64,000 bases of DNA from Fibrobacter sp. UWT2 (GTDB taxonomy: Bacteria; Fibrobacterota; Fibrobacteria; Fibrobacterales; Fibrobacteraceae). The position numbers and the translations under genes were made by a program. Every line of letters starts with the position of its first letter. The stretch's first letter is position 1. Of the stretch, positions 1 to 64,000 are shown in pieces. The notes beneath the pieces were generated by a model. It saw nothing but the letters and a program-made list of their open reading frames with translations, was not told the DNA's origin and did no database searches. The stretch lies in the NCBI RefSeq assembly GCF_900142545.1, contig NZ_FRBF01000004.1:124001-188000 (forward strand). The letters are read 5' to 3'.

Positions 1-1482
1 GAGAGCCGGTACGGCGAGAATCACAATAGGAAGCGTCATGAAGAAGTCTTCGTGCACATGACCTTCAGCAACGGACTTGCAACGGGGCTTGCCGTGGAAG
101 GCGAGGAAGAACAGGCGGAACATGTAGAAGGTGGTGAGTCCGCTTGTGAGGAGTGCCAAGGCGAAGACCACGTAATGGTGCCCCTGGAATGCTGCCAAGA
201 TGATTTCGTCCTTCGAGAAGAATCCGGAGAAGGGCGGAATACCTGCGATTGCCAGCACGCAAATGAGGCTGCTCCAGTAGGTGAGCGGCATCTTCTTGCG
301 GAGTCCACCCATGGCGTCGAGGTCGTTGGTATGCACCTGGTGAATCAGGCTACCCGCAATCAAGAACAAGGCGCACTTAAAGAAGGCGTGCGTAAAGATG
401 TGGAAGGTGGAGGCTGTCCAACCGGTGGTAATCACGGCGTCGCCGATTTTGCAGGCGCCCAGTGCAAACATCATGTAGCCCAGCTGCGAAAGAGTAGAGT
501 AGGCGAGAATGCGCTTGATGTCCTTTTGCGTGCAGGCGATGACTGCGGCAAAGACCATCGTGAAGGCGCCCACCCACATAATCAGCGTGAGGGAGTTGCC
601 GCAAACGGCGAAGAAGGGGAAGAGTCTAGCAACTAGGTAAACACCGGCCACCACCATGGTGGCACTGTGAATGATCGAAGAAACCGGGGTCGGACCTTCC
701 ATAGCGTTCGGAAGCCAGATATGCATCGGGAACATGGCCGACTTGCCCCAGCCACCGGTAAAGATAAGAATGGAACCGAGAATGAGGGCGTCTGCCTTGG
801 TGACCACCATCAGGCCCAAATCAATAGTTTCTTTTCTGAAAACGGAAAGGGTAAGGCCGTTCAGGGCGAAGAAATCGAAGCTCTGTACCACATAGCTCAC
901 GATCACGATACCCAGCAAGAAGAAGCTGTCGGCAAAGCGGGTGAGAATGAAGGCTTGTTTCGATGCGCTCACGGCCGAGGGCTTATGGTACCAGAAACCG
1001 ATGAGGAGGTAACTGGAAACGCCCACCAGTTCCCAGAAGATGAACATCTGGAAGAGGTTGGTGGCGGCCACGAGGCCCAGCATGCTGAAGCTGAACAGCG
1101 AAAGAATCGAGAAGAATCGGCCGGCAGAGCGGTCGCCCTTCATGTAGCCGATACTGTAGATGTTCACCAAGAAAGAAATCACGGTGACCACCACAAGCAT
1201 CATGACGGACAGCGGGTCAATCAGGAGTCCGATTTTTGCGGCAAAATTTTCCGCAAAATTCAGGAATGGGAAGTCGAACAGAACCGCTTTCTGGGGGGCG
1301 AATGTAGAACTGAAGTAGTGGACTGCCACAATCAGGGCGGCAATCATTGCAATTCCGTTGCCGATGACAGCGAAGCCTGCGGCAGCCTTGTCCGATTTGC
1401 GGCCCAAGAAGAGTCCGTTTACCGCGAATACGAGAAGCGGCATCAAGAAAATCAAGTAGCTGATGGAAACGTCATTAATCAT
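1..1482 (-). CDS. nuoL: NADH-quinone oxidoreductase subunit L, 3' part missing
   Basis: Membrane antiporter-like subunit of complex I, thought to take part in proton pumping. The reading frame is open from an ATG at 1482 to the window edge and gives 494 residues of an expected 600-650, so the C-terminus lies outside. It starts MINDVSISYLIFLMPLL and contains the conserved core WELVGVSSYLLIGFW, the pump-lysine region ILIFTGGWGKSAMFPMHIWL, and the segment EGPTPVSSIIHSATMVVAG followed by LAYSTLSQLGYM, all hallmarks of NuoL. The start overlaps the end of nuoK by 8 bases, which implies translational coupling. It is the last visible gene of the nuo run; nuoM and nuoN would be expected just beyond base 1. 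Confidence 0.95.
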   Translation of the reverse strand, partial: MINDVSISYLIFLMPLLVFAVNGLFLGRKSDKAAAGFAVIGNGIAMIAALIVAVHYFSSTFAPQKAVLFDFPFLNFAENFAAKIGLLIDPLSVMMLVVVTVISFLVNIYSIGYMKGDRSAGRFFSILSLFSFSMLGLVAATNLFQMFIFWELVGVSSYLLIGFWYHKPSAVSASKQAFILTRFADSFFLLGIVIVSYVVQSFDFFALNGLTLSVFRKETIDLGLMVVTKADALILGSILIFTGGWGKSAMFPMHIWLPNAMEGPTPVSSIIHSATMVVAGVYLVARLFPFFAVCGNSLTLIMWVGAFTMVFAAVIACTQKDIKRILAYSTLSQLGYMMFALGACKIGDAVITTGWTASTFHIFTHAFFKCALFLIAGSLIHQVHTNDLDAMGGLRKKMPLTYWSSLICVLAIAGIPPFSGFFSKDEIILAAFQGHHYVVFALALLTSGLTTFYMFRLFFLAFHGKPRCKSVAEGHVHEDFFMTLPIVILAVPAL

Positions 1483-1780
1483 GGAGGTCCCTCAACTGTT
1501 CAACGTCCAGACTCTTGTAGCGACGATACATCGACACGATAATGGCGAGTGCAATCGCCATTTCGCAGGCGGTCACTGCAATCACGAAAATGCTGAAGAG
1601 CGCACCTGCAGTAGAGTCTTTTGCGCTAAAGTAAGCAAAAGAAATAAAGTTGATGTTGGCGGCGTTCAGCATGAGTTCAATAGAAATCAGCATGCCGATC
1701 AAGTGGCGGCGACGCATAAGGCCCCAGACGCCAATGCCGAACAGCAAAAACGCAAGAATAAGACAATTCATCAAAGTCAT
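1475..1780 (-). CDS. nuoK: NADH-quinone oxidoreductase subunit K
   Basis: Small membrane subunit of complex I, 101 residues, the usual family length. Three transmembrane segments are evident (about residues 4-22, 28-50 and 60-85), with the family feature LIGMLISIELMLNAANINF carrying the conserved membrane glutamate, and a second acidic position in TACEMAIALAI. It overlaps nuoJ by 4 bases at its start and nuoL by 8 bases at its end. The role is inferred from family membership: part of the proton-translocating arm between NuoJ/NuoA and the antiporter subunits. Confidence 0.95.
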   Translation of the reverse strand: MTLMNCLILAFLLFGIGVWGLMRRRHLIGMLISIELMLNAANINFISFAYFSAKDSTAGALFSIFVIAVTACEMAIALAIIVSMYRRYKSLDVEQLRDLHD

Positions 1781-2355
1781 TTTTCTTCGTCCTCCTTCCC
1801 TTTACGGGCGATAGTGATGGCGCATATTAGAGTCATCAACAGGAGAATACTTACTACTTCAAAAGGAATTACGAAGCCGTCGGGACCGTAACCCAAAAGC
1901 CTGAGAGCAAAAGCCTTCAGGGAGGCGTAGCCTTCGGGAGCAGCCACAGCGCTGGTCGAAAGAGCTTCGATGGGCAAGAGGCACTTGACCATGACCAGGG
2001 TGAAAATGATGGAAAGGGCGAAAGCCGCAAACACTCGCGGAATTTTCACGGCGAAGGCATCTTCGCCGAGGCGGCTTGTGAGTAGGATCGTGAATACCAC
2101 GAAAATCACCACGCCGCCCACATAGACCATCACCTGTGCCAAAGCCGTAAATTCAGCGTGCAGCAGCAAGTAAAGGATGGCGGTTCCCACAAAGGAGAAA
2201 ATCAGGAACACGGCACTCTGCAGAATGTTCTTGACGGCTACCGTGCAGACGGCGGTCACCAACATAAAGAGTGCGACTACATAAAATGCAAGATCCATGC
2301 CGCCGGTGGGGAAGGCAAGGTTCTGGGGAATTAAACCGGAAAGCGTTGCAAGCAT
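1777..2355 (-). CDS. nuoJ: NADH-quinone oxidoreductase subunit J
   Basis: Membrane subunit of complex I, 192 residues with five predicted hydrophobic helices. The NuoJ signature ALAQVMVYVGGVVIFVVFTI is present near residues 70-90, which in known structures forms the pi-bulge helix that moves during turnover. The ATG at 2355 shares one base with the stop codon of nuoI (TAATG), and the end overlaps nuoK by 4 bases, so expression is probably tightly coupled. The C-terminus (ARKGKEDEEK) is charged and cytoplasmic. Confidence 0.94.
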   Translation of the reverse strand: MLATLSGLIPQNLAFPTGGMDLAFYVVALFMLVTAVCTVAVKNILQSAVFLIFSFVGTAILYLLLHAEFTALAQVMVYVGGVVIFVVFTILLTSRLGEDAFAVKIPRVFAAFALSIIFTLVMVKCLLPIEALSTSAVAAPEGYASLKAFALRLLGYGPDGFVIPFEVVSILLLMTLICAITIARKGKEDEEK

Positions 2356-2828
2356 TAGCCTTGGCCCTCCTTCTTGTTAAGAATCATTTCGAGCGTATTC
2401 GGATCGGTCGTGGCGACTTCGAACGCCTGACTCATACGGATGGCACCGAAGGGACATGCCTCTACGCAAAGGCCGCACTGGGTGCAGCTGGCAAAGTGAT
2501 AAACGTAGCGGCCCAGCACCTTCTTGCCTGCGATGTTCTTGGTCGAAAGCACGTTGATGGAGGCGTTGGGGCATGCACGTTCGCACATGCCGCAGGCGGT
2601 GCAGTGGTTGTTGCCGTCGGCGTCTTCGATCATTTCGAGACGGCCACGGTAACGCTCGTGCATCTTGAGGGTCTTCTTGTTCTCGGGGTATTGTTCCGTC
2701 ACAATGCGCCGAGGATCAAAAAAGTACTTTAACGATACGGATAAACCGCAGATAAGGCTCCACGGACCCGTAATGCAGCGCTTCAGGTAGCGCTTGATGT
2801 ATCGACGTGTTGAAATTCGTTCTTGCAT
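2355..2828 (-). CDS. nuoI: NADH-quinone oxidoreductase subunit I (2x 4Fe-4S ferredoxin)
   Basis: Ferredoxin-like subunit carrying two 4Fe-4S clusters that pass electrons towards NuoB. Two full CxxCxxCxxxCP motifs are visible: CTACGMCERACPN at about residues 76-88 and CTQCGLCVEACPF at about 115-127. The 157-residue length is normal. A basic amphipathic N-terminus (RRYIKRYLKRCITG) fits docking to the membrane arm. The gene lies 1 base downstream of nuoH and shares one base with nuoJ. Confidence 0.95.
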   Translation of the reverse strand: MQERISTRRYIKRYLKRCITGPWSLICGLSVSLKYFFDPRRIVTEQYPENKKTLKMHERYRGRLEMIEDADGNNHCTACGMCERACPNASINVLSTKNIAGKKVLGRYVYHFASCTQCGLCVEACPFGAIRMSQAFEVATTDPNTLEMILNKKEGQG

Positions 2829-2829
2829 A

Positions 2830-3948
2830 TTAGACCAAAATCATGTAAATTGCGCCGGCGGCCAATAGAACCAGGTTTACCGGCAAAAGGAACTTCCATT
2901 CAAAGGCCATGAGCTGGTCGACACGCGGGCGGACAAAGGTCCAACGAACCATCATGTAGCACCAAATCATAAAGTAAATCTTCGCGAAGAACCATACGAA
3001 GCCGGGAACCATCTGCAGGTAAGTGTCGATTGCTTCGACGCCGATACAGGGGGCATGGAAACCACCCAAGAAACAGGTGGCGGCCAAAGCCGAGTTCGTG
3101 ACCAGCGCAATGTATTCAGCCAGGTAGAACATGGCGAACGGAGTGCCGTTGTATTCCGTGTGGTAGCCGCCGGTGAGTTCCTGTTCTGCTTCGGCGATGT
3201 CGAAGGGAGCGCGGTTCATTTCGGCGGTACTAGAAATAAAGAACAGAATAAAGGCGATGAATCCGATGACCGGAATCTTGAAGATAAACCAGTCAAGAAC
3301 GGTACCAGACTGGCTCATGGTAATGTCCATCAGGTTCGTGGAACCGGAAACCATGACGACGAACAAGAGGATCATGGCGAAAGAAATTTCGTAGCTGATC
3401 ATCTGGGCGCCGCTACGGAGTGCGCCGAGCAGGGAATACTTGTTGTTACTGCTCCAGCCGCCGAGCAAAATGCCCAGCACGCCGAAACCGTTCACGGCGA
3501 TAATCATCGGGATGCCCATATCGATGTCGGCAACCACCAGGTTCTTGTCAAAGGGAATCAGGGCGCAGACGATAAACGGAGCGATGAGCACGATGAGCGG
3601 AGCTACGTAGAACATCAGCTTGTCGGCGCCACTGGGGGAGTAGACTTCCTTGAAGAGCATCTTGATCACGTCGGCGATGGTCTGCAGTGTACCATGCCAA
3701 CCGAGGCGCATGGGGCCCAAACGGCATTGCACGTGGGCGCAAACCTTGCGTTCCATGTAGATAAGAATGGGGGCGGAGCCGATGTTTACGGCACAAACGG
3801 CTACGATACAAATCAGGGCGTTCACGAGGAATGCGGTGATGCTATCGAGAGTTGCGTTGTGCAAAGCATCCGGCAAGTATGCCGTGAGTTTTGGAACCCA
3901 GCTGCGAACAAAGTCGCCAATCGGATGTGTTACAGAAGGTACAAACAT
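2830..3948 (-). CDS. nuoH: NADH-quinone oxidoreductase subunit H
   Basis: Membrane subunit that forms the quinone-binding chamber with NuoB and NuoD. 372 residues with about eight hydrophobic helices. Family motifs include MERKVCAHVQCRLGPMRLG after the first helix and the acidic loop AEMNRAPFDIAEAEQELTGG, plus the final RWTFVRPRVDQLMAFEWKF. The residues between the MERK and GP segments read VCAHVQC rather than the common VLAWMQ, a mild divergence. It follows nuoD by 3 bases; in 14-gene clusters nuoE, F and G lie in this position and they are absent here. Confidence 0.95.
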   Translation of the reverse strand: MFVPSVTHPIGDFVRSWVPKLTAYLPDALHNATLDSITAFLVNALICIVAVCAVNIGSAPILIYMERKVCAHVQCRLGPMRLGWHGTLQTIADVIKMLFKEVYSPSGADKLMFYVAPLIVLIAPFIVCALIPFDKNLVVADIDMGIPMIIAVNGFGVLGILLGGWSSNNKYSLLGALRSGAQMISYEISFAMILLFVVMVSGSTNLMDITMSQSGTVLDWFIFKIPVIGFIAFILFFISSTAEMNRAPFDIAEAEQELTGGYHTEYNGTPFAMFYLAEYIALVTNSALAATCFLGGFHAPCIGVEAIDTYLQMVPGFVWFFAKIYFMIWCYMMVRWTFVRPRVDQLMAFEWKFLLPVNLVLLAAGAIYMILV

Positions 3949-3951
3949 AAA

Positions 3952-5091
3952 TTACCTGTCAATCTCTGGAATCACGGGGTCAAGCGTAGCCATAATGGTC
4001 ACGAGGTCCGAAATCTTGTGACCCTGGGCCATCTTGTTGAGGGCCGCAATGTGGGGGAAGCTAGGACCGCGTGTGTGGATGCGGTAAGGCTTTTCGCCGG
4101 TGGTCGCTGCGACTACGTAAGTTGCATAGAGCCCCTTGGCCGTTTCGATTTCGCTGTAGTAGCGACCCACGGGCAGACGCACGGGCTTTTCTTTGCTGCG
4201 CCACGGACCGTCTTTCGGGAATTTCTCGATGCACTGGTACAGGATTCGCATGGACTCGTGGATTTCGGCGATACGGACGGTGTAGCGGTCGTAGCAGTCG
4301 CCGGTGTAGGTCACGGGAACGTCAAATTGTAGCTGGTCGTAAATGCTGTAGGGGTTTGCCTTACGGACGTCGAAGTCGACGCCGCTGGCACGAAGGACCG
4401 GGCCGGAGCATCCGTAAGCGATGGCGTCTTCGGCGGAGAGAATGCCGATGCCCTTGCTACGTTCGAGCACGATGATGTTCTTCGAAAGGAATCTTTCGTA
4501 GTCCTTCATTGCGCCTTCCAAGTGCTTGAGGAATGCCTTTACGCGGTCGATAAAGTTTTCGGGAACGTCAAAGCGGCTGCCACCCGGTCTAAAGAAATTG
4601 GTGGTGAGGCGCGATCCGGTGACTTCTTCCAGAATGTCATGGATCATTTCGCGTTCCTTGAAGCCGAACAGCAAACAGGTTTGGCCGCCCAGGTCGCCGC
4701 CGAAGCAGCCGAAGAACACCAGGTGGCTGGCAATACGGCCGAGTTCCGAGAGCATAACGCGAATGTATTCGCCCTTTTCGGGAACGCCCACGTTCATGCC
4801 CTTTTCAAGAGCGATGACGACGCCCAGGTTGTTCTGAATGGCCGTCAAATAGTCCTGACGGTCAGACATCGCAATGTACTGGAGGTAGCTCATGGATTCC
4901 GCTTGCTTTTCCATACCGCGGTGGATGTAGCCAAAGTGCGGCACCACTTCCACGATGGTTTCGCCGTCCATGCGGAGGGCGAGACGCAAAGCACCGTGGG
5001 TACTCGGGTGCTGCGGACCCATGTTGATGAAAAATTCTTCGGTATTGGTTTCGCGGGTAATCTTGAATCCCGGGGGAAGTCTCGTTGCCAT
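3952..5091 (-). CDS. nuoD: NADH-quinone oxidoreductase subunit D (49 kDa)
   Basis: Peripheral-arm subunit related to NiFe-hydrogenase large subunits, lining the quinone site. 379 residues. The typical start NMGPQHPSTHGALRLALRMDGE holds the His-Pro-Ser-Thr-His quinone-site loop, followed by PHFGYIHRGMEKQAE and DRQDYLTA. The C-terminal region has ETAKGLYATYVVA and ending DPVIPEIDR, where most homologues end DPVxGExDR. The start codon overlaps the stop of nuoBC by one base (TAATG). Unlike Bacteroidota complexes with a NuoCD fusion, D is separate here. Confidence 0.95.
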   Translation of the reverse strand: MATRLPPGFKITRETNTEEFFINMGPQHPSTHGALRLALRMDGETIVEVVPHFGYIHRGMEKQAESMSYLQYIAMSDRQDYLTAIQNNLGVVIALEKGMNVGVPEKGEYIRVMLSELGRIASHLVFFGCFGGDLGGQTCLLFGFKEREMIHDILEEVTGSRLTTNFFRPGGSRFDVPENFIDRVKAFLKHLEGAMKDYERFLSKNIIVLERSKGIGILSAEDAIAYGCSGPVLRASGVDFDVRKANPYSIYDQLQFDVPVTYTGDCYDRYTVRIAEIHESMRILYQCIEKFPKDGPWRSKEKPVRLPVGRYYSEIETAKGLYATYVVAATTGEKPYRIHTRGPSFPHIAALNKMAQGHKISDLVTIMATLDPVIPEIDR

Positions 5092-6350
5092 TATACGGGC
5101 CTCCTGATGATTTCGGGATGAGTAAAGTCTTTACGCAAGGGGTAACCTACAAAATCCTTGTCCAAGAAGATGCGGCGCAGGTCGGGGTGACCTTCAAAGT
5201 CAATGCCGAACATGTCGTAGACTTCGCGTTCCTTGACTTCGGCACCCGGGTACAGGTGACTGATGGTCGGGACCTTGCCGAGTAGCGATGTCGGACGCTT
5301 ATCTTCGGGGATGTCAAAGTTTTTCTTGATTTGCACGCAGAAGAAAATCTTGTGGCCTTTTTCGATGCTGCGGAGCTGCGTCACCATGTCAAAGTGGTCG
5401 TCGTAGTCAATGGCGGTCACGTCGATCAGGTAGTTCATCTTGAACTCAGGATCGTTCTTCACGTATTCCACAGCGGGTAGGTAATCTTCCACATTAATCA
5501 TCACTTCTAGCGGACGATCAGCCGGCATAGCGGCAACTACGTCTTCGATGGGGTCTTCGCTGTGCGTGTGCACGGTGATGTTCGGGAATTTCGCCTTGAG
5601 CTTCTTGTAGATGTCAAGCTGGCTTAAGCCGAAACGCTTGCAGGCGACTCGTTCCACTTCGGGGAAGTCTTCCTTTTTCACACGTACAGGCTTGAAGCTG
5701 CTCTTGTAATCCGGATTTTCTTCCTTGAATTTGGCGCGGGCTTCGGCCATTTCCTCGTCCTTGATGCGTTCAAGGGCTGCCCAAGCCTTTGCGGCTTCGC
5801 GGTAACGGTCCATGGTGGACACGTTGCGGATTTCGCCTTCGTGCCAAGGGTCGCGACACGTTTCCTTGAGGATTTTTTCACGCAGCGTAAGGAGACCGTG
5901 GAACAAGGCTTCGGGGCGAGGCGGGCAACCGGGAACGAATACGTCGACCGGAATCAGGTTCTGCGCCCCGCGCACCACAGCGTAGTTGTCGTAAATGAAG
6001 GGGCCACCGCTGATGGTGCAGGCGCCCATCGCAAGAACGTACTTGGGACCCGGCATCTGTTCCCAGAGCATCTGGAGAGCGGGCGCCATACGGCGGGTAA
6101 TGGTTCCTGCGATAATGAAAAGGTCCGCCTGGCGGGGCGAAGCGCGGAACACTTCGGAGCCAAAGCGGGCAATATCGTAGCGGGCCATGGAGCTCGACAT
6201 CATTTCGATGGCGCAGCAGCTGGTGCCGTAAGTAAGGGGCCAAATGGAGTTTGCTCGAGCCCAGTTGACAACGTAGTCAATCGCGTTGACGACGTACTTT
6301 CCACCGGGTATCGGGTCTAAAATCTTAGGGGCTAAGTTTATAATTCCCAT
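5091..6350 (-). CDS. nuoBC: Fused NADH-quinone oxidoreductase subunits B and C
   Basis: One 419-residue chain with NuoB at residues about 1-170 and NuoC (30 kDa subunit) at about 235-419. The NuoB half binds cluster N2: TSCCAIEM provides the paired cysteines, GACTISGG the third and [10 protein letters not shown] the fourth. The NuoC half has the family region [29 protein letters not shown], cited here by its ends: EREVYDMFG and GYPLRKDF. A lysine/glutamate-rich linker (about 170-235) joins them. I chose ATG at 6350, 5 bases upstream of the nuoA stop; a start at 6395 would run 41 bases into nuoA and adds an atypical leader. B-C fusion is much rarer than C-D fusion. Confidence 0.93.
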
Positions 6351-6354
6351 CGTG

Positions 6355-6735
6355 TTATTCCCACTTGAGGATGCCTTTCTTCCAGGCGTATGCAAGTCCC
6401 GAAACGAGAATTGCCATGAAGATCACTAAGTCAATGACGACGATCGTCGGCGAGAGGGGAGAATTCCCGGCCATGATTTCCTTGTAGTTCGCCAGAACGG
6501 GGAACAGGAAAAGGGTTTCGATGTCGAACACTAAGAACAAAAGCGCAAAAAGGTAGTAACCCACCTTGAACTGGATTCGCGCATTGCCGATGGTTTCCAT
6601 ACCGCATTCGTAGGGCGCCATCTTGTTCTTGGTGTTCTTGGTGCGGTAACCCAGCAGAAGCCCTGTAACGGTAGCCGCTGCCGCGATAAACGCGCCCAGG
6701 AAAAGGAAGATTGAAAGGATGATGTACTCTGACAT
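6355..6735 (-). CDS. nuoA: NADH-quinone oxidoreductase subunit A
   Basis: Small membrane subunit of complex I, 126 residues with three transmembrane helices. The NuoA loop [17 protein letters not shown] contains the conserved cysteine of the quinone-site lid, and helix two carries [16 protein letters not shown] with the buried acidic pair. First gene of the nuo block on this strand. It begins 27 bases after the end of an unknown gene that itself overlaps the Rel/SpoT gene, so a shared transcript is possible; no terminator is visible in the 27-base gap. Confidence 0.95.
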
Positions 6736-6762
6736 TTCTTGTGTCTCTTGTCTTTCTCTCGT

Positions 6763-7356
6763 TTAGTAAAAGTTCTGTAGCTCCTGAACCGTTCCAAACA
6801 GCGTGTTGCCTATTTGGAATCGGTCCAGCACGTGCCGCAACAAGTCCTTGAATTCGTCCAAGGTGGCGGCGTTCATTTCGTTCAGCTTTTCTTGAATGGC
6901 GTTCACGTAACCCGAGGCCACAGGCTTGGTCTTGAGGTCTTGCATTTCGCCAGCCCAGCGCTGCACCATTTGGTCGGTTTCGATTCGGGCAATCACGTAA
7001 CGTGTGGTAGATAGTAGCTCTTGCAAAAAGTGAACCAGGAAGATTTCTTCTTGCAATATACCCCAACGCTTGTCCTTGGAATACATGGCCTTGTTTTCGG
7101 CCTTGCCATAGAAAATGGCAGCCTGAGCGTATTCCAGACAGGTCATGATCAATCTTTCGTAGCGCTTGATTTCTTTGCTCAAATTCTGGAACCAGATGGT
7201 GTCCGCCACGGAATTTTTCTCGGTCCGCTCAGCGACTTCGTTAGGGAAAATGGCCCTGAACGCATAGTACACTTCTTCGTAGTAACGGTTGCGCATTCTG
7301 CAGTTGAAGGCGCGGTTCTTTAAAGTGTAGTCGCTGTGGTGGAGCTTTGAAATCAT
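6763..7356 (-). CDS. Unknown protein between rel and nuo
   Basis: 197 residues, not recognised. The sequence looks almost wholly alpha-helical, without signal peptide or membrane segment, rich in Tyr, Arg and Glu (for example RMRNRYYEEVYYAF near residue 20 and YERLIMTCLEYAQAAIF near 65). No metal-binding or nucleotide-binding motif can be seen. Its ATG overlaps the end of the rel gene (4 bases) and it ends 27 bases before nuoA. The context suggests co-transcription with one or both, but gives no function. It is a real gene rather than a shadow: the opposite frames here are short and the overlap geometry matches that of its neighbours. Confidence 0.75.
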   Translation of the reverse strand: MISKLHHSDYTLKNRAFNCRMRNRYYEEVYYAFRAIFPNEVAERTEKNSVADTIWFQNLSKEIKRYERLIMTCLEYAQAAIFYGKAENKAMYSKDKRWGILQEEIFLVHFLQELLSTTRYVIARIETDQMVQRWAGEMQDLKTKPVASGYVNAIQEKLNEMNAATLDEFKDLLRHVLDRFQIGNTLFGTVQELQNFY

Positions 7357-9503
7357 GATTTTACCACCTGCTTAACGCCAGCAATGTTCTTGATAGCGGT
7401 AATGATTGAATCTACTTGTTCCTTGCGGAATGCCTTGAACACCAGTTTGATTCGTCCCGAATAATGTTGGCTTGCTGCTGAAATTCGTTCCAGAAATACG
7501 TTTGCCCGTTTGAGTTCCTGCAACACATCGAAGGTCATGTTCTTGCGGTTTTCCGTTTCGATGGTCAGGTGGGTCTCGAAGGAATGCTTGATGTCTTCGC
7601 TCCATTCCACGGCAATGCGTTGTTCCATGGGCAGGTTCTTAAGCTGCGGACAGTCGGCATTGTGGACTTCGATACCGATCTTCGGACGCAAGACGCCCAT
7701 GACCGGATCGCCCGGAATCGGGCTACAGCACTTGGCGAAGTGGACCACCAAACTGGTTTCCTGGCCGATTTGCAGAGGCATTTCGTCTCTGCGGTCAGCC
7801 TTCAGGTCCTTGTTGAACATGGGGAAGAACCGGAGGGAATTTGATTCCTTCTGTGTGGTTTCGCCACCGTTCAAGAAACGCTGGATGTCCGACAGAGGCA
7901 GTTCGCCCTGCCCCAGTCGTTCGTAAAAGTCGTCCAGGGTGGGGGTGCCAAAGTACTTGCAGATAGACTCTTCGGAAGGACGCTTGTCCTTTTCGATTTT
8001 CTGAAGTCGGAGTTCGCGAACCCAAATTTCTTTACCCAGGTCGAGAGCCTGTTTCATAATGCTGGTTTTCATCCAGCGGCGCAGTTCCTGCTTGGCCTTC
8101 ACGGTCTTTACCATGTCCAGCCATTCGGGGCTGGGTTCCTGGTTCGGGCTCTTGAGCACCTGGATGGTAGCTCCATGTTCGATTACCGTGTCCAGATTCA
8201 CCACTTCGTCGTTGATTTTTGCGCCAATGCAGTGCAGGCCCAGTTCGGTGTGGACGGCAAATGCAAAGTCCAAGACGATGGAGCCTTGAGGCAGTTCAAT
8301 AGAGGTTCCCTTAGGGGTAAATACCGTCATGCCCGAAGGTTTCAGGTCCACCTTCAAGAAGTCGAGGTATTCCTTGGAGTCGGAAATTTCCGATTGGAGC
8401 TTCACCATGTGGTTCAGCCATTCCAGTTCTTCGCCTTCGTGCTGGGTTTCCATTTTATAGGCCCAGTGGGCGGCGAATCCCTTTTCGGCGGTCAGGTCCA
8501 TGTCCTTGGTACGGATTTGGACTTCCACCATCTTGTTTTCGGGACCGATCACCGTGGTGTGAATGCTCTGGTAAAGGTTCGGCTTCGGAGTCGCGATGTA
8601 GTCTTTGAAGCGGCTCTGCAGGGGCGTCCACAGGTTGTGGACGTAGCCCAAGGCCAAATAGCATTCGGGAATGGTGTCGACGATAATGCGAATGGCGAAA
8701 ATATCGAAGATGTCTTCGAACTGGCACCCTCGGCTGAGCATCTTGTTGTAGATGCTGTAAATGTTCTTGGTGCGGCCCTGGATCGTACAGTCAAAATCTT
8801 CCAGTGCCATCTTGATTTGCAACGGTCCAATCACCGACTGGATGTACTTTTCGCGGGATTCCTTGTTTTCGATAAGGAGGTCCACCAGCTTTTGGTATTC
8901 ATCGGGATTCACGTACTTGAAGCTTAAATCTTCAAGTTCGTTTTTCAGCTTGTAAAGACCGAATCGATGGGTAAGCGGAATGTAAATGTCCAGGGTTTCC
9001 TGGGCAATCAATTGCCTTTTTTCGGGTTTCATGTATCGCATGGTGCGCATGTTGTGGATGCGGTCTGCGATTTTAATCATGATAACCCGGGGGTCTTTGG
9101 CCATGGCCGTAATCAGTTTACGGTAGGTTTCCGCTTTTTGGGCTGTTTTGCTTGATTCTTGGGCGGCAGTAATCTTAGTGACGGCATCCACCATGAAGGC
9201 GGTGTCGTTTCCAAATTTTTCTGCGATTTCTTCGAGGGAATGGTCGGTATCTTCGACCACGTCATGGAGCAGCCCTGCCAAGACCGTGGATTGGTCCTGT
9301 TTGAGGTCAGCAAGGATTTTTGCCACTTCGTAAGGGTGCTCGGTATAGGGCATGCCGCTCTTGCGGTATTGACCTTCATGAGCCTCGGCGATAAAGGCAA
9401 CAGCCTTTTCTAGAATCCCACGATCAAGGTTGGGATTCTTCTTTAAAAGCACGTCTACAATGTGCGTTTGGTTCGATGTGAGGCTCGCTTGTAACATCAC
9501 CAT
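7353..9503 (-). CDS. rel: Bifunctional (p)ppGpp synthetase/hydrolase, Rel/SpoT family
   Basis: Stringent-response enzyme that makes and degrades (p)ppGpp, cytosolic. 716 residues in the full long-RSH layout: HD hydrolase (about 30-180) with H56, H80-D81 (LLHDVVEDT) and KIADRIHNMRTM intact; synthetase (about 235-350) with DIFAIRIIV, SRFKDYIA, KPNLYQSIHTTV and EVQIRT; TGS domain from about 395 (VFTPKGTSIELPQGS); a zinc-finger/CC-type segment with AKCCSPIPGDPVMG at about 615; and a C-terminal ACT domain. Hydrolase motifs being intact argues for a bifunctional enzyme. ATG at 9503 and ATG at 9497 are both possible starts; neither has a well-spaced Shine-Dalgarno sequence. The stop overlaps the next gene. 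Confidence 0.93.
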   Translation of the reverse strand: MVMLQASLTSNQTHIVDVLLKKNPNLDRGILEKAVAFIAEAHEGQYRKSGMPYTEHPYEVAKILADLKQDQSTVLAGLLHDVVEDTDHSLEEIAEKFGNDTAFMVDAVTKITAAQESSKTAQKAETYRKLITAMAKDPRVIMIKIADRIHNMRTMRYMKPEKRQLIAQETLDIYIPLTHRFGLYKLKNELEDLSFKYVNPDEYQKLVDLLIENKESREKYIQSVIGPLQIKMALEDFDCTIQGRTKNIYSIYNKMLSRGCQFEDIFDIFAIRIIVDTIPECYLALGYVHNLWTPLQSRFKDYIATPKPNLYQSIHTTVIGPENKMVEVQIRTKDMDLTAEKGFAAHWAYKMETQHEGEELEWLNHMVKLQSEISDSKEYLDFLKVDLKPSGMTVFTPKGTSIELPQGSIVLDFAFAVHTELGLHCIGAKINDEVVNLDTVIEHGATIQVLKSPNQEPSPEWLDMVKTVKAKQELRRWMKTSIMKQALDLGKEIWVRELRLQKIEKDKRPSEESICKYFGTPTLDDFYERLGQGELPLSDIQRFLNGGETTQKESNSLRFFPMFNKDLKADRRDEMPLQIGQETSLVVHFAKCCSPIPGDPVMGVLRPKIGIEVHNADCPQLKNLPMEQRIAVEWSEDIKHSFETHLTIETENRKNMTFDVLQELKRANVFLERISAASQHYSGRIKLVFKAFRKEQVDSIITAIKNIAGVKQVVKS

Positions 9504-9626
9504 AAATAATATCTAAAAAAACGCTCCTTGGAATGTCGAATTTTGCGAAATAAGCGAAAAATAAGGGTTTTTGCAGAACTCCCGCTGTTGTTTTTGTGAA
9601 CAACACTTTGTTTTTCTGAACTATTT

Positions 9627-9763
9627 AATTAGGGCGGAGAAATACCTAATTTGCGGCTAGGTTAATGACACCTCGGGCTAGGAGTTGGTTTGGATATTTT
9701 CCCTAGCCCCGATAGGGATACTATCGGTAAGAGCCGCACCTTTTTTGGTGCGGCTCTTGCTTT
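9627..9763 (+). ncRNA. Candidate structured small RNA
   Basis: Plus-strand segment in the gap between two minus-strand genes. Four consecutive hairpins can be drawn: AATTAGG/CCTAATT (9627-9651), GGGCTAGG paired with CCTAGCCC (9675-9709), CCGATAG-GGATA-CTATCGG (9709-9727), and a 12-bp GC-rich terminator (9729-9758) followed by TGCTTTTT. The T-rich tail is only on the plus strand, so the RNA should read left to right, antisense to its surroundings. I do not recognise it as RNase P, SRP, tmRNA or 6S RNA. No convincing -35/-10 pair is visible upstream, although TATTTAAT lies at 9622. It could alternatively act as a leader of the rel gene on the other strand. Confidence 0.45.
9729..9763 (+). terminator. 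Rho-independent terminator, plus strand
   Basis: Perfect 12-bp stem AAGAGCCGCACC / GGTGCGGCTCTT with a TTTTTT loop, followed by TGCTTTTT. The minus-strand reading has no T tract after the stem, so it is not a good terminator for the radical SAM gene that ends at 9788. Confidence 0.7.
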
Positions 9764-9787
9764 TTGAGGTGATTGAAATCTTTTTGC

Positions 9788-10864
9788 TTATGCGCCGGCG
9801 TCTTCGAGGCGCTTTACATGGCAGTAGGCGAGCTCCTTAGTTTTCTCATCACGGAGATGTAGGCTGGAGCCTTCACAGTAGCGCCAGTATTTGCAGGTCT
9901 TGCAGTCGCCAATTTTAGCCCAGCTGCGGTCACGCATCACCTGGTAACGCTTCTGCCAGACTTCCCAAAGGTCGTCTTTGTAGATGTTACCTTGAATATA
10001 GTCGCCGCGGAGGCTCGGGCACGCCGAAATGCTGCCGTCGCAAAGCACAGAGGAAACGTTCACGCCGGCACGGCAGAAGAACGGGTAGTTGCGGGCGTCT
10101 TTTTCGTAGCTGCCGAGGAATCCTTCACAGCCGTAGTTCACGTTGATCACGTTCAGCTTCTTGACTTCGCGAATGAAGTCGAATACCTGGCGGAATTCCT
10201 GGTTCGTAAGCTGGAACAGCGGATTATCCTTGGCGCGGCCCTTGGGGAACACCGTTGCGATTCTCCAGCGTTTGACGCCGATTTTCAGGAGCATGTCGAG
10301 AATTTTCGGGAGTTCCTTAAGGTTCTGGCGGTTCACGCAGGTCATCACATCGAAGGTCAGGCCTTCGGTGTGAGCGGCCATGTCAATGGCCCGCAACGCT
10401 CGCTCAAAGCTATGCGGGTCGCCGCGGAAATGGTTGTGGCTCTCTTGCAGGCCATCGAGGCTGATCGTGAGCGAGCGTAGACCTGCGTTCAGCAGGCGCG
10501 TGTAACGCTCGGGCGTCATCGCAAGTGCGTTAGAAACCATGCCCCAGGGGTAGCCGCGCTTCTTGATTTCCATGCCGCATTCTTCGAGGTCCGGGCGCAT
10601 CAAGGGCTCGCCGCCGGTAATTACCACGATAAAATGCTTCGGGTCAATGTGCGGGGCGAGTTTATCCAGCACGCCCATAAAATCTTCGCGGGGCATATCG
10701 GGAATGGCGTCTTTCACGCAGTCGCTACCGCAGTGCAGACAATGCAAGTTGCAGCGGAGCGTGCATTCCCAGAAAAAGTACGTCAGCGGGTGCGCCTTGA
10801 TTTCGTTGTGACGGTAAAGGCGATAAGCTTCAAGTGCGAGTTTCTTTTTAAGAGAGAGCTTCAT
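9788..10864 (-). CDS. Radical SAM/SPASM enzyme of an rSAM/lipoprotein system
   Basis: 358-residue radical S-adenosylmethionine enzyme. The N-terminal cluster motif CNLHCLHC (C38, C42, C45) lies in WECTLRCNLHCLHCG, followed by the SAM-binding ITGGEPLM and SLDGLQESHN. The C-terminal SPASM region has CRAGVNVSSVLCDGSISACP and CKTCKYWRYCEG, which would hold auxiliary 4Fe-4S clusters. The overall sequence, including YGCEGFLGSYE and HLRDEKT near the end, matches what I know of the radical SAM enzyme of the rSAM/lipoprotein system described by comparative genomics in Bacteroidota. It is the last gene of an operon after three lipoproteins, 36 bases downstream of the third. The inferred role is modification of those lipoproteins; chemistry unknown. 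Confidence 0.88.
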   Translation of the reverse strand: MKLSLKKKLALEAYRLYRHNEIKAHPLTYFFWECTLRCNLHCLHCGSDCVKDAIPDMPREDFMGVLDKLAPHIDPKHFIVVITGGEPLMRPDLEECGMEIKKRGYPWGMVSNALAMTPERYTRLLNAGLRSLTISLDGLQESHNHFRGDPHSFERALRAIDMAAHTEGLTFDVMTCVNRQNLKELPKILDMLLKIGVKRWRIATVFPKGRAKDNPLFQLTNQEFRQVFDFIREVKKLNVINVNYGCEGFLGSYEKDARNYPFFCRAGVNVSSVLCDGSISACPSLRGDYIQGNIYKDDLWEVWQKRYQVMRDRSWAKIGDCKTCKYWRYCEGSSLHLRDEKTKELAYCHVKRLEDAGA

Positions 10865-10900
10865 AATAGTAGACTGTAGGAAGTGGAAAGTTGTTAGGGG

Positions 10901-11683
10901 TTATTGGTTGCTGTCAGCTTCGCCGGAAAGGCATTTGTTGATTCGGGCTTCGAGTTCTTTCAGCTTGTCTTCGTAAACCTTCTTGAGTTCTTCTTCCAGA
11001 GCGGGCAAGTTCGCTTCCCATTCTTCCTTCATCTTCAGGAACTTGGCGTATTCTTCGCTGGGCCTGATGGTGCCGTCGCTGCAAGATTCTACCGCGCTAT
11101 CAATGACGACCGGTGCACCGTAAAGTGCTATGAAACGGTCCAGTTCATCGCGTAAGTTTTCGAGGCACATGGGTGTTTCTGCCAAAGTCTGCTGGATGGA
11201 ATCAATCTTCTTTACGGCATCGTGCTTGGCCTGTTCCTCTTTCCACATCTTTTTTACATCTGCGATGTAATCATCATAAAAATACGCTACGTTGGAATCC
11301 AAGGGCACGCATGTCACCTCGCTGGAGCTAGATTCCCCGGATAATTCACTGCTGGAGCTTTCTTCGGTCATTTCGCTGGAACTGGAGACTGCTTCGCTAG
11401 TTTCGCTACTGGAACTTTCAGTATTCGCAGATTCGGAACTTTCGGGCTTGACAGCTTCAGAACTTGAAGAAACGTTCTCTTCGCTGGAACTGGATTGCAC
11501 TCCGCTAGTCTCGCTAGAGCTGGATTCATCGTTGTTTGATTCGCTGCTTTCGGGCTCGTCGTAGCAACCATTCGGAGGGCACCCGTAAAGTACTCCCTCT
11601 TCGGTTGTTTCACTACAGCTGGCCCAGAACAGGGCGGTCAGCGTAAGGGCGATTTTTTTCCAGTGCTTGTAGAACATCTTCAT
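10901..11683 (-). CDS. rSAM-associated lipoprotein 1 (YG motifs, Ser-rich linker)
   Basis: 260 residues. The signal peptide (M)FYKHWKKIALTLTALFWASC is almost identical to that of the next two genes; the lipobox FWAS-C has Trp at -3, where Leu is usual. After the lipidated Cys come LYGCPPNGCYD (about residue 32), a long SSSSE/SSSE-repeat linker (45-125), then a helical Glu/Lys-rich domain containing IALYGAPVVIDS. The two YG-x-P motifs are candidate sites for the radical SAM enzyme 36 bases downstream. Two ATGs (11683 and 11677) are usable; the second matches the start of the paralogues and lies 9 bases after GGAG. No known enzymatic domain is seen. Confidence 0.8.
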   Translation of the reverse strand: MKMFYKHWKKIALTLTALFWASCSETTEEGVLYGCPPNGCYDEPESSESNNDESSSSETSGVQSSSSEENVSSSSEAVKPESSESANTESSSSETSEAVSSSSEMTEESSSSELSGESSSSEVTCVPLDSNVAYFYDDYIADVKKMWKEEQAKHDAVKKIDSIQQTLAETPMCLENLRDELDRFIALYGAPVVIDSAVESCSDGTIRPSEEYAKFLKMKEEWEANLPALEEELKKVYEDKLKELEARINKCLSGEADSNQ

Positions 11684-11710
11684 TTTCTCCTAAAGTCTTT
11701 TGACGAATGT

Positions 11711-12295
11711 CTATTCCACCTTAATAAAGGTTGTATCATCTGGCTTTGCGGGGCAGTTAATAATGGGGTGGCAGCCTGCAAGTGAATCCTGTTCAATCGG
11801 CTTTGATGGGTCGCGTTCAATGCAGATATCTTGGTCGCTGGTGCAGTTGGGAGCTTTTTCGCTGCCTGCCTTCGGGGCGAAAACCTGGATTCCTTCGGGG
11901 AGTTCTACGCCTTCGGACCCGGCGTCGCCTGGATTTCGCAAGTACTTGTTGCCGTCAATACAGTCGATAATCTTGAATACCCTGCCTTCGACATTTTGCA
12001 CAGAATCGTTAAAACAGAGTATTTGGTCAGTGTATATAGTGTCTCTATCGTCAGGATCGTATGGAACGCCATAGTCAAGAGCCATCAAAATGAAATCGCT
12101 GCTGGAACTTTCTTCTAACGAACTAGAAGAGAATGTAACATCACTGGAATCATTCTCTATGGGACCTATTACCCCATAAAGACTGGGATCAGCTTGAACT
12201 GCTGAAATCTCTTCGCTGGAGCCATCGCCTCCACAGCTGGCCCAGAAAAAACTGGCCAGAGCAAGAGCGATTTTTTTCCAGTGCTTGTAAAACAT
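11711..12295 (-). CDS. rSAM-associated lipoprotein 2 (YG motifs)
   Basis: 194 residues, beginning MFYKHWKKIALALASFFWAS-C, with the same basic n-region and Trp in the lipobox as its neighbours. Two motif copies follow: SLYGVIGPIE (residues 39-47) and ALDYGVPYDPDD (72-83), separated by a short SSSSLEESSSS linker. The rest is acidic, with several cysteines (for example CFNDS, DCIDGNKYL, NCTSDQDICIERD, GCHPIINCP) that could form disulfides outside the cytoplasm. It sits 27 bases upstream of lipoprotein 1. Function unknown; the family assignment rests on signal peptide, motif and operon position. Confidence 0.78.
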   Translation of the reverse strand: MFYKHWKKIALALASFFWASCGGDGSSEEISAVQADPSLYGVIGPIENDSSDVTFSSSSLEESSSSDFILMALDYGVPYDPDDRDTIYTDQILCFNDSVQNVEGRVFKIIDCIDGNKYLRNPGDAGSEGVELPEGIQVFAPKAGSEKAPNCTSDQDICIERDPSKPIEQDSLAGCHPIINCPAKPDDTTFIKVE

Positions 12296-12319
12296 GGCTG
12301 GTTCCCTGATTATTGACTT

Positions 12320-12892
12320 CTATTCCTTTTCGTCGTCGCAGGTGCCGTTGAATACGCAAGGCGGACCGTAAAGGGCTGGTTGCATGGAAATAGAATCTTG
12401 TTCAGGTTCCTCGACTACAGTTATCTTTCCGTAGCGGGCGCGGAATTCGGCTTCGCTGTATACCTTGCCGTCGCATTCGTAGGTGTTTTCGGAAATTTGC
12501 ACTACGCCGTAATCAGGGCAGATGTCGTTACTGCAGGGGAGTCCGCCCCAACGCTCTTCGGTCTTTTGCGTGCAGACTGTTCCGTCGTTGCAGGTAATCG
12601 TAGGGTCGCCCTTGACCTGGGTGCAAAGGGTTGTGTCCATGATAACGCCATACAGCGGCATTTGCATTTCAATTTCACTGCTGGAACTTTCGGGCTTAGA
12701 GGCTTCAGAAGAACTGGAGACTGTTTCGTTACCGGTTGCCTCGCTGGAACTGGATGTCGGGTTTTCGGCGGGATCGCTGTAATTGGGGTCGGGACCATAA
12801 AGGCATACGGCCGATGAGGCGGAGTCGTCACAACTTGCCCAGAAAAATCCGGTCAGGGCAAGAGCAATCTTTTTCCAATGTTTGTAGAACAT
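12320..12892 (-). CDS. rSAM-associated lipoprotein 3 (five YG motifs, Cys-rich)
   Basis: 190 residues and first gene of the four-gene operon. Signal peptide MFYKHWKKIALALTGFFWAS-C, lipobox Cys at 21. Five YG dipeptides are spread along the protein at residues 32 (CLYGPDPNY), 81 (PLYGVIMDT), 128 (PDYGVVQIS), 154 (ARYGKITVV) and 175 (ALYGPPCVF); the first two are separated by SSSSE linkers. About ten cysteines lie in the C-terminal two thirds, including NDGTVCTQK and CSNDICPDYG. A GGGAG sequence precedes the ATG by 7 bases and a good promoter lies upstream. No enzymatic domain is seen; it is a likely substrate of the radical SAM enzyme. Confidence 0.8.
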   Translation of the reverse strand: MFYKHWKKIALALTGFFWASCDDSASSAVCLYGPDPNYSDPAENPTSSSSEATGNETVSSSSEASKPESSSSEIEMQMPLYGVIMDTTLCTQVKGDPTITCNDGTVCTQKTEERWGGLPCSNDICPDYGVVQISENTYECDGKVYSEAEFRARYGKITVVEEPEQDSISMQPALYGPPCVFNGTCDDEKE

Positions 12893-12925
12893 ACGGTTCT
12901 CCCTTCTTTGTGTCTTTCGGTAACG

Positions 12926-12954
12926 AATATATATAAATGATTATTACCCTGCAA
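12926..12954 (-). promoter_or_regulatory. Promoter of the lipoprotein/rSAM operon
   Basis: On the minus strand TTGCAG (12954-12949), a 17-base spacer and TATATT (12931-12926) form a near-consensus sigma-70-type promoter, 34 bases before the ATG of lipoprotein 3. It diverges from the trpE promoter. Confidence 0.6.
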
Positions 12955-13046
12955 TGTAGGGGCAAAATTGTGTGATAGCAGGGGCTGTTTTTTGCCTGTT
13001 TGGGCGGATAATTTCATTTTTTTTACGAAAATTCATCGCAAACCCC

Positions 13047-13075
13047 TTGCCAAGGGAATTTTCGTTTGATATTTT
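13047..13075 (+). promoter_or_regulatory. trpE promoter
   Basis: TTGCCA (13047-13052), 17-base spacer, TATTTT (13070-13075). The -35 is embedded in ACCCCTTGCCA, also found at the lysR and trpB promoters. The -10 extends to TATTTTTG, which also fits the Bacteroidota TAnnTTTG element. The leader-peptide ATG starts only 8 bases after the -10 box. Confidence 0.65.
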
Positions 13076-13082
13076 TGGTGCC

Positions 13083-13139
13083 ATGATGAATTTTGTGACT
13101 ACAGCAACCCTTAACCGTCGTTGGTGGCGCGGACTCTAA
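13083..13139 (+). CDS. trpL: trp leader peptide upstream of trpE
   Basis: 18-codon open frame reading MMNFVTTATLNRRWWRGL and stop. Two adjacent Trp codons (13122-13127) are followed at once by the first arm of an RNA hairpin. There is no Shine-Dalgarno sequence and almost no 5' leader, given the promoter position. The role, inferred from the classical attenuation model, is to sense charged tRNA-Trp by ribosome stalling. Confidence 0.8.
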   Translation: MMNFVTTATLNRRWWRGL

Positions 13140-13219
13140 CATAGAGCCCGGTATTTGTCGCAAATCACCCAAGATTTTAAAGCAAAGGCTTCCGGACTCA
13201 CGGAGGCCTTTCTCTTTTA
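13131..13219 (+). promoter_or_regulatory. trp attenuator upstream of trpE
   Basis: Competing RNA structures can be drawn. Arms 1:2 are GGACTCTA (13131-13138) with TAGAGCCC (13142-13149), one mismatch. Arms 2:3 are GAGCCCGG (13144-13151) with CCGGACTC (13192-13199), 7 of 8 pairs. The terminator 3:4 is AAAGGCTTCCG (13184-13194) with CGGAGGCCTTT (13201-13211), followed by CTCTTTTA. A ribosome stalled on the Trp codons would cover arm 1 and favour 2:3, letting transcription reach trpE. Confidence 0.78.
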
Positions 13220-13305
13220 CCAAAATCATTGAAATCCTCCGGGACCTAAGCCTTTGCGGAACCCGAAACGAAAAGGCAAACGATTTTTTAAACCAGAGGA
13301 TCAAA

Positions 13306-14754
13306 ATGACAACGAACATAAGGCACATCACTGAAAGCCCTAACTTCGAACCCCGTACCGACAGTATCTACGTGGCACTGCCCGGTGAACGTTACACCCC
13401 GTTTTCGCTCGGCAAGAAGCTCGGTGCGAAGGCAATCTTTGAATCCGCAAGCTTTTCTCACGGTCGCAGCCGCTATTCGACCCTGATGGTGGACGAAGGC
13501 TTCCGTCTGCGCCAGAACGACAAGGACGTGAGCATCGTTGTCGATGGCAAGGAAAGTGTGTTCCTGAAGGAAGGCGAAGGTGACATTCTTGATGCCCTTA
13601 CGCTGATTTCTGCCGAAAATACGGTGCCGCCTAACCAGATCCCTATTCCTTCTTCGGGCGTGGGCTACCTCGGCTACGAATTCTGCGCCCGCTGCGATAC
13701 CATTCGCCTTGCCCCGCAGGTCGATGAACTCAACATTCCCGAAGCCGAATTCTTGGTCGGTCACATCTACATCGTGTTTGACCACTTTACCGAAAAACTT
13801 CACCTGTTCGCCCTGAACTACGAAGAACACCAGATTGATTTGAAGGCTGCGATTGAAAAGGTGAAGGCCCGCCTCGCTGACCTGGACTTCAGCTACCTCG
13901 CTCCGGAAAAGCAGTACGGCAAGGGCATCACGATGACTGACCTGGAACAGTCCCGCAAGGAATACACCGAAAAGGTCGAAGCCCTGCAGAAGCATATCAT
14001 TGCTGGCAACATTGTGCAGGCTGTGCCTTCTCGCCGCATTCAGTTTGCAAGCGATATCGAAGCTCTCGACATTTACCGCCGCCTCCGCACGGTGAACCCG
14101 TCTCCGTACATGTTCTTCCTCGATTACGGCACGCACCAGTTTATCGGTGCATCGCCGGAGAGCTTGGTGCGCGTGCGTGATGGCATCGCCACCATCCACC
14201 CGATTGCAGGCACCCGCCGCCGCGGCAAGGACGACGTGGAAGACGAAGCCCTGATGAAGAACCTGAAGGGCGACCCGAAGGAACGCGCAGAACACTTGAT
14301 GCTCGTGGACTTGGCCCGTAACGACCTTGGCCGTGTTTGTGAAGCCGGTACGGTGGAAACCACCAAGTACATGGAATGCGAAAAGTTCAGCCACGTGATT
14401 CACCTGGTCTCTGACGTGCAGGGCCGTGTGGCAAAGAACAAGAAGGCCATCGAAGTGCTGCGCTCCAGCTTCCCGGCTGGTACCGTGAGCGGCGCCCCGA
14501 AAATCAGCGCGATTGAAATCCTTTCTGGCCTCGAAAAGGTTAAACGTCGTTTCTACGCCGGTGCAGTGGGCTACATGGAATCCGACGGTGACTTGGATTT
14601 CTGTATCGCTATCCGTTGCTGCTTAAAGCAGGGTAAGACCATCAGCCTGCAGGCCGGTGGTGGCATTGTCGCGGCCTCGAATGCTGACCGCGAATTTGAA
14701 GAAACGAACGAAAAATTGGGTGCCATCCGCGCCGTGCTCGAAGGAGAAAACTAA
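13306..14754 (+). CDS. trpE: Anthranilate synthase component I
   Basis: First step of tryptophan synthesis: chorismate plus ammonia/glutamine to anthranilate, with the TrpG domain encoded next. 482 residues. The chorismate-binding domain (about 210-475) has the full set HPIAGTRRRGKDD, ERAEHLMLVDLARNDLGR, FPAGTVSGAPKISAIE and the final QAGGGIVAASNADREFEET, cited by its ends QAGGG and DREFEE. IFESASF near residue 43 corresponds to the LLES Trp-feedback region. The AGAGG ribosome site lies 7 bases before ATG 13306. It is controlled by the attenuator upstream and ends 1 base before trpGD. Confidence 0.96.
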   Translation: MTTNIRHITESPNFEPRTDSIYVALPGERYTPFSLGKKLGAKAIFESASFSHGRSRYSTLMVDEGFRLRQNDKDVSIVVDGKESVFLKEGEGDILDALTLISAENTVPPNQIPIPSSGVGYLGYEFCARCDTIRLAPQVDELNIPEAEFLVGHIYIVFDHFTEKLHLFALNYEEHQIDLKAAIEKVKARLADLDFSYLAPEKQYGKGITMTDLEQSRKEYTEKVEALQKHIIAGNIVQAVPSRRIQFASDIEALDIYRRLRTVNPSPYMFFLDYGTHQFIGASPESLVRVRDGIATIHPIAGTRRRGKDDVEDEALMKNLKGDPKERAEHLMLVDLARNDLGRVCEAGTVETTKYMECEKFSHVIHLVSDVQGRVAKNKKAIEVLRSSFPAGTVSGAPKISAIEILSGLEKVKRRFYAGAVGYMESDGDLDFCIAIRCCLKQGKTISLQAGGGIVAASNADREFEETNEKLGAIRAVLEGEN

Positions 14755-14755
14755 G

Positions 14756-16351
14756 ATGATCGTCATTATCGATAACTACGACTCTTTTACTTACAACGTT
14801 TACCAGGCGTTGGCCAAGATTACTACTGAAGAAATCCGCGTGCTCCGTAGCCGCGAATGCACCATTGCAGACATCGAAAAGTTGAACCCGAGCCGCCTCA
14901 TCGTGAGCCCGGGTCCGGGTCGCCCCGAAGATGCAGGCGTCTCTGTGGAAGCTATCAAGCACTTTGCTGGCAAGCTCCCGATTCTCGGCGTGTGTCTCGG
15001 CCACCAGGCTATCGGTTATGCCTTCGGCGCCAAGATTGTGCAGGCCAAGTTCATCAAGCACGGCATCGCCGAAGAAATCGACCTCGACGGCAAGGGCCTC
15101 TTCCGCACCATTGGCAAGAAGAACATCTTCACGCGTTACCATAGCCTCGTCATCGACGAATCGACGCTCTCTTCTGACTTCGAAGTGACCGCTCGCGCTA
15201 CCGACGGCGACATCATGGGCATTCGCCACAAGACGCTCCCGATTGAAGGTGTGCAGTTCCATCCGGAATCTATTGCCAGCGGCCGCGCCGACGAATTCTT
15301 CAAGGCATTCCTCAACTACCGTCGCGAACCGCTCGACATTCGCGGAATCCTGAACACGCTTACCGCAGGCAAGGACCTGAGCCGCGAAACTGCCGAAATG
15401 TTCATGGAAGACCTGACCGACGGTATCATGGACGAACGCCAGATGGCCGCAATCCTTACCGCGCTTTCCAGCAAGGGCCCCGTGACCGAAGAAATTGCAG
15501 GCTGTGCCAAGGTGCTCAGCAGCAAGAAACGCAAGTTCCCGTACAGCGGTGACGAACTCACCGACATCGTGGGTACCGGTGGTGACGGCAAGGGAAGCTT
15601 CAACGTGAGCTCTCTCTCTGGCCTTATCGCTGCAAGTTGTGGCGCCAAGATTGCCAAGCACGGCAACCGCGCTGTTTCCAGCAAGTCCGGTGCAGCAGAC
15701 TTCTACACCGCAGCCGGCTTCAAGCTGGATATGACTCCGGACAAAGCCGCCAGCGTCATCGACAAGACGAACTTCGTGTTCCTCATGGCTCCGGTCTACC
15801 ACAGCGCCATGCGCTTTGCCGGCCCGGTTCGCGGTGCCCTCGGCGTCAAAACCATCATGAACTTGCTCGGCCCCCTCACGAACCCGGCCGAAGCTAAGTA
15901 CCTCATGCTCGGCGTTTACAGCAAGTCCATTCTGGAACCGTTCACCAAGGCTGCAAAGTCCCTCGGTGCCAAGCGCGTGATGGTCGCCATCTCCGATGAC
16001 GGCTACGACGAAATCTCTCCGTGCGTCCCGACGACCATTGCCGAAATCCTCGAAGACGGTCAGTATCGCGAATACCGCATCGATCCGAAGGACTTCGGCG
16101 TCCCGGCCGTGGACCCCGAAGACCTCGCCGGTGGTACGGGTGTCGACAACTTCAACCTCGCTCTCGACGTGCTGAACGGCAAGGGTCGCCCGGGCATCAA
16201 GTATGCCTGCGCCCTGAACGCCGGTGCCGCCCTCTACATCAGCAATAAGGCTGCCAGCATCAAGGAAGGCTTCGACAAGGCCATAAAGGCCATGGAAGAC
16301 GGCTCCGTGCTGAAGAAGATCGAAGAAGTAAAGGTCGCCACCAACGCATAA
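14756..16351 (+). CDS. trpGD: Fused anthranilate synthase glutaminase and anthranilate phosphoribosyltransferase
   Basis: 531-residue fusion. TrpG (1 to about 195) is a class I glutamine amidotransferase with IDNYDSFTYN, oxyanion SPGPGRPEDAG, nucleophile Cys in GVCLGHQAIG and the His-Glu pair in GVQFHPESI. TrpD (about 200-531) has the phosphoribosyl-pyrophosphate loop DIVGTGGDGKGSFNVS, AKHGNRAVSSKSGAAD and PLTNPAE. Together they feed ammonia to TrpE and convert anthranilate to phosphoribosyl-anthranilate. ATG 14756 is preceded by GGAG inside the trpE end. The same G-D fusion occurs in enterobacteria, here with only a short linker (about RREPLDIRGILN). Confidence 0.95.
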   Translation: MIVIIDNYDSFTYNVYQALAKITTEEIRVLRSRECTIADIEKLNPSRLIVSPGPGRPEDAGVSVEAIKHFAGKLPILGVCLGHQAIGYAFGAKIVQAKFIKHGIAEEIDLDGKGLFRTIGKKNIFTRYHSLVIDESTLSSDFEVTARATDGDIMGIRHKTLPIEGVQFHPESIASGRADEFFKAFLNYRREPLDIRGILNTLTAGKDLSRETAEMFMEDLTDGIMDERQMAAILTALSSKGPVTEEIAGCAKVLSSKKRKFPYSGDELTDIVGTGGDGKGSFNVSSLSGLIAASCGAKIAKHGNRAVSSKSGAADFYTAAGFKLDMTPDKAASVIDKTNFVFLMAPVYHSAMRFAGPVRGALGVKTIMNLLGPLTNPAEAKYLMLGVYSKSILEPFTKAAKSLGAKRVMVAISDDGYDEISPCVPTTIAEILEDGQYREYRIDPKDFGVPAVDPEDLAGGTGVDNFNLALDVLNGKGRPGIKYACALNAGAALYISNKAASIKEGFDKAIKAMEDGSVLKKIEEVKVATNA

Positions 16352-16362
16352 TGAAAAATAGG

Positions 16363-16392
16363 CTGGCAAAGGGTTTTATAACCCCTTGCCAG
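16363..16392. repeat. Dyad between trpGD and lysR
   Basis: CTGGCAAAGGGTT-TTAT-AACCCCTTGCCAG, 12 of 13 positions paired. It starts 11 bases after the trpGD stop and its right arm contains the -35 box of the lysR promoter. It may work as a weak terminator (a T tract begins 8 bases later), as an operator for LysR autoregulation, or both. Confidence 0.6.
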
Positions 16393-16414
16393 TCTAATAG
16401 TTTTTAGCTATATT
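16386..16414 (+). promoter_or_regulatory. lysR promoter
   Basis: TTGCCA (16386-16391), 17-base spacer, TATATT (16409-16414), 63 bases before the lysR ATG. The -35 carries the ACCCCTTGCCA 11-mer shared with trpE and trpB. Confidence 0.6.
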
Positions 16415-16477
16415 TTTATTCCTACTAAAAAACTAGGAAATAAAACCGCAACGATTTTCAACAGGAGGCCGATCCAC

Positions 16478-17404
16478 ATGACTCTACAACAATTACGTTA
16501 TGCCATCGGCATTGCAGAAACCGGTTCCTTTAACAAGGCCGCCGAAAAGCTTTATATTTCGCAGCCGTCGCTGACCGCTGCCATCAAGGACCTTGAAGAT
16601 GAACTGAACATCCTCATCTTTAACCGTACCAGTCGTGGCGTCAAGCTCACTAACGAAGGCGAAGAATTCATTGCCTACGCCCGCGAACTTTACCACCATT
16701 ACGAATCGGTGCTCGACAAGTACGGCAAAATCGGCAAGCGCAAAAAGAAGTTCGGCGTCTCGACGCAGCATTACTCCTTTGCGGTCAAGAGCTTTGTGGA
16801 AACGGTCAAACTCTTCGATACCGACAAGTACGAATTTGCTATCCGCGAAACCCGCACCAAAGAAGTCATCGAAGATGTGGCCTCTTTCAAGAGCGATATC
16901 GGTATCCTTTACCTGAGCGATTTCAACCGCAAGATTATCATGAATTTGCTGAATGCTCGCGACCTCGCTTTCCATAAGCTCATCGACTGTAAGGCCTATG
17001 TGTATTTGTGGAAGGGCCACCCGCTTGCCAACAACAAGTTCATTACGCTCGATGAACTGGCCGAATACCCGTGCCTTTCTTTTGAACAGGGTGACAACAG
17101 CTCGTTTTATTTTGCCGAAGAAATCCTGAGTACGAACGAATACAAGCGAACCATCAAGGCAAACGACCGTGCCACCATGCTGAACTTGATGATTGGCCTG
17201 AACGGTTACACGCTTTGCTCCGGCATTATCTGCGAAGAGCTGAACGGTTCCGATTACTTGGCTGTGCCCTTCAAGGACAAGAGCGAAGAATCCCGCCGCG
17301 TTATGGAAATCGGCTACATCGCAAAGCGCAACATGCTGCTTGGCTTGGTGGGCGAACGCTATGTTGAAGAACTGCAACGTTACCTGGCGACCTGTTCGTC
17401 GTAA
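16478..17404 (+). CDS. LysR-family transcriptional regulator
   Basis: 308 residues. The N-terminal winged helix-turn-helix (about 1-62) reads as a typical LysR domain: LRYAIGIAETGSFNKAA, LYISQPSLTAAIKDLE and LIFNRTSRGVKLTNEG. A substrate-binding-like effector domain follows from about residue 90. GGAGG lies 9 bases before the ATG. Its position between trpGD and the cytX-trpCF pair, each with its own promoter, suggests it controls one or both, and the dyad over its own -35 fits autoregulation. The effector is unknown; a tryptophan-pathway or pyrimidine-precursor metabolite would be a guess. Confidence 0.85.
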   Translation: MTLQQLRYAIGIAETGSFNKAAEKLYISQPSLTAAIKDLEDELNILIFNRTSRGVKLTNEGEEFIAYARELYHHYESVLDKYGKIGKRKKKFGVSTQHYSFAVKSFVETVKLFDTDKYEFAIRETRTKEVIEDVASFKSDIGILYLSDFNRKIIMNLLNARDLAFHKLIDCKAYVYLWKGHPLANNKFITLDELAEYPCLSFEQGDNSSFYFAEEILSTNEYKRTIKANDRATMLNLMIGLNGYTLCSGIICEELNGSDYLAVPFKDKSEESRRVMEIGYIAKRNMLLGLVGERYVEELQRYLATCSS

Positions 17405-17452
17405 TAGCTACGAACTATAACAGAACATCAAAAAGAAGTATTAAACTATTCC

Positions 17453-17481
17453 TTGAGTTCTAAGATGGGCTTTACTATTAT
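17453..17481 (+). promoter_or_regulatory. Promoter of cytX-trpCF
   Basis: TTGAGT (17453-17458), 17-base spacer, TATTAT (17476-17481), 32 bases before the GTG start. No leader peptide or terminator is visible here, unlike the trpE and trpB promoters. Confidence 0.5.
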
Positions 17482-17513
17482 TGGCTTGTCTTTAGAATTT
17501 ATGGAGGTGCATT

Positions 17514-18704
17514 GTGGAAAAGCGCACGAATCTTTTAACGAATGGAGTCATCTGGTTTGGGGTGGCTATCTCGGTTTCCGAAATCGAAGCCGGTATTGAA
17601 ATCGGGGCTGCCTCCTCTTACGATTCTGTTTGGCTCCCGCTGATTTTGGGCCATATTCTGGGCGGCATTTTGCTGTTCTTCGTGGGCCTTATCGGCGCCC
17701 GCGTCCGCCTGAATGCCATGGAAACGACCGCATCTGTCTACGGCTCTTACGGTTCTAAGTTCTTCGCCTCGCTGAACTTGTTCCAGTTGATTGCTTGGAT
17801 TGCTGTGCTGAATGCGCAAGGGGCGTCTGTCTTGGCGGGTCTCAATCTCCCGATTTCTTTCCCGCTGACTTGCGTGATTCTTGCGGTGCTGATTGCCATT
17901 TGGGTCTTTGTGGGGCTTCGCCGTTTTGCGAAAGTCACGACGGTGGTGATGGCGGTTCTGACGGTGCTCTTGATTGTGCTGACGGCCAAGTTGTTCGGTG
18001 TCGGAACATCGAGTGCGCCTGCTGCAGAACATGCGCTGAGCTTCTGGAATATCTTTGAAATTTCGATGGCGCTTCCGCTTTCTTGGTTGCCGGTGATTTC
18101 GGACTACACCAAGGATGTCGAAAAGCCGACGCGCGCTACGGCGGTCTCTGCGATTGCCTACTCGGTGGCAAGTTTCTGGATGTACTTTATTGGGCTTCAG
18201 ATTGCGGCAGCCGGAGTCGGTAACGATATCGCCCGCGCCATTTTGCTTGCGGGCCTTGGAATCCCGGGAATCATTATCGTTGTGCTTTCGACTGTGACCA
18301 CCAACTTCTTGGCGGCTAACTCTGCTGGCGAATCGGCCAAGGCCATTGTCCATAAGTTGAATCCGAAAATCACGGGTGTCGTGGTGAGCGGTATCAGCGC
18401 AGTCCTTGCCATTTCGGGCATTATGGATCATTACATCGGATTCCTTTACCTGATTGCCTCGGTGTTTGCCCCGATGGCGGCTGTACTCCTGGTTTCGTTT
18501 TTCTTGGCGAAAAATCACCAGGTGGGCCATAAGTACTGGATTTTGAACTTATTCGCATGGTTGGTGGGCTTTGCCGTTTATCAAGTCACGTCGCACCTGG
18601 ATTCTGTAATTCTTGGCCCCACGCTTCTTTCTATCCTGGCGTCGGCCATAATTTCCTATCTTTTCTCTAAAGCCTTGACTTTGAAGCCTAAGGGAAATTC
18701 ATGA
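17514..18704 (+). CDS. cytX: NCS1-family transporter, CytX-like
   Basis: 396 residues with about twelve hydrophobic helices, no signal peptide. The opening NLLTNGVIWFGVAISVSEIEAG and the middle LSWLPVISDYTKD are typical of the nucleobase:cation symporter-1 family, closest to the CytX branch proposed to import hydroxymethylpyrimidine. GTG start with GGAGGT 5 bases upstream. The gene overlaps trpCF by 4 bases (ATGA), so both are translated together. The thiamine assignment is by family only; no TPP riboswitch is seen, and placement in the trp cluster leaves room for a Trp-related substrate. Confidence 0.7.
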   Translation: MEKRTNLLTNGVIWFGVAISVSEIEAGIEIGAASSYDSVWLPLILGHILGGILLFFVGLIGARVRLNAMETTASVYGSYGSKFFASLNLFQLIAWIAVLNAQGASVLAGLNLPISFPLTCVILAVLIAIWVFVGLRRFAKVTTVVMAVLTVLLIVLTAKLFGVGTSSAPAAEHALSFWNIFEISMALPLSWLPVISDYTKDVEKPTRATAVSAIAYSVASFWMYFIGLQIAAAGVGNDIARAILLAGLGIPGIIIVVLSTVTTNFLAANSAGESAKAIVHKLNPKITGVVVSGISAVLAISGIMDHYIGFLYLIASVFAPMAAVLLVSFFLAKNHQVGHKYWILNLFAWLVGFAVYQVTSHLDSVILGPTLLSILASAIISYLFSKALTLKPKGNS

Positions 18705-20218
18705 GCGAAGACATTTTAGCCAAAATCGTACGTATGCGCCGCGAAGATATTTCGCGGTTGGGTTTGAATTTCGGAATTGAAATTCCCGAAAAACGCCGTG
18801 GCGGTCATACCGAATTTCTTGGGAACGCCGGTGCGATTCTTGAAGTCAAGCGAGCATCGCCTTCTAAGGGCGATATTGCGCCGGACTTGGACCCCGTAGC
18901 GCTGGCGACGACTTATGCCGAGGCCCATGCGCAGGCAGTTTCGGTGCTTACCGAAAGCAATTTCTTTAAGGGTTCGCTCCGCGACTTGATTGCGGTTGCC
19001 GACTTGATGGAACGCCGCCGTCAGCAGGGCTTGCATGCGTGTGCCGTACTTCGCAAAGATTTCCTCTTGTTCGAGGATGAAATCGATATTGCTTACCGTT
19101 GCGGTGCCGATGCGGTGCTCTTGATTGCCCGTATTTTGGATGATGAACAGCTTGTGAAGATGGCGAAACGTGCGCAGTCTTTTGACATGCAGGCTTTTGT
19201 CGAAGTTCGCGAAGTCGATGACTTGCGCAAGCTGAAAGTCGTGACCGAAGCCCTTGGCGAAGCTGCTGCCAAGACGATTGTCGCTGGCGTGAATTCTCGC
19301 GATTTGGCGACCTTCCATACGGACCTGCTGGTGCCGGCGTCGGTGCGTAGCAAACTTCCGGCCAAGGCTGTTTTTGAATCTGGAATTTTATGCCCGGCCG
19401 ATGCGACTTATGCGCGCAACCTCGGCTTTACGGGAATCTTGGTGGGCGAGGCTGTTGCCAAGAACCCACCGCTTGCTAAAGAAGTGGTGCATGCGTTTGA
19501 ATCGGGCTCCGAAAATGCCCGCGGCAAGTTCTGGAAAAAGTTTGCAGAGCGCAAGGCTGTCAAAAAGGCGGGCCCGCTCGTTAAAATTTGTGGCATTACC
19601 CGCGACGAAGATGGAAAGCTTGCCGCTGAACTCGGTGCCGATATGCTCGGATTCGTGTTCAGCACTACCAAGCGCTTGACTACTGAAGAATTCGTGCGCA
19701 GTTTTGCCGAAAAGATCCGCGTGTGTCATCCTGAGCGCAGTGCAAACGGAGTCGAAGGATCTCCGCTCCTTGTTGGCGTCATCACCGATCCCGAATCCGT
19801 TGAAGGCAAAACCGCTATTAAGCTTGCCAAAGAAGGCGTGCTTGATGCAGTCCAGCTTCATGGTGTCGAACCGAAAAATGCGGACTTTGCATACTATTGT
19901 GCCGCCCGTGTTGGCGAAGAATCCGATTTCGACAAGGTAGCTGCTCTCCGCAAGAATGGCGAACCCCGCATTCTCTTGGATGCCAAGGTCGAAAGAATCC
20001 CTGGCGGTACGGGCAAGACCATTCCCGAAAACCTGCTTCGCGAAAAAGCGGGCGAGTTACCGCTCTGGCTTGCTGGCGGCATCACGCCTGAAAATGTGGG
20101 CGCGATTGTCCAAAAGTTCCACCCGGAACTCGTCGATGTCTCCAGCGGTGTCGAAGACGCACCCGGCATCAAGAATGCACAAAAAATAAGCGCGTTGTTC
20201 AACGCGCTTGAGAAGTGA
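18701..20218 (+). CDS. trpCF: Fused indole-3-glycerol-phosphate synthase and phosphoribosylanthranilate isomerase
   Basis: 505 residues carrying two steps of tryptophan synthesis. TrpC (1 to about 260) shows EVKRASPSKGDIAPD, SVLTESNFFKGSL, VLRKDFL and ESGILCP. TrpF (about 292-505) shows VKICGITRDEDGKLAAELGADMLGF (cited by its ends KICGITR and GADMLGF), AVQLHG, LLDAK and WLAGGITPENV. Between the first helix and the second strand of TrpF a 13-15 residue insert VCHPERSANGVEGSP is encoded by a dispersed repeat. ATG overlaps cytX by 4 bases. The last codons also contain a hairpin that acts as terminator for the opposite strand. Confidence 0.95.
   Translation: MSEDILAKIVRMRREDISRLGLNFGIEIPEKRRGGHTEFLGNAGAILEVKRASPSKGDIAPDLDPVALATTYAEAHAQAVSVLTESNFFKGSLRDLIAVADLMERRRQQGLHACAVLRKDFLLFEDEIDIAYRCGADAVLLIARILDDEQLVKMAKRAQSFDMQAFVEVREVDDLRKLKVVTEALGEAAAKTIVAGVNSRDLATFHTDLLVPASVRSKLPAKAVFESGILCPADATYARNLGFTGILVGEAVAKNPPLAKEVVHAFESGSENARGKFWKKFAERKAVKKAGPLVKICGITRDEDGKLAAELGADMLGFVFSTTKRLTTEEFVRSFAEKIRVCHPERSANGVEGSPLLVGVITDPESVEGKTAIKLAKEGVLDAVQLHGVEPKNADFAYYCAARVGEESDFDKVAALRKNGEPRILLDAKVERIPGGTGKTIPENLLREKAGELPLWLAGGITPENVGAIVQKFHPELVDVSSGVEDAPGIKNAQKISALFNALEK
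19724..19764. repeat. Dispersed repeat copy inside trpF
   Basis: TGTCATCCTGAGCG ... GTCGAAGGATCT, matching the ends of the intergenic copy at 29638-29682. It is in frame and adds about 14 residues to the TrpF domain. Outer ends ATCCT/AGGAT are inverted. Confidence 0.75.
20180..20209 (-). terminator. Terminator for the lipoprotein operon, inside trpCF
   Basis: Perfect 10-bp stem AAGCGCGTTG-TT-CAACGCGCTT (20188-20209). On the minus strand it is followed by ATTTTTTG, so it should stop transcripts coming from the lipoprotein gene that ends at 20236. It lies in the last codons of trpCF. Confidence 0.65.
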
Positions 20219-20235
20219 TTCACAAGCCCTAAATT

Positions 20236-20694
20236 CTAGTAAAGGACTTCGTATTCGTCATCATCGGATTCTGTTTCGATGATGACGGTTTTTGTTACTT
20301 TTGTGTGGCTGGCTTTAGCGGGTCGCGGAGCGGGTTCTTGAACGGGCTCATTTTTTTCGACTTTTTGCCCATAATCGCGAGCAAGTCTTGCGCTGCGTTC
20401 CTGCTCCTTGACTTCTTCACACCGGTCATGGTCGTAATAATAAGCGGTAAAACGCCCTCCGACGCCGTCAATAACAACGGGAATCCAAATGAGGGGTGCT
20501 CCTAGAAAGAGATCCAGAAACAGCATTCCTCCACGAAAGCCACTTTCGTAGCAAGCCGTTTTTTCGCTACTGCCAGAAACCATTCCCTGAAATTCTTCGC
20601 GGGACAAATCCGGATGGCGAGGGGGAATGAGCGTGGCGCAAGAACTCATGAGGAGTCCGATACAGAGAAGTATGGCAAAAGAGATTTTTTTCAT
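20236..20694 (-). CDS. Small lipoprotein, unknown function
   Basis: 152 residues from ATG 20694, which has AAGGAG 8 bases upstream; an earlier ATG at 20727 would overlap the preceding gene and spoil the signal peptide. Signal MKKISFAILLCIGLLMSS-C, lipobox MSSC. A hydrophobic stretch GGMLFLDLFLGAPLIWIPVVIDG (residues about 53-75; cited ends GGMLFLD and VVIDG) may be a membrane-associated hairpin, followed by a charged tail rich in Lys, Pro and acidic residues ending ESDDDEYEVLY. Third gene of a minus-strand run with 20706-21611 and 21624-23108. Not assigned to a known family. Confidence 0.7.
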   Translation of the reverse strand: MKKISFAILLCIGLLMSSCATLIPPRHPDLSREEFQGMVSGSSEKTACYESGFRGGMLFLDLFLGAPLIWIPVVIDGVGGRFTAYYYDHDRCEEVKEQERSARLARDYGQKVEKNEPVQEPAPRPAKASHTKVTKTVIIETESDDDEYEVLY

Positions 20695-20705
20695 AGAGTC
20701 TCTCC

Positions 20706-21611
20706 TTAATACAGGTACCATTCCCATTCGAGTTCGTACTTAGATGAATTGTAATCACTTTGTTCAATGGCTGAATAGTCGGTTAAATAGCCGATATTTG
20801 TTTTTGTGTAACAATAACCAGAAGACATATTGTCGTTGTCAAAAGCGTCTTTGTCGATCACGTTAGGACATATCTTGATGTCTTGTGTTCCGATGGGAAC
20901 ATCAAAAGTCGAGGTTTTGGAACCGCTCCAAGATCCTTGGTCTTGCAAGGAAAGCAGGTTGCCCGTAGACTTAGATGTGGTTTGGCCGCCAGATGCGATA
21001 AAGTAAATGGAAAAGCTTATGGTCGGGTCACCGTCGGAGTAGCTACCGCCAGCAGAAATGCCGTCCCAGTCGGCGGATTTCTGCTTGTAATAGGTGAGCG
21101 TGAATTTCATGGTCTTTTCCGTTGAAGTATGGGCTTCGACCACTTCTGTCTTTACGCTGGAACTGCTGTAAACGTATTCGCAACGGTAGCCGTAGTTGTT
21201 GCAGCAATAGGTGTTGCTCTTAGTGCTGGTTCCGTAGTAGCACTTGTCGGCTTCGCTAACATAAGCCGAACTGCTGGATTTTGCGGAAGAGCTACTGTAA
21301 CCATAGCTGCATTGGTAGCCGTAATTAGTGCAACACCAGGAATCGGAATGTGAACTGGTCCCGTAGAGGCACTTTTTGGCTTCAGTCTTTTCGCATTGGT
21401 AACCATATTTTTCACAGCATTCTTCGACGGTGAGATCCCAGTTGGTCCCATCTTTGCAATCTGATCTGTCTTCGTCATTGTTTGCTTTGGAGAATGCTCG
21501 ATCGCTTGCTTCGTCAATATCATCTTCGATGATGTCCAGCGGGCTCTCGTCTGCACATGCGACAAGGATGAGTGCAAATGAAAGGGGGCTAATATATTTC
21601 AACAAATTCAT
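20706..21611 (-). CDS. Lipoprotein with three Cys-rich YG repeats
   Basis: 301 residues, signal peptide ending FALILVAC. Residues about 50-150 contain three repeats of the pattern C-x-(D/Y)G-T ... CC-x-x-YGY-x-C: CKDGTNWDLTVEECCEKYGY, CLYGTSSHSDSWCCTNYGY and CYYGTSTKSNTYCCNNYGY. Each has four cysteines, so it is probably a small disulfide-bonded module. SSSSAKSSSSA and SSSS linkers separate the repeats from a C-terminal domain (about 155-301) with a beta-rich look (KFTLTYYKQKSADWDG). AAGGAG lies 7 bases before the ATG. It may be surface exposed. Function unknown. Confidence 0.72.
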   Translation of the reverse strand: MNLLKYISPLSFALILVACADESPLDIIEDDIDEASDRAFSKANNDEDRSDCKDGTNWDLTVEECCEKYGYQCEKTEAKKCLYGTSSHSDSWCCTNYGYQCSYGYSSSSAKSSSSAYVSEADKCYYGTSTKSNTYCCNNYGYRCEYVYSSSSVKTEVVEAHTSTEKTMKFTLTYYKQKSADWDGISAGGSYSDGDPTISFSIYFIASGGQTTSKSTGNLLSLQDQGSWSGSKTSTFDVPIGTQDIKICPNVIDKDAFDNDNMSSGYCYTKTNIGYLTDYSAIEQSDYNSSKYELEWEWYLY

Positions 21612-21623
21612 ATTACACTCCTT

Positions 21624-23108
21624 TTACCATGCGAAATCCATACTGATACGCCAGGTTAGACCGTCTGAATCGTCACAGTAATAGTTGTTGTTTGTATCGA
21701 TATTGGTGACGATCGAAACAGGCAGGAACTGCCATTGTAGCGATACGCGTCTGGAAAGTTCTATGCCGAAACCAACATAGGTCAACAATTCCCAATCGGA
21801 TGCGGCGTAAAAGTCATTGTGGGACTTGTCTATGCTGTAATCATCGTATCGCCATTCCCAAGTGACATCATATTCCGCCCAGATGTAAATCGGTTTACGC
21901 ACATGGACACTGGCGCTAATGAAGGGACTGATTGTTCCTGCCTTATCGAGGGGGAAACCGAAACGAAATTGTAAGGGAATTTCGAGCATAAGGTTATGGT
22001 AATCGATTCCGCCTTCGCTATTGCTGATTCCGGAAAAATAACCGTACAAATCGTAGCCTTCAAATTCATATTCTGCATGATGGTAAACTAGATTCGCTCC
22101 TGTCTGGAAACTTCCCCAGTTGTAAAAATACGAGCGAATCATAAATCCCAGATTTACGCCCCATTGCTTGTCGGGATGCACGTTGTAGTTCGCAAACTCT
22201 TTTTCTAGATAGCTTTCGAATGCGATAGAGAGTCCCATGTAGGGGTTAGCGTGCTTATTTAATTTGGTGGAAGAATCCTTTGCGACAGAATCTTTTGCGG
22301 GGGTGGCGGCAATAATTACGCTGTCTTTAGGAGCCTCATTAACAGTGGAGTCTTGTTCGACAATAGGCTTTTGGGCGAGGTCCTGAATTTCGATTAAGGA
22401 CATGTCTTCGCTTTTTATTTTTACCAAGACACTACAAGGTTCAGCATGCTCTTTTTTGCTGCAGAATTCAAAAACAGAATTTGCCGATGCTTGAACGGTC
22501 TGCATTTGATTGAGAAATTTATCGACGGCGGCGATGCTGTCAGCTACTGCTTTTTCAGCAAGCATGCGTTCCTGTTCAGCGTATGCGGAACATTTGCATT
22601 GTGCTTCGACTTTTTCGCATGTTGAACTGGATTCGCCCTGGTTTTCGGAGTCGCATAAACCGCAGAAGTTTTTGCATTCTTCGCTGATCGGCGGCAGAAG
22701 AGATTCTTGCGGAGTTTGTTCGGGCTCTTTTGTGACTGCGGCCTTGTTTCCCTTCTTGGCGCGGATATGCCCTAATTGGCCGTTGTCTACGGTTACCTCA
22801 AAAGTGCAGGTGTCGCTTTTGCAGTTTTTCTGTATAATGTCTGCTAATTTGCGAACGTCGATGCTTTGCAGGGAGTCTTTGCGTGCTTTTTCTTGTTCCA
22901 GGGAATCTGCACGAGCGACGGCGGCAAGGGAATCCTGCTTCAAACTGTCCAAAATGACGGGGCAGTTTCCGCAGACTTGATCGACCTTGGAACAGGTCTC
23001 GTTTTCAGGATTTAGGGAGCAATCTACGCATAATTGTACGCAGAGACCGTCTGCAAAAGAAACTGTTGCGGCCAACATAACGGCCATGATGAACAATATT
23101 TTGTTCAT
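21624..23108 (-). CDS. Outer-membrane beta-barrel protein with Cys-rich N-terminus
   Basis: 494 residues. Cleavable signal peptide MNKILFIMAVMLAATVSFA-D. The N-terminal periplasmic part has two related cysteine motifs, CVQLCVDCSLN...CSKVDQVCGNCP and CKNFCGLCDSE...CEKVEAQCKCS, each followed by an alanine-rich helical segment. A DSTVNE/KDSV-rich linker leads to a C-terminal barrel (about 300-494) of alternating strands such as KQWGVNLGFMIRSYF and VSLQWQFLPVSIV, ending in MDFAW with the aromatic last residue typical of barrel proteins. First gene of a run with two lipoproteins, gaps 12 and 11 bases. Function unknown. Confidence 0.7.
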   Translation of the reverse strand: MNKILFIMAVMLAATVSFADGLCVQLCVDCSLNPENETCSKVDQVCGNCPVILDSLKQDSLAAVARADSLEQEKARKDSLQSIDVRKLADIIQKNCKSDTCTFEVTVDNGQLGHIRAKKGNKAAVTKEPEQTPQESLLPPISEECKNFCGLCDSENQGESSSTCEKVEAQCKCSAYAEQERMLAEKAVADSIAAVDKFLNQMQTVQASANSVFEFCSKKEHAEPCSVLVKIKSEDMSLIEIQDLAQKPIVEQDSTVNEAPKDSVIIAATPAKDSVAKDSSTKLNKHANPYMGLSIAFESYLEKEFANYNVHPDKQWGVNLGFMIRSYFYNWGSFQTGANLVYHHAEYEFEGYDLYGYFSGISNSEGGIDYHNLMLEIPLQFRFGFPLDKAGTISPFISASVHVRKPIYIWAEYDVTWEWRYDDYSIDKSHNDFYAASDWELLTYVGFGIELSRRVSLQWQFLPVSIVTNIDTNNNYYCDDSDGLTWRISMDFAW

Positions 23109-23265
23109 GGGGGTCCTCGGTTAGGGGAAGGAGTTTTTGTAAATATACTTAAACCATTTGCCATATTCAAGTGCTTAAAAAACGCTAATTTCGACAGAAT
23201 GATAAAAATCACCATTTGGGTTTTACGGAAAAAAGAAATTTTTACAAAAATCTTACGCTAACCTA

Positions 23266-23294
23266 TTGACAGACAACGGATTAGTATATATATT
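23266..23294 (+). promoter_or_regulatory. Promoter of the pyrophosphatase-lipoprotein leader
   Basis: TTGACA (23266-23271), exactly 17 bases, TATATT (23289-23294): a textbook sigma-70-type promoter. The leader ATG follows 13 bases after the -10 box. Confidence 0.7.
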
Positions 23295-23306
23295 GAAGAC
23301 ATAAAG

Positions 23307-23428
23307 ATGAAATTGGCAATCCGCTTTGACGCTAGCGCCGCTATCGACGAGGTTCTCAAGGAGGGATTTAGGCTTGCCATTTCATCAAGTGTTTAACAGA
23401 AGACTCTCGATTGTCGAGAGTCTTTCTT
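23307..23428 (+). promoter_or_regulatory. Attenuator-like leader without Trp codons
   Basis: Starts with a 29-codon open frame (23307-23396, MKLAIRFDASAAIDEV...). Its two ends resemble the trpB leader: GCAATCCGCTTT near the start and ATTTCATCAAGTGTTT near the end. TTGCCA (23374-23379) can pair with TGGCAA (23314-23319), matching a stem in the trp leaders. A terminator-like hairpin AGACTCTCGA-TTG-TCGAGAGTCT (23401-23423) followed by TTCTTAT lies only 17 bases before the start of the lipoprotein gene. No run of one amino-acid codon is present, so the signal sensed is not clear. Confidence 0.6.
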
Positions 23429-23439
23429 ATATTTATGGC

Positions 23440-24609
23440 ATGAAAGATAAATTTTTGTCGAATTTGTTTTTGGGGGTGGCGATGGGAACCCTGATATGTG
23501 CTTGTGGAGATGATTCTTCTACTGGGCAGAATGCGAGTTGTAAGTGTGATTTTGAATTTAAAGAAAGTATCGCGGCTATGGATTGGGGGGATGATACGAC
23601 GTATGTGTTCGGGCACAAGACTCCCGATGTGGATGCGGTGACGTCGTCCTTGGCTTATGCGGCGTTGATGCGTGCCATGGGGCACAATGCGGTTGCGAAG
23701 GTTTCGAGTCCTGTTAATCGAGAGACAGAGTTCGTTGCGAAACAGTTGGGATTTGAATTGCCAGATGAAATGGTGTCGGTGAAGCCTGGTACTAGGCTCA
23801 TTTTGACCGACCATGCTGAGTACGTACAGTCTGTTGACGGGGCGCATGAGGCGAAAATTCTGCAGATTATCGATCACCATACGCCGGGGGATATTGATGC
23901 GGATTCTTCTGCTTATGTGCGGCGAGAACTTTGGGGGTCTACTTGTACGCTGATAAAGTATCTTTATCAGGAGGCTGATGTAAAGTTGGACGATGAGGTT
24001 GCTAAAATCTTGCTCGCGGGGATTCTCTCTGATACGCGGAACTTGACCAAGGTAAATACGACCCGTGCGGATAGCGTTGTGCTCGGTGAGTTGATGAATC
24101 TGCTTAAGATGTCCTCAGATAGTGTGCGGAGTCTTTTTAGGGGAATGTCTGACGCTTCACACGATATGAGCGGGATGACCGACAAGGAAATTTTCCTGGC
24201 GGATTATAAGGATTATACTATCGGCGGCTTTGATTTGGGTATCGCGAGTGAAAATTGGTATGACGATTCGACCAAGGATGAATTTTTTGAACGGATGTTT
24301 GCGGTCATGCCGGAAATTGCCAAGGAAAAGGACCGTGATATTCTATTGTCTAAGGTGGACTTGCATACGCTAAATCCGGATCCGGCGGCTTCGGAAGATA
24401 GCCTGTATTTGAATGCCGGTACCTATATTTTGTACTATGGGGTAGGCGATTATGCTGAAAAGGCGAAGAAAATCGCCGAAAGCGCATTCGGGGAATCCGT
24501 GAAAGACGGAATTTGCTATTCTGCGGAAACGTTGAGCCGCAAGACGCACGTAGTACCCATGGTTACGGATGCAATAGAAAAAAATTCAGCTCAACCCCTT
24601 GCCAAATAG
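23440..24609 (+). CDS. Family II inorganic pyrophosphatase-like DHH lipoprotein
   Basis: 389 residues. ATG 23440 gives a lipoprotein signal, MKDKFLSNLFLGVAMGTLICA-C, then a DHH/DHHA2 protein with the full set of metal-binding motifs of family II (Mn-dependent) pyrophosphatases: GHKTPDVDAV (H-x3-D-x-D), LTDHAEYVQS, IIDHHTPGD, LSDTRNLTKVNTT, and the DHHA2 signature SRKTHVVP near residue 375. Known family II enzymes are cytoplasmic and hydrolyse PPi or, in relatives, polyphosphate or cyclic dinucleotides; the substrate outside the inner membrane is open. It lies between a trp-type leader and the trpB leader. Confidence 0.82.
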   Translation: MKDKFLSNLFLGVAMGTLICACGDDSSTGQNASCKCDFEFKESIAAMDWGDDTTYVFGHKTPDVDAVTSSLAYAALMRAMGHNAVAKVSSPVNRETEFVAKQLGFELPDEMVSVKPGTRLILTDHAEYVQSVDGAHEAKILQIIDHHTPGDIDADSSAYVRRELWGSTCTLIKYLYQEADVKLDDEVAKILLAGILSDTRNLTKVNTTRADSVVLGELMNLLKMSSDSVRSLFRGMSDASHDMSGMTDKEIFLADYKDYTIGGFDLGIASENWYDDSTKDEFFERMFAVMPEIAKEKDRDILLSKVDLHTLNPDPAASEDSLYLNAGTYILYYGVGDYAEKAKKIAESAFGESVKDGICYSAETLSRKTHVVPMVTDAIEKNSAQPLAK

Positions 24610-24627
24610 AATTAGACTTCCTAAATT
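24599..24627 (+). promoter_or_regulatory. trpB promoter
   Basis: TTGCCA (24599-24604), 17-base spacer, TAAATT (24622-24627), with ACCCCTTGCCA around the -35. The box overlaps the last codons of the pyrophosphatase gene. The leader ATG begins 8 bases after the -10. Confidence 0.65.
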
Positions 24628-24634
24628 AGCGCAC

Positions 24635-24691
24635 ATGAAGATGAATTCAGCAATCCGTTTCAACCGCTGGTGGTGGGGCTCTACTAAATAG
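24635..24691 (+). CDS. trpL: trp leader peptide upstream of trpB
   Basis: 18-codon frame MKMNSAIRFNRWWWGSTK and stop, with three consecutive Trp codons at 24668-24676. A second in-frame ATG at 24641 would give 16 codons. No Shine-Dalgarno sequence is visible and the transcription start is expected at about 24634, so translation is probably leaderless or nearly so. Confidence 0.82.
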   Translation: MKMNSAIRFNRWWWGSTK

Positions 24692-24761
24692 AGTCCGTTT
24701 TGCTGATTTCATCAAGTGTTTTGTAAAAGGCTTTCGGACTCACCGAAGGCCTTTAATTTTT
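24675..24761 (+). promoter_or_regulatory. trp attenuator upstream of trpB
   Basis: Arms 1:2 GGGCTCTA (24676-24683) with TAGAGTCC (24689-24696), 8 pairs including one G-U. Arms 2:3 GAGTCCG (24691-24697) with CGGACTC (24735-24741), 7 perfect pairs. Terminator 3:4 AAAGGCTTTCGG (24726-24737) with CCGAAGGCCTTT (24743-24754), 12 pairs, followed by AATTTTTA. The arrangement is that of a ribosome-dependent attenuator; starvation for Trp should open trpBA. Confidence 0.82.
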
Positions 24762-24798
24762 ACCCTGAGAACTTTTAACCCCAACCCCTCCGCTCAAA

Positions 24799-26127
24799 AT
24801 GACTCACGCAACTATAACCCCCACACCTCAAAGCGCCGTAGGCGCGACCTCACACCTCATAACCTCTGACAACGGTTTCTTTGACAAGTTCGGCGGCAAG
24901 TATGTTGCCGAAATCATCCGCCGTCCGCTCGACGACCTCGAAGCGGCTTTCAACAAGTACATCCATGATCCGGAATTCCTCGAAGAGCTCCGTATCATTC
25001 AGCGCGACTACATTGGCCGCGAAACGCCGCTGTACTTTGCTCCGACCGCCACGGAACTCCTGGGCGGCGCTCAGATCTACATCAAGCTCGAAGGCCTTGC
25101 CAACACCGGTGCGCACAAGATCAACAACGCCATCGGTCAGTGCCTTTTGGCCAAGAAGATGGGCAAGACCCGCATCATCGCCGAAACGGGTGCCGGTCAG
25201 CACGGCCTTGCCACTGCAGCCGCTTGCGCCAAGCTAGGCCTTGAATGTGTGGTGTACATGGGCGAGGTGGACGTTCGCCGCCAGCAGCCGAACGTGGCGA
25301 CCATGGAAATGTACGGCGCCAAGGTCGTGCCGGTCACGAGCGGTGCCCGCACCCTTAAGGATGCCGTGAACGAAGCCATGCGCGACTGGGCTACGAATTT
25401 CAAGAACACGCACTATGTGCTCGGTTCTGCTCTCGGTCCGGCTCCGTTCCCGGATATTGTTCGTACCTTCCAGTCCATTATCGGTGAAGAAGTCAAGCGC
25501 CAGGCTGCTGAACGCAATATCGACATCGCTGCTGTGGTCGCTTGCGTGGGTGGCGGTAGCAACTCTATCGGCGTGTTCACTCCGTTTATCGAAGACAAGA
25601 ATGTGCGCTTGATTGGTGCCGAAGCCGGTGGCATCGGTCCGAACAAGGGTGAAAACGCCGCCCGCATGACGGGTAACGCTAGCCGCGAAGGTATTCTGCA
25701 GGGTTACAAGAGCCGCTTCCTCATCGATGAAGACGGTCAGTCGCTGCCGACCCGTTCTATTTCGGCAGGCCTTGACTACATGGGAATCGGCCCGCAGCTT
25801 GCCGCCCTCGGCGAATCTGGCCGCGTGGAATTCACGGCAATTCTCGACAAGGAAGCTCTTGAAGCGGTGAAGTTCTTTGCCCGCAACGAAGGCATTCTCT
25901 TTGCTCTCGAAAGCGCTCACGCAGGTGCTGCCGCCATGAAGATTGCAAAGGAACTTCCGAAGAACAAGGCGCTTGTCATCAACATGAGTGGCCGCGGCGA
26001 CAAGGACATCTTTATCACAAGCCCCGTGTTCCGCCCCGAAAAGTGGAAGGAATTCCTGAAGGCAGAACTTGTTCGCCTCGAAAACAACGAAGACATCCAC
26101 GACGCCGAAATTATGACAAGGAAGTAA
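24799..26127 (+). CDS. trpB: Tryptophan synthase beta chain
   Basis: PLP enzyme joining indole and serine, working with TrpA. 442 residues. PLP lysine in GAHKINNAIGQ, catalytic Glu in AETGAGQHGLATA, phosphate-binding loop CVGGGSNSIG, and INMSGRGDKDIF near the end. It is longer than the usual 395-410 residues: an N-terminal extension of about 20 residues (MTHATITPTPQSAVGATSHL) is partly encoded by a hairpin repeat (24826-24851), and there is a C-terminal tail of about 25 residues. The homologous core begins near DNGFFDKFGGKYV. Controlled by the upstream attenuator; 5 bases to trpA. Confidence 0.95.
   Translation: MTHATITPTPQSAVGATSHLITSDNGFFDKFGGKYVAEIIRRPLDDLEAAFNKYIHDPEFLEELRIIQRDYIGRETPLYFAPTATELLGGAQIYIKLEGLANTGAHKINNAIGQCLLAKKMGKTRIIAETGAGQHGLATAAACAKLGLECVVYMGEVDVRRQQPNVATMEMYGAKVVPVTSGARTLKDAVNEAMRDWATNFKNTHYVLGSALGPAPFPDIVRTFQSIIGEEVKRQAAERNIDIAAVVACVGGGSNSIGVFTPFIEDKNVRLIGAEAGGIGPNKGENAARMTGNASREGILQGYKSRFLIDEDGQSLPTRSISAGLDYMGIGPQLAALGESGRVEFTAILDKEALEAVKFFARNEGILFALESAHAGAAAMKIAKELPKNKALVINMSGRGDKDIFITSPVFRPEKWKEFLKAELVRLENNEDIHDAEIMTRK
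24826..24851. repeat. Hairpin repeat inside the start of trpB
   Basis: CCTCAAA-GCGCC-GTA-GGCGC-GACCTC. Same layout as two copies at 59345-59397 but with a different, still self-complementary stem. It encodes PQSAVGATS of the TrpB extension. Confidence 0.7.
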
Positions 26128-26132
26128 TCACC

Positions 26133-26885
26133 ATGAATTTAATGTCTCATCTTATTGCGGGTTTTCCTGACGCAGAAACTTCTATCGCTATCGCCGACGC
26201 ACTTGTGAAGGGTGGCGCCAACATTCTTGAAATCCAGCTTGCCTTTAGCGATCCGAGTGCCGACGGCCCTGCCATTCAGACGGCTTCGACCATCGCTCTC
26301 GACAAGGGGTACTCCACCAAGCAGGGCCTCGAAATCGTGAAGAGGATTCACGATCGTCACCCTGAAACGCCAATCTACATCATGACTTACGGCTCGCTCG
26401 CCTTTACCCCCGGCGTCGAAAATTTCGTCAAGATGTGCAAGGACGTGGGCGTTTCCGCTTGCATCATTCCGGACTTGCCGTTCGACGGTGACGAAGGTCT
26501 GACTGAAGCTTGCAAGAAGCACGGCCTCGAAAACATTCCGGTGGCGGCCCCCAGCATGACCAAGGAACGCCTCGAAACGATGGCTTCCAAGGGCTTTAAG
26601 TACATTTACGCAGCACTCCGCGCGGGTACGACCGGTAGCGAAACTACCATTGACCAGGCAACACTCGACTTTATCGACACGGTCGGTAAGGGTGGCGCAA
26701 AAGTGCTTGGTGGCTTCGGTATCCGCAATGGAGAGCAATCCAAGGTGCTCAGCAAGCATGTGTACGCCGTGGTCGCGGGCTCCGTATTCGTGAACATCGT
26801 GCTGAACAACGAAAACTTCGCCGAAGGCCGCAAAAAAGCCATCGCCGAAATCGAGGCGAAGGCTAAGGAAATTTCGGGAAATTAA
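26133..26885 (+). CDS. trpA: Tryptophan synthase alpha chain
   Basis: Cleaves indole-3-glycerol phosphate to indole and glyceraldehyde-3-phosphate, passing indole to TrpB. 250 residues. Catalytic Glu in ILEIQLAFSDPSADGPAIQ and catalytic Asp in the same ADGP segment; phosphate-site GGFGIRNGEQ and VAGSVFVNI near the end. About 18 residues shorter than the E. coli chain at the N-terminus, starting MNLMSHLIAGFPD, so the first helix is missing. ATG 26133 follows trpB by 5 bases; longer in-frame starts would run into trpB. Confidence 0.94.
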   Translation: MNLMSHLIAGFPDAETSIAIADALVKGGANILEIQLAFSDPSADGPAIQTASTIALDKGYSTKQGLEIVKRIHDRHPETPIYIMTYGSLAFTPGVENFVKMCKDVGVSACIIPDLPFDGDEGLTEACKKHGLENIPVAAPSMTKERLETMASKGFKYIYAALRAGTTGSETTIDQATLDFIDTVGKGGAKVLGGFGIRNGEQSKVLSKHVYAVVAGSVFVNIVLNNENFAEGRKKAIAEIEAKAKEISGN

Positions 26886-26906
26886 GTCAGTTCTTCTCTG
26901 AGAGAG

Positions 26907-26942
26907 AAAGCCGGTGGAGCGATTCCATCGGCTTTTTGTTTT
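26907..26942 (+). terminator. Terminator after trpBA
   Basis: AAAGCCGGTGGA (26907-26918) with TCCATCGGCTTT (26924-26935), 12 pairs including one G-T, followed by TTGTTTT. It reaches the stop codon of the convergent gene at 26941. Confidence 0.8.
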
Positions 26943-27255
26943 ACTTCTTGAATTTGACGGCGGTTCCGTAAGCAATGATTTCTGCGGAGCCTGCCATCAC
27001 CGAGGCGGTTGCGAAGCGCACGTTCACGATGGCGTCTGCCCCAATCATTCCGGCCTGATTTTCCATACGTTCAATAGCGATGTTCCGAGCGTCGTTCAGC
27101 ATCTCGGTGTAGCCGGCGATTTCGCCACCTACAAGCGTCTTGAGCCCGGCAAATACGTCGCGCACCACGTTCTTGCTAAAGACCACGCTCCCACGCACCA
27201 TCTGAAGCGTTTCGATTTCTTTGCCGGTGATAAAGTCTGTTGTGTAGAGTTTCAT
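26941..27255 (-). CDS. YbjQ/UPF0145 family protein
   Basis: 104 residues, soluble. The family core is recognisable: VVRDVFAGLKTLVGGEI, ARNIAIERMENQA and GADAIVNVRFATASV, with the final AYGTAVKFKK. The family forms small pentameric alpha/beta rings; a heavy-metal-binding label is often attached but the function is not established. Convergent with trpA. GGAG lies 7 bases before the ATG. Confidence 0.85.
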   Translation of the reverse strand: MKLYTTDFITGKEIETLQMVRGSVVFSKNVVRDVFAGLKTLVGGEIAGYTEMLNDARNIAIERMENQAGMIGADAIVNVRFATASVMAGSAEIIAYGTAVKFKK

Positions 27256-27394
27256 ATGTTCTCCTTTTTGTTTGTTTAAATATAAAACAATGCGCCCGAA
27301 AGGGTGTGCGCTTTATCGGTCTTATTTTGTTCTTGGTCGTGAAAAACTATTTTTGTCTTGTATATTTGAATTTCTTTGGAAAATGGGAGGCGTT

Positions 27395-28075
27395 GTGAAA
27401 ATTTTTTTGGCGATGGCAGCGTTGATTCTTCTAGCTGCCTGTAGCGGTGACGGTTCTTCTACCGGAGCTATCGGCGGTTCTGGTAATGAGGCTGCTAGCG
27501 AATATAATCCCGTATCGAATACGGTTAAAGATTTACGAGATGGCAAGACCTACAAGACTGTGAAAATTGGCAATCAAGTCTGGATGGCCGAAAACCTTGA
27601 TTATGAAACGGCCAACAGCATCTGCGGAGAAATGGAATACCTTACCTTGTACGGCTGTCTTTATTCATGGGACGAAGCAAAGACCGCATGCCCCGTCGGC
27701 TGGCGCTTGCCAAGCCAGGCGGAATGGAATACTTTGATTGAATTTGTCGGAGATTCTGCCACGGCAGGGAAGATTCTCAAGGCCACGAATACTTGGAGCG
27801 ATAAAGGGCATTACAAAGACGGTACCGATGATTACGGCTTTACCGCATTGCCGGGCGGCGTACGCCTCCCGCAAAAGGGCAAGACGCATCAGTCGTTTGT
27901 CAGTTCGGGAGCCTTCTTCTGGAGCGCCACCGAGGTCGATGACGATGAGTCAATCACCTTGGTTCTGCGATACGAAAACGATGCAGCGACATTGTTCGAA
28001 AACTACAAGGACGCCGGCGTCAGCGTCCGCTGTTTGAAAAATTCAGTTTTAGGGGGCAGAACCCTTGTCTACTAA
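27395..28075 (+). CDS. Lipoprotein with Fibrobacter succinogenes major paralogous domain
   Basis: 226 residues from GTG 27395, which has GGGAGG 4 bases upstream and gives a clean signal VKIFLAMAALILLAA-C; an in-frame ATG further upstream would add a non-signal leader. The FISUMP domain covers about residues 45-218: VKDLRDGKTYKTVKIGNQVWMAENLDY (cited by ends VKDLRDGKTYKTV and WMAENLDY), YGCLYSWDEAKTACPVGWRLPS, GGVRLP, FFWSATE and VSVRCLK. The family is very numerous in Fibrobacter and Bacteroidota and is related to C-type-lectin-like/sulfatase-modifying folds; ligands are unknown. TATATTTG at 27360 could be its -10 element. Confidence 0.85.
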   Translation: MKIFLAMAALILLAACSGDGSSTGAIGGSGNEAASEYNPVSNTVKDLRDGKTYKTVKIGNQVWMAENLDYETANSICGEMEYLTLYGCLYSWDEAKTACPVGWRLPSQAEWNTLIEFVGDSATAGKILKATNTWSDKGHYKDGTDDYGFTALPGGVRLPQKGKTHQSFVSSGAFFWSATEVDDDESITLVLRYENDAATLFENYKDAGVSVRCLKNSVLGGRTLVY

Positions 28076-28693
28076 TTACAGAGTTGCCTGGAACTGGTGG
28101 AATTTTTCCAGGAGTTCGGCGTAGGTCTTGGTGGATTCGAGCTGCGGGAACTGGGCAACGATGGAGTCCGGGGCGCAGAAGAAGCAGCCTTTGTCGGCCT
28201 GCTTGAGCATGCCCGTGTCGTTGAAGGAATCGCCCGAGGCGAATACCTTGAAGTTGAGGTCCTGCAGGTGCTTCACGACTTTCGTCTTCTGGTCGGTGAG
28301 TCGCAGGTGGTAACCCTTGATCATGTCGTTTTCGACTTCCAGGTTGTGGCAGAATATGGTCGGGAATCCGAGATTCTTCATGATGGGGTAGGCGAATTCC
28401 TGGAACGTGTCCGAAAGAATAATCACCTGGGCTTCGTCGCGGAGTTTGTCCATAAAGTCGCGGGCGCCGTCGAGCAAGCCGAGGTTTGCGATCACGTTCT
28501 GGATGTCCGAAAGCTTGATGCCTTCGCGTTCGAGAATCTTGATGCGGCCCTTCATGAGCACGTCGTAGTCGGGAATGTCGCGGGTGGTGAGACGCAGGTC
28601 CTTGATGCCGGTCTTTTCGGCGACGGCGATCCAAATTTCAGGGGCGAGGACTCCTTCAAGGTCCAGGGTAACGACACATTGCTTGGTAAACAT
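28076..28693 (-). CDS. thrH: Phosphoserine phosphatase / homoserine phosphotransferase, ThrH type
   Basis: HAD-superfamily enzyme, 205 residues, the same length as known ThrH. Motif I VVTLDLEGVLAPEIWI, where ThrH has DLEGVL with the nucleophile Asp followed by Leu-Glu; motif II IILSDTFQEF; motif III lysine near TKVVKHL; motif IV ASGDSFNDTGML. Inferred to remove phosphate from phosphoserine and possibly transfer it to homoserine, linking serine and threonine synthesis; a threonine synthase gene lies 3.5 kb away. It follows hslO by 4 bases and stops right next to the convergent FISUMP gene. Confidence 0.9.
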   Translation of the reverse strand: MFTKQCVVTLDLEGVLAPEIWIAVAEKTGIKDLRLTTRDIPDYDVLMKGRIKILEREGIKLSDIQNVIANLGLLDGARDFMDKLRDEAQVIILSDTFQEFAYPIMKNLGFPTIFCHNLEVENDMIKGYHLRLTDQKTKVVKHLQDLNFKVFASGDSFNDTGMLKQADKGCFFCAPDSIVAQFPQLESTKTYAELLEKFHQFQATL

Positions 28694-28697
28694 AGGG

Positions 28698-29576
28698 CTA
28701 TTTCTTCCGGTCTTTAATAATTTCTCTCAGGTCCGCAATCGTAATCTGGTACGGGGTGCGGCAGAAGTCGCAAATCACTTCGAGGTCCTTGCCTTCTTTT
28801 TCGAGATCCTGCAAGTCCTTGAGCGGGAGCGTTGCAAGCGTTGCCACGGTGCGTTCGCGGCTGCAGGGGCAGTAGGCCTTGGGGTCGATTTCTTTGACGA
28901 TGTCGATTTCGTAGGGGCCGCGCAGCTGGTCCAACAGTTCGTCGAGGTCAAAGCCTTCGGGCGTGTTCATGTCGCAGAACTTCGGCAAGTTCTGGATGAT
29001 GACTTCGATCAGGTTGATGTCCTTGTCTTCGAGGTCGGGGAAGGCTTCGATGTAGAAACCGGCGGCGTAGTCGAGCTTGCTCGGGTCTTCTTTATTGAAG
29101 GCGGCTTCGATGCCCACGGCCGAGCGGATCTGTTCGGACTGCAAAAGGTAGGTGGCGAGGTTCTGACCCATCGATACGGCGGGAGCCTCGATAATGCTTT
29201 CGTGGACGCGCTTGCCCTGTTCGTTCAGTTTGACGACGCGTACACTCTGCGGAATCAGGGCGGGTTCGTTACCGCCAACAGCTTGGAGTTCCGGCTGCGG
29301 AATCATGGCGCGGACCAAGCCCTGCGGCGTGGAGTCCGACTGCACCAACGTGATTTCGCCCGAGAAACGGGTGGTAAAGCTCACTGTGCCCGGGAACTTG
29401 AGCGAGGCGCTCAAGAAAATGCTTGCGATGGAGTTTTCGGCCAGGAGTTTGAGGGCGAAACCCTGTGCGTTATGCTTCTTGCCGATTTCGTTCATCGTCG
29501 CGGTCAAGTCGACGACAATCAGGCGGAAGGGCGTCTTCTTGCCCGTAGCGCGGATAATGCGGTCCTTGAAATTCAT
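28698..29576 (-). CDS. hslO: Hsp33 redox-regulated chaperone
   Basis: 292 residues. The C-terminal zinc-binding redox switch is complete: CPC in DPKAYCPCSRER and CDFC in VICDFCRTPY about 30 residues later. N-terminal domain features RIIRATGKKTPFRLIVVD and later GGNEPALIP, with a linker helix. Known to be activated by oxidation and unfolding to bind client proteins in the cytosol. Upstream gene of a pair with thrH. Confidence 0.92.
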   Translation of the reverse strand: MNFKDRIIRATGKKTPFRLIVVDLTATMNEIGKKHNAQGFALKLLAENSIASIFLSASLKFPGTVSFTTRFSGEITLVQSDSTPQGLVRAMIPQPELQAVGGNEPALIPQSVRVVKLNEQGKRVHESIIEAPAVSMGQNLATYLLQSEQIRSAVGIEAAFNKEDPSKLDYAAGFYIEAFPDLEDKDINLIEVIIQNLPKFCDMNTPEGFDLDELLDQLRGPYEIDIVKEIDPKAYCPCSRERTVATLATLPLKDLQDLEKEGKDLEVICDFCRTPYQITIADLREIIKDRKK

Positions 29577-29595
29577 GGCCCAAAGATAGAATTTT

Positions 29596-29627
29596 AGACG
29601 AGAGGCGAGAGACGAAAGACGAGAGAA
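29596..29627. repeat. Purine-rich GACGAGAG short tandem repeat
   Basis: Four imperfect copies of GACGARAGR/GGCGAGAGA in a row. Lies between hslO and the dispersed repeat. No coding role. Confidence 0.55.
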
Positions 29628-29637
29628 AGTTGGTGTT

Positions 29638-29682
29638 GTGTCATCCTGAGCGAAGAACCATAGGTTCGGAGTCGAAGGATCT
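29638..29682. repeat. Dispersed repeat, intergenic copy
   Basis: TGTCATCCTGAGCGAAG ... GTCGAAGGATCT with an inner hairpin GAACC-AT-AGGTTC. Outer ends match the copy inside trpF. Such TCATCCTGAGCG...GTCGAAGGAT elements occur widely in bacteria; the mechanism of spread is not clear. Confidence 0.7.
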
Positions 29683-29721
29683 AATGATTTTTAATTAGAT
29701 TTCATAAAAAAGAGGTTTAAT

Positions 29722-30267
29722 ATGCAAATACTTTTCTTGATGGCTGATGGTTTCGAAGAAACCGAGTTTGTGACCCCGTTTGACTACTTGCAGCGTGCTG
29801 GAATCGATGTTGCCTTGGCGTCTATTTCGGGCAACACCGAAGTGGTGGGTGCCCATGGCCTTGCGATTGCGACCGACTTTGCTCTTTCGGGTGCCGATAC
29901 AGCCGCTTTTGACGGCGTTCTTTTGCCCGGCGGCGGCATTGGCGTCAAGAATCTGAAGGCTTCTGCCGAAGTGGAAAAAGTTATTCACGAATTCAACGAC
30001 AAAGGCAAGTGGATTTTTGCGATTTGCGCGGCTCCGCTGGTACTCAGCAAGGCGGGAATCCTTGCCGATAAGACTGCGACCTGTTTCCCGGGCTGCGAAA
30101 GTGAACTTGTCTGTAAAAAGTTCGTTGAAGACCGCGTGGTCGTAGACGGGAACATCGTCACGAGCCGTGGCGCAGGCTCTGCCGAAGAATTTGCTTTTGA
30201 ATGCATTGCGCAGCTTGGCGGCCGCGAACTTACGGAAAAAATCCGCAAGCAGGTCGTGGCTCGATAG
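29722..30267 (+). CDS. DJ-1/PfpI family protein
   Basis: 181 residues, flavodoxin-like DJ-1 fold. The conserved elbow cysteine is in FAICAAPLVLSKAG (about residue 103), with acidic partner in the N-terminal DGFEETEFV and the glycine-rich LLPGGGIGVKNLK. Closest to the DJ-1/YajL group linked to protection against glyoxal and oxidative damage, or chaperone activity; the exact activity is debated. GAGG lies about 6 bases before the ATG. Single gene, convergent with sufB (8-base gap). Confidence 0.88.
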   Translation: MQILFLMADGFEETEFVTPFDYLQRAGIDVALASISGNTEVVGAHGLAIATDFALSGADTAAFDGVLLPGGGIGVKNLKASAEVEKVIHEFNDKGKWIFAICAAPLVLSKAGILADKTATCFPGCESELVCKKFVEDRVVVDGNIVTSRGAGSAEEFAFECIAQLGGRELTEKIRKQVVAR

Positions 30268-30274
30268 ATTGCCG

Positions 30275-31690
30275 CTAACCTACAGAATGTTCGAGTTTAA
30301 GTGTCAGTAACTGACGGGCTTCCGTGGCGAATTCGCCCGGGAGCTCTTTAAATACATCTTTGCAGAATCCGCCGACCATCGCTTGGATGGCGTCTTCGCG
30401 CTTGATGCCGCGGCTTTCGAAGTAGAAAAGCTGGTCTTCGCTGATGCGGCTGGTCGTTGCCTCGTGTTCGGTGGTGGAGCTGGCGTTAGCGACGGTGATG
30501 TAGGGGAAGGTGTGAGCCGCACTCTTGTCACCCACGAGCATGCTGTCGCACTGGGTGTAGTTGCGGGCACCCGTGGCCGACTTGTGAATGTTCACTTCGC
30601 CGCGGTAGGCGTTGCTAGAATAGTCGGCGCTGATGCCCTTACTGATGATGGTGCTCTTGGTGTTCTTGCCAATGTGGATCATCTTGGTGCCGGTATCGGC
30701 CTGCATGTGCCCGTTGGTAAGGGCCACGCTGTAAAATTCTCCGACGGAGTTGTCGCCCAGCAGCACGCAGCTCGGATACTTCCAAGTGATGGCAGAACCT
30801 GTTTCGACCTGCGTCCAGCTGATGCGGCTGTTCTTGCCGGCACACTTACCGCGCTTCGTGACAAAGTTGTACACACCGCCGGCTCCCGTTTCACGGTCGC
30901 CCGCGTACCAGTTCTGCACGGTGGAATACTTGATGCTGGCGTTATCCTTCGCCACCAGTTCCACGATAGCGCTGTGCAACTGCTTGCTGCTGAATTCCGG
31001 CGCCGTGCAACCTTCGAGGTAGCTGACGCTCGCACCTTCATCAGCGATAATCAGGGTACGTTCGAACTGGCCTGCTTCCTTGTTGTTGATGCGGAAGTAG
31101 GTGGAAAGATCCATCGGGCACTTGACTCCAGGCGGAATGTAGACGAAACTTCCGTCACCAAAGACTGCGCTGTTGAGGGCCGCAAAGTAGTTGTCGCCAG
31201 ACGGCACCACGCTTCCCAGGTATTCCTCGATGAGTTCGGGGTATTCCTTGATGGCGTCGCTAATGCTGCAGAACAAAATGCCCATTTCCATGAGCTTGCG
31301 CTTGTGGCTGGTGTATATGCTCACCGAGTCAAAGACCGCGTCCACGGCCACGTTGGCCAGTCTCTTCTGTTCGTCCAGCGGGATGCCGAGCTTTTCGAAG
31401 GTGGCCAAGAGTTCCGGATCCACGTCTTCAATCTTTTCGTGGCTTTTCTTGGTCTTCGGGGCGGAGTAGTAGACAATGTCTTGCAGGTCCACCGGAGCAA
31501 AACTCAGTTCGCCCCAGTTCGGCTGCTCCATGGTCTTGAGCTTTTCATACGCTTTCAGTCGGAAATCGAGCATGAACTGCGGTTCACCGCGGAGCTTGGA
31601 TGCCCTGCGGATAACATCTTCGTTCAGACCTTTCTCGAAGGCCTCGTTCTCGATATCCGTTACAAAACCGTATTTATAGTTTTCGCTCAT
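30275..31690 (-). CDS. sufB: Fe-S cluster assembly scaffold SufB
   Basis: 471 residues from ATG 31690 (AAGGTG 4 bases upstream); a start at 31714 adds MHAQKRCK and lies within the likely promoter. SufB features: [47 protein letters not shown] (cited by ends [11 protein letters not shown] and FVYIPPG), [17 protein letters not shown], and [16 protein letters not shown] ending in GGFCKDVF. SufB normally builds Fe-S clusters with SufC ATPase and SufD. No sufC, sufD or sufS is adjacent, so partners must be encoded elsewhere. Confidence 0.93.
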
Positions 31691-31811
31691 TTTACACCTT
31701 TTTTGCGCGTGCAAAGATAGTAAAAGGGGGACGATGCGTCCACTGTACTAGTGCAAATTACCATGACTAAGCCGCCCTACACGCAATTCAGCGAAAAATG
31801 AATGCCGAAAA

Positions 31812-31826
31812 TGACAATTTTTGTCA
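31812..31826. promoter_or_regulatory. TGACAA-TTT-TTGTCA dyad
   Basis: Perfect 6-bp palindrome between divergent sufB and the small gene at 31870. Its right arm doubles as a possible -35 (TTGTCA) for the small gene, with TATATTTG at 31839-31846 further down. Possible operator. Confidence 0.4.
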
Positions 31827-31869
31827 CAATTTTAAAGGTATATTTGTATGCGTAAAAGAGAGGTAAATT

Positions 31870-32049
31870 ATGAATCGTTTTAGCATTGTAAATAACAATA
31901 TCCTGTTTTCTTCGCTCCTGATGCTCGCTCCGGCTGTGTTTGGAGTCATGTTCTACGGTTCGGGTAGCGTTGTCGCATCGGTATCGGCCGCAATTGCCTA
32001 TTTGAGCCTAGTCATCGGCGAAAGACTAGATTCTGCACAGAATTCCTAA
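31870..32049 (+). CDS. Small membrane protein, 59 residues
   Basis: MNRFSIVNNN ... ERLDSAQNS, with two hydrophobic segments (about residues 11-29 and 32-51) joined by FYGSGS. GAGAGG lies 6 bases before the ATG, a terminator follows 6 bases after the stop, and the codon pattern resembles the neighbours, so it is probably real. Not recognised; the layout of a two-helix hairpin is common in small inner-membrane proteins. Confidence 0.6.
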   Translation: MNRFSIVNNNILFSSLLMLAPAVFGVMFYGSGSVVASVSAAIAYLSLVIGERLDSAQNS

Positions 32050-32055
32050 AACAAG

Positions 32056-32083
32056 AAAGCTCCGCAGAAATGCGGAGCTTTTC
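32056..32083 (+). terminator. Terminator after the 59-residue gene
   Basis: AAAGCTCCGCA-GAAA-TGCGGAGCTTT (32056-32081), perfect 11-bp stem with a GAAA tetraloop and a short T tail. Symmetrical enough to work in both directions, and thus also for thrC. Confidence 0.8.
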
Positions 32084-32099
32084 TAAGGTTTGGGGCCTT

Positions 32100-32172
32100 C
32101 GACTTGTCGATTAGCGACGTCTGAAAGCCATTTGCTAATGCTGTCGCATTAGCGACGTCTTTCAGCCATTTC
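32100..32172. repeat. Imperfect tandem duplication at the thrC 3' end
   Basis: TTAGCGACGTCT...AGCCATTT occurs at 32111-32134 and 32149-32172 (20 of 24 positions alike). Each copy is preceded by a small, different hairpin: TCGAC-TT-GTCGA and GCTAATGC-TGTC-GCATTAGC. The second copy encodes the last codons of thrC. Confidence 0.65.
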
Positions 32173-33489
32173 TTTCTTCAAGATGTCCATGACAGCGCCG
32201 AGGTCTGCCGGAGCCTTGAACACGGGGTTCGCGAACTTGGAGCAGATGTTTTCCAGCTTCTTTTCGTGGTAACCGACCTTGAATTCGGTGAACTTGAGGC
32301 CGTGTGCCGTGCTGATGACGACCACGTTTTCTTCCTTATCGATCTTGCCTGCGGCAACGAGCTTTTCAAGGGCGCCGAGTGCCACGCCAGTGTGCGGGCA
32401 GCAGTAGAGACCGATACGGTCGCCGCGGTGGGCGGCGTTGGCAAGTTCTTCTTCAGTGACGCTCACGACCATGCCGTTCGTCTTCTGGATGGCGCGTACG
32501 GCCTTCGGATAGCTGACCGGGTTACCAATCTGAATAGCGCTAGCGAGAGTCTTCTTAGCCTGCATCGGAACGAGCTTGTCAAAGCCGCGTTCGTAAGCCT
32601 GGAAGAACGGGTTGGCGTTTTCGGCCTGGGCCACGATAATGCGCGGAATGCGGTCGATAAGGCCCATGGCCTTGCAGTCTTCGAAACCCTTGGCGAGTGC
32701 GCTCACGTTGCCGAGGTTTCCGCCCGGGATAATCACGGTGTCGGGAACCTTCCAGCCCATTTCCTGGCAGATTTCCGGAGAAATCGTCTTCTGGCCTTCC
32801 ACGCGGAGGCTGTTCATGGAGTTGGCGAGGTAGATGCGATTATCGGCAGTGACCTGCTGAACAATCTTCATGCAGCCGTCAAAGTCGGTGTCGAGGGCGA
32901 GCACGATGCTGCCGTTAGAAATCGGCTGGATCAGCTGGGCAACGCTCGTCTTGCCGGCGGGCAGGAACACGATGCTCGGGATGCCGGCCTTGGCGCAGTA
33001 GGCGCTCAATGCGGCAGAGGTGTCGCCGGTAGAAGCGCAAGCCACGGCGTCGATTTCGTGAATCTTTTTCTTGATGATGTGGTTCACCTGGCTCACGAGA
33101 ACCGTCATACCGAGGTCCTTGAAAGAACCCGTGTGGGAGTTGCCGCAAAGCTTGACCTTCAGGCTCTTGATGCCCATTTCTTTTGCGAGCGGAGCGGCGT
33201 CAAACAGCGGGCTCCAGCCTTCGCGCATTGTGACGATATCTTCAATCGGCATGTCGGGGAGCACCATTTCGCGCTTGCTCCAAATACCGCTCATGTCGGC
33301 CGGTTCAAAGCTCATGCGGCGTTCGGCAAAGAGCTTCTTCCATTCGTCGGGGCTCTTGCTGGCAAGGGCTGCGCGGTCGTGTTCGACTTCGAGCAGGCTA
33401 CCGTCCACCTTGCTGCGGTAAATGACGTCGGTCAGCGGGTAAGTATCGTCCCCGTTGATGTTCCTAAAATGGGCGTTGAATTGAGACAT
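32149..33489 (-). CDS. thrC: Threonine synthase
   Basis: PLP enzyme converting O-phosphohomoserine to threonine. 446 residues. The PLP lysine is in NSHTGSFKDLGMTV; ACASTGDTSAALSAYCAKAG and IPGGNLGNVSALAKG are cofactor-phosphate and substrate loops. N-terminal part (1-95) is the family's cap region with WSKREMVLP and MREGWSPL. GAGG lies 5 bases before the ATG. Single gene on the minus strand. The last eight codons are part of a local duplication. Confidence 0.93.
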   Translation of the reverse strand: MSQFNAHFRNINGDDTYPLTDVIYRSKVDGSLLEVEHDRAALASKSPDEWKKLFAERRMSFEPADMSGIWSKREMVLPDMPIEDIVTMREGWSPLFDAAPLAKEMGIKSLKVKLCGNSHTGSFKDLGMTVLVSQVNHIIKKKIHEIDAVACASTGDTSAALSAYCAKAGIPSIVFLPAGKTSVAQLIQPISNGSIVLALDTDFDGCMKIVQQVTADNRIYLANSMNSLRVEGQKTISPEICQEMGWKVPDTVIIPGGNLGNVSALAKGFEDCKAMGLIDRIPRIIVAQAENANPFFQAYERGFDKLVPMQAKKTLASAIQIGNPVSYPKAVRAIQKTNGMVVSVTEEELANAAHRGDRIGLYCCPHTGVALGALEKLVAAGKIDKEENVVVISTAHGLKFTEFKVGYHEKKLENICSKFANPVFKAPADLGAVMDILKKEMAERRR

Positions 33490-33598
33490 AATATCCTCTA
33501 GTTTTTTCGGGGGTAAATATAGGAAAAATACGCGGTTATTTGTAGCCTAATTTGCTATATTCTTCACTGGAATTAGATGTTTAAACTCGGAGATCTGA

Positions 33599-35089
33599 GT
33601 GAAAAAGAAAACACTTTATTTTTGGTCCTTTTTTGTAACCATAGCATTCGTCCTGTCTGCTTGCATTTTCGAGTCCGATGACGATGGTCTTGAAACGTGG
33701 CTTTCTGATCGTGGTATGCCCAGCAATTACCAGGTGCAGACCCTGACCATCAATGACCTCAAGGTTGCCTCTGCGAAGACTTACCTTGATACGACGCCGA
33801 AATCGGGCAATGCGAATGCCGTTCTGGGCCAAGTGTCGAATCTTTCGCATGACATTGTCATGGATATCGCCTTCCGTGCCGATACGAATTTCTTGAATAA
33901 GCTGAAGTCCTCCGATACGTCGGGTGCGTTCCTCGGCCTGTTCTGGTTGCGTCCCCTGTATAACTCGAAGTTCTTCCCGGCGGATTCTCTGCCTTATAGT
34001 GAAGACCTCGATGTGAATGTGAGCTGGATTCTTCAAACTAGCACTAACAAGAAGTTCCTGGATAGCATCATGGACATCGATGACAGCACCTGGTACGCTG
34101 ATTTGGCAAACTGGGAAGCGACTGGTTCCGTAGATACGGTTTACAGCGTGAAAATGGCCAAGGGTGATACTTCTATCCGCTTGGATCTTCCTTCTGAATT
34201 GGTGAAAGGCTTGAAAGAAATTGAAGGTTCTGCTCGCTTGCAGCTGCGTCTCTCTGCTCCTAAGGCAGAGCGTATTTACCGTTTCTATGGTGCTGGTACG
34301 GATTACCCGCCCCTTTTCGCCCTTTATTCCGATTCGACAACGTTCCTTAACCCGGCTCCCAGTCCGTTCCGCATGGCTGGACTCGTGAAGAGCCTCGAGG
34401 AATGTTCCGATTGTCCTGTATTGCATGGTGGTGTCAGCGGTGGCGTCCTTGATTCCATGATCGTGGAGTTCTCTCCGGAGCCGATCCTTGAGGCCTTGTC
34501 CGAATTCTACGGCGATGAATTCCCCTATGAAGGTGAAGACGAAAATGATGTTCGCCAGACGGTGATTTTTGCCCAGCTGACTATGGCCCGCGACGATTCC
34601 AAGGGTAGCAAGGAATTCAATTGGCCGATTCAAGTGGTTCCTGGCTCCTATGTGGATAGTGCCGATATGGTTTATGGCGACGAAGACTTGAGATACCGCC
34701 GTATGGAAAGGTATCTGCCCGATTCCGCAACCATCGTGAAGTCGGGACACCAGAACCTGGTCTTCCACGAAGGCGATTCGCTTACGCTTCAGCTGACTTA
34801 CGGTCTCCGTGACTTCATCAATAAGGCAAGCGATGGCCGTAACATGAAGTTTGCGATGCGTCTGGGTATGCCGTTCTTGCAGGAAAAGAAGTCGCTTTAT
34901 TCCGATTACAGGACGAATACGGAAGATACGCTTTATATGGCTGATGGAACGCCGCTCTATATGTCCAAGGGCGATACCATTACCAAGTATTTCAGCTACT
35001 TCGATTACGCCCGTTACGATTTCTCGACGGCTGTGGAAAATCCGATGACCCTCAAACTTTGGCTTGCTTCCAAGCGGGGGGATAAATAA
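33599..35089 (+). CDS. Large lipoprotein of the glucan-branching locus
   Basis: 496 residues, GTG start, signal VKKKTLYFWSFFVTIAFVLSA-C. The mature part is beta-rich and acidic, without a domain I recognise; regions such as NWEATGSVDTVYSVKMAKGD and SGHQNLVFHEGDSLTLQLTYGL resemble extracellular beta-sandwich or carbohydrate-active lipoproteins of this phylum. Its stop overlaps the start of the next gene (TAATG), pointing to a functional pair with that outer-membrane barrel protein. Function unknown; outer-membrane anchoring is probable. Confidence 0.75.
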   Translation: MKKKTLYFWSFFVTIAFVLSACIFESDDDGLETWLSDRGMPSNYQVQTLTINDLKVASAKTYLDTTPKSGNANAVLGQVSNLSHDIVMDIAFRADTNFLNKLKSSDTSGAFLGLFWLRPLYNSKFFPADSLPYSEDLDVNVSWILQTSTNKKFLDSIMDIDDSTWYADLANWEATGSVDTVYSVKMAKGDTSIRLDLPSELVKGLKEIEGSARLQLRLSAPKAERIYRFYGAGTDYPPLFALYSDSTTFLNPAPSPFRMAGLVKSLEECSDCPVLHGGVSGGVLDSMIVEFSPEPILEALSEFYGDEFPYEGEDENDVRQTVIFAQLTMARDDSKGSKEFNWPIQVVPGSYVDSADMVYGDEDLRYRRMERYLPDSATIVKSGHQNLVFHEGDSLTLQLTYGLRDFINKASDGRNMKFAMRLGMPFLQEKKSLYSDYRTNTEDTLYMADGTPLYMSKGDTITKYFSYFDYARYDFSTAVENPMTLKLWLASKRGDK

Positions 35090-36327
35090 TGAAAAAGTTT
35101 TTGCTCGCATTAAGTGTTTTTTCTGGTTATGCCTTTTCTTCGATGATTGGTCTTGAAGCCCTGGGCGAAGAGCAGGTGATGGGCGGTACTGCTTCTGCAG
35201 CGGGCCGCGGTTTTGCCGGTAATGCCAAGACGGGCGATGCCGAAGGTTTGTCTGTCGTGAACCCGGCTCGTTTGGCTTTCGATGCGAAGGTCGTGTTCAA
35301 CTTGAATTTTGCCATGGAAATGGAAGATGCCCGAAATAAGGGACATCATTATTCCCTTTCCAATATGTCCATGCCGTCTTTCAACCTGTCGTTCCCGATG
35401 GGTTCCTTTGGCGCCATGGGTCTTTCTCTTTGGCAGCATTATGCGTCTTCGTTTAACGAAGAATCCAAAAATGAGGAAATCGGTTCGGACGTGAAACTGG
35501 AATACCAGGGCAGCGTTTATGAACTGGTGCCTACCTATGCCGTTCGTTTGCCGTTCTTGCGCTCTTTCTCTCTTGGTGCGTCTGCCCATGTCGTTATGGG
35601 TAATACCTCTAGGAACTTGACTCTTGGTGGAGACGATTCCTCTGTCGATAAGAGTGATACCTGGGCATCCGGCAATTATGTGATTTCTGATTACGTGGAC
35701 GGTACTTGGGAAATCAAGAATCATCCTGCTTATTACACGGGTGCACTCCAGTATCGCGGAAAGATGGTGTCCTATTTCTTCTCGTATACCACGGGCTACA
35801 CCTTGAGCAACACTCTTGATTACAACTTCAGATTTAGCGAACTGGACACTTTGGCTGCCACTCGCTCTGTCCGTGAAATCGAAGTGCCCGCCATGCTTGC
35901 TACCGGTATCAATTACCGTTTGGCCAAACGCCACAACATCATGATGGATTTGACTTGGCGCGCTTGGGATAAGGATGTTCAAAACATCGCCGGCGGTTGG
36001 AATATGCCGACGACCACCGAAACACAGACGGATTTTATGGTGTCGTTGGGTTACCAGTGCGATGGTTCGCCGCTGTTCTATGAATCCTATTGGAACCGAA
36101 TCAACTATCGTGCCGGTGCGTGGTATAGAAATTGGTATGTCAAGGACGTCTTTGAAGTGGGCGGCTCTCTTGGTGGGGGATTCCCGCTGGGCCGTAAGGG
36201 AACCACGATTGATGTCGCCTTGCAGGGTGGTAAGCGTTTTGCCGATACCAAGTCGGAGTGGGAAGAATTGTTTATCGGACTTCGAATCGGTTTGACCGGT
36301 ATCGCTGCTTGGGGACAGACCCGATAG
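35089..36327 (+). CDS. Outer-membrane beta-barrel protein, FadL/PorV-like
   Basis: 412 residues. Signal peptide MKKFLLALSVFSGYAFS. The mature start GGTASAAGRGFAGNAKTG and SVVNPARLAF resembles the hatch region of FadL/PorV-type barrels (usually GGA...WNPAGL). Repeated amphipathic strands follow, e.g. GAMGLSLWQHYASSF, NYRLAKRHNIMMDLTW and TTIDVALQGGKRF, and the end GLRIGLTG is barrel-like although the last residues (AAWGQTR) are not the usual aromatic. Translationally coupled to the lipoprotein before it. Substrate unknown; hydrophobic compounds would be usual for the family. Confidence 0.72.
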   Translation: MKKFLLALSVFSGYAFSSMIGLEALGEEQVMGGTASAAGRGFAGNAKTGDAEGLSVVNPARLAFDAKVVFNLNFAMEMEDARNKGHHYSLSNMSMPSFNLSFPMGSFGAMGLSLWQHYASSFNEESKNEEIGSDVKLEYQGSVYELVPTYAVRLPFLRSFSLGASAHVVMGNTSRNLTLGGDDSSVDKSDTWASGNYVISDYVDGTWEIKNHPAYYTGALQYRGKMVSYFFSYTTGYTLSNTLDYNFRFSELDTLAATRSVREIEVPAMLATGINYRLAKRHNIMMDLTWRAWDKDVQNIAGGWNMPTTTETQTDFMVSLGYQCDGSPLFYESYWNRINYRAGAWYRNWYVKDVFEVGGSLGGGFPLGRKGTTIDVALQGGKRFADTKSEWEELFIGLRIGLTGIAAWGQTR

Positions 36328-36351
36328 GATTTTTAATGAAGGAGGCCTAGT

Positions 36352-37539
36352 ATGGCTATAAAAAAAGAAACTGAAACAAAGTCTAAGGTTAAGACTGCGA
36401 AATCCGCGACTCTCAAGGCGATGAAAGATGCCGAAGAGAAGGCTGTGAAGGCCGTGGCCAAGGTGAAGAAAGCCGCAGCAACCAAGGTGTCCAAGATTTC
36501 GGACGAAGTGAAGAAGGTCGCAGCCAAGAAGACGACTGCCTCCAAGACGGCAACAACGAAGACTGCAGCAACTAAAACTGCTGCGACGAAGACTGCCGCT
36601 ACCAAGACGGCTACGACGAAAACTGCAGCTGCAATGAAGGCCGCTGCCGCAAAGACAACTGCAACGAAGACTGCAAAGACTACGGCTAAGGTGGCAACGA
36701 AGGGTGCTTCTACGAAGGCTTCCAAGGCCTCTGAAAAGGAAGTCGCCAAACTCGCTCAGTCTTTCGACGCCGAATACCTGGTGCTCATGCAGAAGGATCC
36801 GAACTGGATGCATGCCTTCTGGGAAGTGTCCGAAAACAGAATTAACGAAGCGAAGCACGGTAAGGGAAAAATCGTTCTTCGCCTGTTCGACATTGCTGAC
36901 GACCTTACGGTGCAGCGCGGCAAGAAGCGCAAGTTCCGCGATGTCGAAGTTCCGGCAAATGCCCGTAGCTGGTATGTCGAAAATACCGCCGGCAAGTCCT
37001 GCGTTGCCGTTCTCGGCGCCGTATCTGGCAAGAACTTCAAGCCTATCGTGGAATCGGCTCCGGTTATGACTTTTGACAAGTCCGCTGCCGCTCCTGCCGA
37101 AGATGATGCCTTTGCCAAGGCTTCTCTCGGTGGCAATACCCTCGGCAACTTTATGAGCTCCGGATTCTCGAGCCAGACGGCTGAATCTTGGCTCAAGAAG
37201 CTCGGTGGCAACTTCGGTAGCTCTTCGGAATCGATGTTCTCGGGCGCCCTTTCTAGTGCTGCCCTCCAGTCGAACAACATCGAAGTGGCCAAGGATTCCG
37301 TGAACTACGGTAAGGATTTCTTCCTGTGGGTCAAGACCCGCTTGATCGTTTACGGTGGAACCCGTCCGGATGCACACCTCCAGGTGCGCGGCGAACCGTT
37401 CCCGCTGAACCCGGATGGCACCTTCAGCTTTGAAGAAGATCTGCCGGATTCTACCAAAATCATTCCGGTGTTTGCGACCGACAAGGATGGCGATTTCCCG
37501 ACCACGATCGTTCCGATTGTCGTGAAGCGCACGGAGTAA
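36352..37539 (+). CDS. DUF4912 protein with Lys/Ala/Thr-rich N-terminal tail
   Basis: 395 residues. The first 120 are a low-complexity basic tail with repeats of ATKTA/ATTKTA and KAA, similar to histone H1-like or ParB-less nucleoid proteins. The DUF4912 domain begins near 135: AEYLVLMQKDPNWMHAFWEVSE, WYVENTAGKSCVAVLG and at the end LIVYGGTRPDAHLQVRGEPFPLNPDGTFSF (cited by ends VYGGTRPDA and NPDGTFSF). This domain often sits beside GH57 branching enzymes and may bind glucan. GGAGG is 6 bases before the ATG; the gene for the branching enzyme follows after 9 bases. Confidence 0.8.
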   Translation: MAIKKETETKSKVKTAKSATLKAMKDAEEKAVKAVAKVKKAAATKVSKISDEVKKVAAKKTTASKTATTKTAATKTAATKTAATKTATTKTAAAMKAAAAKTTATKTAKTTAKVATKGASTKASKASEKEVAKLAQSFDAEYLVLMQKDPNWMHAFWEVSENRINEAKHGKGKIVLRLFDIADDLTVQRGKKRKFRDVEVPANARSWYVENTAGKSCVAVLGAVSGKNFKPIVESAPVMTFDKSAAAPAEDDAFAKASLGGNTLGNFMSSGFSSQTAESWLKKLGGNFGSSSESMFSGALSSAALQSNNIEVAKDSVNYGKDFFLWVKTRLIVYGGTRPDAHLQVRGEPFPLNPDGTFSFEEDLPDSTKIIPVFATDKDGDFPTTIVPIVVKRTE

Positions 37540-37548
37540 TCCGTTTTA

Positions 37549-39147
37549 ATGGGAGCTCCCGGAAAAATCATTTTCCTGATGCACGCACATTTACCTTTTG
37601 TGCGGCATCCGGATTATAAACGCTTTTTCGAAGAGAATTGGCTGTTTGAGGCTATTGCCGAAACGTACCTGCCCTTGGTGCAGGCGATGCGCCGTCTCTT
37701 GGAAAAGGGCGTGCCCGGGACGCTTAACTTGAGCGTTTCGCCTCCGCTTATCGAGATGCTTTCGGATAAGAGTTTGCTTGACAAGTTTTCGGAGCATTTA
37801 AAGCACCAGCTCAAGTTGATTGAAAAAGAAGTGGCCCGCAACGCGGGCACGGATTTAGAGACTCTCTCGCATTTTTACCTTTCGCGTCAGCACACGCTGA
37901 TTGATTTGTGGGAAAACCGCATCCATCGCAACTTGCTTGCGGAATTCCTGGAACTTGAAAAGGCGGGAAAGTTGAACTTGCTCACTTGCGTGGGCACGCA
38001 CCCGTTCTTGCCGGCGTACCAGAGCGATCCTGCGTCTATTCGTATGCAGCTTGATGTTACGGTGAGAACTTTTGAACGGGCCTTTGGCCGTAAGCCCATG
38101 GGCGTATGGCTCCCGGAATGTGGCTATTTCCCGGGGCTCGACAAGTACCTTGCCGAATTCGGCTTGCATTACTTCTTCTTGGAAACTCACGGCGTGCTTC
38201 TTGCGTCGCCCACGCCCAAGTACGGCGTGTTCACGCCGCTGCGTACCACGCAGGGGCTTTACTGCATGGGCCGCGAACAGAAAAGTTCCATGGAAGTCTG
38301 GAGCCGCCGTACGGGTTACCCGGGGCATCCCGAGTACCGCGAATTTTTTACGGATATCGCCAAGGAACGCCCGCGCGATTATTTAGGAGAATACTTCTTT
38401 GCCGGTGACACGCCCATTGATTCGGGCTTCAAGTACAACCGCATTACCGGTGGCGAACATAAGGAAATTTACCGCCCGTGGAATGCCATGAAACTCGCCG
38501 AAGACCATGCGAGACTTTTTGTGGTGAATCGCGAAGCGACCATTTCGGAATTGCTGGTGAATATGGAGGGCCACAAGGCCGCCATGCTTTGCCCCTACGA
38601 TGCCGAACTTTTTGGTCACTGGTGGTTCGAAGGTCCGATTTTCCTTGAAGAAATGCTGATGCGTGGTGCGTCTTCGGCTGTGTTGGAATTCGCAGGTGCC
38701 GATCAGGTGATGACTCAATCTGCTGATCCTGATGCACATGAACCGGCCTTCTCGAGCTGGGGCGAAGGCGGCTTTGGCTCTGTCTGGATTAACGGTGAAA
38801 CTGACAAGTATTACCCGCAATCGTATCGCATGCGCGCCATGATAGACCATTTGATGTCTATCCGCGAAAAGATGGGAGCAACATCACCGCGCGGAAAACT
38901 GCTCACGCGCTATATCAAGCAAATGGAACGTGAACTGATGCTTTTCCAGTCTTCGGACTGGGCGTTCATGATTCACAACCATTCCGCAGAAGGCTATGCC
39001 CGTCGCCGTTTAGACGACCATTATAAAAATGGTCATGATTTGTTTGCTGAAGCCTGCAAGGCCATTTTGCGCAATACAGAAAAGCCGGCGGCCAATTCTG
39101 TTCTGCCGAAGCTAGAAGCGACCGACAATATCTTCAGCTGGCTGTAG
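37549..39147 (+). CDS. GH57 1,4-alpha-glucan branching enzyme
   Basis: 532 residues. Glycoside hydrolase family 57 with DUF1957-type architecture. Motif 1 HAHLPFVRHPD; motif 3 WLPECGYFPGLD with the likely catalytic Glu nucleophile; motif 4 CPYDAELFGHWWFEGP with the catalytic Asp; and C-terminal helices (HNHSAEGYARRRLDDH). Members introduce alpha-1,6 branches in glycogen-like glucans in the cytosol. No signal peptide. Paired with the DUF4912 gene, so glycogen metabolism or its control is the likely theme of this operon. Confidence 0.9.
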   Translation: MGAPGKIIFLMHAHLPFVRHPDYKRFFEENWLFEAIAETYLPLVQAMRRLLEKGVPGTLNLSVSPPLIEMLSDKSLLDKFSEHLKHQLKLIEKEVARNAGTDLETLSHFYLSRQHTLIDLWENRIHRNLLAEFLELEKAGKLNLLTCVGTHPFLPAYQSDPASIRMQLDVTVRTFERAFGRKPMGVWLPECGYFPGLDKYLAEFGLHYFFLETHGVLLASPTPKYGVFTPLRTTQGLYCMGREQKSSMEVWSRRTGYPGHPEYREFFTDIAKERPRDYLGEYFFAGDTPIDSGFKYNRITGGEHKEIYRPWNAMKLAEDHARLFVVNREATISELLVNMEGHKAAMLCPYDAELFGHWWFEGPIFLEEMLMRGASSAVLEFAGADQVMTQSADPDAHEPAFSSWGEGGFGSVWINGETDKYYPQSYRMRAMIDHLMSIREKMGATSPRGKLLTRYIKQMERELMLFQSSDWAFMIHNHSAEGYARRRLDDHYKNGHDLFAEACKAILRNTEKPAANSVLPKLEATDNIFSWL

Positions 39148-39148
39148 T

Positions 39149-40798
39149 CTAATAAACAATTATAAAGTCTTTTAGTTTGCCGCTGTTGCCGGCTCTAAAG
39201 CGATATACCCCAGGAACCATAAGGGACTTGACTTCGTTTTCGTCAAGGCAATGGGTGTAGTTATCGTACTTGATTTTATGGACTAGGTTTCCGCGGCGAT
39301 TGCGAATTTCGATGAAGTCCTTGTTTTGGGGAAGCGGCGTAAAGCATAAGGCGCCGTGACGCCAGGGGGTGGGGTAGGCTCGTAGGGTGGAATCCTTAAA
39401 GTGCGTCGGAATGGTATTTTCTTCGTTAAAGCGACTGAATACCCAAAGAATAGAATCGACGCTGGATTTGCGAAGGAATTCCGTACGGGCAGAGTCGATG
39501 CTGTTGGTGGAGGGTAAAAAGCGGATGGAGTAGGCGTTTGGCTTAATGGCTATCGCCGAGGCCGTTCCTACGAATTTTGACATGTCCGGAGAACCGTTTA
39601 CGTGGTAGTAGTAGGCGGTGTAGTCAAGAGAGCTGGTTTCAAATGCACCCGATTCGGATTTTGTATGGAATTGTGGCCATCGGGGCTGATCACTTGTGAT
39701 CCAGAAGGTCGAATCGACTAGAGAACTTCTGTCGCCCGTAAAAGCAAGCCTGATAGCGAAATCGTGGAATAGGGAATCTGCGGAAAAGCCCTGGCTTTTA
39801 GCGACTTGATCCAACTGGTATTGGAACGACTTAGTTGGCGCCTTTGTGAAATTTTCCCAGATAAGCCTGTTGGTCTTGTGGCTTACATGGTTGTGCAGGT
39901 ACAAAAAGAATATGCCTGCGCCATAGGGCTTGTCCAGGTTCTTATAAGGTAAACCCACGTTCCTTGCCAATTTGGGAAGGTAGGTAAAATAGTCGTCTAC
40001 ATCGGGGGCGGCTAATTCTTCGACGCCAGAGGCGGAGGCTTCGAACCAGAAATTGTACTGGGGCATTTTGCTGGAATAACGGAACTGAACCGCATGGTAC
40101 ATTTCGTGGGCCGAGGTGATGCGGAGCGCCGGCATGAAATTCTTGACGTAGGAGTATTTGTAAGCCTCGTTGACAAATTCTTCGGAGGCGCGGGGGTATG
40201 TGCAGACTTTGTCGTTGAATTCTACGGTGTCGATGATGGGGTTCGTTTCAGGTACATGCCTAAAGTCGTTTTCCATCAGCATTTCGCTTTCTTCGTTGTC
40301 GAAGGGGATGGTAAGCCCAAAGCATGCGCTGCATGCAGAGTCCATTACGGCCTTGTAATTCTGCAGCAGGTAGATGTCGATGACTTCGACGGGGTAGAGA
40401 CCGTCTTGAACCTTTTTTTCGTAATGGTGCGTTTCGGAAGTTCCCTTGGGCGGAAGCATTCCTGATTTATTGACGTGGAAGTCCCAGGCGTATTCAAGAG
40501 CCTTTTCCAGGGAATCGATGTGCGCAACAGTCGTCTTGTGCGGACCATTCAAGGTGTAGAATATTTCAAAATGCTTCGTGGTGCGGGTATAGACACTGTC
40601 GTAATAATCTTTAGCGGTACAACCTGAACTTGTCGTGCGTGCGTATGCCTTGGTGGAGGCTAGCATCTGCGTGACGTTTTTGTTTTTCTTGCTGTTCAGG
40701 TAATTCAATATTTGTGCCGTGCCGCACTGGTGTTCGGCAAAGGCGGAACTTGTGGCGAACAAAAAGAGCGAGGTTAAGGCGAAAATCAGTTTCTTCAT
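39149..40798 (-). CDS. Secreted zinc metalloprotease-like protein, MXAN_6640 type
   Basis: 549 residues from ATG 40798, giving a clean signal peptide MKKLIFALTSLFLFATSSAFA. A zinc motif HEMYHAVQF in RITSAHEMYHAVQF and downstream FWFEASASGVEELAAPD provide the two His and a candidate Glu ligand. This matches what is known of the MXAN_6640-type putative metalloproteases. The C-terminus (GVYRFRAGNSGKLKDFIIVY) looks like a short beta domain typical of sorted or surface proteins in this group. The ATG overlaps the stop of the UbiD gene by 4 bases. Confidence 0.72.
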   Translation of the reverse strand: MKKLIFALTSLFLFATSSAFAEHQCGTAQILNYLNSKKNKNVTQMLASTKAYARTTSSGCTAKDYYDSVYTRTTKHFEIFYTLNGPHKTTVAHIDSLEKALEYAWDFHVNKSGMLPPKGTSETHHYEKKVQDGLYPVEVIDIYLLQNYKAVMDSACSACFGLTIPFDNEESEMLMENDFRHVPETNPIIDTVEFNDKVCTYPRASEEFVNEAYKYSYVKNFMPALRITSAHEMYHAVQFRYSSKMPQYNFWFEASASGVEELAAPDVDDYFTYLPKLARNVGLPYKNLDKPYGAGIFFLYLHNHVSHKTNRLIWENFTKAPTKSFQYQLDQVAKSQGFSADSLFHDFAIRLAFTGDRSSLVDSTFWITSDQPRWPQFHTKSESGAFETSSLDYTAYYYHVNGSPDMSKFVGTASAIAIKPNAYSIRFLPSTNSIDSARTEFLRKSSVDSILWVFSRFNEENTIPTHFKDSTLRAYPTPWRHGALCFTPLPQNKDFIEIRNRRGNLVHKIKYDNYTHCLDENEVKSLMVPGVYRFRAGNSGKLKDFIIVY

Positions 40799-42648
40799 TT
40801 GCTTCCCCCAAAGACTTTTTCTTCGTCTAAAATTTGGCGCGCACGCTCTCGGATTTCTGCAGGCACGGTAAGCGCCTTTTGATGGTGCGGCTTGATGCGT
40901 GCATCGACCATCAGCGGGGCAACGCACCCCCAGTGCTTTTCGAGAACTTGGGCGTGGTAGCCGAAAACATCCTTCGCCGGGTCAGAACGAGTAAAGGTGA
41001 GCCACAAGAAATCGCGAAGGTTGCCGCTGTCCAGAGAAGAATCCAATGCGGAATCGACAATCGAAATCCAGGGGTAATTTTCGCGGAATTCCCAGTGGGC
41101 GAGTGCCGCTTCAATTTGTGCCATAAAGGCATCGCGTGCGGCTTCGTCGTAGGTGGGACCTTGCAAAACAATCACGCCCGGCATAGCGATTTTTGCCGAG
41201 GTGATTCGCGGGATTTTGAGTGTCTGCAAATCTTCAGGATTGTTGCGGAGCTCGCGCTTCTTGGTGCCCGCGGCGGCGAGCGTCAGCTTGGAACCGTGAT
41301 TCAGCTTGCTTCCGGTGTAGTCAAGCGTGTCGATGCTAGTACTCGTTTCAAAATGCAAGTCGCGGCTAAAGTCGATGCGCTCCAGCACATGTCCGAAGAA
41401 TCTGGCGATATCGTTGACATCGATTTTGCGGCCGGCTTCTTCGTCTTCGGCGGCGGCAATCAAAAGGTACTTGGTGAGGCTCGCCTGATTGAATCCGAGA
41501 ATGGCGTTCGCCGTCTTCAAAAGTTCAAGCGGCTCGCGGTCTTCGGGTTTGGCGTAAGGCCTAAAGCGTTCGTGGGCAAGCGCTAGGCAAAGCGGGTGGA
41601 CTCCGGCGTCATCAACGGCGTGTAGAGCTACAAGTCCTGGAATCGATGCCGGAACCATGGGCTTTGTAATCTGGTGAATGAAGCTTCCGAACAAGGTGTC
41701 TTCTTGTGGCGGGCGCCCTACGACCGTAAAGGGGTAGATGGCGTTCTTCTTGCACAAGACTTTTTTGACTTTCAAGAATGGGAACGGATGCCTATCGGAA
41801 TAGTAGCCGATGTGGTCGCCGAAGGGCCCTTCGGGCTTTAGATCCGGCTGGAGTTCGCCAAGAATGCAAAAATCCGCGTCGCTTGAAACTAAATAACCGT
41901 CGTGGATAAAGTAGCGGAAACGTCTGCCGCCGAGCATGCCTGCAAACAAAAGTTCGCTCAAGTTTTCGGGCATGGGCATCACGGCAGCCACCGTCTGCGC
42001 GGGCGTCCCTCCGATAAAGATGCTGACCTTGAGCGGTCTGCCTTCTTCAATCGCCTTTTGGTGGTGTCTAGCGATATCGCGCTTGATTTGGTAATGCAGG
42101 CCGCATTCGTCGCTGGCGTATTCGTTGCCAGAAATCTGGATGCGGTACATGCCCACATTCGTTGTCATGATTGATGCGTTTTCGGCGGGGCGAGTCGCCA
42201 CCTGCGGAAGCGTGATGAAGGCACCTCCGTCTTCAGGCCAGCAAACGAGCTGCGGCAAGTCCGATAGCTTGCGTTCCTTAAAATCCTTAAGGCTTCCGCT
42301 CTTTTTCGGGAGCGAATGCAGGCCTGTGCGGGCAGCCCTCAAAAGCTTGGCGGGCGAGGCGTGCTTAAAGAATTCTACCGGATTCGACTTGAAAAGGACT
42401 GCGGTCTGCGTTCCCTTCAGAGTGTCGCGGAACAGGTAATCGAGCCTCTCTTGGGAGCCGAAAATATTGCAGACGGCCCTAAATGGGCTTCCTTTGACAT
42501 GTTCGAATAGAATGGCTGGACCATTATTCTCAAAAGCTTGGCGCGCGATTTCGGGCATTTCCAGGTACGGATCCACTTCACGCTGAATGCGCTTGAGCAT
42601 GCCTGCTCGTTCAAGATCCAGCAGTGCCTGTTCCAAGTTTTTGTACAT
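40795..42648 (-). CDS. UbiD-family decarboxylase
   Basis: 617 residues from ATG 42648; a longer reading to 42774 overlaps the SRPBCC gene. UbiD/prenyl-FMN features: NIFGSQERL, TTNVGMYRIQISG, IFIGGTPAQTVAAVMP, GEL...PEGPFGDHIGYYS and HPLCLALAHERF. UbiD enzymes carry out non-oxidative decarboxylation of aromatic acids, needing flavin prenyltransferase UbiX. Since the genome has a complex I, a role in menaquinone synthesis is plausible, but the substrate cannot be fixed from sequence. It lies 13 bases after the SRPBCC gene and overlaps the metalloprotease gene by 4 bases. Confidence 0.85.
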   Translation of the reverse strand: MYKNLEQALLDLERAGMLKRIQREVDPYLEMPEIARQAFENNGPAILFEHVKGSPFRAVCNIFGSQERLDYLFRDTLKGTQTAVLFKSNPVEFFKHASPAKLLRAARTGLHSLPKKSGSLKDFKERKLSDLPQLVCWPEDGGAFITLPQVATRPAENASIMTTNVGMYRIQISGNEYASDECGLHYQIKRDIARHHQKAIEEGRPLKVSIFIGGTPAQTVAAVMPMPENLSELLFAGMLGGRRFRYFIHDGYLVSSDADFCILGELQPDLKPEGPFGDHIGYYSDRHPFPFLKVKKVLCKKNAIYPFTVVGRPPQEDTLFGSFIHQITKPMVPASIPGLVALHAVDDAGVHPLCLALAHERFRPYAKPEDREPLELLKTANAILGFNQASLTKYLLIAAAEDEEAGRKIDVNDIARFFGHVLERIDFSRDLHFETSTSIDTLDYTGSKLNHGSKLTLAAAGTKKRELRNNPEDLQTLKIPRITSAKIAMPGVIVLQGPTYDEAARDAFMAQIEAALAHWEFRENYPWISIVDSALDSSLDSGNLRDFLWLTFTRSDPAKDVFGYHAQVLEKHWGCVAPLMVDARIKPHHQKALTVPAEIRERARQILDEEKVFGGSK

Positions 42649-42661
42649 GGAAATCTCGCTG

Positions 42662-43156
42662 CTATCCGGCGGTAGCGGATTGGTCGATGGCGTTGAACCC
42701 TTGAGTCTGTTTCTTGCTTTCGATGGCGGCGAGGGCTTCGCGAGTATCCTTGCGGCTAGCGATAGCGTAAACAATGGATGCGTTGTCCATTACCTTTGCG
42801 AAGGCATCTTCCGGAAATTCGCTGAACCCCTGGAACGAGAATTCGTCGTAGCAGGCGGTCATATTGCCTTCGTCGGTAAACTGGTGGCTCGCATTAAAAC
42901 CGCGGAACGGTCCCTTGTCGAGACGGACCATGATTTTCCCATTATTGATTGCACTGATGCGGCCCGTCCAGCTAATCTTGCGGAAACCGACCATTACCGT
43001 GTAACGAACGATTTCGCCAGCTTCAATGGACTGGGGCAACGTGTAATGAATAACGGGAGCTTTTCCGATAGTCACGTTCATGGGCGCATAGCGCATGGTC
43101 TCCAGCATATTCGCCAGAGTATATTCTTGCCATGAAGTTTGACTGTATTGCACCAT
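42662..43156 (-). CDS. SRPBCC-family ligand-binding-like protein
   Basis: 164 residues, no signal peptide. RYTVMVGFRKISWTGRIS and LDKGPFRGFNASHQFTDEGNMTACYDEFSF (cited by ends LDKGPFRGF and CYDEFSF) follow the pattern of SRPBCC cyclase/dehydrase-like proteins (GPFR-x-W-x-H-x-H-x-F ... T-x-x-x-D). The usual Trp-x-His is changed to Phe-Asn-Ala-Ser-His here. Function unknown; fold binds hydrophobic ligands. The ATG at 43156 has no clear ribosome site. It lies 13 bases before the UbiD gene. Confidence 0.65.
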   Translation of the reverse strand: MVQYSQTSWQEYTLANMLETMRYAPMNVTIGKAPVIHYTLPQSIEAGEIVRYTVMVGFRKISWTGRISAINNGKIMVRLDKGPFRGFNASHQFTDEGNMTACYDEFSFQGFSEFPEDAFAKVMDNASIVYAIASRKDTREALAAIESKKQTQGFNAIDQSATAG

Positions 43157-43230
43157 ATCTAATAATTTAGCAAAAGAATTTTCAAATGGAGTGCGTTTAA
43201 AAAATAAATTGCACTTTTTATTGCACTTCG

Positions 43231-43548
43231 TTAAAATTCAAAATCGACTGCGCGACGTTCGGTCACGACCTTCTTGACGAAGGAAACGATTGCCAAATGT
43301 TCCGGATGGTTCTGATAAATGTCGAGAGCGGCCTTGGTGTGGAAGGTGGTGTCGAGTGCGATATCGTATTCCACGTCTCCGTTGCCCAGTTCGGCCTTGT
43401 TGAAGTTCAATCCCGATTCAATGCTCAAGAGTCCAGGGATCTTTCCAGCCAAGGCGTGGAAAGCGTCGACCATCTTCTGGCCGTTTTCTTTTGCGGTAGC
43501 ACCTTCGGCTTCGCTCTTCAATTTCCAAAAAACAATGTGACGGATCAT
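43231..43548 (-). CDS. Dabb (stress-responsive A/B barrel) protein
   Basis: 105 residues. Starts MIRHIVFWKLKSEAEG and includes IPGLLSIESGLNFN, YDIALDTTFHTKAALDIYQNHPEH (cited by ends YDIALDTTF and YQNHPEH) and a conserved final V-x-D-F-E-F. A small dimeric ferredoxin-like barrel; members include olivetolic-acid-cyclase-type enzymes, but most have no known activity. Overlaps the glycosyltransferase by 4 bases (ATGA). Confidence 0.88.
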   Translation of the reverse strand: MIRHIVFWKLKSEAEGATAKENGQKMVDAFHALAGKIPGLLSIESGLNFNKAELGNGDVEYDIALDTTFHTKAALDIYQNHPEHLAIVSFVKKVVTERRAVDFEF

Positions 43549-44732
43549 GAGTTCCTCTTTTGGTTATAAATTTGTTTGTACAGGTCCAATTGCCGTTTAA
43601 AGCAATCGTTCCAACTGAATTTTTCGGCGTAGGTTCGGGCGTTCGCCTTCTTTTGGCTTAAATCCGAACGGTAAAGTTCCACAATCGCTTCTGCCAGGGC
43701 TTCGGGCGTGCGCTTTCTTAAGATGACGCCTGCGCCGGAGTTTTGCACATGTTCGGCGGCGGCACCGGTGCTTGCGCCAATCTGGGCGTTTCCGCAGGCC
43801 ATGCTTTCGAGAATCGAAAGACCGAAGGTTTCCCAGCCCGAAAGGGCGAGTCCAAGGTCGACGCTGGCGTAATGCCTTGCCATTTCATCAATGGACGAAA
43901 TGAATCCGGCGTACTGAATGTGCGTGTGCTTCTGGACGGCTTCTTCCACTTGCGGCAGGTACGGGCCTGTGCCTGCAAAGACAAGGGCCGGTTCGCAGCC
44001 AAGTTTTTCTGCAATCAGGGGGTAGGCGCCCAGCAAAAGCTCGATTCCCTTTTCTTCGCAAAAACGGTGCGGGAAAAAGATCGTGAGACGTTCAGGCCTT
44101 CCGGCTTTCAGCTGCAGAACCAGCTTTTCGTCTCGTTTTTTCGGCGAAAACATCTGGATGTCGCAACCCAGCGGAATCCAGTGGGATTTCGGCAGGTGAT
44201 TCTTTTCGAGTCGCTTCAGGACTTCGTCGCAAGAAACTTGGATGCCGTCAAAATGCTTGAATTCTTGTCTGGCGTACCAGAAGGCGACCTTCTTGGCCAA
44301 AATGCCTAGCGTGCGGCCAAACTTATTCGTGACCGGGCGCTGCACATAGGTGATGGGAAAGTCGGCGTGCCAGAAACTTAAAAGAATCGCTTCAGGAACG
44401 ACCTTCTTGGCTACAAGGCGCACCACAGTCGGTAAAATATAGGGCGAACCGACTTCGATCACTTGGGGCTTGTACTTTTCAAGGATAGGCCTAATCTGCG
44501 ACGGCCTCCACATAAAGCGGTATTCCCACTTGCCCGGGAATCTGTAAGCTTCCACGTGCTCGATAACGAGCCCTTTGCTCTTTTGTTCGGTATAGGTCTT
44601 GGAATCCGGCATCACGAAGACAGACAGGACTTCTTCCTGTTGTTCGTAAAAGGCCATCTTCTGCAGGTGGTAGCGGCGAACGCCACCGCCCGAGGGACTC
44701 CAGAAATTGTTAAAGTCGACGATGGTGAACAT
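43545..44732 (-). CDS. GT4-type glycosyltransferase
   Basis: 395 residues, GT-B fold without signal or membrane segment. N-terminal domain FNNFWSPSGGGVRRYHLQKM with the glycine-rich acceptor loop; C-terminal donor domain with PHRFCEEKGIELLLGAYPLI (cited at the 20-residue limit), VFAGTGPYLPQ and the E-x7-E site GWETFGLSILESMACGNA. A retaining transferase of the family 4 type; substrate unknown, possibly cell-envelope glycan. The start shares one base with the stop of the primase-like gene. Confidence 0.87.
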   Translation of the reverse strand: MFTIVDFNNFWSPSGGGVRRYHLQKMAFYEQQEEVLSVFVMPDSKTYTEQKSKGLVIEHVEAYRFPGKWEYRFMWRPSQIRPILEKYKPQVIEVGSPYILPTVVRLVAKKVVPEAILLSFWHADFPITYVQRPVTNKFGRTLGILAKKVAFWYARQEFKHFDGIQVSCDEVLKRLEKNHLPKSHWIPLGCDIQMFSPKKRDEKLVLQLKAGRPERLTIFFPHRFCEEKGIELLLGAYPLIAEKLGCEPALVFAGTGPYLPQVEEAVQKHTHIQYAGFISSIDEMARHYASVDLGLALSGWETFGLSILESMACGNAQIGASTGAAAEHVQNSGAGVILRKRTPEALAEAIVELYRSDLSQKKANARTYAEKFSWNDCFKRQLDLYKQIYNQKRNS

Positions 44733-46624
44733 TAATTGATCTCGATTTCTTCTTGCATTCGATTCGAAAGCGGATCGATCGAAAGTGTGCCCTGGTACAG
44801 CTGATTGTTGCCCAGACGCTTGGAATCGACGGTCAAGAACATATTGCCGCCCTTGGATTCCAGCCAGTAAATGGCGTCGGAATCGCGCAGGTAGGCGCGC
44901 GGCCCCACAAGGCCTTGTTCAGAATCAATGAGTTCGCCGCCAAGGAACATGGGAATGTCCAGGGCCTTGTACAGGTCGAGAATGACTGAGGAACGCCGTT
45001 CGTGAATGTCCGAAAGGTCGGCATGGTCCGAAACCTTCAGGTGGTCAAGACCGTCAATGACTACGACCAAATTCTGGTGTTCCTTGACTTCTTCCTTCAG
45101 GTTCTGGAGCAGAACGATGTTGTCGAAGTTGTTCTGGTCGTCCCAAATTTCAAGACGGTTGTTGCGTACGAACGCCATCAGGTCGCGAGTGGCTTCCAGA
45201 ATCTTCTGGTTGACCGCTTCGTCTGCGCTCTGCTTGCGGACGGTCAATACCGATTCGCCAATGAGCATGGCCACCAGTCTGTCGAAAATCTGGCGGCGCG
45301 GCGTTTCAAGGGCGATGTAGATCAGCTTGAGGTTCGGGTTGCTTTGGATCAAATCCAAGGCGAGGCTCGAAAGGAGCGTGGTCTTGAGACCGAAAGGCTT
45401 CGAAGAAACGTAGAAGCACCCGGACTGGATACCGTCAATTTCTTGCGTCAGTTTCGGGAAGGTGTTCAGGGAATAACCCACGCTGACATCGGGCGGGCAG
45501 CCCATGGCCGTGTCGAAGTTTTCCTTGATGTCCTGCAACAGCATAGAACGACGGTGGGTGTGAACCGTATCGACGCCCGTATTTTCCACTAACGAAATCA
45601 ACTGGTCGGCGCCGTTTTTGCGGACCACCTGGTCAACGGTTTCGTCTTTGGGAAGCACGATGGACTTGAGTTTCAAATTCAGACGTTCCGCCATCTTCAG
45701 GTATTTCTGGATGCGGTATTCCTGTTCGCGGCGGTCCTGTTCGCGCCTGAGAATCACGGTGACCGATTCTGCACCACAGGCCTTCAACTTGTACAGGTGA
45801 CTCAAGGAGAGTTCCTGGTACATGGTAGAAGATACTCCGGGAATGCCGGCGAGGTCTGCGGTCAAGGCGTCGAAGAATCCTTCGACGACAATCGGTTTGG
45901 TAACATCGGACTGGATGTTGAACGGAATGTCGCTGGGTCCCGAGGCGTAAGAAACATACGTGTGCGGTCCGTCGTTTTCGTTAATCAGTCGACCGTAGAC
46001 GGAATGAATCAGTCCCTTGGAGTTGCGTGCGGGGATTGTAATGCGGGGCTCGTGGTAGGCATCCAGGTTATCCAGGTAGAAACTGATCTGGTGGCGTTCA
46101 ATGCCCGACATCATGCAAAAACTCACGAACGGTTCCGGATCGCCGCTGTAATAGCCAATGCCGTAAAGTTGGGCCTGGCCAATACTCCAGCCGCGTGCCG
46201 CCAGGAATTCTGCAGAAGAGGGGCTTTTGCAGGCAGCCCAGTGGCAGTAACGCACAAAGTTTTCAAGAACCTTGGACTTTTCGCCGCCGATTTCCTTAAT
46301 CCACGGGTGCTCTTCTTGCAGGTCGTGTTCCGGTTCCAGATTTCCTAAAAAGTTGACGGCCTCTGCTCGGGCGGCCGGTTCGTCCATGCCGTTAAAGCGG
46401 CTGCGCATGACGAATTCGACGAGGTCGCCCTCGCTTCCGCACTGCAGGCAGCGGTAGCGCCAGTAACCCAGGGCGTCGTAAAAGAACAAGGACGTTTCTT
46501 CGGGCGAATGAAACGGACAGCATGCAATCAGGTTTCGACCCCAGCGACTTAAGGGAATGCCCAACTGTCGCGGATGGGTTTTCGCTCGCATAACAATTCC
46601 TGCGTGTTCTTGATCGATAATCAT
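44732..46624 (-). CDS. Degenerate primase-helicase-like protein
   Basis: 630 residues with the domain order of phage T7 gp4/Twinkle: CHC2 zinc finger (CPFH at 36-39, CLQC at 59-62), TOPRIM (about 240-335, PIVVEGFFDALTADLAG) and a DnaB-like RecA domain (about 395-600, VVVIDGLDHL Walker B and RAYLRDSDAIYWL). Key residues are lost: in TOPRIM the expected DxD after the strand reads ILRREQDRR, and the Walker A is SSKPFGLKTTLL instead of GxxxxGK(S/T). So neither primer synthesis nor normal ATP binding is obvious. Divergent from ruvC, upstream of a glycosyltransferase. It may be a structural or regulatory relative rather than the replicative enzyme. Confidence 0.75.
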   Translation of the reverse strand: MIIDQEHAGIVMRAKTHPRQLGIPLSRWGRNLIACCPFHSPEETSLFFYDALGYWRYRCLQCGSEGDLVEFVMRSRFNGMDEPAARAEAVNFLGNLEPEHDLQEEHPWIKEIGGEKSKVLENFVRYCHWAACKSPSSAEFLAARGWSIGQAQLYGIGYYSGDPEPFVSFCMMSGIERHQISFYLDNLDAYHEPRITIPARNSKGLIHSVYGRLINENDGPHTYVSYASGPSDIPFNIQSDVTKPIVVEGFFDALTADLAGIPGVSSTMYQELSLSHLYKLKACGAESVTVILRREQDRREQEYRIQKYLKMAERLNLKLKSIVLPKDETVDQVVRKNGADQLISLVENTGVDTVHTHRRSMLLQDIKENFDTAMGCPPDVSVGYSLNTFPKLTQEIDGIQSGCFYVSSKPFGLKTTLLSSLALDLIQSNPNLKLIYIALETPRRQIFDRLVAMLIGESVLTVRKQSADEAVNQKILEATRDLMAFVRNNRLEIWDDQNNFDNIVLLQNLKEEVKEHQNLVVVIDGLDHLKVSDHADLSDIHERRSSVILDLYKALDIPMFLGGELIDSEQGLVGPRAYLRDSDAIYWLESKGGNMFLTVDSKRLGNNQLYQGTLSIDPLSNRMQEEIEIN

Positions 46625-46699
46625 TGGACGCCTCTCTTTTATACACTAAAAATCTAGTTATTTCTCTTCCACGGGAGTACAGAAATTTATTTTTACGGC

Positions 46700-47278
46700 A
46701 TGATTGTCCTTGGTATAGATCCTGGTTCCATTACGACTGGCTACGCTTTTATTGAAATGGGTTCGGCAAAGCCGAACGTACTTGAATATGGAACGCTGCA
46801 CGCTCCTGCAAGTCATGCGCTTGAAGACCGCTTGCTTCATATTGTATCGGAACTGGAGAAATTGTTGGACAAGTATAAGCCGGAATCCTTCGGGATGGAA
46901 GGAATCTTTTTTGCCAAGAATGCCAAGAGTGCTTTGGTGCTGGGGCATATTCGCGGAGCCGTGTTGGTGGCCTGCCGCAAGCGTGGCATGAGTTATAGCG
47001 AATACAGCCCGCGCGTCGTTAAGCAGGCGGTGACAGGAGACGGCAATGCCTCCAAGGAACAGGTGGCCAATATGATTTTTGCGCGTCTCGGCATTCAAGG
47101 CGGCGATCTTCCGCTGGACGCTTCGGATGCTCTTGCCATTGCCTGGACTCATGCAAATCCTTCTCCGTTAAATGATGCGGTCTCAAAGGTATTGGGTAAA
47201 AAGAAGGTGGTGCGCAAGAAAAAGGCTACGACCAAGCAGTGGTTGGATTTGATTGAAAAAATGGGAGGGCATGTCTGA
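46700..47278 (+). CDS. ruvC: Crossover junction endodeoxyribonuclease RuvC
   Basis: 192 residues. Resolves Holliday junctions with RuvAB. All four acidic residues are present: ILGIDPGSITTGYA start (D7), GMEGIFFAKNAKSALVLGHIRG region (E67; cited GMEGIFFAKN), and DASDALAIAWTH (two Asp). A basic tail KKKVVRKKKATTKQW is added at the C-terminus. First gene of a plus-strand run with two peptidase genes; its stop overlaps the next start (TGATGG). Confidence 0.94.
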   Translation: MIVLGIDPGSITTGYAFIEMGSAKPNVLEYGTLHAPASHALEDRLLHIVSELEKLLDKYKPESFGMEGIFFAKNAKSALVLGHIRGAVLVACRKRGMSYSEYSPRVVKQAVTGDGNASKEQVANMIFARLGIQGGDLPLDASDALAIAWTHANPSPLNDAVSKVLGKKKVVRKKKATTKQWLDLIEKMGGHV

Positions 47279-47952
47279 TGGACTCCAAGATTTGTTACGG
47301 CCTTCGCCCGGTTGATTCCGCTGATTTTGTCAAGGTCGATGGCTATACTGTTGATAAACAAATTCTAGAAGATTACAACAAATTAAAAGAATCGCTGTCA
47401 AAGTTCGGATTTGCACTCCGCATCGAGTCGGCGTATCGCCCCTTTGAAAGGCAACTCTCGATTTGGAACCGCAAGGCTAGCGGCGAACTGAAGCTTCTTT
47501 CCGCCGAAGGACTCCCCATGGAGCGCCCGAGCGACGAAGAAGATTTGATGTATGCGATTTTAACGTGGTCGGCGCTCCCTGGTGCAAGCCGTCACCATTT
47601 AGGGACCGACCTGGATGTCGTCGATGGCAACGCTTGTCCCGCCGGTTACGAGGTGGAACTTACTCCCGCCGAATGTGACGGCATGTTCCGCCCCTTCCAT
47701 GAGAAACTGACCGAACTGATGGGGGCGGGGGAGTCCTTCGGCTTCCAGCGCGTCTTCGTGCCTGGCCGCGGTAAAATCCAGCCCGAAAAATGGCACATTG
47801 CGCATTTGCCCACTTCGCGGAAATATTTGGAAAATTTCTCGCTGAAAAACCTTCGCGCTCTCTATGAGAAAACCGATATTGCCTGCAAGTCTGCCTTGCT
47901 GGATAATCTGGAAACTCTTGCCCACGATTATATCTATCCCTATTTTGTATAA
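47278..47952 (+). CDS. M15-family D-Ala-D-Ala carboxypeptidase, VanY-like
   Basis: 224 residues. Zinc ligands are visible in SRHHLGTDLDVVD (His...Asp) and KWHIAH (final His), with SAYRPFERQ as the substrate arginine loop. The family trims the terminal D-Ala of peptidoglycan peptides. No signal peptide is seen, which together with the adjacent MpaA-like gene suggests recycling of muropeptides in the cytosol, though export by another route is possible. Translationally coupled to ruvC. Confidence 0.85.
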   Translation: MDSKICYGLRPVDSADFVKVDGYTVDKQILEDYNKLKESLSKFGFALRIESAYRPFERQLSIWNRKASGELKLLSAEGLPMERPSDEEDLMYAILTWSALPGASRHHLGTDLDVVDGNACPAGYEVELTPAECDGMFRPFHEKLTELMGAGESFGFQRVFVPGRGKIQPEKWHIAHLPTSRKYLENFSLKNLRALYEKTDIACKSALLDNLETLAHDYIYPYFV

Positions 47953-47957
47953 GACCG

Positions 47958-48632
47958 ATGCGTTCTACCCTTTCACAAGCCTTTTCTGAATACGGTCGTT
48001 CTGTTCTGGGAACGGCACTTCGCTACATCCCTTGTAAGGGCCGTTGTCGCCTTTTGGTGATTGCCGGTATCCATGGCGAAGAACCGGAAACGACTTTTCT
48101 TTTGAGTCGTACCCTGCGTATGTTCGAAGAGCCTTTTGAATCGGTGGCCTTTGTTCTGTGTGCTAATCCAGACGGCGTGACTCTTGGAACTCGGGGTAAT
48201 GCCAATGGGGTAGACTTGAACCGCAATTTCCCGACGGCTAATTGGAACGGCGAACCGGTACAAACTCGTTCCGTTCTGGAAGCTCCGCGCGACACTCTGC
48301 TTTCTGCAGGGGCGGTTCCCGGAAGTGAACCGGAAACGGCAGCCCTTGTGTCGCTCATTCAAAAGCTTGCCCCCGAAGCCATTCTTTCGATGCATGCACC
48401 CATTGCCTGCGTCGACGCCCCCGTTCGCTCGGCGATGGTGGATTCGCTTTGTGAAGTCTTCGGCGTTCCGTGGCTGCCCGATATCGGGTACCCGACACCC
48501 GGCAGCCTAGGCACCTGGTGCAAGGAACAAAAAAGTCCAGAGTGCATTACTCTGGAACTTCCTAGAATGTCTTTAGAGGCTTTGTTTGACCGCTACGCCC
48601 ATTCCTTTGCGGAATGGCTTAAAACGGTCTAG
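47958..48632 (+). CDS. mpaA: M14-family murein peptide amidase, MpaA-like
   Basis: 224 residues. Zinc ligands HxxE in AGIHGEEPET and His in LSMHAP; substrate residues in GVDLNRNFPT; catalytic Glu in ITLELPR. This is the short MpaA form, a cytosolic gamma-D-Glu-meso-diaminopimelate amidase that acts on released peptidoglycan tripeptides. No signal peptide. It follows the VanY-like gene by 5 bases and overlaps pssA (opposite strand) by 4 bases at the end. Confidence 0.85.
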   Translation: MRSTLSQAFSEYGRSVLGTALRYIPCKGRCRLLVIAGIHGEEPETTFLLSRTLRMFEEPFESVAFVLCANPDGVTLGTRGNANGVDLNRNFPTANWNGEPVQTRSVLEAPRDTLLSAGAVPGSEPETAALVSLIQKLAPEAILSMHAPIACVDAPVRSAMVDSLCEVFGVPWLPDIGYPTPGSLGTWCKEQKSPECITLELPRMSLEALFDRYAHSFAEWLKTV

Positions 48633-49438
48633 CGGCGTTCTTCAATCTTGTTCTTTTCGGCGTTTTCAATGATGCGCTTACGCTGGACGAGCCCGATGGT
48701 GAATCCGACAACCAGGTAAGTGGAGCAAAGGATCAGCAGGTATTCCAGAATAAACGGAACCTTTTCCGAAATAAACAGGAAACCGCAGATGTAGGTGATC
48801 ACGATCAGAATGGCCTGGCCGATGTTGAACAGCTGGTTCTTGCGGGGCTGGAGCTTGGGCAAGAAGAGCGGGCTCACCATCAGAAGACCGGTCACGAGCA
48901 TCACCAGCACGGGAATCACCAACATGGGGCTTTCGGGATTTTCGAACAGGCCGTTGGACTTCAGGTACACAATCAGGATTGCGTTGATTGCACCTGCGAA
49001 GGTGGACGGAAGACCGGAGAAGTGGTGGTGATAGGTGTCAGAGTCGCAGGCGTTGTACTTGGCGAGGCGCATGGCGGCGCAAAGCACGTAAATGGAGAAC
49101 GTCACAATCAGGAGCACTCCGTTTGCCTGGAACCAATCCGGGGACAATGTCTTGTAGGTGAAGAAAACCGTAAAGGCCGGAGCGAGGCCAAAGGCAATCA
49201 GGTCGGCGAGGCTGTCGAACTGGGCGCCGAATTCGGAGCTTGCATTTACGAGGCGGGCGGCAAAGCCGTCCAGCTTGTCCAAGAGAACGCTCAAGATAAT
49301 GAAATAGGCACCGGTACGAATAGGATCAGATGTCGTAAAGGAACTGAATGCGCCGGTCACCCAACAGATGGCAAAAACGCCAAGAAGAAAATTCATGCTG
49401 GTAAACGCATTCGGCAAAATAAAACGAGATTTACCCAT
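48629..49438 (-). CDS. pssA: CDP-diacylglycerol-serine O-phosphatidyltransferase
   Basis: 269 residues from ATG 49438, with GGAGG 5 bases upstream; a GTG at 49450 would lie ahead of this ribosome site. The CDP-alcohol phosphotransferase signature DG-x2-AR-x8-G-x3-D-x3-D is complete in LDKLDGFAARLVN and EFGAQFDSLADLIAFG. About seven hydrophobic helices. Makes phosphatidylserine, the precursor of phosphatidylethanolamine, in the inner membrane. No psd gene is adjacent. Confidence 0.92.
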   Translation of the reverse strand: MGKSRFILPNAFTSMNFLLGVFAICWVTGAFSSFTTSDPIRTGAYFIILSVLLDKLDGFAARLVNASSEFGAQFDSLADLIAFGLAPAFTVFFTYKTLSPDWFQANGVLLIVTFSIYVLCAAMRLAKYNACDSDTYHHHFSGLPSTFAGAINAILIVYLKSNGLFENPESPMLVIPVLVMLVTGLLMVSPLFLPKLQPRKNQLFNIGQAILIVITYICGFLFISEKVPFILEYLLILCSTYLVVGFTIGLVQRKRIIENAEKNKIEERR

Positions 49439-49494
49439 AGGGGCCTCCACTAAGAAGTATCACGCTAAAAATAGTTTTTTTATAGGCTAAAAGC

Positions 49495-49520
49495 AAAAAA
49501 ACGCCCTGTAAACGGGCGCT
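49495..49520 (-). terminator. Terminator after the solute-binding lipoprotein
   Basis: Minus-strand GCGCCC-GTTTACA-GGGCGT followed by seven T. The stem lies 26-46 bases after the stop codon of the gene at 49546-51357. Confidence 0.75.
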
Positions 49521-49545
49521 TTCAAAAGCAGTAAATCTGTTTTTT

Positions 49546-51357
49546 TTATTTCGCAGGTTCTGCGATGGGAGTAATCTTCCAAAGGGCTTTTACGCCGGCT
49601 GCGACAACGAGACTCTGGGGCGGAGCATAGGGATCTTCTTCGGTGGGGAAGTTGGTCCAATGCTTGGTCGAGAACTGGTAGTACTGCGTCGGGCGGTACA
49701 TCACCGGAATCACCGGAATCGTTTCCATGAAGATGCGGTTCAGCTCGCGGTATGCCGCAATCAGGTCCTTCTCGTTGGTGAGGGCGGGAATTTTCTGGAG
49801 CAACTTGTCGGCGTCTTCGTTCTTGTAGCGGCCCTGGTTGGCAAAGGCTTCTTCGCCAATTTCCTTGAAGGAAACGGAACCCATGACCTGGTCAAAGCGG
49901 TTCCAGGGAGAAGCTGCAGAAAGTTCTGCCGTCTGAGTCTTCATGGCAAGGTCGAATGTGCCCTGTCTCAGGTTCTTGTCCCATACGCTATAGTCGACAA
50001 ATTTTTCTTCGGCGGTAAGTCCGATTTCGTGGAGCGATTCCACAATCACCTTGATGGCGTCTTCCCAGTCGGTCCAACCCTGCGGACATTCGATGGTGAA
50101 GCTGCGAACGGGCTGCTTCTTCTTGTCGATTAGCTTGCCGCTATCGTCCCAGTTGTAACCGGCGGCAGTCAAGATAGACTTGGCCTTTTCGATGTCGTAG
50201 GCGTAGCCGTACTTGTCAGCATCTTCCTTGTTGAAGAACTTGGATTCGGTGCCGAAAGGCAGGATGAATCCCGGCTGAATGACGGGGGTGTAGTTCGAAA
50301 CGGCGCGGGACTTGATCTTCTCGAAGTTGATGGCGTGCATCATGGCGCGACGGAGTGCCACGTCGTTGAAGGGGGCGCTCTGGTGGGCGATGAGAAGAGT
50401 CGTGATGGACCCAGGGAGGTGGTACGGTTCGTTGCGGCTCCAGGCGCGGATGCTATCCTTAGCCTTGTCCCAAATGCGGGGCAGGAACACCGACGAAATG
50501 TCCAAGTTGCCCTTGGTCATGGCGCTGTTGAAATGGTTGTTTCCGTTGTACAGGGAATGGATGATGTACTTGGGAGAGGGCTTCTTGCCGTTATATTTGT
50601 AGTTGCCCCAGTAATTGTCGTTGCGTTCCAATACGATCTGTTCGGGAGAATAGGTCTTGATGTTGTAAGGACCCGAAACGACCGGCATGGAATCGTTCTT
50701 GAAGGCAGTAATGCGGCTCATATCGTATTTCTTGCCGGACTTCGCCCCCTGGACAAGGGGTTCAAAGACTTCTTTGGGCAAGATGGAGGTTTCCGCAATA
50801 GCGTTCAGGATGATTAAGGGATTTTTGTTCTTTCCAAAGTGGAAGGAAATGTTGTTGTCGCCGTCGTCGGTGATTTCGCTCAAGAATTCCCAGTTGCCGT
50901 GACGCGGCGTGGGAAGAATGGAGTCAATCTTGAAGGTGTACAGGACGTCGCTAACGGTAACGGGCTTGCCGTTGCTCCACTTGGCCTTGGGATCGAGGTG
51001 GACGGTAATCTTGTCTTCGCTGCTGGTGTAGCTGTCGGCCAGCATGGGTTCCAGTTCGCCACTCAATTGGTTATAGGCAAGCAATGCTTCGTAGGTGATT
51101 CGGCAGTTGCCATCAATGGGGAAGTTGGGATCGTAGTCCAGCGGGTTAAACGTAGAAGGAGGCGCCCAGTCGAAACCGCCGATATACAGAGTTTCGCTAC
51201 GGCTGTATTCCGATTCCACCTTTTCGGGTGCGGCCTTGCTTTCTTCGTTACAACCAACTAAAAGCATGGCCCCGAGGGCGGTCGCCAAAGTGAAAAACCT
51301 CGATGCATGTGTTTTAACCGTGCATCCCAAAGAATTCTTTATATTCCCATAATCCAT
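49546..51357 (-). CDS. Family 5 extracellular solute-binding lipoprotein
   Basis: 603 residues. Signal with lipobox AMLLVG-C at about residue 36; the n-region is long, and an internal TTG start could be the true one. Mature protein is a SBP_bac_5 (peptide/oligosaccharide) binding protein: PLDYDPNF, ITYEALLAYN, NGKPVTVSDVLYTFK, VVSGPYNIKTYSPEQIVLERNDNYW (cited by ends VVSGPYNI and ERNDNYW), and the closing WTNFPTEEDPYAPPQS, which is like cellobiose/cello-oligosaccharide binding members. No permease or ATPase gene is adjacent in the window, so its ABC partners are elsewhere. Confidence 0.87.
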   Translation of the reverse strand: MDYGNIKNSLGCTVKTHASRFFTLATALGAMLLVGCNEESKAAPEKVESEYSRSETLYIGGFDWAPPSTFNPLDYDPNFPIDGNCRITYEALLAYNQLSGELEPMLADSYTSSEDKITVHLDPKAKWSNGKPVTVSDVLYTFKIDSILPTPRHGNWEFLSEITDDGDNNISFHFGKNKNPLIILNAIAETSILPKEVFEPLVQGAKSGKKYDMSRITAFKNDSMPVVSGPYNIKTYSPEQIVLERNDNYWGNYKYNGKKPSPKYIIHSLYNGNNHFNSAMTKGNLDISSVFLPRIWDKAKDSIRAWSRNEPYHLPGSITTLLIAHQSAPFNDVALRRAMMHAINFEKIKSRAVSNYTPVIQPGFILPFGTESKFFNKEDADKYGYAYDIEKAKSILTAAGYNWDDSGKLIDKKKQPVRSFTIECPQGWTDWEDAIKVIVESLHEIGLTAEEKFVDYSVWDKNLRQGTFDLAMKTQTAELSAASPWNRFDQVMGSVSFKEIGEEAFANQGRYKNEDADKLLQKIPALTNEKDLIAAYRELNRIFMETIPVIPVMYRPTQYYQFSTKHWTNFPTEEDPYAPPQSLVVAAGVKALWKITPIAEPAK

Positions 51358-51414
51358 ACCTTAAATTTAGTGTGTTTTAGATAAAAAAACCACCAAAATT
51401 TATTTACAAGAGTT

Positions 51415-51443
51415 AAAAAGCACCCGTTTCAAGGGTGTTTTTT
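51415..51443. terminator. Bidirectional terminator
   Basis: AAAAAGCACCC-GTTTCAA-GGGTGTTTTTT: a 5-bp GC core plus flanking A/T tracts on both sides, so it can work either way. It ends transcription of the beta-propeller gene at 51447-53960. Confidence 0.6.
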
Positions 51444-51446
51444 ATG

Positions 51447-53960
51447 TTATAATGAAAATCCGTACAAAAGACGTTTCGGAGAAGCGCTGAATAACGTATG
51501 ATTCAGGATAAACGGCGTGCTGGCACCGCCCGGAGTGCTGAATTTTTGTTCTTTTTTGCCGGTCTTGATGGAAATTCCGATGACTTCGTTTCCTTGGTCT
51601 ATCCAGGCAAAGCCGTCTTTTACGAAAGGTTTCGGGAAAATGGCGTTCTTGCCGGTGTATTTCCACAGGGGTGCGCCCGCTTCGGTGTAAAGCAGAATGG
51701 ATTGGTCCGAAAGACCCACGAGGAATTTTCTTTCGTTATGGTCCTGGATGACTTGCAATGAAGAAATCGCGTTTTCCATCAGGATTTGGAGCGGAGCGTC
51801 TTTCTTTTTCTGGTTGAAAAGGTAAAGCTTGTTTCCGCTAGCGACGGCGGTAATGGAATCTGTACTCAGCAAGTGTGAAACCTGTCCCGGTATCTTGCGG
51901 GTGGAATTTTCCTGAGTCTGTCCGGCTTCATCGTCAAGGGAAACCATTTCTCCTTCCAAATTGCAGGCGTAAATGACCTTGTCCGATTTGGAATGCAAGA
52001 AGGGTACAGAGAAAATCTTTCTGGACCAGGCGAGCTTATTGTCCGGCTTTAGAATCTTGAGCAGGAATCCGTTCCAGGTGGAAATGTAGATGGCATTCTC
52101 GGTAATGTTCATTTTGAAAGCCTTGCCGGGAAGTTGCAACGTAACGGGGGCGCCGTCCTTGTTCAGGTCGTAAATGGCGATGTTATAGCCAGTCGCGATA
52201 ACCAGGGTGTTTTCGTCGTTTTCGATAACGGGGCTGTTGTCTAAGGCGCCAATGTACTTGGCCCAGCGAAGTTCCCCTGACTCGGCGTTAATGCAGAGAA
52301 GCCTATCTGCGGCGGGATCGATGGTGTACAGGTATTTCTTGCTGCTAAAGAATTGAGGGTAACGAGTCTTCGGCGAAATCGGAAGCAAGGTGACGAACTT
52401 GGCGCCGATGGCTTTGCCGTAACGGTTTAAAATCAGCTGGGTCGCTTGCGGGTTGCTACTCGAAAGTCGAACGGCTTCGGACCACGCCTTCTGTTTATCG
52501 CGTTCGTTGCCTTTATTCTGCTCCAGATAAAGGGCCTTGAAGAACCAACCTTCGGCGTTTCCGGGTTCCAGCTTGAACAGGGAATCAAGAACCGGCGGCA
52601 AGTCTTCCCATTCTTCGTGCTCGGTGATATCGGCTGCCTGTCTGGCAAGAATTTCGGAAAGCAGAACCTTTTTACCATAGTAGTGCGGCGAGAGCGATAC
52701 CAACTTTCGATCGCCGAAATACAAGTAGAGATTTCCGTTGGTGAAAATGGGGGACTGTTCCACCGGCTTTGCAAAGTTAAAATGCCACAGCGGATTCAAG
52801 AGCGTGTCCACGGCAGTAATGGCGCCTTCGGCAGAAAACAGCCCCAAGGTTCCCTTGGCAAGGGGATAAATGGAGGAGGCGTCGCTTCGAATCGTTTTGC
52901 GGGTGAGACCGCTCTTTTTGTCGATGAGGGAAATTCTTCCGGAGGCTTCAAACAAGGCGAGTTCCCTTTCAAACGGGAAAATGCTTTCGATATTGCTGGC
53001 TGAAATTTTCCATACGGGCGCAACTCTCTGCTTGGGATAGTAGGCGTAAAGGTAATTGCCCGATACCAGGTAAAGCATATTCTTGTCAATCAGGACTTTC
53101 TTGATGACGTCGAACTGGGCGATAGATTTCTTGGTCATTCCGTCTTCGGACGAAATGAAGTGAAGGGCGTTATCGGTGCAGTTCAGAATGAATTCGTTAG
53201 TGGGCGCGAAGAATCCTTCGGGGACGCAGCCGCTGTACTTGTCTTCGACCTGCGCCACGATGCGCTTGTTGTTCAGAATGAAAAGTTGCTTTTCCGTTTG
53301 AACGACGGCCTTGTTTCCGTCAATCAAAAAGTGGGTGATGTTGGTAATGGGGAAACTTTTGGTAGATGTGCTTGTGTAGAAAGCCTTGAATACAAGACTG
53401 TCCTGGTCGACAGGCTGATACCAGATGCCTTGACGGTCAATGTTGAAGATTTGCTTGTTCTCGGGAGCCGTTGCGATATTCTCGATTCGGTCATCCTTGA
53501 TTTTGCAAATGGTGCCGTCGTTTAAAAGCAGGTAGGTGGGGTTCTTTCCAAAAGTCCTCTGAATGGAATTCTTTAATTGAATGGGGGCGCGCAACAAGGC
53601 TTCGGGCTTGCTGCTTGTGGCGCTTTCTCGTTCTGACAGCCAGTAGGCCTTAGCGACTTCGTTTGTCCTTGCCAGGCTCTGTTCGTAGTAGAAATTTGCC
53701 GAAGTCTTGTTGTCCGAAAGTTCCTGGATTTTGCCTAGGTAAAAATAGGCTTGCTCCTTGTCGTCTTCGTCGCCTTGCATTGCGGCGTTTTCAAGCATCT
53801 TGATGGCTTCGGAAGTTTCGCCCTTCATTTCGAACAGGTAAAGAGCTTCTTGAATACTCGATTCCATTTTTTCGGCATTGGCGAATACGCCGAAAAACCA
53901 CACTAGCGATAGTGCCGCCCGTAGCGTTCTGGAACAAGATTTTAATTCAAAGAAATTCAC
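51447..53960 (-). CDS. TPR and PQQ-like beta-propeller protein, exported
   Basis: 837 residues. N-terminal signal-like segment ALSLVWFFGVFANAEK, then a helical TPR-like part (about 33-115, EALYLFEMKGETSEAIKML and AYFYLGKIQELSD). The rest is repeated beta-propeller blades of the PQQ/quinoprotein type, e.g. TYLLLNDGTICKIKDD, LYTIDPAADRLLCINAESGELRW (cited LLCINAESGELRW), and GFAWIDQGNEVIGISIKTGK. A second TPR segment (about 480-540) splits the propeller. No cofactor residues can be assigned. Last gene of the run LysM - kinase - regulator - propeller, 18 bases from the regulator. Confidence 0.72.
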   Translation of the reverse strand: MNFFELKSCSRTLRAALSLVWFFGVFANAEKMESSIQEALYLFEMKGETSEAIKMLENAAMQGDEDDKEQAYFYLGKIQELSDNKTSANFYYEQSLARTNEVAKAYWLSERESATSSKPEALLRAPIQLKNSIQRTFGKNPTYLLLNDGTICKIKDDRIENIATAPENKQIFNIDRQGIWYQPVDQDSLVFKAFYTSTSTKSFPITNITHFLIDGNKAVVQTEKQLFILNNKRIVAQVEDKYSGCVPEGFFAPTNEFILNCTDNALHFISSEDGMTKKSIAQFDVIKKVLIDKNMLYLVSGNYLYAYYPKQRVAPVWKISASNIESIFPFERELALFEASGRISLIDKKSGLTRKTIRSDASSIYPLAKGTLGLFSAEGAITAVDTLLNPLWHFNFAKPVEQSPIFTNGNLYLYFGDRKLVSLSPHYYGKKVLLSEILARQAADITEHEEWEDLPPVLDSLFKLEPGNAEGWFFKALYLEQNKGNERDKQKAWSEAVRLSSSNPQATQLILNRYGKAIGAKFVTLLPISPKTRYPQFFSSKKYLYTIDPAADRLLCINAESGELRWAKYIGALDNSPVIENDENTLVIATGYNIAIYDLNKDGAPVTLQLPGKAFKMNITENAIYISTWNGFLLKILKPDNKLAWSRKIFSVPFLHSKSDKVIYACNLEGEMVSLDDEAGQTQENSTRKIPGQVSHLLSTDSITAVASGNKLYLFNQKKKDAPLQILMENAISSLQVIQDHNERKFLVGLSDQSILLYTEAGAPLWKYTGKNAIFPKPFVKDGFAWIDQGNEVIGISIKTGKKEQKFSTPGGASTPFILNHTLFSASPKRLLYGFSL

Positions 53961-53978
53961 TTCCTACTACCTATTCCT

Positions 53979-54683
53979 CTATGCGTCAAACTTGTAGCCT
54001 GCGCCTCTCACGGAAATAATGAACTTCGGGTTGTCCAAGTCGTCTTCGATTTTACGGCGAAGGTTGGCAATGTGGTTGTCTACCGTTCTGGTCGAGGGCA
54101 TGTTTTCGTCGGTGTAGCCCCAGATTTCCTTAAGCAATGTTTCTCGCAAAATGACTTCGCCGCGGTGAGCCCAGAAGAATTTCATAATCAGGTATTCGCG
54201 GGTGGTCAAGTCCAGAGGCACGCCGCCCTTGGTGGCTTCGAATTTCTTCACGTTGATGCTGATGTTTGCAAATTCAAGGACGTCTGGCACGGCCACGTTG
54301 TTATTGCCTGCTTGCGGCTCGATGCGGCGGCGGAATGCCTTGACGCGGGCGAGCAATTCAAGAATCGAGAACGGCTTCGTCACGTAATCGTCTGCACCCA
54401 TTTCAAGCCCGGCCACCTTGCTCGTTTCTTCTGTCTTGGCAGTGAGCATGATGATATAGGTTTCGGGATGCTTGTTGCGAATGTAACGGCAAACTTCAAA
54501 ACCGCTTTTCTTGGGAATCATCAAGTCCAAAAGCACCAAATGGGGCTGGTAGGAATCCGCTTTTGCAATAGCCTCTTCTCCATCGCAGGCAGTTTCTACG
54601 GTGTAACCCTCCATTTCAAAATTGTCCTGGAGACCCAAGCGAATGATTTCTTCGTCTTCGACGATGAGTATTTTGAAGTTCAT
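53979..54683 (-). CDS. OmpR/PhoB-family response regulator
   Basis: 234 residues. Receiver domain (1-120) with acidic pocket ILIVEDEE, phospho-acceptor Asp in VLLDLMIPKKSGFEV, Thr/Ser in IIMLTAKTEE and Lys in DDYVTKPFSILEL. C-terminal winged helix (about 140-234) with LTTREYLIMKFF, RETLLKEIWG, RTVDNHIANLRRKIE and SVRGAGYKF. It follows the kinase gene by 2 bases, so they form a cognate pair. Likely targets are not visible. Confidence 0.95.
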   Translation of the reverse strand: MNFKILIVEDEEIIRLGLQDNFEMEGYTVETACDGEEAIAKADSYQPHLVLLDLMIPKKSGFEVCRYIRNKHPETYIIMLTAKTEETSKVAGLEMGADDYVTKPFSILELLARVKAFRRRIEPQAGNNNVAVPDVLEFANISINVKKFEATKGGVPLDLTTREYLIMKFFWAHRGEVILRETLLKEIWGYTDENMPSTRTVDNHIANLRRKIEDDLDNPKFIISVRGAGYKFDA

Positions 54684-54685
54684 GG

Positions 54686-56749
54686 TTATTCTGCCTTTTT
54701 GAATTTGACGGTGAACGTGGATCCTTTCCCAGGCTTGCTGACTAGCGAAATGGTTGCCTTGTGGGTTTCGGCGACGCGCTTGACTGTGGCTAGGCCGAGT
54801 CCCGAGCCCTTCGTGCTGCGGGTCATTTCGTCACCCACTCTATAAAAATCATTAAATATATTTTTTTGTTCAGAAGCAGCGATGCCGATACCCGTGTCGG
54901 CAACCGAGAATATGACCCATTCGCTGTCGCTCTTGACATCGACCTTGATATCGCCGGGGGCTTCGGTGTACTTGATGGCATTGTCAATCAAGTTCTGAAC
55001 CAAACTATAAAGCGCCGTGTAGTCTCCCATCACGAATACGTTGGGCTCAAAATGCGTGTAGAACGTAAGGCCCTTTTCGACACCGATGTCTTCGACGGCG
55101 TCAAATACTTTCTTGGCGCAAATAGAAAAGTCTAGGCGTTCCCACTTGAAGGCGCCTGTGCCGTGTTCCATGCGGGTGTAGTTGAGAATGGCGCCAATCA
55201 GGTTTTCAAGTCGAGAGGCTTCTTTGCCTATGAGCGTGGAATATTCCTGCACCTTTTCGGCACGCTGCAAACGGCCACGGGCCATCATCTCGGCAAACAT
55301 CTTGATGGAAGTCAGGGGAGTCTTTAGTTCGTGAGAAACGCTGGACAAAAAGTTCGCTTTCATAGCCAGAAGCTTGCGCTCCTGCGTAATGAATCTGAAC
55401 ATGAAGAACGATCCGAAAATAACGGTGATGAGGGCGAATAGCATCAATCCGTACATCAAGAACATGCGGTGTCTGGTTTCTTTATGAATGTCCTGCATGT
55501 CTTTTTCGTACAAGGTAAATTCCCAGTTCAGGGCCTCAGAAATGTAGTGCTGCGCAATGACGGGGGCGTTCTCCGGAATTTCGCCCATAATGACTTTGTC
55601 GTTGCTCTCGGTAATCGAGAAGGGAATGTTCTTGAAGGTCTGTACGACGGTTTTCAACTTGCTTTGAAGTCTGGCCTTGTACGAATCCCTGTTGATGACC
55701 GCGATGACCACCTGGTCGCCCGAAAGGTAGGGGTAGGACATCTTGAACATGGTCATTTCGTCGGTGTTCTTGTAAAGAATGCCTTCCTTGGAAGAAACAT
55801 CGTCTTCTAGAATTTCATGGAACAAGTCGCGGTTGTAGTACAGAATGTCCATGTAGCCTAGCTGGCGGTTGAAGTTTTCGCGCAGGTTCCAGAAGGCTTC
55901 ACGTTTTTCTTGAGACAGGTTTTCGAAAGAAAGAATCTGGGTGAAGGTCGATTCAAAGAAATACCTGGACGAAGAAATGTCGTCAATGTTCTGCTTTTCC
56001 AGGAACTGGGCCAGAACCGAAAGGCAGTAGTCCTGGGCTTCCTGGTGCTTTCTTTGATTCACTAAAATTTCAAAGTGGAGCAAGTGGACGGCGTAAGTCA
56101 AGTCGGCATGCAAGTATCCCTGCTGGTGGGGATTATTCTCAAGAATGGCGAGCAGGTGCAATGCTTCGTCGTATTTCTTGTTCTTGTAGTAAAAACGAAT
56201 CAGACCGAGAATGTTCTGAATCTGTTCATCCTTGGATTCAAAGAAAAAGCTTGCGGGCCTAAGGCTGCGGGTGCGCTGTTCTAGATACAGCTTTAACGAA
56301 ATACTGTCCTTGAGGCCTTTCGTTTCTTCGTGGTACAGTTTCTTGTCCAAGGTCGAAGGGACACTGTTTGAAAAGTTGGAAGACTTGAAAAACTTCTTGG
56401 AAGAAAGGTCCGGGTAAATCAGATTCCCGTTGTTGAACAGGAAGATGGCGTCAATGCCTTCGACGGACTTGAACTCGGCTGCATGACCGAAGTCCAGGAG
56501 GCCTTGAGGTTGCTCGTACAGGAACAGGGAGGCCGCTTTGGTTTCCTGGTAAATCTTTGCCTGTTCTTTTTCAATAGCGTCTTCGACTTCGTTCTGAAAT
56601 GCCGTCAGGTTTTCGTCGAAGTTTTTCTGCGAAAGGTAAATCTCGTTTTGGATATTCCTGAAACTCAGGAACGACAAAATAGCCGTCGGGAGGACGATTC
56701 CTCCCGCGAATAAAAGGACGAATAGCAGATTATTACGTGAAACCTGCAT
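54686..56749 (-). CDS. Membrane sensor histidine kinase
   Basis: 687 residues. Two membrane segments (about 7-29 and 427-450) enclose a periplasmic sensor of about 400 residues that I do not recognise; it includes helical stretches that look TPR-like (EALHLLAILENNPHQ). HisKA box SSVSHELKTPLTSIKMFAE holds the phospho-His; HATPase motifs N (LVQNLIDNAIKY), G1 (VADTGIGIA), F (FNDFYRVGD) and G2 (GSGLGLATVKR) are complete. It partners the downstream regulator and follows the LysM gene by 40 bases. Confidence 0.93.
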   Translation of the reverse strand: MQVSRNNLLFVLLFAGGIVLPTAILSFLSFRNIQNEIYLSQKNFDENLTAFQNEVEDAIEKEQAKIYQETKAASLFLYEQPQGLLDFGHAAEFKSVEGIDAIFLFNNGNLIYPDLSSKKFFKSSNFSNSVPSTLDKKLYHEETKGLKDSISLKLYLEQRTRSLRPASFFFESKDEQIQNILGLIRFYYKNKKYDEALHLLAILENNPHQQGYLHADLTYAVHLLHFEILVNQRKHQEAQDYCLSVLAQFLEKQNIDDISSSRYFFESTFTQILSFENLSQEKREAFWNLRENFNRQLGYMDILYYNRDLFHEILEDDVSSKEGILYKNTDEMTMFKMSYPYLSGDQVVIAVINRDSYKARLQSKLKTVVQTFKNIPFSITESNDKVIMGEIPENAPVIAQHYISEALNWEFTLYEKDMQDIHKETRHRMFLMYGLMLFALITVIFGSFFMFRFITQERKLLAMKANFLSSVSHELKTPLTSIKMFAEMMARGRLQRAEKVQEYSTLIGKEASRLENLIGAILNYTRMEHGTGAFKWERLDFSICAKKVFDAVEDIGVEKGLTFYTHFEPNVFVMGDYTALYSLVQNLIDNAIKYTEAPGDIKVDVKSDSEWVIFSVADTGIGIAASEQKNIFNDFYRVGDEMTRSTKGSGLGLATVKRVAETHKATISLVSKPGKGSTFTVKFKKAE

Positions 56750-56789
56750 TGCCAGTCCTTACGGTAATTGAGGACTTAAGTCGATGTTC

Positions 56790-57971
56790 TTATTGGACAA
56801 TCTTTGCACGGTGGGTCACCGATACCCTGTGTCCAACTTCGATACGCCTGCTGTTGGAGTAGATTTCGCGAATCAGGATGCTGGCTTCGTTTTCAGCAGC
56901 CCTTGCGACAATGCCACGGCCAATCAAACGAGGCGGAAGAGATTCGTCGGTCTTGTCTTCTTCCCACACGGCTACAGCGTCGCCGGTGTTGTAACCCTGC
57001 TGGGCGCCCTTGTCGATAAGCACGTAGGAGAACGCTCCGATAATCAGCATGGGGTCCATGGAGTAACGGATCATGGCCAAGGAATCCATCTTGGCTTCCT
57101 TCACCTTGGAGTATCCGGCCACGTTCAGCGTCTTGAGAGGCTGTTTCATGCGGGCTTTGGACTGGCTCATCTTGATTTCGCGGAAGGTCGTTACAATCTT
57201 TGCGCGGGAAAGCGTATCACCGATGGCGGTAATCTTGGCAATGCCGGAGAGGCGGAGCAAAGCGTAACGGTCAAAGCCGCTACCCTGAGCTGCCGGAACG
57301 TCAATGGCCTTTGCGTCGACAATTTCGACGAGATCGCCACGCTTTAGGTTTGCGTCAGTCTTCTTGCCGATACCTACCACGACTTCAGTTTCGGGCATGT
57401 GAATCAGGGGTTCCTTCTTTTCGCCCGATTTGATGGAAATAAAGCGCTTGTCCTTTTTCAGGGAGTCGAGCGTATAGATTTCAGGAGCGTGCAGCTGGTA
57501 GTAGCCATTGAAAATCTTCGGAGCCGGACGCTGCTTGTAATAGTATTCGTCGTTGGCCTTGGCTTTCTTTACGCCCTTCTTGTCCTTGTCGCGCAAATTG
57601 CCGAGCATTCCTTCGAAGTCGGAATTGCGTTCGTCGCCGTTGTCGCAACCGGCGTTAGCGACAGTAAGTCCCTTGCCCTTGGGGAGGGCGGAATCCGAAA
57701 TGCTTGCATTGCAGGGGTATTTGCTTTTCTTGTCGACCTGCAGAACATTGCCTTCGCGAATGGTGTCGCCCAGGTAAATGGAGTCGCCCGGATAAATCCA
57801 GTGCGGGTCCTCGATGTGGCGGTTGTTTTCCCAAAGGTCCGGCCAGGCAAAGGGGTCTTTGAGGAATTCGTCACTCAAATCCCAAAGGGTATCACCTTCT
57901 TTAACGATGTAGGCTGACGCCAACAAGGCAGAAAGTCCCAGACAGATGGATGCACATTTCAAAAATCGCAT
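56790..57971 (-). CDS. LysM-domain cell-envelope protein
   Basis: 393 residues. Signal peptide [20 protein letters not shown], then a LysM domain at once ([42 protein letters not shown]), which in this form (LysM with WP-x-LW) binds peptidoglycan. The rest has beta-rich segments such as [22 protein letters not shown] (cited [17 protein letters not shown]) and [22 protein letters not shown], the latter like an FlgT/lipoprotein-type C-terminal domain. Head of the run that includes the two-component pair, so it may be part of an envelope-sensing unit. Confidence 0.82.
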
Positions 57972-58003
57972 AATAATCCCTTACAGGCTGTTATACCAAT
58001 AAT

Positions 58004-59332
58004 TTAACCTTTTCTTTGCTTAAAGGTAGGGGCTTTTTGGCTAAAACGTGGAATTTCTTGCGTTTTTTGGCTAAAAACGCGTTCTTGCGGGCGCTGAATA
58101 GTTCTAGAACGCTGCTTTTGGGCCGGATTCTGCCCTAAAAGACCGACACGGTCCGGCACGAACAAGAAGAGCAACTCAAATTTTCCGGAACCTGGTTCCA
58201 GGTACAGCGGGATATTCTTGCGGAGCATGTAGCCCTCGTTGCGGAACTGTTTGATCGAACGTGCGGCAATTTCGAGGTTCGAAGTCTGCAAGAGAATGCG
58301 TTCGGGTCTCGAGAAAGCGGCTGCCTGCACAACGCCCGGAGCCAACGGTTCGTCACCGGGCAAGTTGAAGTAGAATGTCCAGCGGCCTTCATTTTCTTCT
58401 TTCCCGAAGAATTTCCCGAAGAATTCCTGTTCCACGTGGGAACGGATGAATTTCATGTTTTCACTCATGGCGCTGCGGGCATTCAGTCGAGAAGACATCA
58501 TGGCGTATTCGCGGCAGTCCATGGAAACCACTCGCTTGAACTGGTTTGCAAGCGATGCCGATACAAAAGATGAACCCGAATAGAATTCAAAGAAGCAATC
58601 TTCGGCGTTGGGGTGAATGGCATTCTGGATGCGGAGGGGGAGTCCAAGCCAAGGATCGCGAATGCGGGGTGCCCAGTCCAGCACATGCATGCTGATTCCT
58701 GTTTCGCCGATGGGCATGAAATCCCTGCCGAAAGCACTCTTCGCTTCGACTTTGACAGGAGTTGTTCCTGCGGGGTCGAATACGATGTCCGGCATGCACT
58801 GAATGTGGTGGCAACTGATGACTTCAGGACAGCTTCTCTGTACAAATTCGATAAAGGTCTTGTAGCCGTGTGCCGAGAAACGCCCCTTCAGATTGACCTG
58901 GACCAGCAAGGCGTAGCGTCCGTCGCCTGTAGCGCGGAACCAGATTTGACGCAGAGCTTTTTTGAAAATATGCAAGTGCTCTTTTTTGAGCTGCTCGAAA
59001 ATACTGGTGACTACTTCGGGAGCTTCCATGTCGCGGGCAGGGGCTTCGATGGAGAGCTGTTCTTGTGCACCGCGGTAGGTCTTGAGAATGCGCCAGTCCG
59101 AATGTTCGGGCACGGCGTCCGCTGTATACCAGGCCTGGATTTTGCCTGGAATGTGCTCGTTTTCGGCCCAGGCGGCAAGCTGTCGCTTGATATCTTCAAA
59201 GGTTACCGGAGCTTTATGAGCTGGCTTTTCTGCTTTCGGGGCTTCGGCTTGAACCTTGCCGCGACGTGCGGAATTTCCGCGTGCGCGATTGTTTGTGCTT
59301 CTCAAATTGTTCTTCATTCTTTCGTTCTTCAT
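58004..59332 (-). CDS. TrmA/RlmD-like methyltransferase relative, catalytic residues not seen
   Basis: 442 residues from ATG 59332; longer readings overlap the upstream repeats and the end of the next gene. A basic, disordered N-terminus (RSTNNRARGNSARRGKVQ) precedes a class I SAM-fold: FFEFYSGSSFVSASLA corresponds to the LDLYCG-x-G-x-F SAM loop of TrmA/RlmC/RlmD, followed by VVSMDCREYAMMSSRLNARSA (cited SMDCREYAMMSSRLNA). In active enzymes a SCNP cysteine and a final HVE follow; here the equivalent places read LQTSNLEI and GKFELLFLF. It could be an inactive homologue, an RNA-binding relative, or an enzyme with another mechanism. Ends with a basic tail. Confidence 0.65.
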   Translation of the reverse strand: MKNERMKNNLRSTNNRARGNSARRGKVQAEAPKAEKPAHKAPVTFEDIKRQLAAWAENEHIPGKIQAWYTADAVPEHSDWRILKTYRGAQEQLSIEAPARDMEAPEVVTSIFEQLKKEHLHIFKKALRQIWFRATGDGRYALLVQVNLKGRFSAHGYKTFIEFVQRSCPEVISCHHIQCMPDIVFDPAGTTPVKVEAKSAFGRDFMPIGETGISMHVLDWAPRIRDPWLGLPLRIQNAIHPNAEDCFFEFYSGSSFVSASLANQFKRVVSMDCREYAMMSSRLNARSAMSENMKFIRSHVEQEFFGKFFGKEENEGRWTFYFNLPGDEPLAPGVVQAAAFSRPERILLQTSNLEIAARSIKQFRNEGYMLRKNIPLYLEPGSGKFELLFLFVPDRVGLLGQNPAQKQRSRTIQRPQERVFSQKTQEIPRFSQKAPTFKQRKG

Positions 59333-59344
59333 TATAAACTCATG

Positions 59345-59370
59345 CCTCAAAGCAACGTAGTTGCGACCTC
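59345..59370. repeat. Hairpin repeat copy A
   Basis: CCTCAAA-GCAAC-GTA-GTTGC-GACCTC. Same frame as the trpB copy at 24826 with an exchanged but self-complementary stem. Confidence 0.7.
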
Positions 59371-59373
59371 TTT

Positions 59374-59397
59374 GCTCAAAGAGCCGTAGGCTCGTGC
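59374..59397. repeat. Hairpin repeat copy B
   Basis: CTCAAA-GAGCC-GTA-GGCTC-GTGC. Tandem with copy A, with another stem; the right flank differs (GTGC instead of GACCTC). Confidence 0.6.
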
Positions 59398-61154
59398 TAT
59401 ACAAGGAATCTCGGGTAAATCCAAGAGCATTCGCGGGCGAGCATCTTCGGGAATTCGCGGAAGGTTCCGTTAATCTGGTAAAGGTTCAGGCTGCCTTCCA
59501 CCGGCGAAAGCTTGATCAGCGAGTCGGCGCGGGCTTCCAGGTAGGGGTACTCGTCCAGGTTGCAAGACGATACCACTGCACAACCCGTGAGTGCGATGAT
59601 GGTATCGACCATCTGCATCAGAATCTGGTGCGGAGCGCCGTTCAGACGAGTGGATTTCGGGTTATGCAACACAGCAGAAATCGGGTCGATTACGACAACG
59701 CGGTAATCGTGGTTTTCGAGTCGCTTGGCACCTTGAATACGCTTGGCAATGAGCTGTGCGGTTTCAATGGGCGAAAGGGCCGTGCCGCGCAGGTTCAAGA
59801 AGCCGAACTTCGGAGTGCTGGCGTTCAGGTTGCGCTTTCCGCCTAACAAGTAGAGACGGTTCAGGAACACGGACTTGGTCAGTTCGAAGTTGATGAACAG
59901 CACGTCGCTCGAAGAGGTTGCGTTGCCGAACCAGTCTTCACCATAGCAGATGGAAAGACCTAAATCCATGAGTGCAAGAGACTTACCGCTCTTCGGAGGT
60001 GCGGTGAACAAGAAGAATTCACCGGCGCGGAGCATGTTTTCGACAATCGTCTGGTCTTTCTTGGGGGCTTCTTCGGTGTCGCTCGCCAGTTCAATAAGGG
60101 GCTTCCCGTCCAGGGAGTATTCCACCCATTCTTGCCATTCCTTAAAGTTCTTGGCGCCTTGTTCGAGCCCAATCAAATATTGTTGCTTTCCGCCACGGAG
60201 CACGCCCGGCATGCGGACCATCATGTGGGGGTTGCGGTTGCTGGGGTCGACCTTGAATCCCTGGGAATCCAGAGTCTTGAAGAGGAAGTCTACGCGTTCG
60301 TAGTATTCTTCTTCGTCGTTGGCAAAAATCTTGATCCATGCCTGCACGGAGTTTGCGCCTGTGTTTACCAAGGCGGCGCAGGGGAGGTTCAATGCTTTAA
60401 AGTATGCAAGCTGCTTGGCCAGGGACATCTTGGGATTGTCCACGACGGCATAGCGGTAACGCCAGGATTCGTCGGCGGCATCTTCGCCACCCTTGACGGC
60501 GTTGATGCAAAGCAGGGCGCCTTCGGGACTGTCGAGACTCTTCATGATCTTCTTGATCGAGTCATCTTGTCCGATGATGTTTGAAACGACTTCTTCGGTG
60601 GTGTCCGGCGTGTTGGAAACCTTGAACGAAATGGATTCGTCCGCGTCGAAAGTTGCTTCGAGGAGCTTGGCTAAATCTTTTCGCCAGTCAGCTGCAGGCC
60701 AAGGAATAGAAAGTGCTTCGGGGTCAATCTTGAAATTCTGCAACAGTTCCAGGGACTGTGTGTCAAGACCCATGGCCAGCATCTGTTCCATGGAAATCAT
60801 ATTCGCCGAGAGCGGCGTAATGATTGGCATGGCCATCGTCTGCGGAGCTGCAGCTTGAACGGGGGCGCCTTCCGCAGACGGTGCCGCGTTCTGTGCCGGC
60901 GCGGACTGCTGTTCCTGAGGACGTTCGGTAGAACGTTTTTCGGCAGAGAACGCGCGGCGAAGGGTCTGTTCGACCTCTTCGCCATCCATGCCATCGTCGC
61001 GGGCCTTGCCGCCCAGCTGGAAACTAGCGTCCATGAACGTCCAGCCTTCTTCCATGGCGGCAACACCCGCCTTGTACAGCTCGGCCTTGAGTTCGTTTAC
61101 GCTGTTGTACTTGTTCTTAAGGAACAGGTTAATGGTCTTTTTTGCGTTTTCCAT
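59397..61154 (-). CDS. AEP-like domain fused to RepA-type ATPase
   Basis: 585 residues. N-terminal helical region (1-70) and Pro/Ala linker, then a part (about 180-325) like the archaeo-eukaryotic primase domain seen in phage/plasmid primases: YRYAVVDNPKMSLAKQL, LVNTGANSVQAWIKIF, VDPSNRNPHMMVRMPGVLRG (20-residue limit). Here the acidic DxD pair and the S-x-H motif (now SVQ) are altered. The C-terminal RecA-like ATPase (about 365-560) has Walker A APPKSGKSLAL and Walker B VVVIDPISAVL, close to RepA/AAA_25 helicases. The domain mix is usual in mobile elements, but neighbours (glnS, TrmA-like gene) are chromosomal and no integrase is near. Confidence 0.68.
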   Translation of the reverse strand: MENAKKTINLFLKNKYNSVNELKAELYKAGVAAMEEGWTFMDASFQLGGKARDDGMDGEEVEQTLRRAFSAEKRSTERPQEQQSAPAQNAAPSAEGAPVQAAAPQTMAMPIITPLSANMISMEQMLAMGLDTQSLELLQNFKIDPEALSIPWPAADWRKDLAKLLEATFDADESISFKVSNTPDTTEEVVSNIIGQDDSIKKIMKSLDSPEGALLCINAVKGGEDAADESWRYRYAVVDNPKMSLAKQLAYFKALNLPCAALVNTGANSVQAWIKIFANDEEEYYERVDFLFKTLDSQGFKVDPSNRNPHMMVRMPGVLRGGKQQYLIGLEQGAKNFKEWQEWVEYSLDGKPLIELASDTEEAPKKDQTIVENMLRAGEFFLFTAPPKSGKSLALMDLGLSICYGEDWFGNATSSSDVLFINFELTKSVFLNRLYLLGGKRNLNASTPKFGFLNLRGTALSPIETAQLIAKRIQGAKRLENHDYRVVVIDPISAVLHNPKSTRLNGAPHQILMQMVDTIIALTGCAVVSSCNLDEYPYLEARADSLIKLSPVEGSLNLYQINGTFREFPKMLARECSWIYPRFLV

Positions 61155-61235
61155 AAGCGCCTCAGATTCTTTATCATACTGAATGTAGCTTTTTTATGGG
61201 CCGAAAGGTAAACTTTTTTTATTTAGAACCTAAAA

Positions 61236-61262
61236 AACGCCCCGGAATTGCTCCGAAGCGTT
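61236..61262 (-). terminator. Terminator after glnS
   Basis: Minus-strand AACGCTTCGG-AGCAATT-CCGGGGCGTT, 10 pairs including two G-T, followed by TTTTT. It lies 27 bases after the glnS stop. Confidence 0.8.
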
Positions 61263-61288
61263 CTATTTAATTTGTTTGTAGTCGCGGA

Positions 61289-62968
61289 TTACTTCGACGG
61301 GTTGAAGGAATCCTTCAGACCAACCGTTCTATTGAAAACGAGATGGCCCGGCTTGGAATCTTCGCTATCCAGGCAGAAGTAACCTTGGCGCATGAACTGG
61401 AAACGGTCTTCGAGCTTGGCGTTGGCGAGGCTCGGTTCCACCTTGGCCTGCTTGATGACCATGGATTCCGGGTTCAGGTAGTCGTGCCAGTCTTCGCCTT
61501 CCGGGACCTGAGACGGGTCTTCGAGCGTGAAGAGGTTGTCGATCAGGCGCACTTCGGCGTCTACGGCGTGAGCGGCAGAAACCCAGTGGATGGTGCCCTT
61601 GACCTTGCGGCCGTCGGGAGTTTCGCCACCTTTGCTCAGCGGGTCATAGACGCAGTGAATCACCTTCACCTTGCCGTCGGCGTCCTTTTCGACGCTCTTG
61701 CAAGTTACGAAGTAAGCGCCCTTCAGGCGGACTTCGCCTTCCGGCTTCAGGCGGAAGTACTTCTTCGGCGGTTCTTCCATAAAGTCGTCGGCTTCGATGT
61801 AGAGTTCGCCGCTGAACGGAACCTGACGCGTACCGGCGTTCGGGTCGTTCGGGTTGTTTTCCACTTCGATCATTTCGACCTTGCCGGCTTCCCAGTTGTC
61901 AATCACGAGCTTGACCGGATCAATCACGGCCATCACGCGGTTGGCGGTCTGGTTCAATTCTTCGCGGATGCAGAAGTAGAGCAAGTTCACGTCGACCATG
62001 GAGTCGGCCTTGGAAACGCCGATGCGGTCGCAGAATTCACGGATGGAACTCGGGGTAAAGCCACGGCGGCGGTAACCGCAGACCGTCGGCATACGCGGGT
62101 CGTTCCAGCCCATCACGGCTTTCGTCTGCACCAGTTCAAGGAGCTTACGCTTACTCATCATGGTGTAGGTGAGGTTCAGACGGGCAAATTCAATCTGCTG
62201 CGGACGGTTGTCGAGGCCAAGCTCGATCAGAAACCAGTCGTACAGCGGACGGTGTGCTTCAAATTCAAGCGTACAGATAGAGTGCGTAATGCCTTCGATC
62301 CAGTCGCTGAGCGGGTGCGCAAAGTCGTACATCGGGTAGATGCACCACTTGTCACCGGTGCGGTGGTGGGTGCAGTGCTTGATGCGGTAGATGACCGGGT
62401 CGCGCATGTTCATGTTCGGGCTAGAAAGGTCCACCTTGGCACGGAGGCACTTTTCGCCGTCGGCATACTTGCCGTCGCGCATTTCGCGGAAGAGCTTCAT
62501 GTTTTCTTCTACGCTGCGGTCGCGGTAGGGACTCGGACGGCTCGGCTTACCGGCATCGTTGCCGCGGTATTCCTGCATCTCGTCGCGGGTCAGGTCTTCC
62601 ACATAAGCCTTGCCCATTTCAATTAGCTTTTCAGCAAAGGCGTAAATCTGGTCGTAGTAGTCGCTGGCGAAGTATTCGCCGCCCTTCCATTCGAAGCCGA
62701 GCCACTTCACGTCTTCGCGGATGGAGTCGACGTATTCCACATCTTCTTTCGTGGGGTTCGTATCGTCGAAGCGCAGGTTCGTAACGCCGCCGAAGTCCTT
62801 ATACTTGTTTGCCGTACCGAAGTTCAGGCAGATGGACTTTGCGTGTCCGATATGGATGTAGCCGTTCGGTTCCGGCGGAAAACGGGTGTGCACCTTGGTG
62901 CGTTTGCCCGTGGCGAGGTCGTTAACGATAATGTCCTGTACAAAATTCGAAGATTCGGGGATTTCCAT
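61289..62968 (-). CDS. glnS: Glutaminyl-tRNA synthetase
   Basis: 559 residues, class I synthetase. HIGH motif in [21 protein letters not shown]-equivalent [11 protein letters not shown] in the loop, FPPEPNGY at the start, [10 protein letters not shown], and [15 protein letters not shown]-terminal anticodon-binding beta barrels with [10 protein letters not shown] at the end. Having GlnS means glutaminyl-tRNA is made directly instead of by the GatCAB route. Stand-alone gene with its own terminator. Confidence 0.95.
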
Positions 62969-63014
62969 AAATGGGTCCTTTAAAAATTTACGCCCGAAAT
63001 ATAGAAACTTGGGG

Positions 63015-64000
63015 CTACTTTCTCATGCTCTTGCCGAAACCGCCACGGCTATTTCTGCTATGTCCATCGCTTCGGCTGCTGTTTCCGTTGTTGTGGTCGT
63101 GGCGGACATTTCCGGGGCGCTGCCTGTTGTTGCCTTGGTCGGAATTGTCGTCTTGCCAGTATTCGCTAGAGGTTCGGGCCATGGGCTTTGCCGTCGTGAC
63201 GGGCTGGGCGGGGGCTGAACTCCGTACAGCGGGGGCCGTATGGTGGTTCATCGGAACCTTTGTGGGCTTGCTGGGCGGTACAGCGTAACGGTCGTTCCTC
63301 GACGGAGGCGGGTTATGGGTCCGTGACGGGGCCGGGTTGCGGGGCCTTGGGGGCGGAGGATTGTTGTAATGATGCGGATGGTGCGGGCGCGGCCTGTTGT
63401 GGTACCAACGGTAATCGTGCACATAAATCAGGTGCGTGTCCCATTCAAAACGGCTAGTGCCCCAGCCCCAGGTGTCGTAATAGCCACCGACCCAGACGCC
63501 TGTGCGGTAGCGCAGTCCCGGGTAGCCGTTGGAATAAACGTAGTAGACCACATGCGGGTTGTATACGGGAACGTACACGTATTCCTTTTGTACGGGCTCG
63601 ATGATGATCGTCTTTTCCTTGATGATCTTGACCTGCTCGTTACTTTGTAAGTGACCGTGGTTGTAGGCGGCGTTACGCATGCGTTGCACGGCGTCCATCA
63701 CAGCTTCTTTTTGTGTGGAAACGGCGTCTCCCAGCTGGTCGGTCCATACTTGGTACTTTGCCATGGTAGCAAGGACCGTCGGGAAGGGAATCAGTGCCTG
63801 AACGCTTTCGTCGTAGGGGAGGTCTTCGAGCTTGATTCGGTCGGCCAGTTCCTGGCCCTTTAAGTGCTTGTTCTGGTTAGCCCAATCGGCGGCACCAGGA
63901 ATTTCGTCGCCGTGAACAGAGGCCGCAAGCACCTGTACCAGGAGCGGGTCCGGGTAGAGAGCAATCGTCGAAACGAGGGTGTCGAGTTCGGCGGGCGTAA
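63015..64000 (-). CDS. DUF3300 protein, N-terminus missing
   Basis: The frame is open through the window edge, so the true start lies beyond 64000. The visible part opens with [19 protein letters not shown] and [14 protein letters not shown], the hallmark of DUF3300 envelope proteins. The middle has repeated [20 protein letters not shown] and [19 protein letters not shown], then a long low-complexity tail (about 190 residues to the end) rich in Pro, Asn, His, Arg and Ser. Function unknown; members are exported, often seen as lipoproteins. The tail could bind metal ions through its histidines. Confidence 0.8.

Follow-up and report, generated by a model that had tools for sequence, protein, structure and literature searches.

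A four-gene operon of Fibrobacter sp. UWT2 combines three lipoproteins carrying arrays of conserved x-Tyr-Gly sites with a radical SAM/SPASM enzyme of family TIGR04133, a sister clan of the PlpX-type enzymes. On balance, we favour the reading that this operon serves to modify exported lipoproteins by protein splicing. Members of the PlpX-type splicease family excise tyramine from x-Tyr-Gly and leave reactive, protease-blocking backbone groups in its place. The kinship with these enzymes is new relative to the initial annotation of this DNA, which proposed no chemistry.

The operon lies in the 64 000 nt stretch of DNA analysed here (the window), and its features are collected in the table. The four minus-strand genes recognized initially, three for lipoproteins and one for a radical SAM/SPASM enzyme, were confirmed as intact ORFs, with a lipobox in all three small ORFs (FFWASC or LFWASC) and a TIGR04133 match for the enzyme. 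The intergenic gaps A–B, B–C and C–enzyme measure 24, 27 and 36 nt, and co-transcription of the four genes was inferred because these gaps are short. The single common promoter proposed previously could not be located, as no sigma-70-like site was found beside the lipoprotein A gene, the first of the operon. An Rfam search of positions 9500–13400 returned no matches at the gathering score. The operon is flanked by a RelA/SpoT-like gene (9503–7353, minus strand) and a TrpE-like gene (from 13306, plus strand); the operon has no fifth gene, and thus none for a PlpY (RRE) partner. Fibrobacter sp. UWT2 is a rumen/gut bacterium.

Features of the lipoprotein/radical SAM operon, in window coordinates
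Feature	Position	Strand	Details
Lipoprotein A	12892-12320	minus	190 aa ORF with lipobox; first gene; four conserved x-Tyr-Gly sites plus a non-conserved RYG
Lipoprotein B	12295-11711	minus	194 aa ORF with lipobox; two x-Tyr-Gly sites
Lipoprotein C	11683-10901	minus	260 aa ORF with lipobox; two x-Tyr-Gly sites
TIGR04133 radical SAM/SPASM enzyme, 358 aa	10864-9788	minus	NCBIfam and Pfam
Signal peptide of A, MFYKHWKKIALALTGFFWASC	12830..12892	minus	near-identical in A, B and C
Signal peptide of B, MFYKHWKKIALALASFFWASC	12233..12295	minus	
Signal peptide of C, MKMFYKHWKKIALTLTALFWASC	11615..11683	minus	
LYG(PDP), A residues 31-33	12794..12802	minus	YG in 42/68 homologues
LYG(VIM), A residues 80-82	12647..12655	minus	YG in 11/11 homologues
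DYG(VVQ), A residues 127-129	12506..12514	minus	YG in 37/37 homologues; x = K, D or E
RYG(KIT), A residues 153-155	12428..12436	minus	YG in 2/23 homologues; probably no site
LYG(PPC), A residues 174-176	12365..12373	minus	YG in 13/13 homologues
LYG(VIG), B residues 39-41	12173..12181	minus	YG in 6/6 homologues
DYG(VPY), B residues 74-76	12068..12076	minus	YG in 2/2 homologues
LYG(CPP), C residues 32-34, disordered arm	11582..11590	minus	YG in 45/51 homologues
LYG(APV), C residues 187-189, folded-domain loop	11117..11125	minus	YG in 27/27 homologues

The enzyme scored 620.5 bits against TIGR04133 (rSAM_w_lipo) over model positions 1–350 of 350, well beyond the curated cut-off of 425, which bears out its original placement in the rSAM/lipoprotein family. 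It also matched the Pfam families Radical_SAM and SPASM, and carries the CxxxCxxC motif CTLRCNLHCLHCGS and SPASM cysteines C264, C282, C321, C324, C330 and C348. The lipoprotein neighbourhood belonging to TIGR04133 is present in the form of three lipoprotein genes directly upstream (gaps 24–36 nt). The family was found in 89 of 168 genomes of the phylum, and both TIGR04133 and its lipoproteins have so far been annotated only as 'hypothetical equivalog' and 'putative'.

The three mature lipoproteins contain nine YG against a shuffle mean of 1.23, a count reached by none of 20 000 shuffles, and all nine sites named in the initial annotation are present as listed. As working sites they were cut to eight: RYGKIT is probably incidental because it aligns with residues other than YG in 21 of 23 homologues. 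The best-sampled fully conserved sites are DYGVVQ (37/37) and LYGAPV (27/27), the latter lying in a helix–strand loop of the structure model. The motif was originally written YG-x-P, but this form was rejected, as it fits only four of the nine (LYGCPP, LYGAPV, DYGVPY and LYGPPC) and proline occupies +2 in only 85 of 237 YG genus-wide (36 %). The conserved unit is x-Tyr-Gly. The description of most sites as lying between SSSSE linkers loosely holds, although some fall within folded, Cys-containing domains. Lipoprotein C is predicted to consist of the signal peptide, a Ser/Glu-rich disordered arm and then a folded helical domain, with residues 120–259 modelled at a pLDDT of ~90.

Among 84 non-redundant Fibrobacter relatives, YG was observed 237 times against 45 expected, with at least one in 80 of the proteins; it was missing from four of these leader-bearing lipoproteins. 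Individual lipoproteins carry up to eight YG, including tandem modules such as SSSMIAAKYGV (KYGV arrays), and the earlier idea of an arrayed substrate thus gains strong comparative support. Its companion, a contrast between single-site partners in Bacteroidota and arrays in Fibrobacter, is overdrawn, since two-site partners are common in Bacteroidota and Marinimicrobia (EYGIVPLYGVP or EYGTP...MYGVPS).

Phylogenetic analysis recovered TIGR04133 and the PlpX-type ('nif11 maturase 3 / GDL') enzymes as sister clans with support of 99/96, in a SPASM tree with long inter-family branches whose PlpX-type rows took their names from family models and genomic context, PlpX itself being absent. Very distant rows had made a first tree unreliable, and the trees reported are rebuilt ones. 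Alternative placements were rejected (p-AU 0.024 and 0.020), support with PqqE added was 91/94, just below threshold, and MftC and PqqE fell outside the group. Both clans share HCGS and CPSL motifs. The best plasmid match outside TIGR04133 was a Nostoc nif11-class maturase 3 (~29 % identity), whose locus includes a small ORF in the PlpY position and a precursor ending in ALYGLPPELF; its ALYGLP compares with ALYGAP in a window lipoprotein. Partners in the sister clan also carry x-Tyr-Gly, namely Nif11 proteins, most DUF1843 proteins and one 35 aa peptide.

The enzyme is a relative of the PlpX splicease family TIGR04103, not a member, scoring 135.7 bits against a cut-off of 725; judged by HMM scores, the heme enzyme AhbD and TIGR04053 are roughly as near. 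A search for TIGR04103 in the 168 phylum genomes at E 1e-90 gave no matches, but controls were equally silent, so absence is not established. PlpXY acts on MYG and LYG, with PIRPLYGLPI as native tag and a dispensable RiPP leader (PMC10533398). PlpX works together with PlpY, and the make-up of their genes has been described (PMC11002830); PlpXY products inhibit proteases, and several sites per PlpX substrate are known (PMC10373908). The Fibrobacter system resembles PlpXY (TIGR04103) and the GDL-motif maturases (TIGR03913, with DUF1843 partners) in its sister-clan position, its HCGS and CPSL motifs and its multi-site x-Tyr-Gly partners, and the x-Tyr-Gly expected of a PlpX substrate is found at eight conserved sites in the window. 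Unlike PlpXY, the window operon lacks PlpY and the enzyme, at ~29 % identity, is one SPASM cysteine short: the last cysteine of CX5CX3C is absent in TIGR04133 (CEGSS/CEGNG versus CRGGC/CMAGC in PlpX-type enzymes). The substrates likewise differ, as A, B and C carry Sec/lipoprotein signal peptides rather than the Nif11/NHLP leader and core of spliceotide RiPP precursors.

SPASM enzymes catalyse many reactions, and SuiB, SkfB, PqqE and anSME, which link or oxidise side chains, were the nearest folds to the enzyme's structure model (pLDDT 86); the modelled fold and Fe–S binding plan are shared with SuiB, SkfB, PqqE and MftC, whose substrates are not known to carry x-Tyr-Gly arrays. A less likely alternative to splicing is that the enzyme keeps tyramine in place and alters the Tyr of x-Tyr-Gly, or residues beside it, through C–C, C–O or thioether cross-linking, epimerisation or oxidation; the arrays would then consist of tyrosines that are cross-linked or otherwise altered. 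The lack of PlpY and of one SPASM cysteine would allow such chemistry, and conserved Cys near many sites might participate. Against it, x is unconstrained (L, K, E, D, A) but Y and G are kept, as at one site found as DYGVV, KYGVV or EYGVV; this is more readily explained by a reaction on the Tyr-Gly backbone than by one linking a side chain to x. Nor is there a partner residue at fixed spacing, with positions +1 and +2 conserved at 57 and 44 %, and the sister clan's partners bear x-Tyr-Gly.

The Y and G of YG are conserved at 76 %, compared with 60 % for other Y, 44 % for other G and 41 % for remaining residues. Conservation of YG alone, which was the check suggested initially, does not hold: non-lipid Cys of the small domains are conserved more strongly (82 %) and the signal peptide is the most constant element among Fibrobacter lipoproteins. 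Both features would suit an enzyme that targets the signal peptide, the lipid cysteine region or the Cys-rich domain, with YG a structural or binding motif. We regard this as unlikely: YG is the sole feature common to otherwise unrelated partners from Fibrobacterota, Bacteroidota, Marinimicrobia, Treponema and the sister clan, it occurs in disordered arms and folded loops alike, and tandem KYGV modules are hard to account for within a fold. We consider it highly improbable that the cassette is a relic, decayed or not expressed, whose arrays are low-complexity drift beside an enzyme kept for another task, given intact ORFs, the enzyme's spread through the phylum and conservation of YG above the rest, even though lipoprotein length and number vary widely between genomes and the Ser/Glu linkers are of low complexity.

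The Bacteroidota rSAM/lipoprotein system (TIGR04133 with TIGR04134) is a close parallel, having the same enzyme family, lipoprotein gene(s) directly upstream, x-Tyr-Gly soon after the lipid cysteine and an aromatic-x-Lys segment near the signal-peptide start. The Fibrobacter lipoproteins differ in carrying up to eight sites with Ser-rich linkers and in forming cassettes of several paralogues, with one member unlinked elsewhere in the genome. They also fail TIGR04134 (lipo_with_rSAM): none of the three was listed at E up to 1 (cut-off 39.8 bits), and a whole-genome search gave no match at their loci. We treat the cross-phylum occurrence of aromatic-x-Lys as an observation only, because the Fisher test was weak (p 0.04 and 0.09) on an automatic set mixing partners and non-partners.

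For the splicing system that we favour, we propose that KHWKK in the signal peptide is a leader-like recognition element. The enzyme would recognize the precursors in the cytoplasm, probably via this aromatic-x-Lys segment opening the signal peptide, and act on every x-Tyr-Gly ahead of export, with a loss of 135.07 Da per site. Once exported and lipidated, the modified lipoproteins would stay in the envelope and expose several reactive ketoamides, carried by flexible arms or loops. They could plausibly act as reversible covalent inhibitors of proteases, x serving as the P1 residue. The splicease link thereby yields an exact mass prediction (−135.07 Da per x-Tyr-Gly) for common gut Bacteroidota and Fibrobacter. 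If true, backbone splicing would extend beyond small secreted peptides to become a regular step in the making of envelope lipoproteins in abundant gut bacteria; it would equip the cell surface with covalent inhibitors of proteases and supply new enzymes for site-specific ketoamide labelling.

A more speculative extension, to which we give limited credence, is that Fibrobacter and many gut Bacteroidota carry on their envelopes lipid-anchored alpha-ketoamide arrays made by a signal-peptide-guided splicease. Here, x would set the protease trapped (K for trypsin-like, L/A for subtilisin-/elastase-like and D/E for acidic targets), and x would become diversified across cassettes in the manner of an arms race. 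Such protease specificity is hinted at because x differs between the lipoproteins of two enzyme paralogues: those of one have only K and L at x (38 K, 18 L), whilst those of the other have mostly L, E, D and A, although the nine proteins of the former set are mutually related.

The initial annotation described four minus-strand genes, three lipoproteins (A, B and C) and a radical SAM enzyme, and these are present, closely spaced, at 12892 to 9788 of the window, which lies in a 3.49 Mb genome that its closest relatives place in the genus Fibrobacter. Its claim that they share one promoter is suggested by gene spacing: the intergenic gaps are short (A/B 24, B/C 27 and C/enzyme 36 nt), but a search immediately upstream of A found no sigma-70-like promoter.

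Coordinates and basis of features in the window and at two further loci
Feature	Position	Strand	Basis or remark
Lipoprotein A	12892-12320	-	ORF, signal peptide and lipobox
Lipoprotein B	12295-11711	-	ORF, signal peptide and lipobox
Lipoprotein C	11683-10901	-	ORF, signal peptide and lipobox
Radical SAM enzyme, 358 aa	10864-9788	-	ORF, TIGR04133 match
RelA/SpoT-like gene	9503-7353	-	unrelated neighbour, named from sequence
TrpE-like gene	from 13306	+	unrelated neighbour, named from sequence
Short ORF MMNFVTTATLNRRWWRGL*	within 13083-13211	+	two adjacent Trp codons
Terminator-like hairpin	13184-13211	+	11 pairs, U-rich tail
Unlinked lipoprotein, 364 aa	L143:433-1527	-	host genome, contig C4 near 41 kb
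35-aa ORF	L127:2309-2498	+	Agathobacter rectalis plasmid

The enzyme matched TIGR04133 (rSAM_w_lipo) over the full length of the model, scoring 620.5 bits against a cut-off of 425. This bears out the family originally proposed, which was present, frequently as two copies, in 89 of 168 genomes from the phylum. Lipoproteins A, B and C had no convincing match in Pfam or NCBIfam and none to the partner model TIGR04134. All nine Tyr-Gly pairs reported in the mature lipoproteins are there, against a shuffled mean of 1.23 and with nine reached in 0 of 20,000 trials; the YG-x-P motif ascribed to them fits four sites and not the other five. Eight keep YG in homologues to varying degree, including DYGVVQ (37/37), LYGAPV (27/27), LYGPPC (13/13), the looser LYGPDP (42/68) and, with few homologues, LYGVIG (n=6) and DYGVPY (n=2). 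RYGKIT is probably incidental, since YG occurs in only 2 of 23.

Across the phylum and related loci we gathered 143 distinct lipoproteins with a near-constant signal peptide (MFYKHWKKIALALTxFFWASC and variants). In 84 non-redundant members YG was the most enriched dipeptide after the linker SS (237 observed, 45 expected, shuffle maximum 67), with at least one in 80 and the consensus [IV][VAC][PA]LYGV[PVI]. Some are plain tandem arrays, as in the L089 lipoprotein, e.g. SSSSMIAAKYGVLKPSSSSSIAAKYGVSSSVIAAKYGVSSSAIAAKYGVSSSMIAAKYGV. The operon combines an enzyme of a known family with its substrate in arrayed form; the original finding is real, and comparison supports it beyond what the sequence alone offered. 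YG-x-P segments are not all that is conserved: Tyr and Gly of YG were kept in 76 % of aligned pairs (other Tyr 60 %, other Gly 44 %, remainder 41 %, preceding x 54 %, +2 residue 44 %), non-lipid Cys in 82 %. Lipoproteins adjoining a second enzyme paralogue (L089, L094, L091, L092, L046) carry tandem (I/V)A(A/P)KYGV modules. There x is only K or L (38 K, 18 L), whereas with paralogue I it is mostly L, E, D or A, a hint of specificity, but the paralogue II proteins are one related group.

Scores to other families (TIGR04053 138, TIGR04103 136, AhbD 131 bits) do not alone decide the enzyme's nearest relative, and its structure model (pLDDT 86) was closest to SuiB and SkfB, then BlsE, PqqE and anSME. 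Among plasmid matches other than TIGR04133, the best was a nif11-class peptide radical SAM maturase 3 from Nostoc (TIGR04103; 29 % identity, 93 % coverage). Its locus has a 71-aa ORF placed as PlpY would be and a Nif11 precursor with the C-terminal sequence ALYGLPPELF, comparable with IALYGAPVVI of lipoprotein C. Related Azospirillum and Aureibacter enzymes adjoin DUF1843 peptides, the majority of which contain PYG or LYG. On plasmids of these genera (L125, L126, L134), GDL/TIGR03913-type maturases have repeated DUF1843 genes as neighbours, whose products carry PYG, LYG or MYMA/MYAA close to the N terminus; in some copies Tyr is not followed by Gly. The A. rectalis 35-aa ORF has GPVMYGTGVRM at its C terminus and immediately precedes a PlpX-type gene annotated only as 'radical SAM protein'; it is a candidate spliceotide of a human gut bacterium. 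We take PlpX to be a TIGR04103 member, presuming IPR026482 to be the same family. PlpX is classed in InterPro as IPR026482 (PMC11002830); for the PlpXY splicease about ten residues (e.g. PIRPLYGLPI) can be enough as a tag, no RiPP leader is required and the reaction is a 135.07 Da loss (PMC10533398).

A maximum-likelihood tree, with long branches and PlpX itself absent, put TIGR04133 and PlpX-type enzymes together on one side of a split (99/96; 91/94 with PqqE added) against AhbD, TIGR04053, TIGR04347 and MftC. Moving either to the AhbD group was rejected (p-AU 0.024 for TIGR04133, 0.020 for PlpX-type). Both, unlike the other families, carry the motif HCGS following the radical SAM cysteines and, within the SPASM domain, CPSL. 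Counting against splicing are the lack of a PlpY gene in the operon, one SPASM cysteine that differs from PlpX-type enzymes and the long branches; its main rival is a different radical reaction on YG. Kinship, the shared x-Tyr-Gly motif and the freedom of x suggest tyramine excision, and overall the evidence favours chemistry of the splicease type on envelope lipoproteins. The TIGR04133-splicease link may already be in print.

As the operon suggests, the enzyme would be co-made with three or more lipoprotein precursors, which, given the constancy of the signal peptide, it would recognize in the cytoplasm via the signal-peptide start before excising tyramine at each x-Tyr-Gly. With signal peptide and lipobox, the products would then be exported and lipidated. 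Spliceotide products inhibit proteases (PMC10373908, citing Scott 2022); speculatively, the ketoamides might have their role on the outside, possibly inhibiting proteases as anchored groups in which x is P1. The unlinked lipoprotein, about 93 kb from the operon, has the same KHWKK signal peptide and the sites VALYGV and VCLYGT, suggesting that substrates may be modified in trans.

Outside the phylum, the genes upstream of TIGR04133 encode lipoproteins in Bacteroidota and Marinimicrobia loci (among L105-L121) and on plasmids of Treponema and Parabacteroides. These lipoproteins bear EYGxP, CYG or similar near the lipid cysteine, frequently with another site, xYGV(x)S, towards the C terminus. Their signal peptides open with aromatic-x-Lys (LFDK, IYDK, TYGK, WTWQK, SKWEK), which recalls KHWKK on weak statistics. 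In some partners (L108, L109, L111, L123) Tyr-Gly directly follows the lipid cysteine, which would make the lipidated residue x.

Beside the operon, the short ORF and the hairpin after it precede the TrpE-like gene and look like a trp attenuator, in which GAGCCCGG, just past the leader, might form an antiterminator by pairing with CCGGACTC in the terminator stem.
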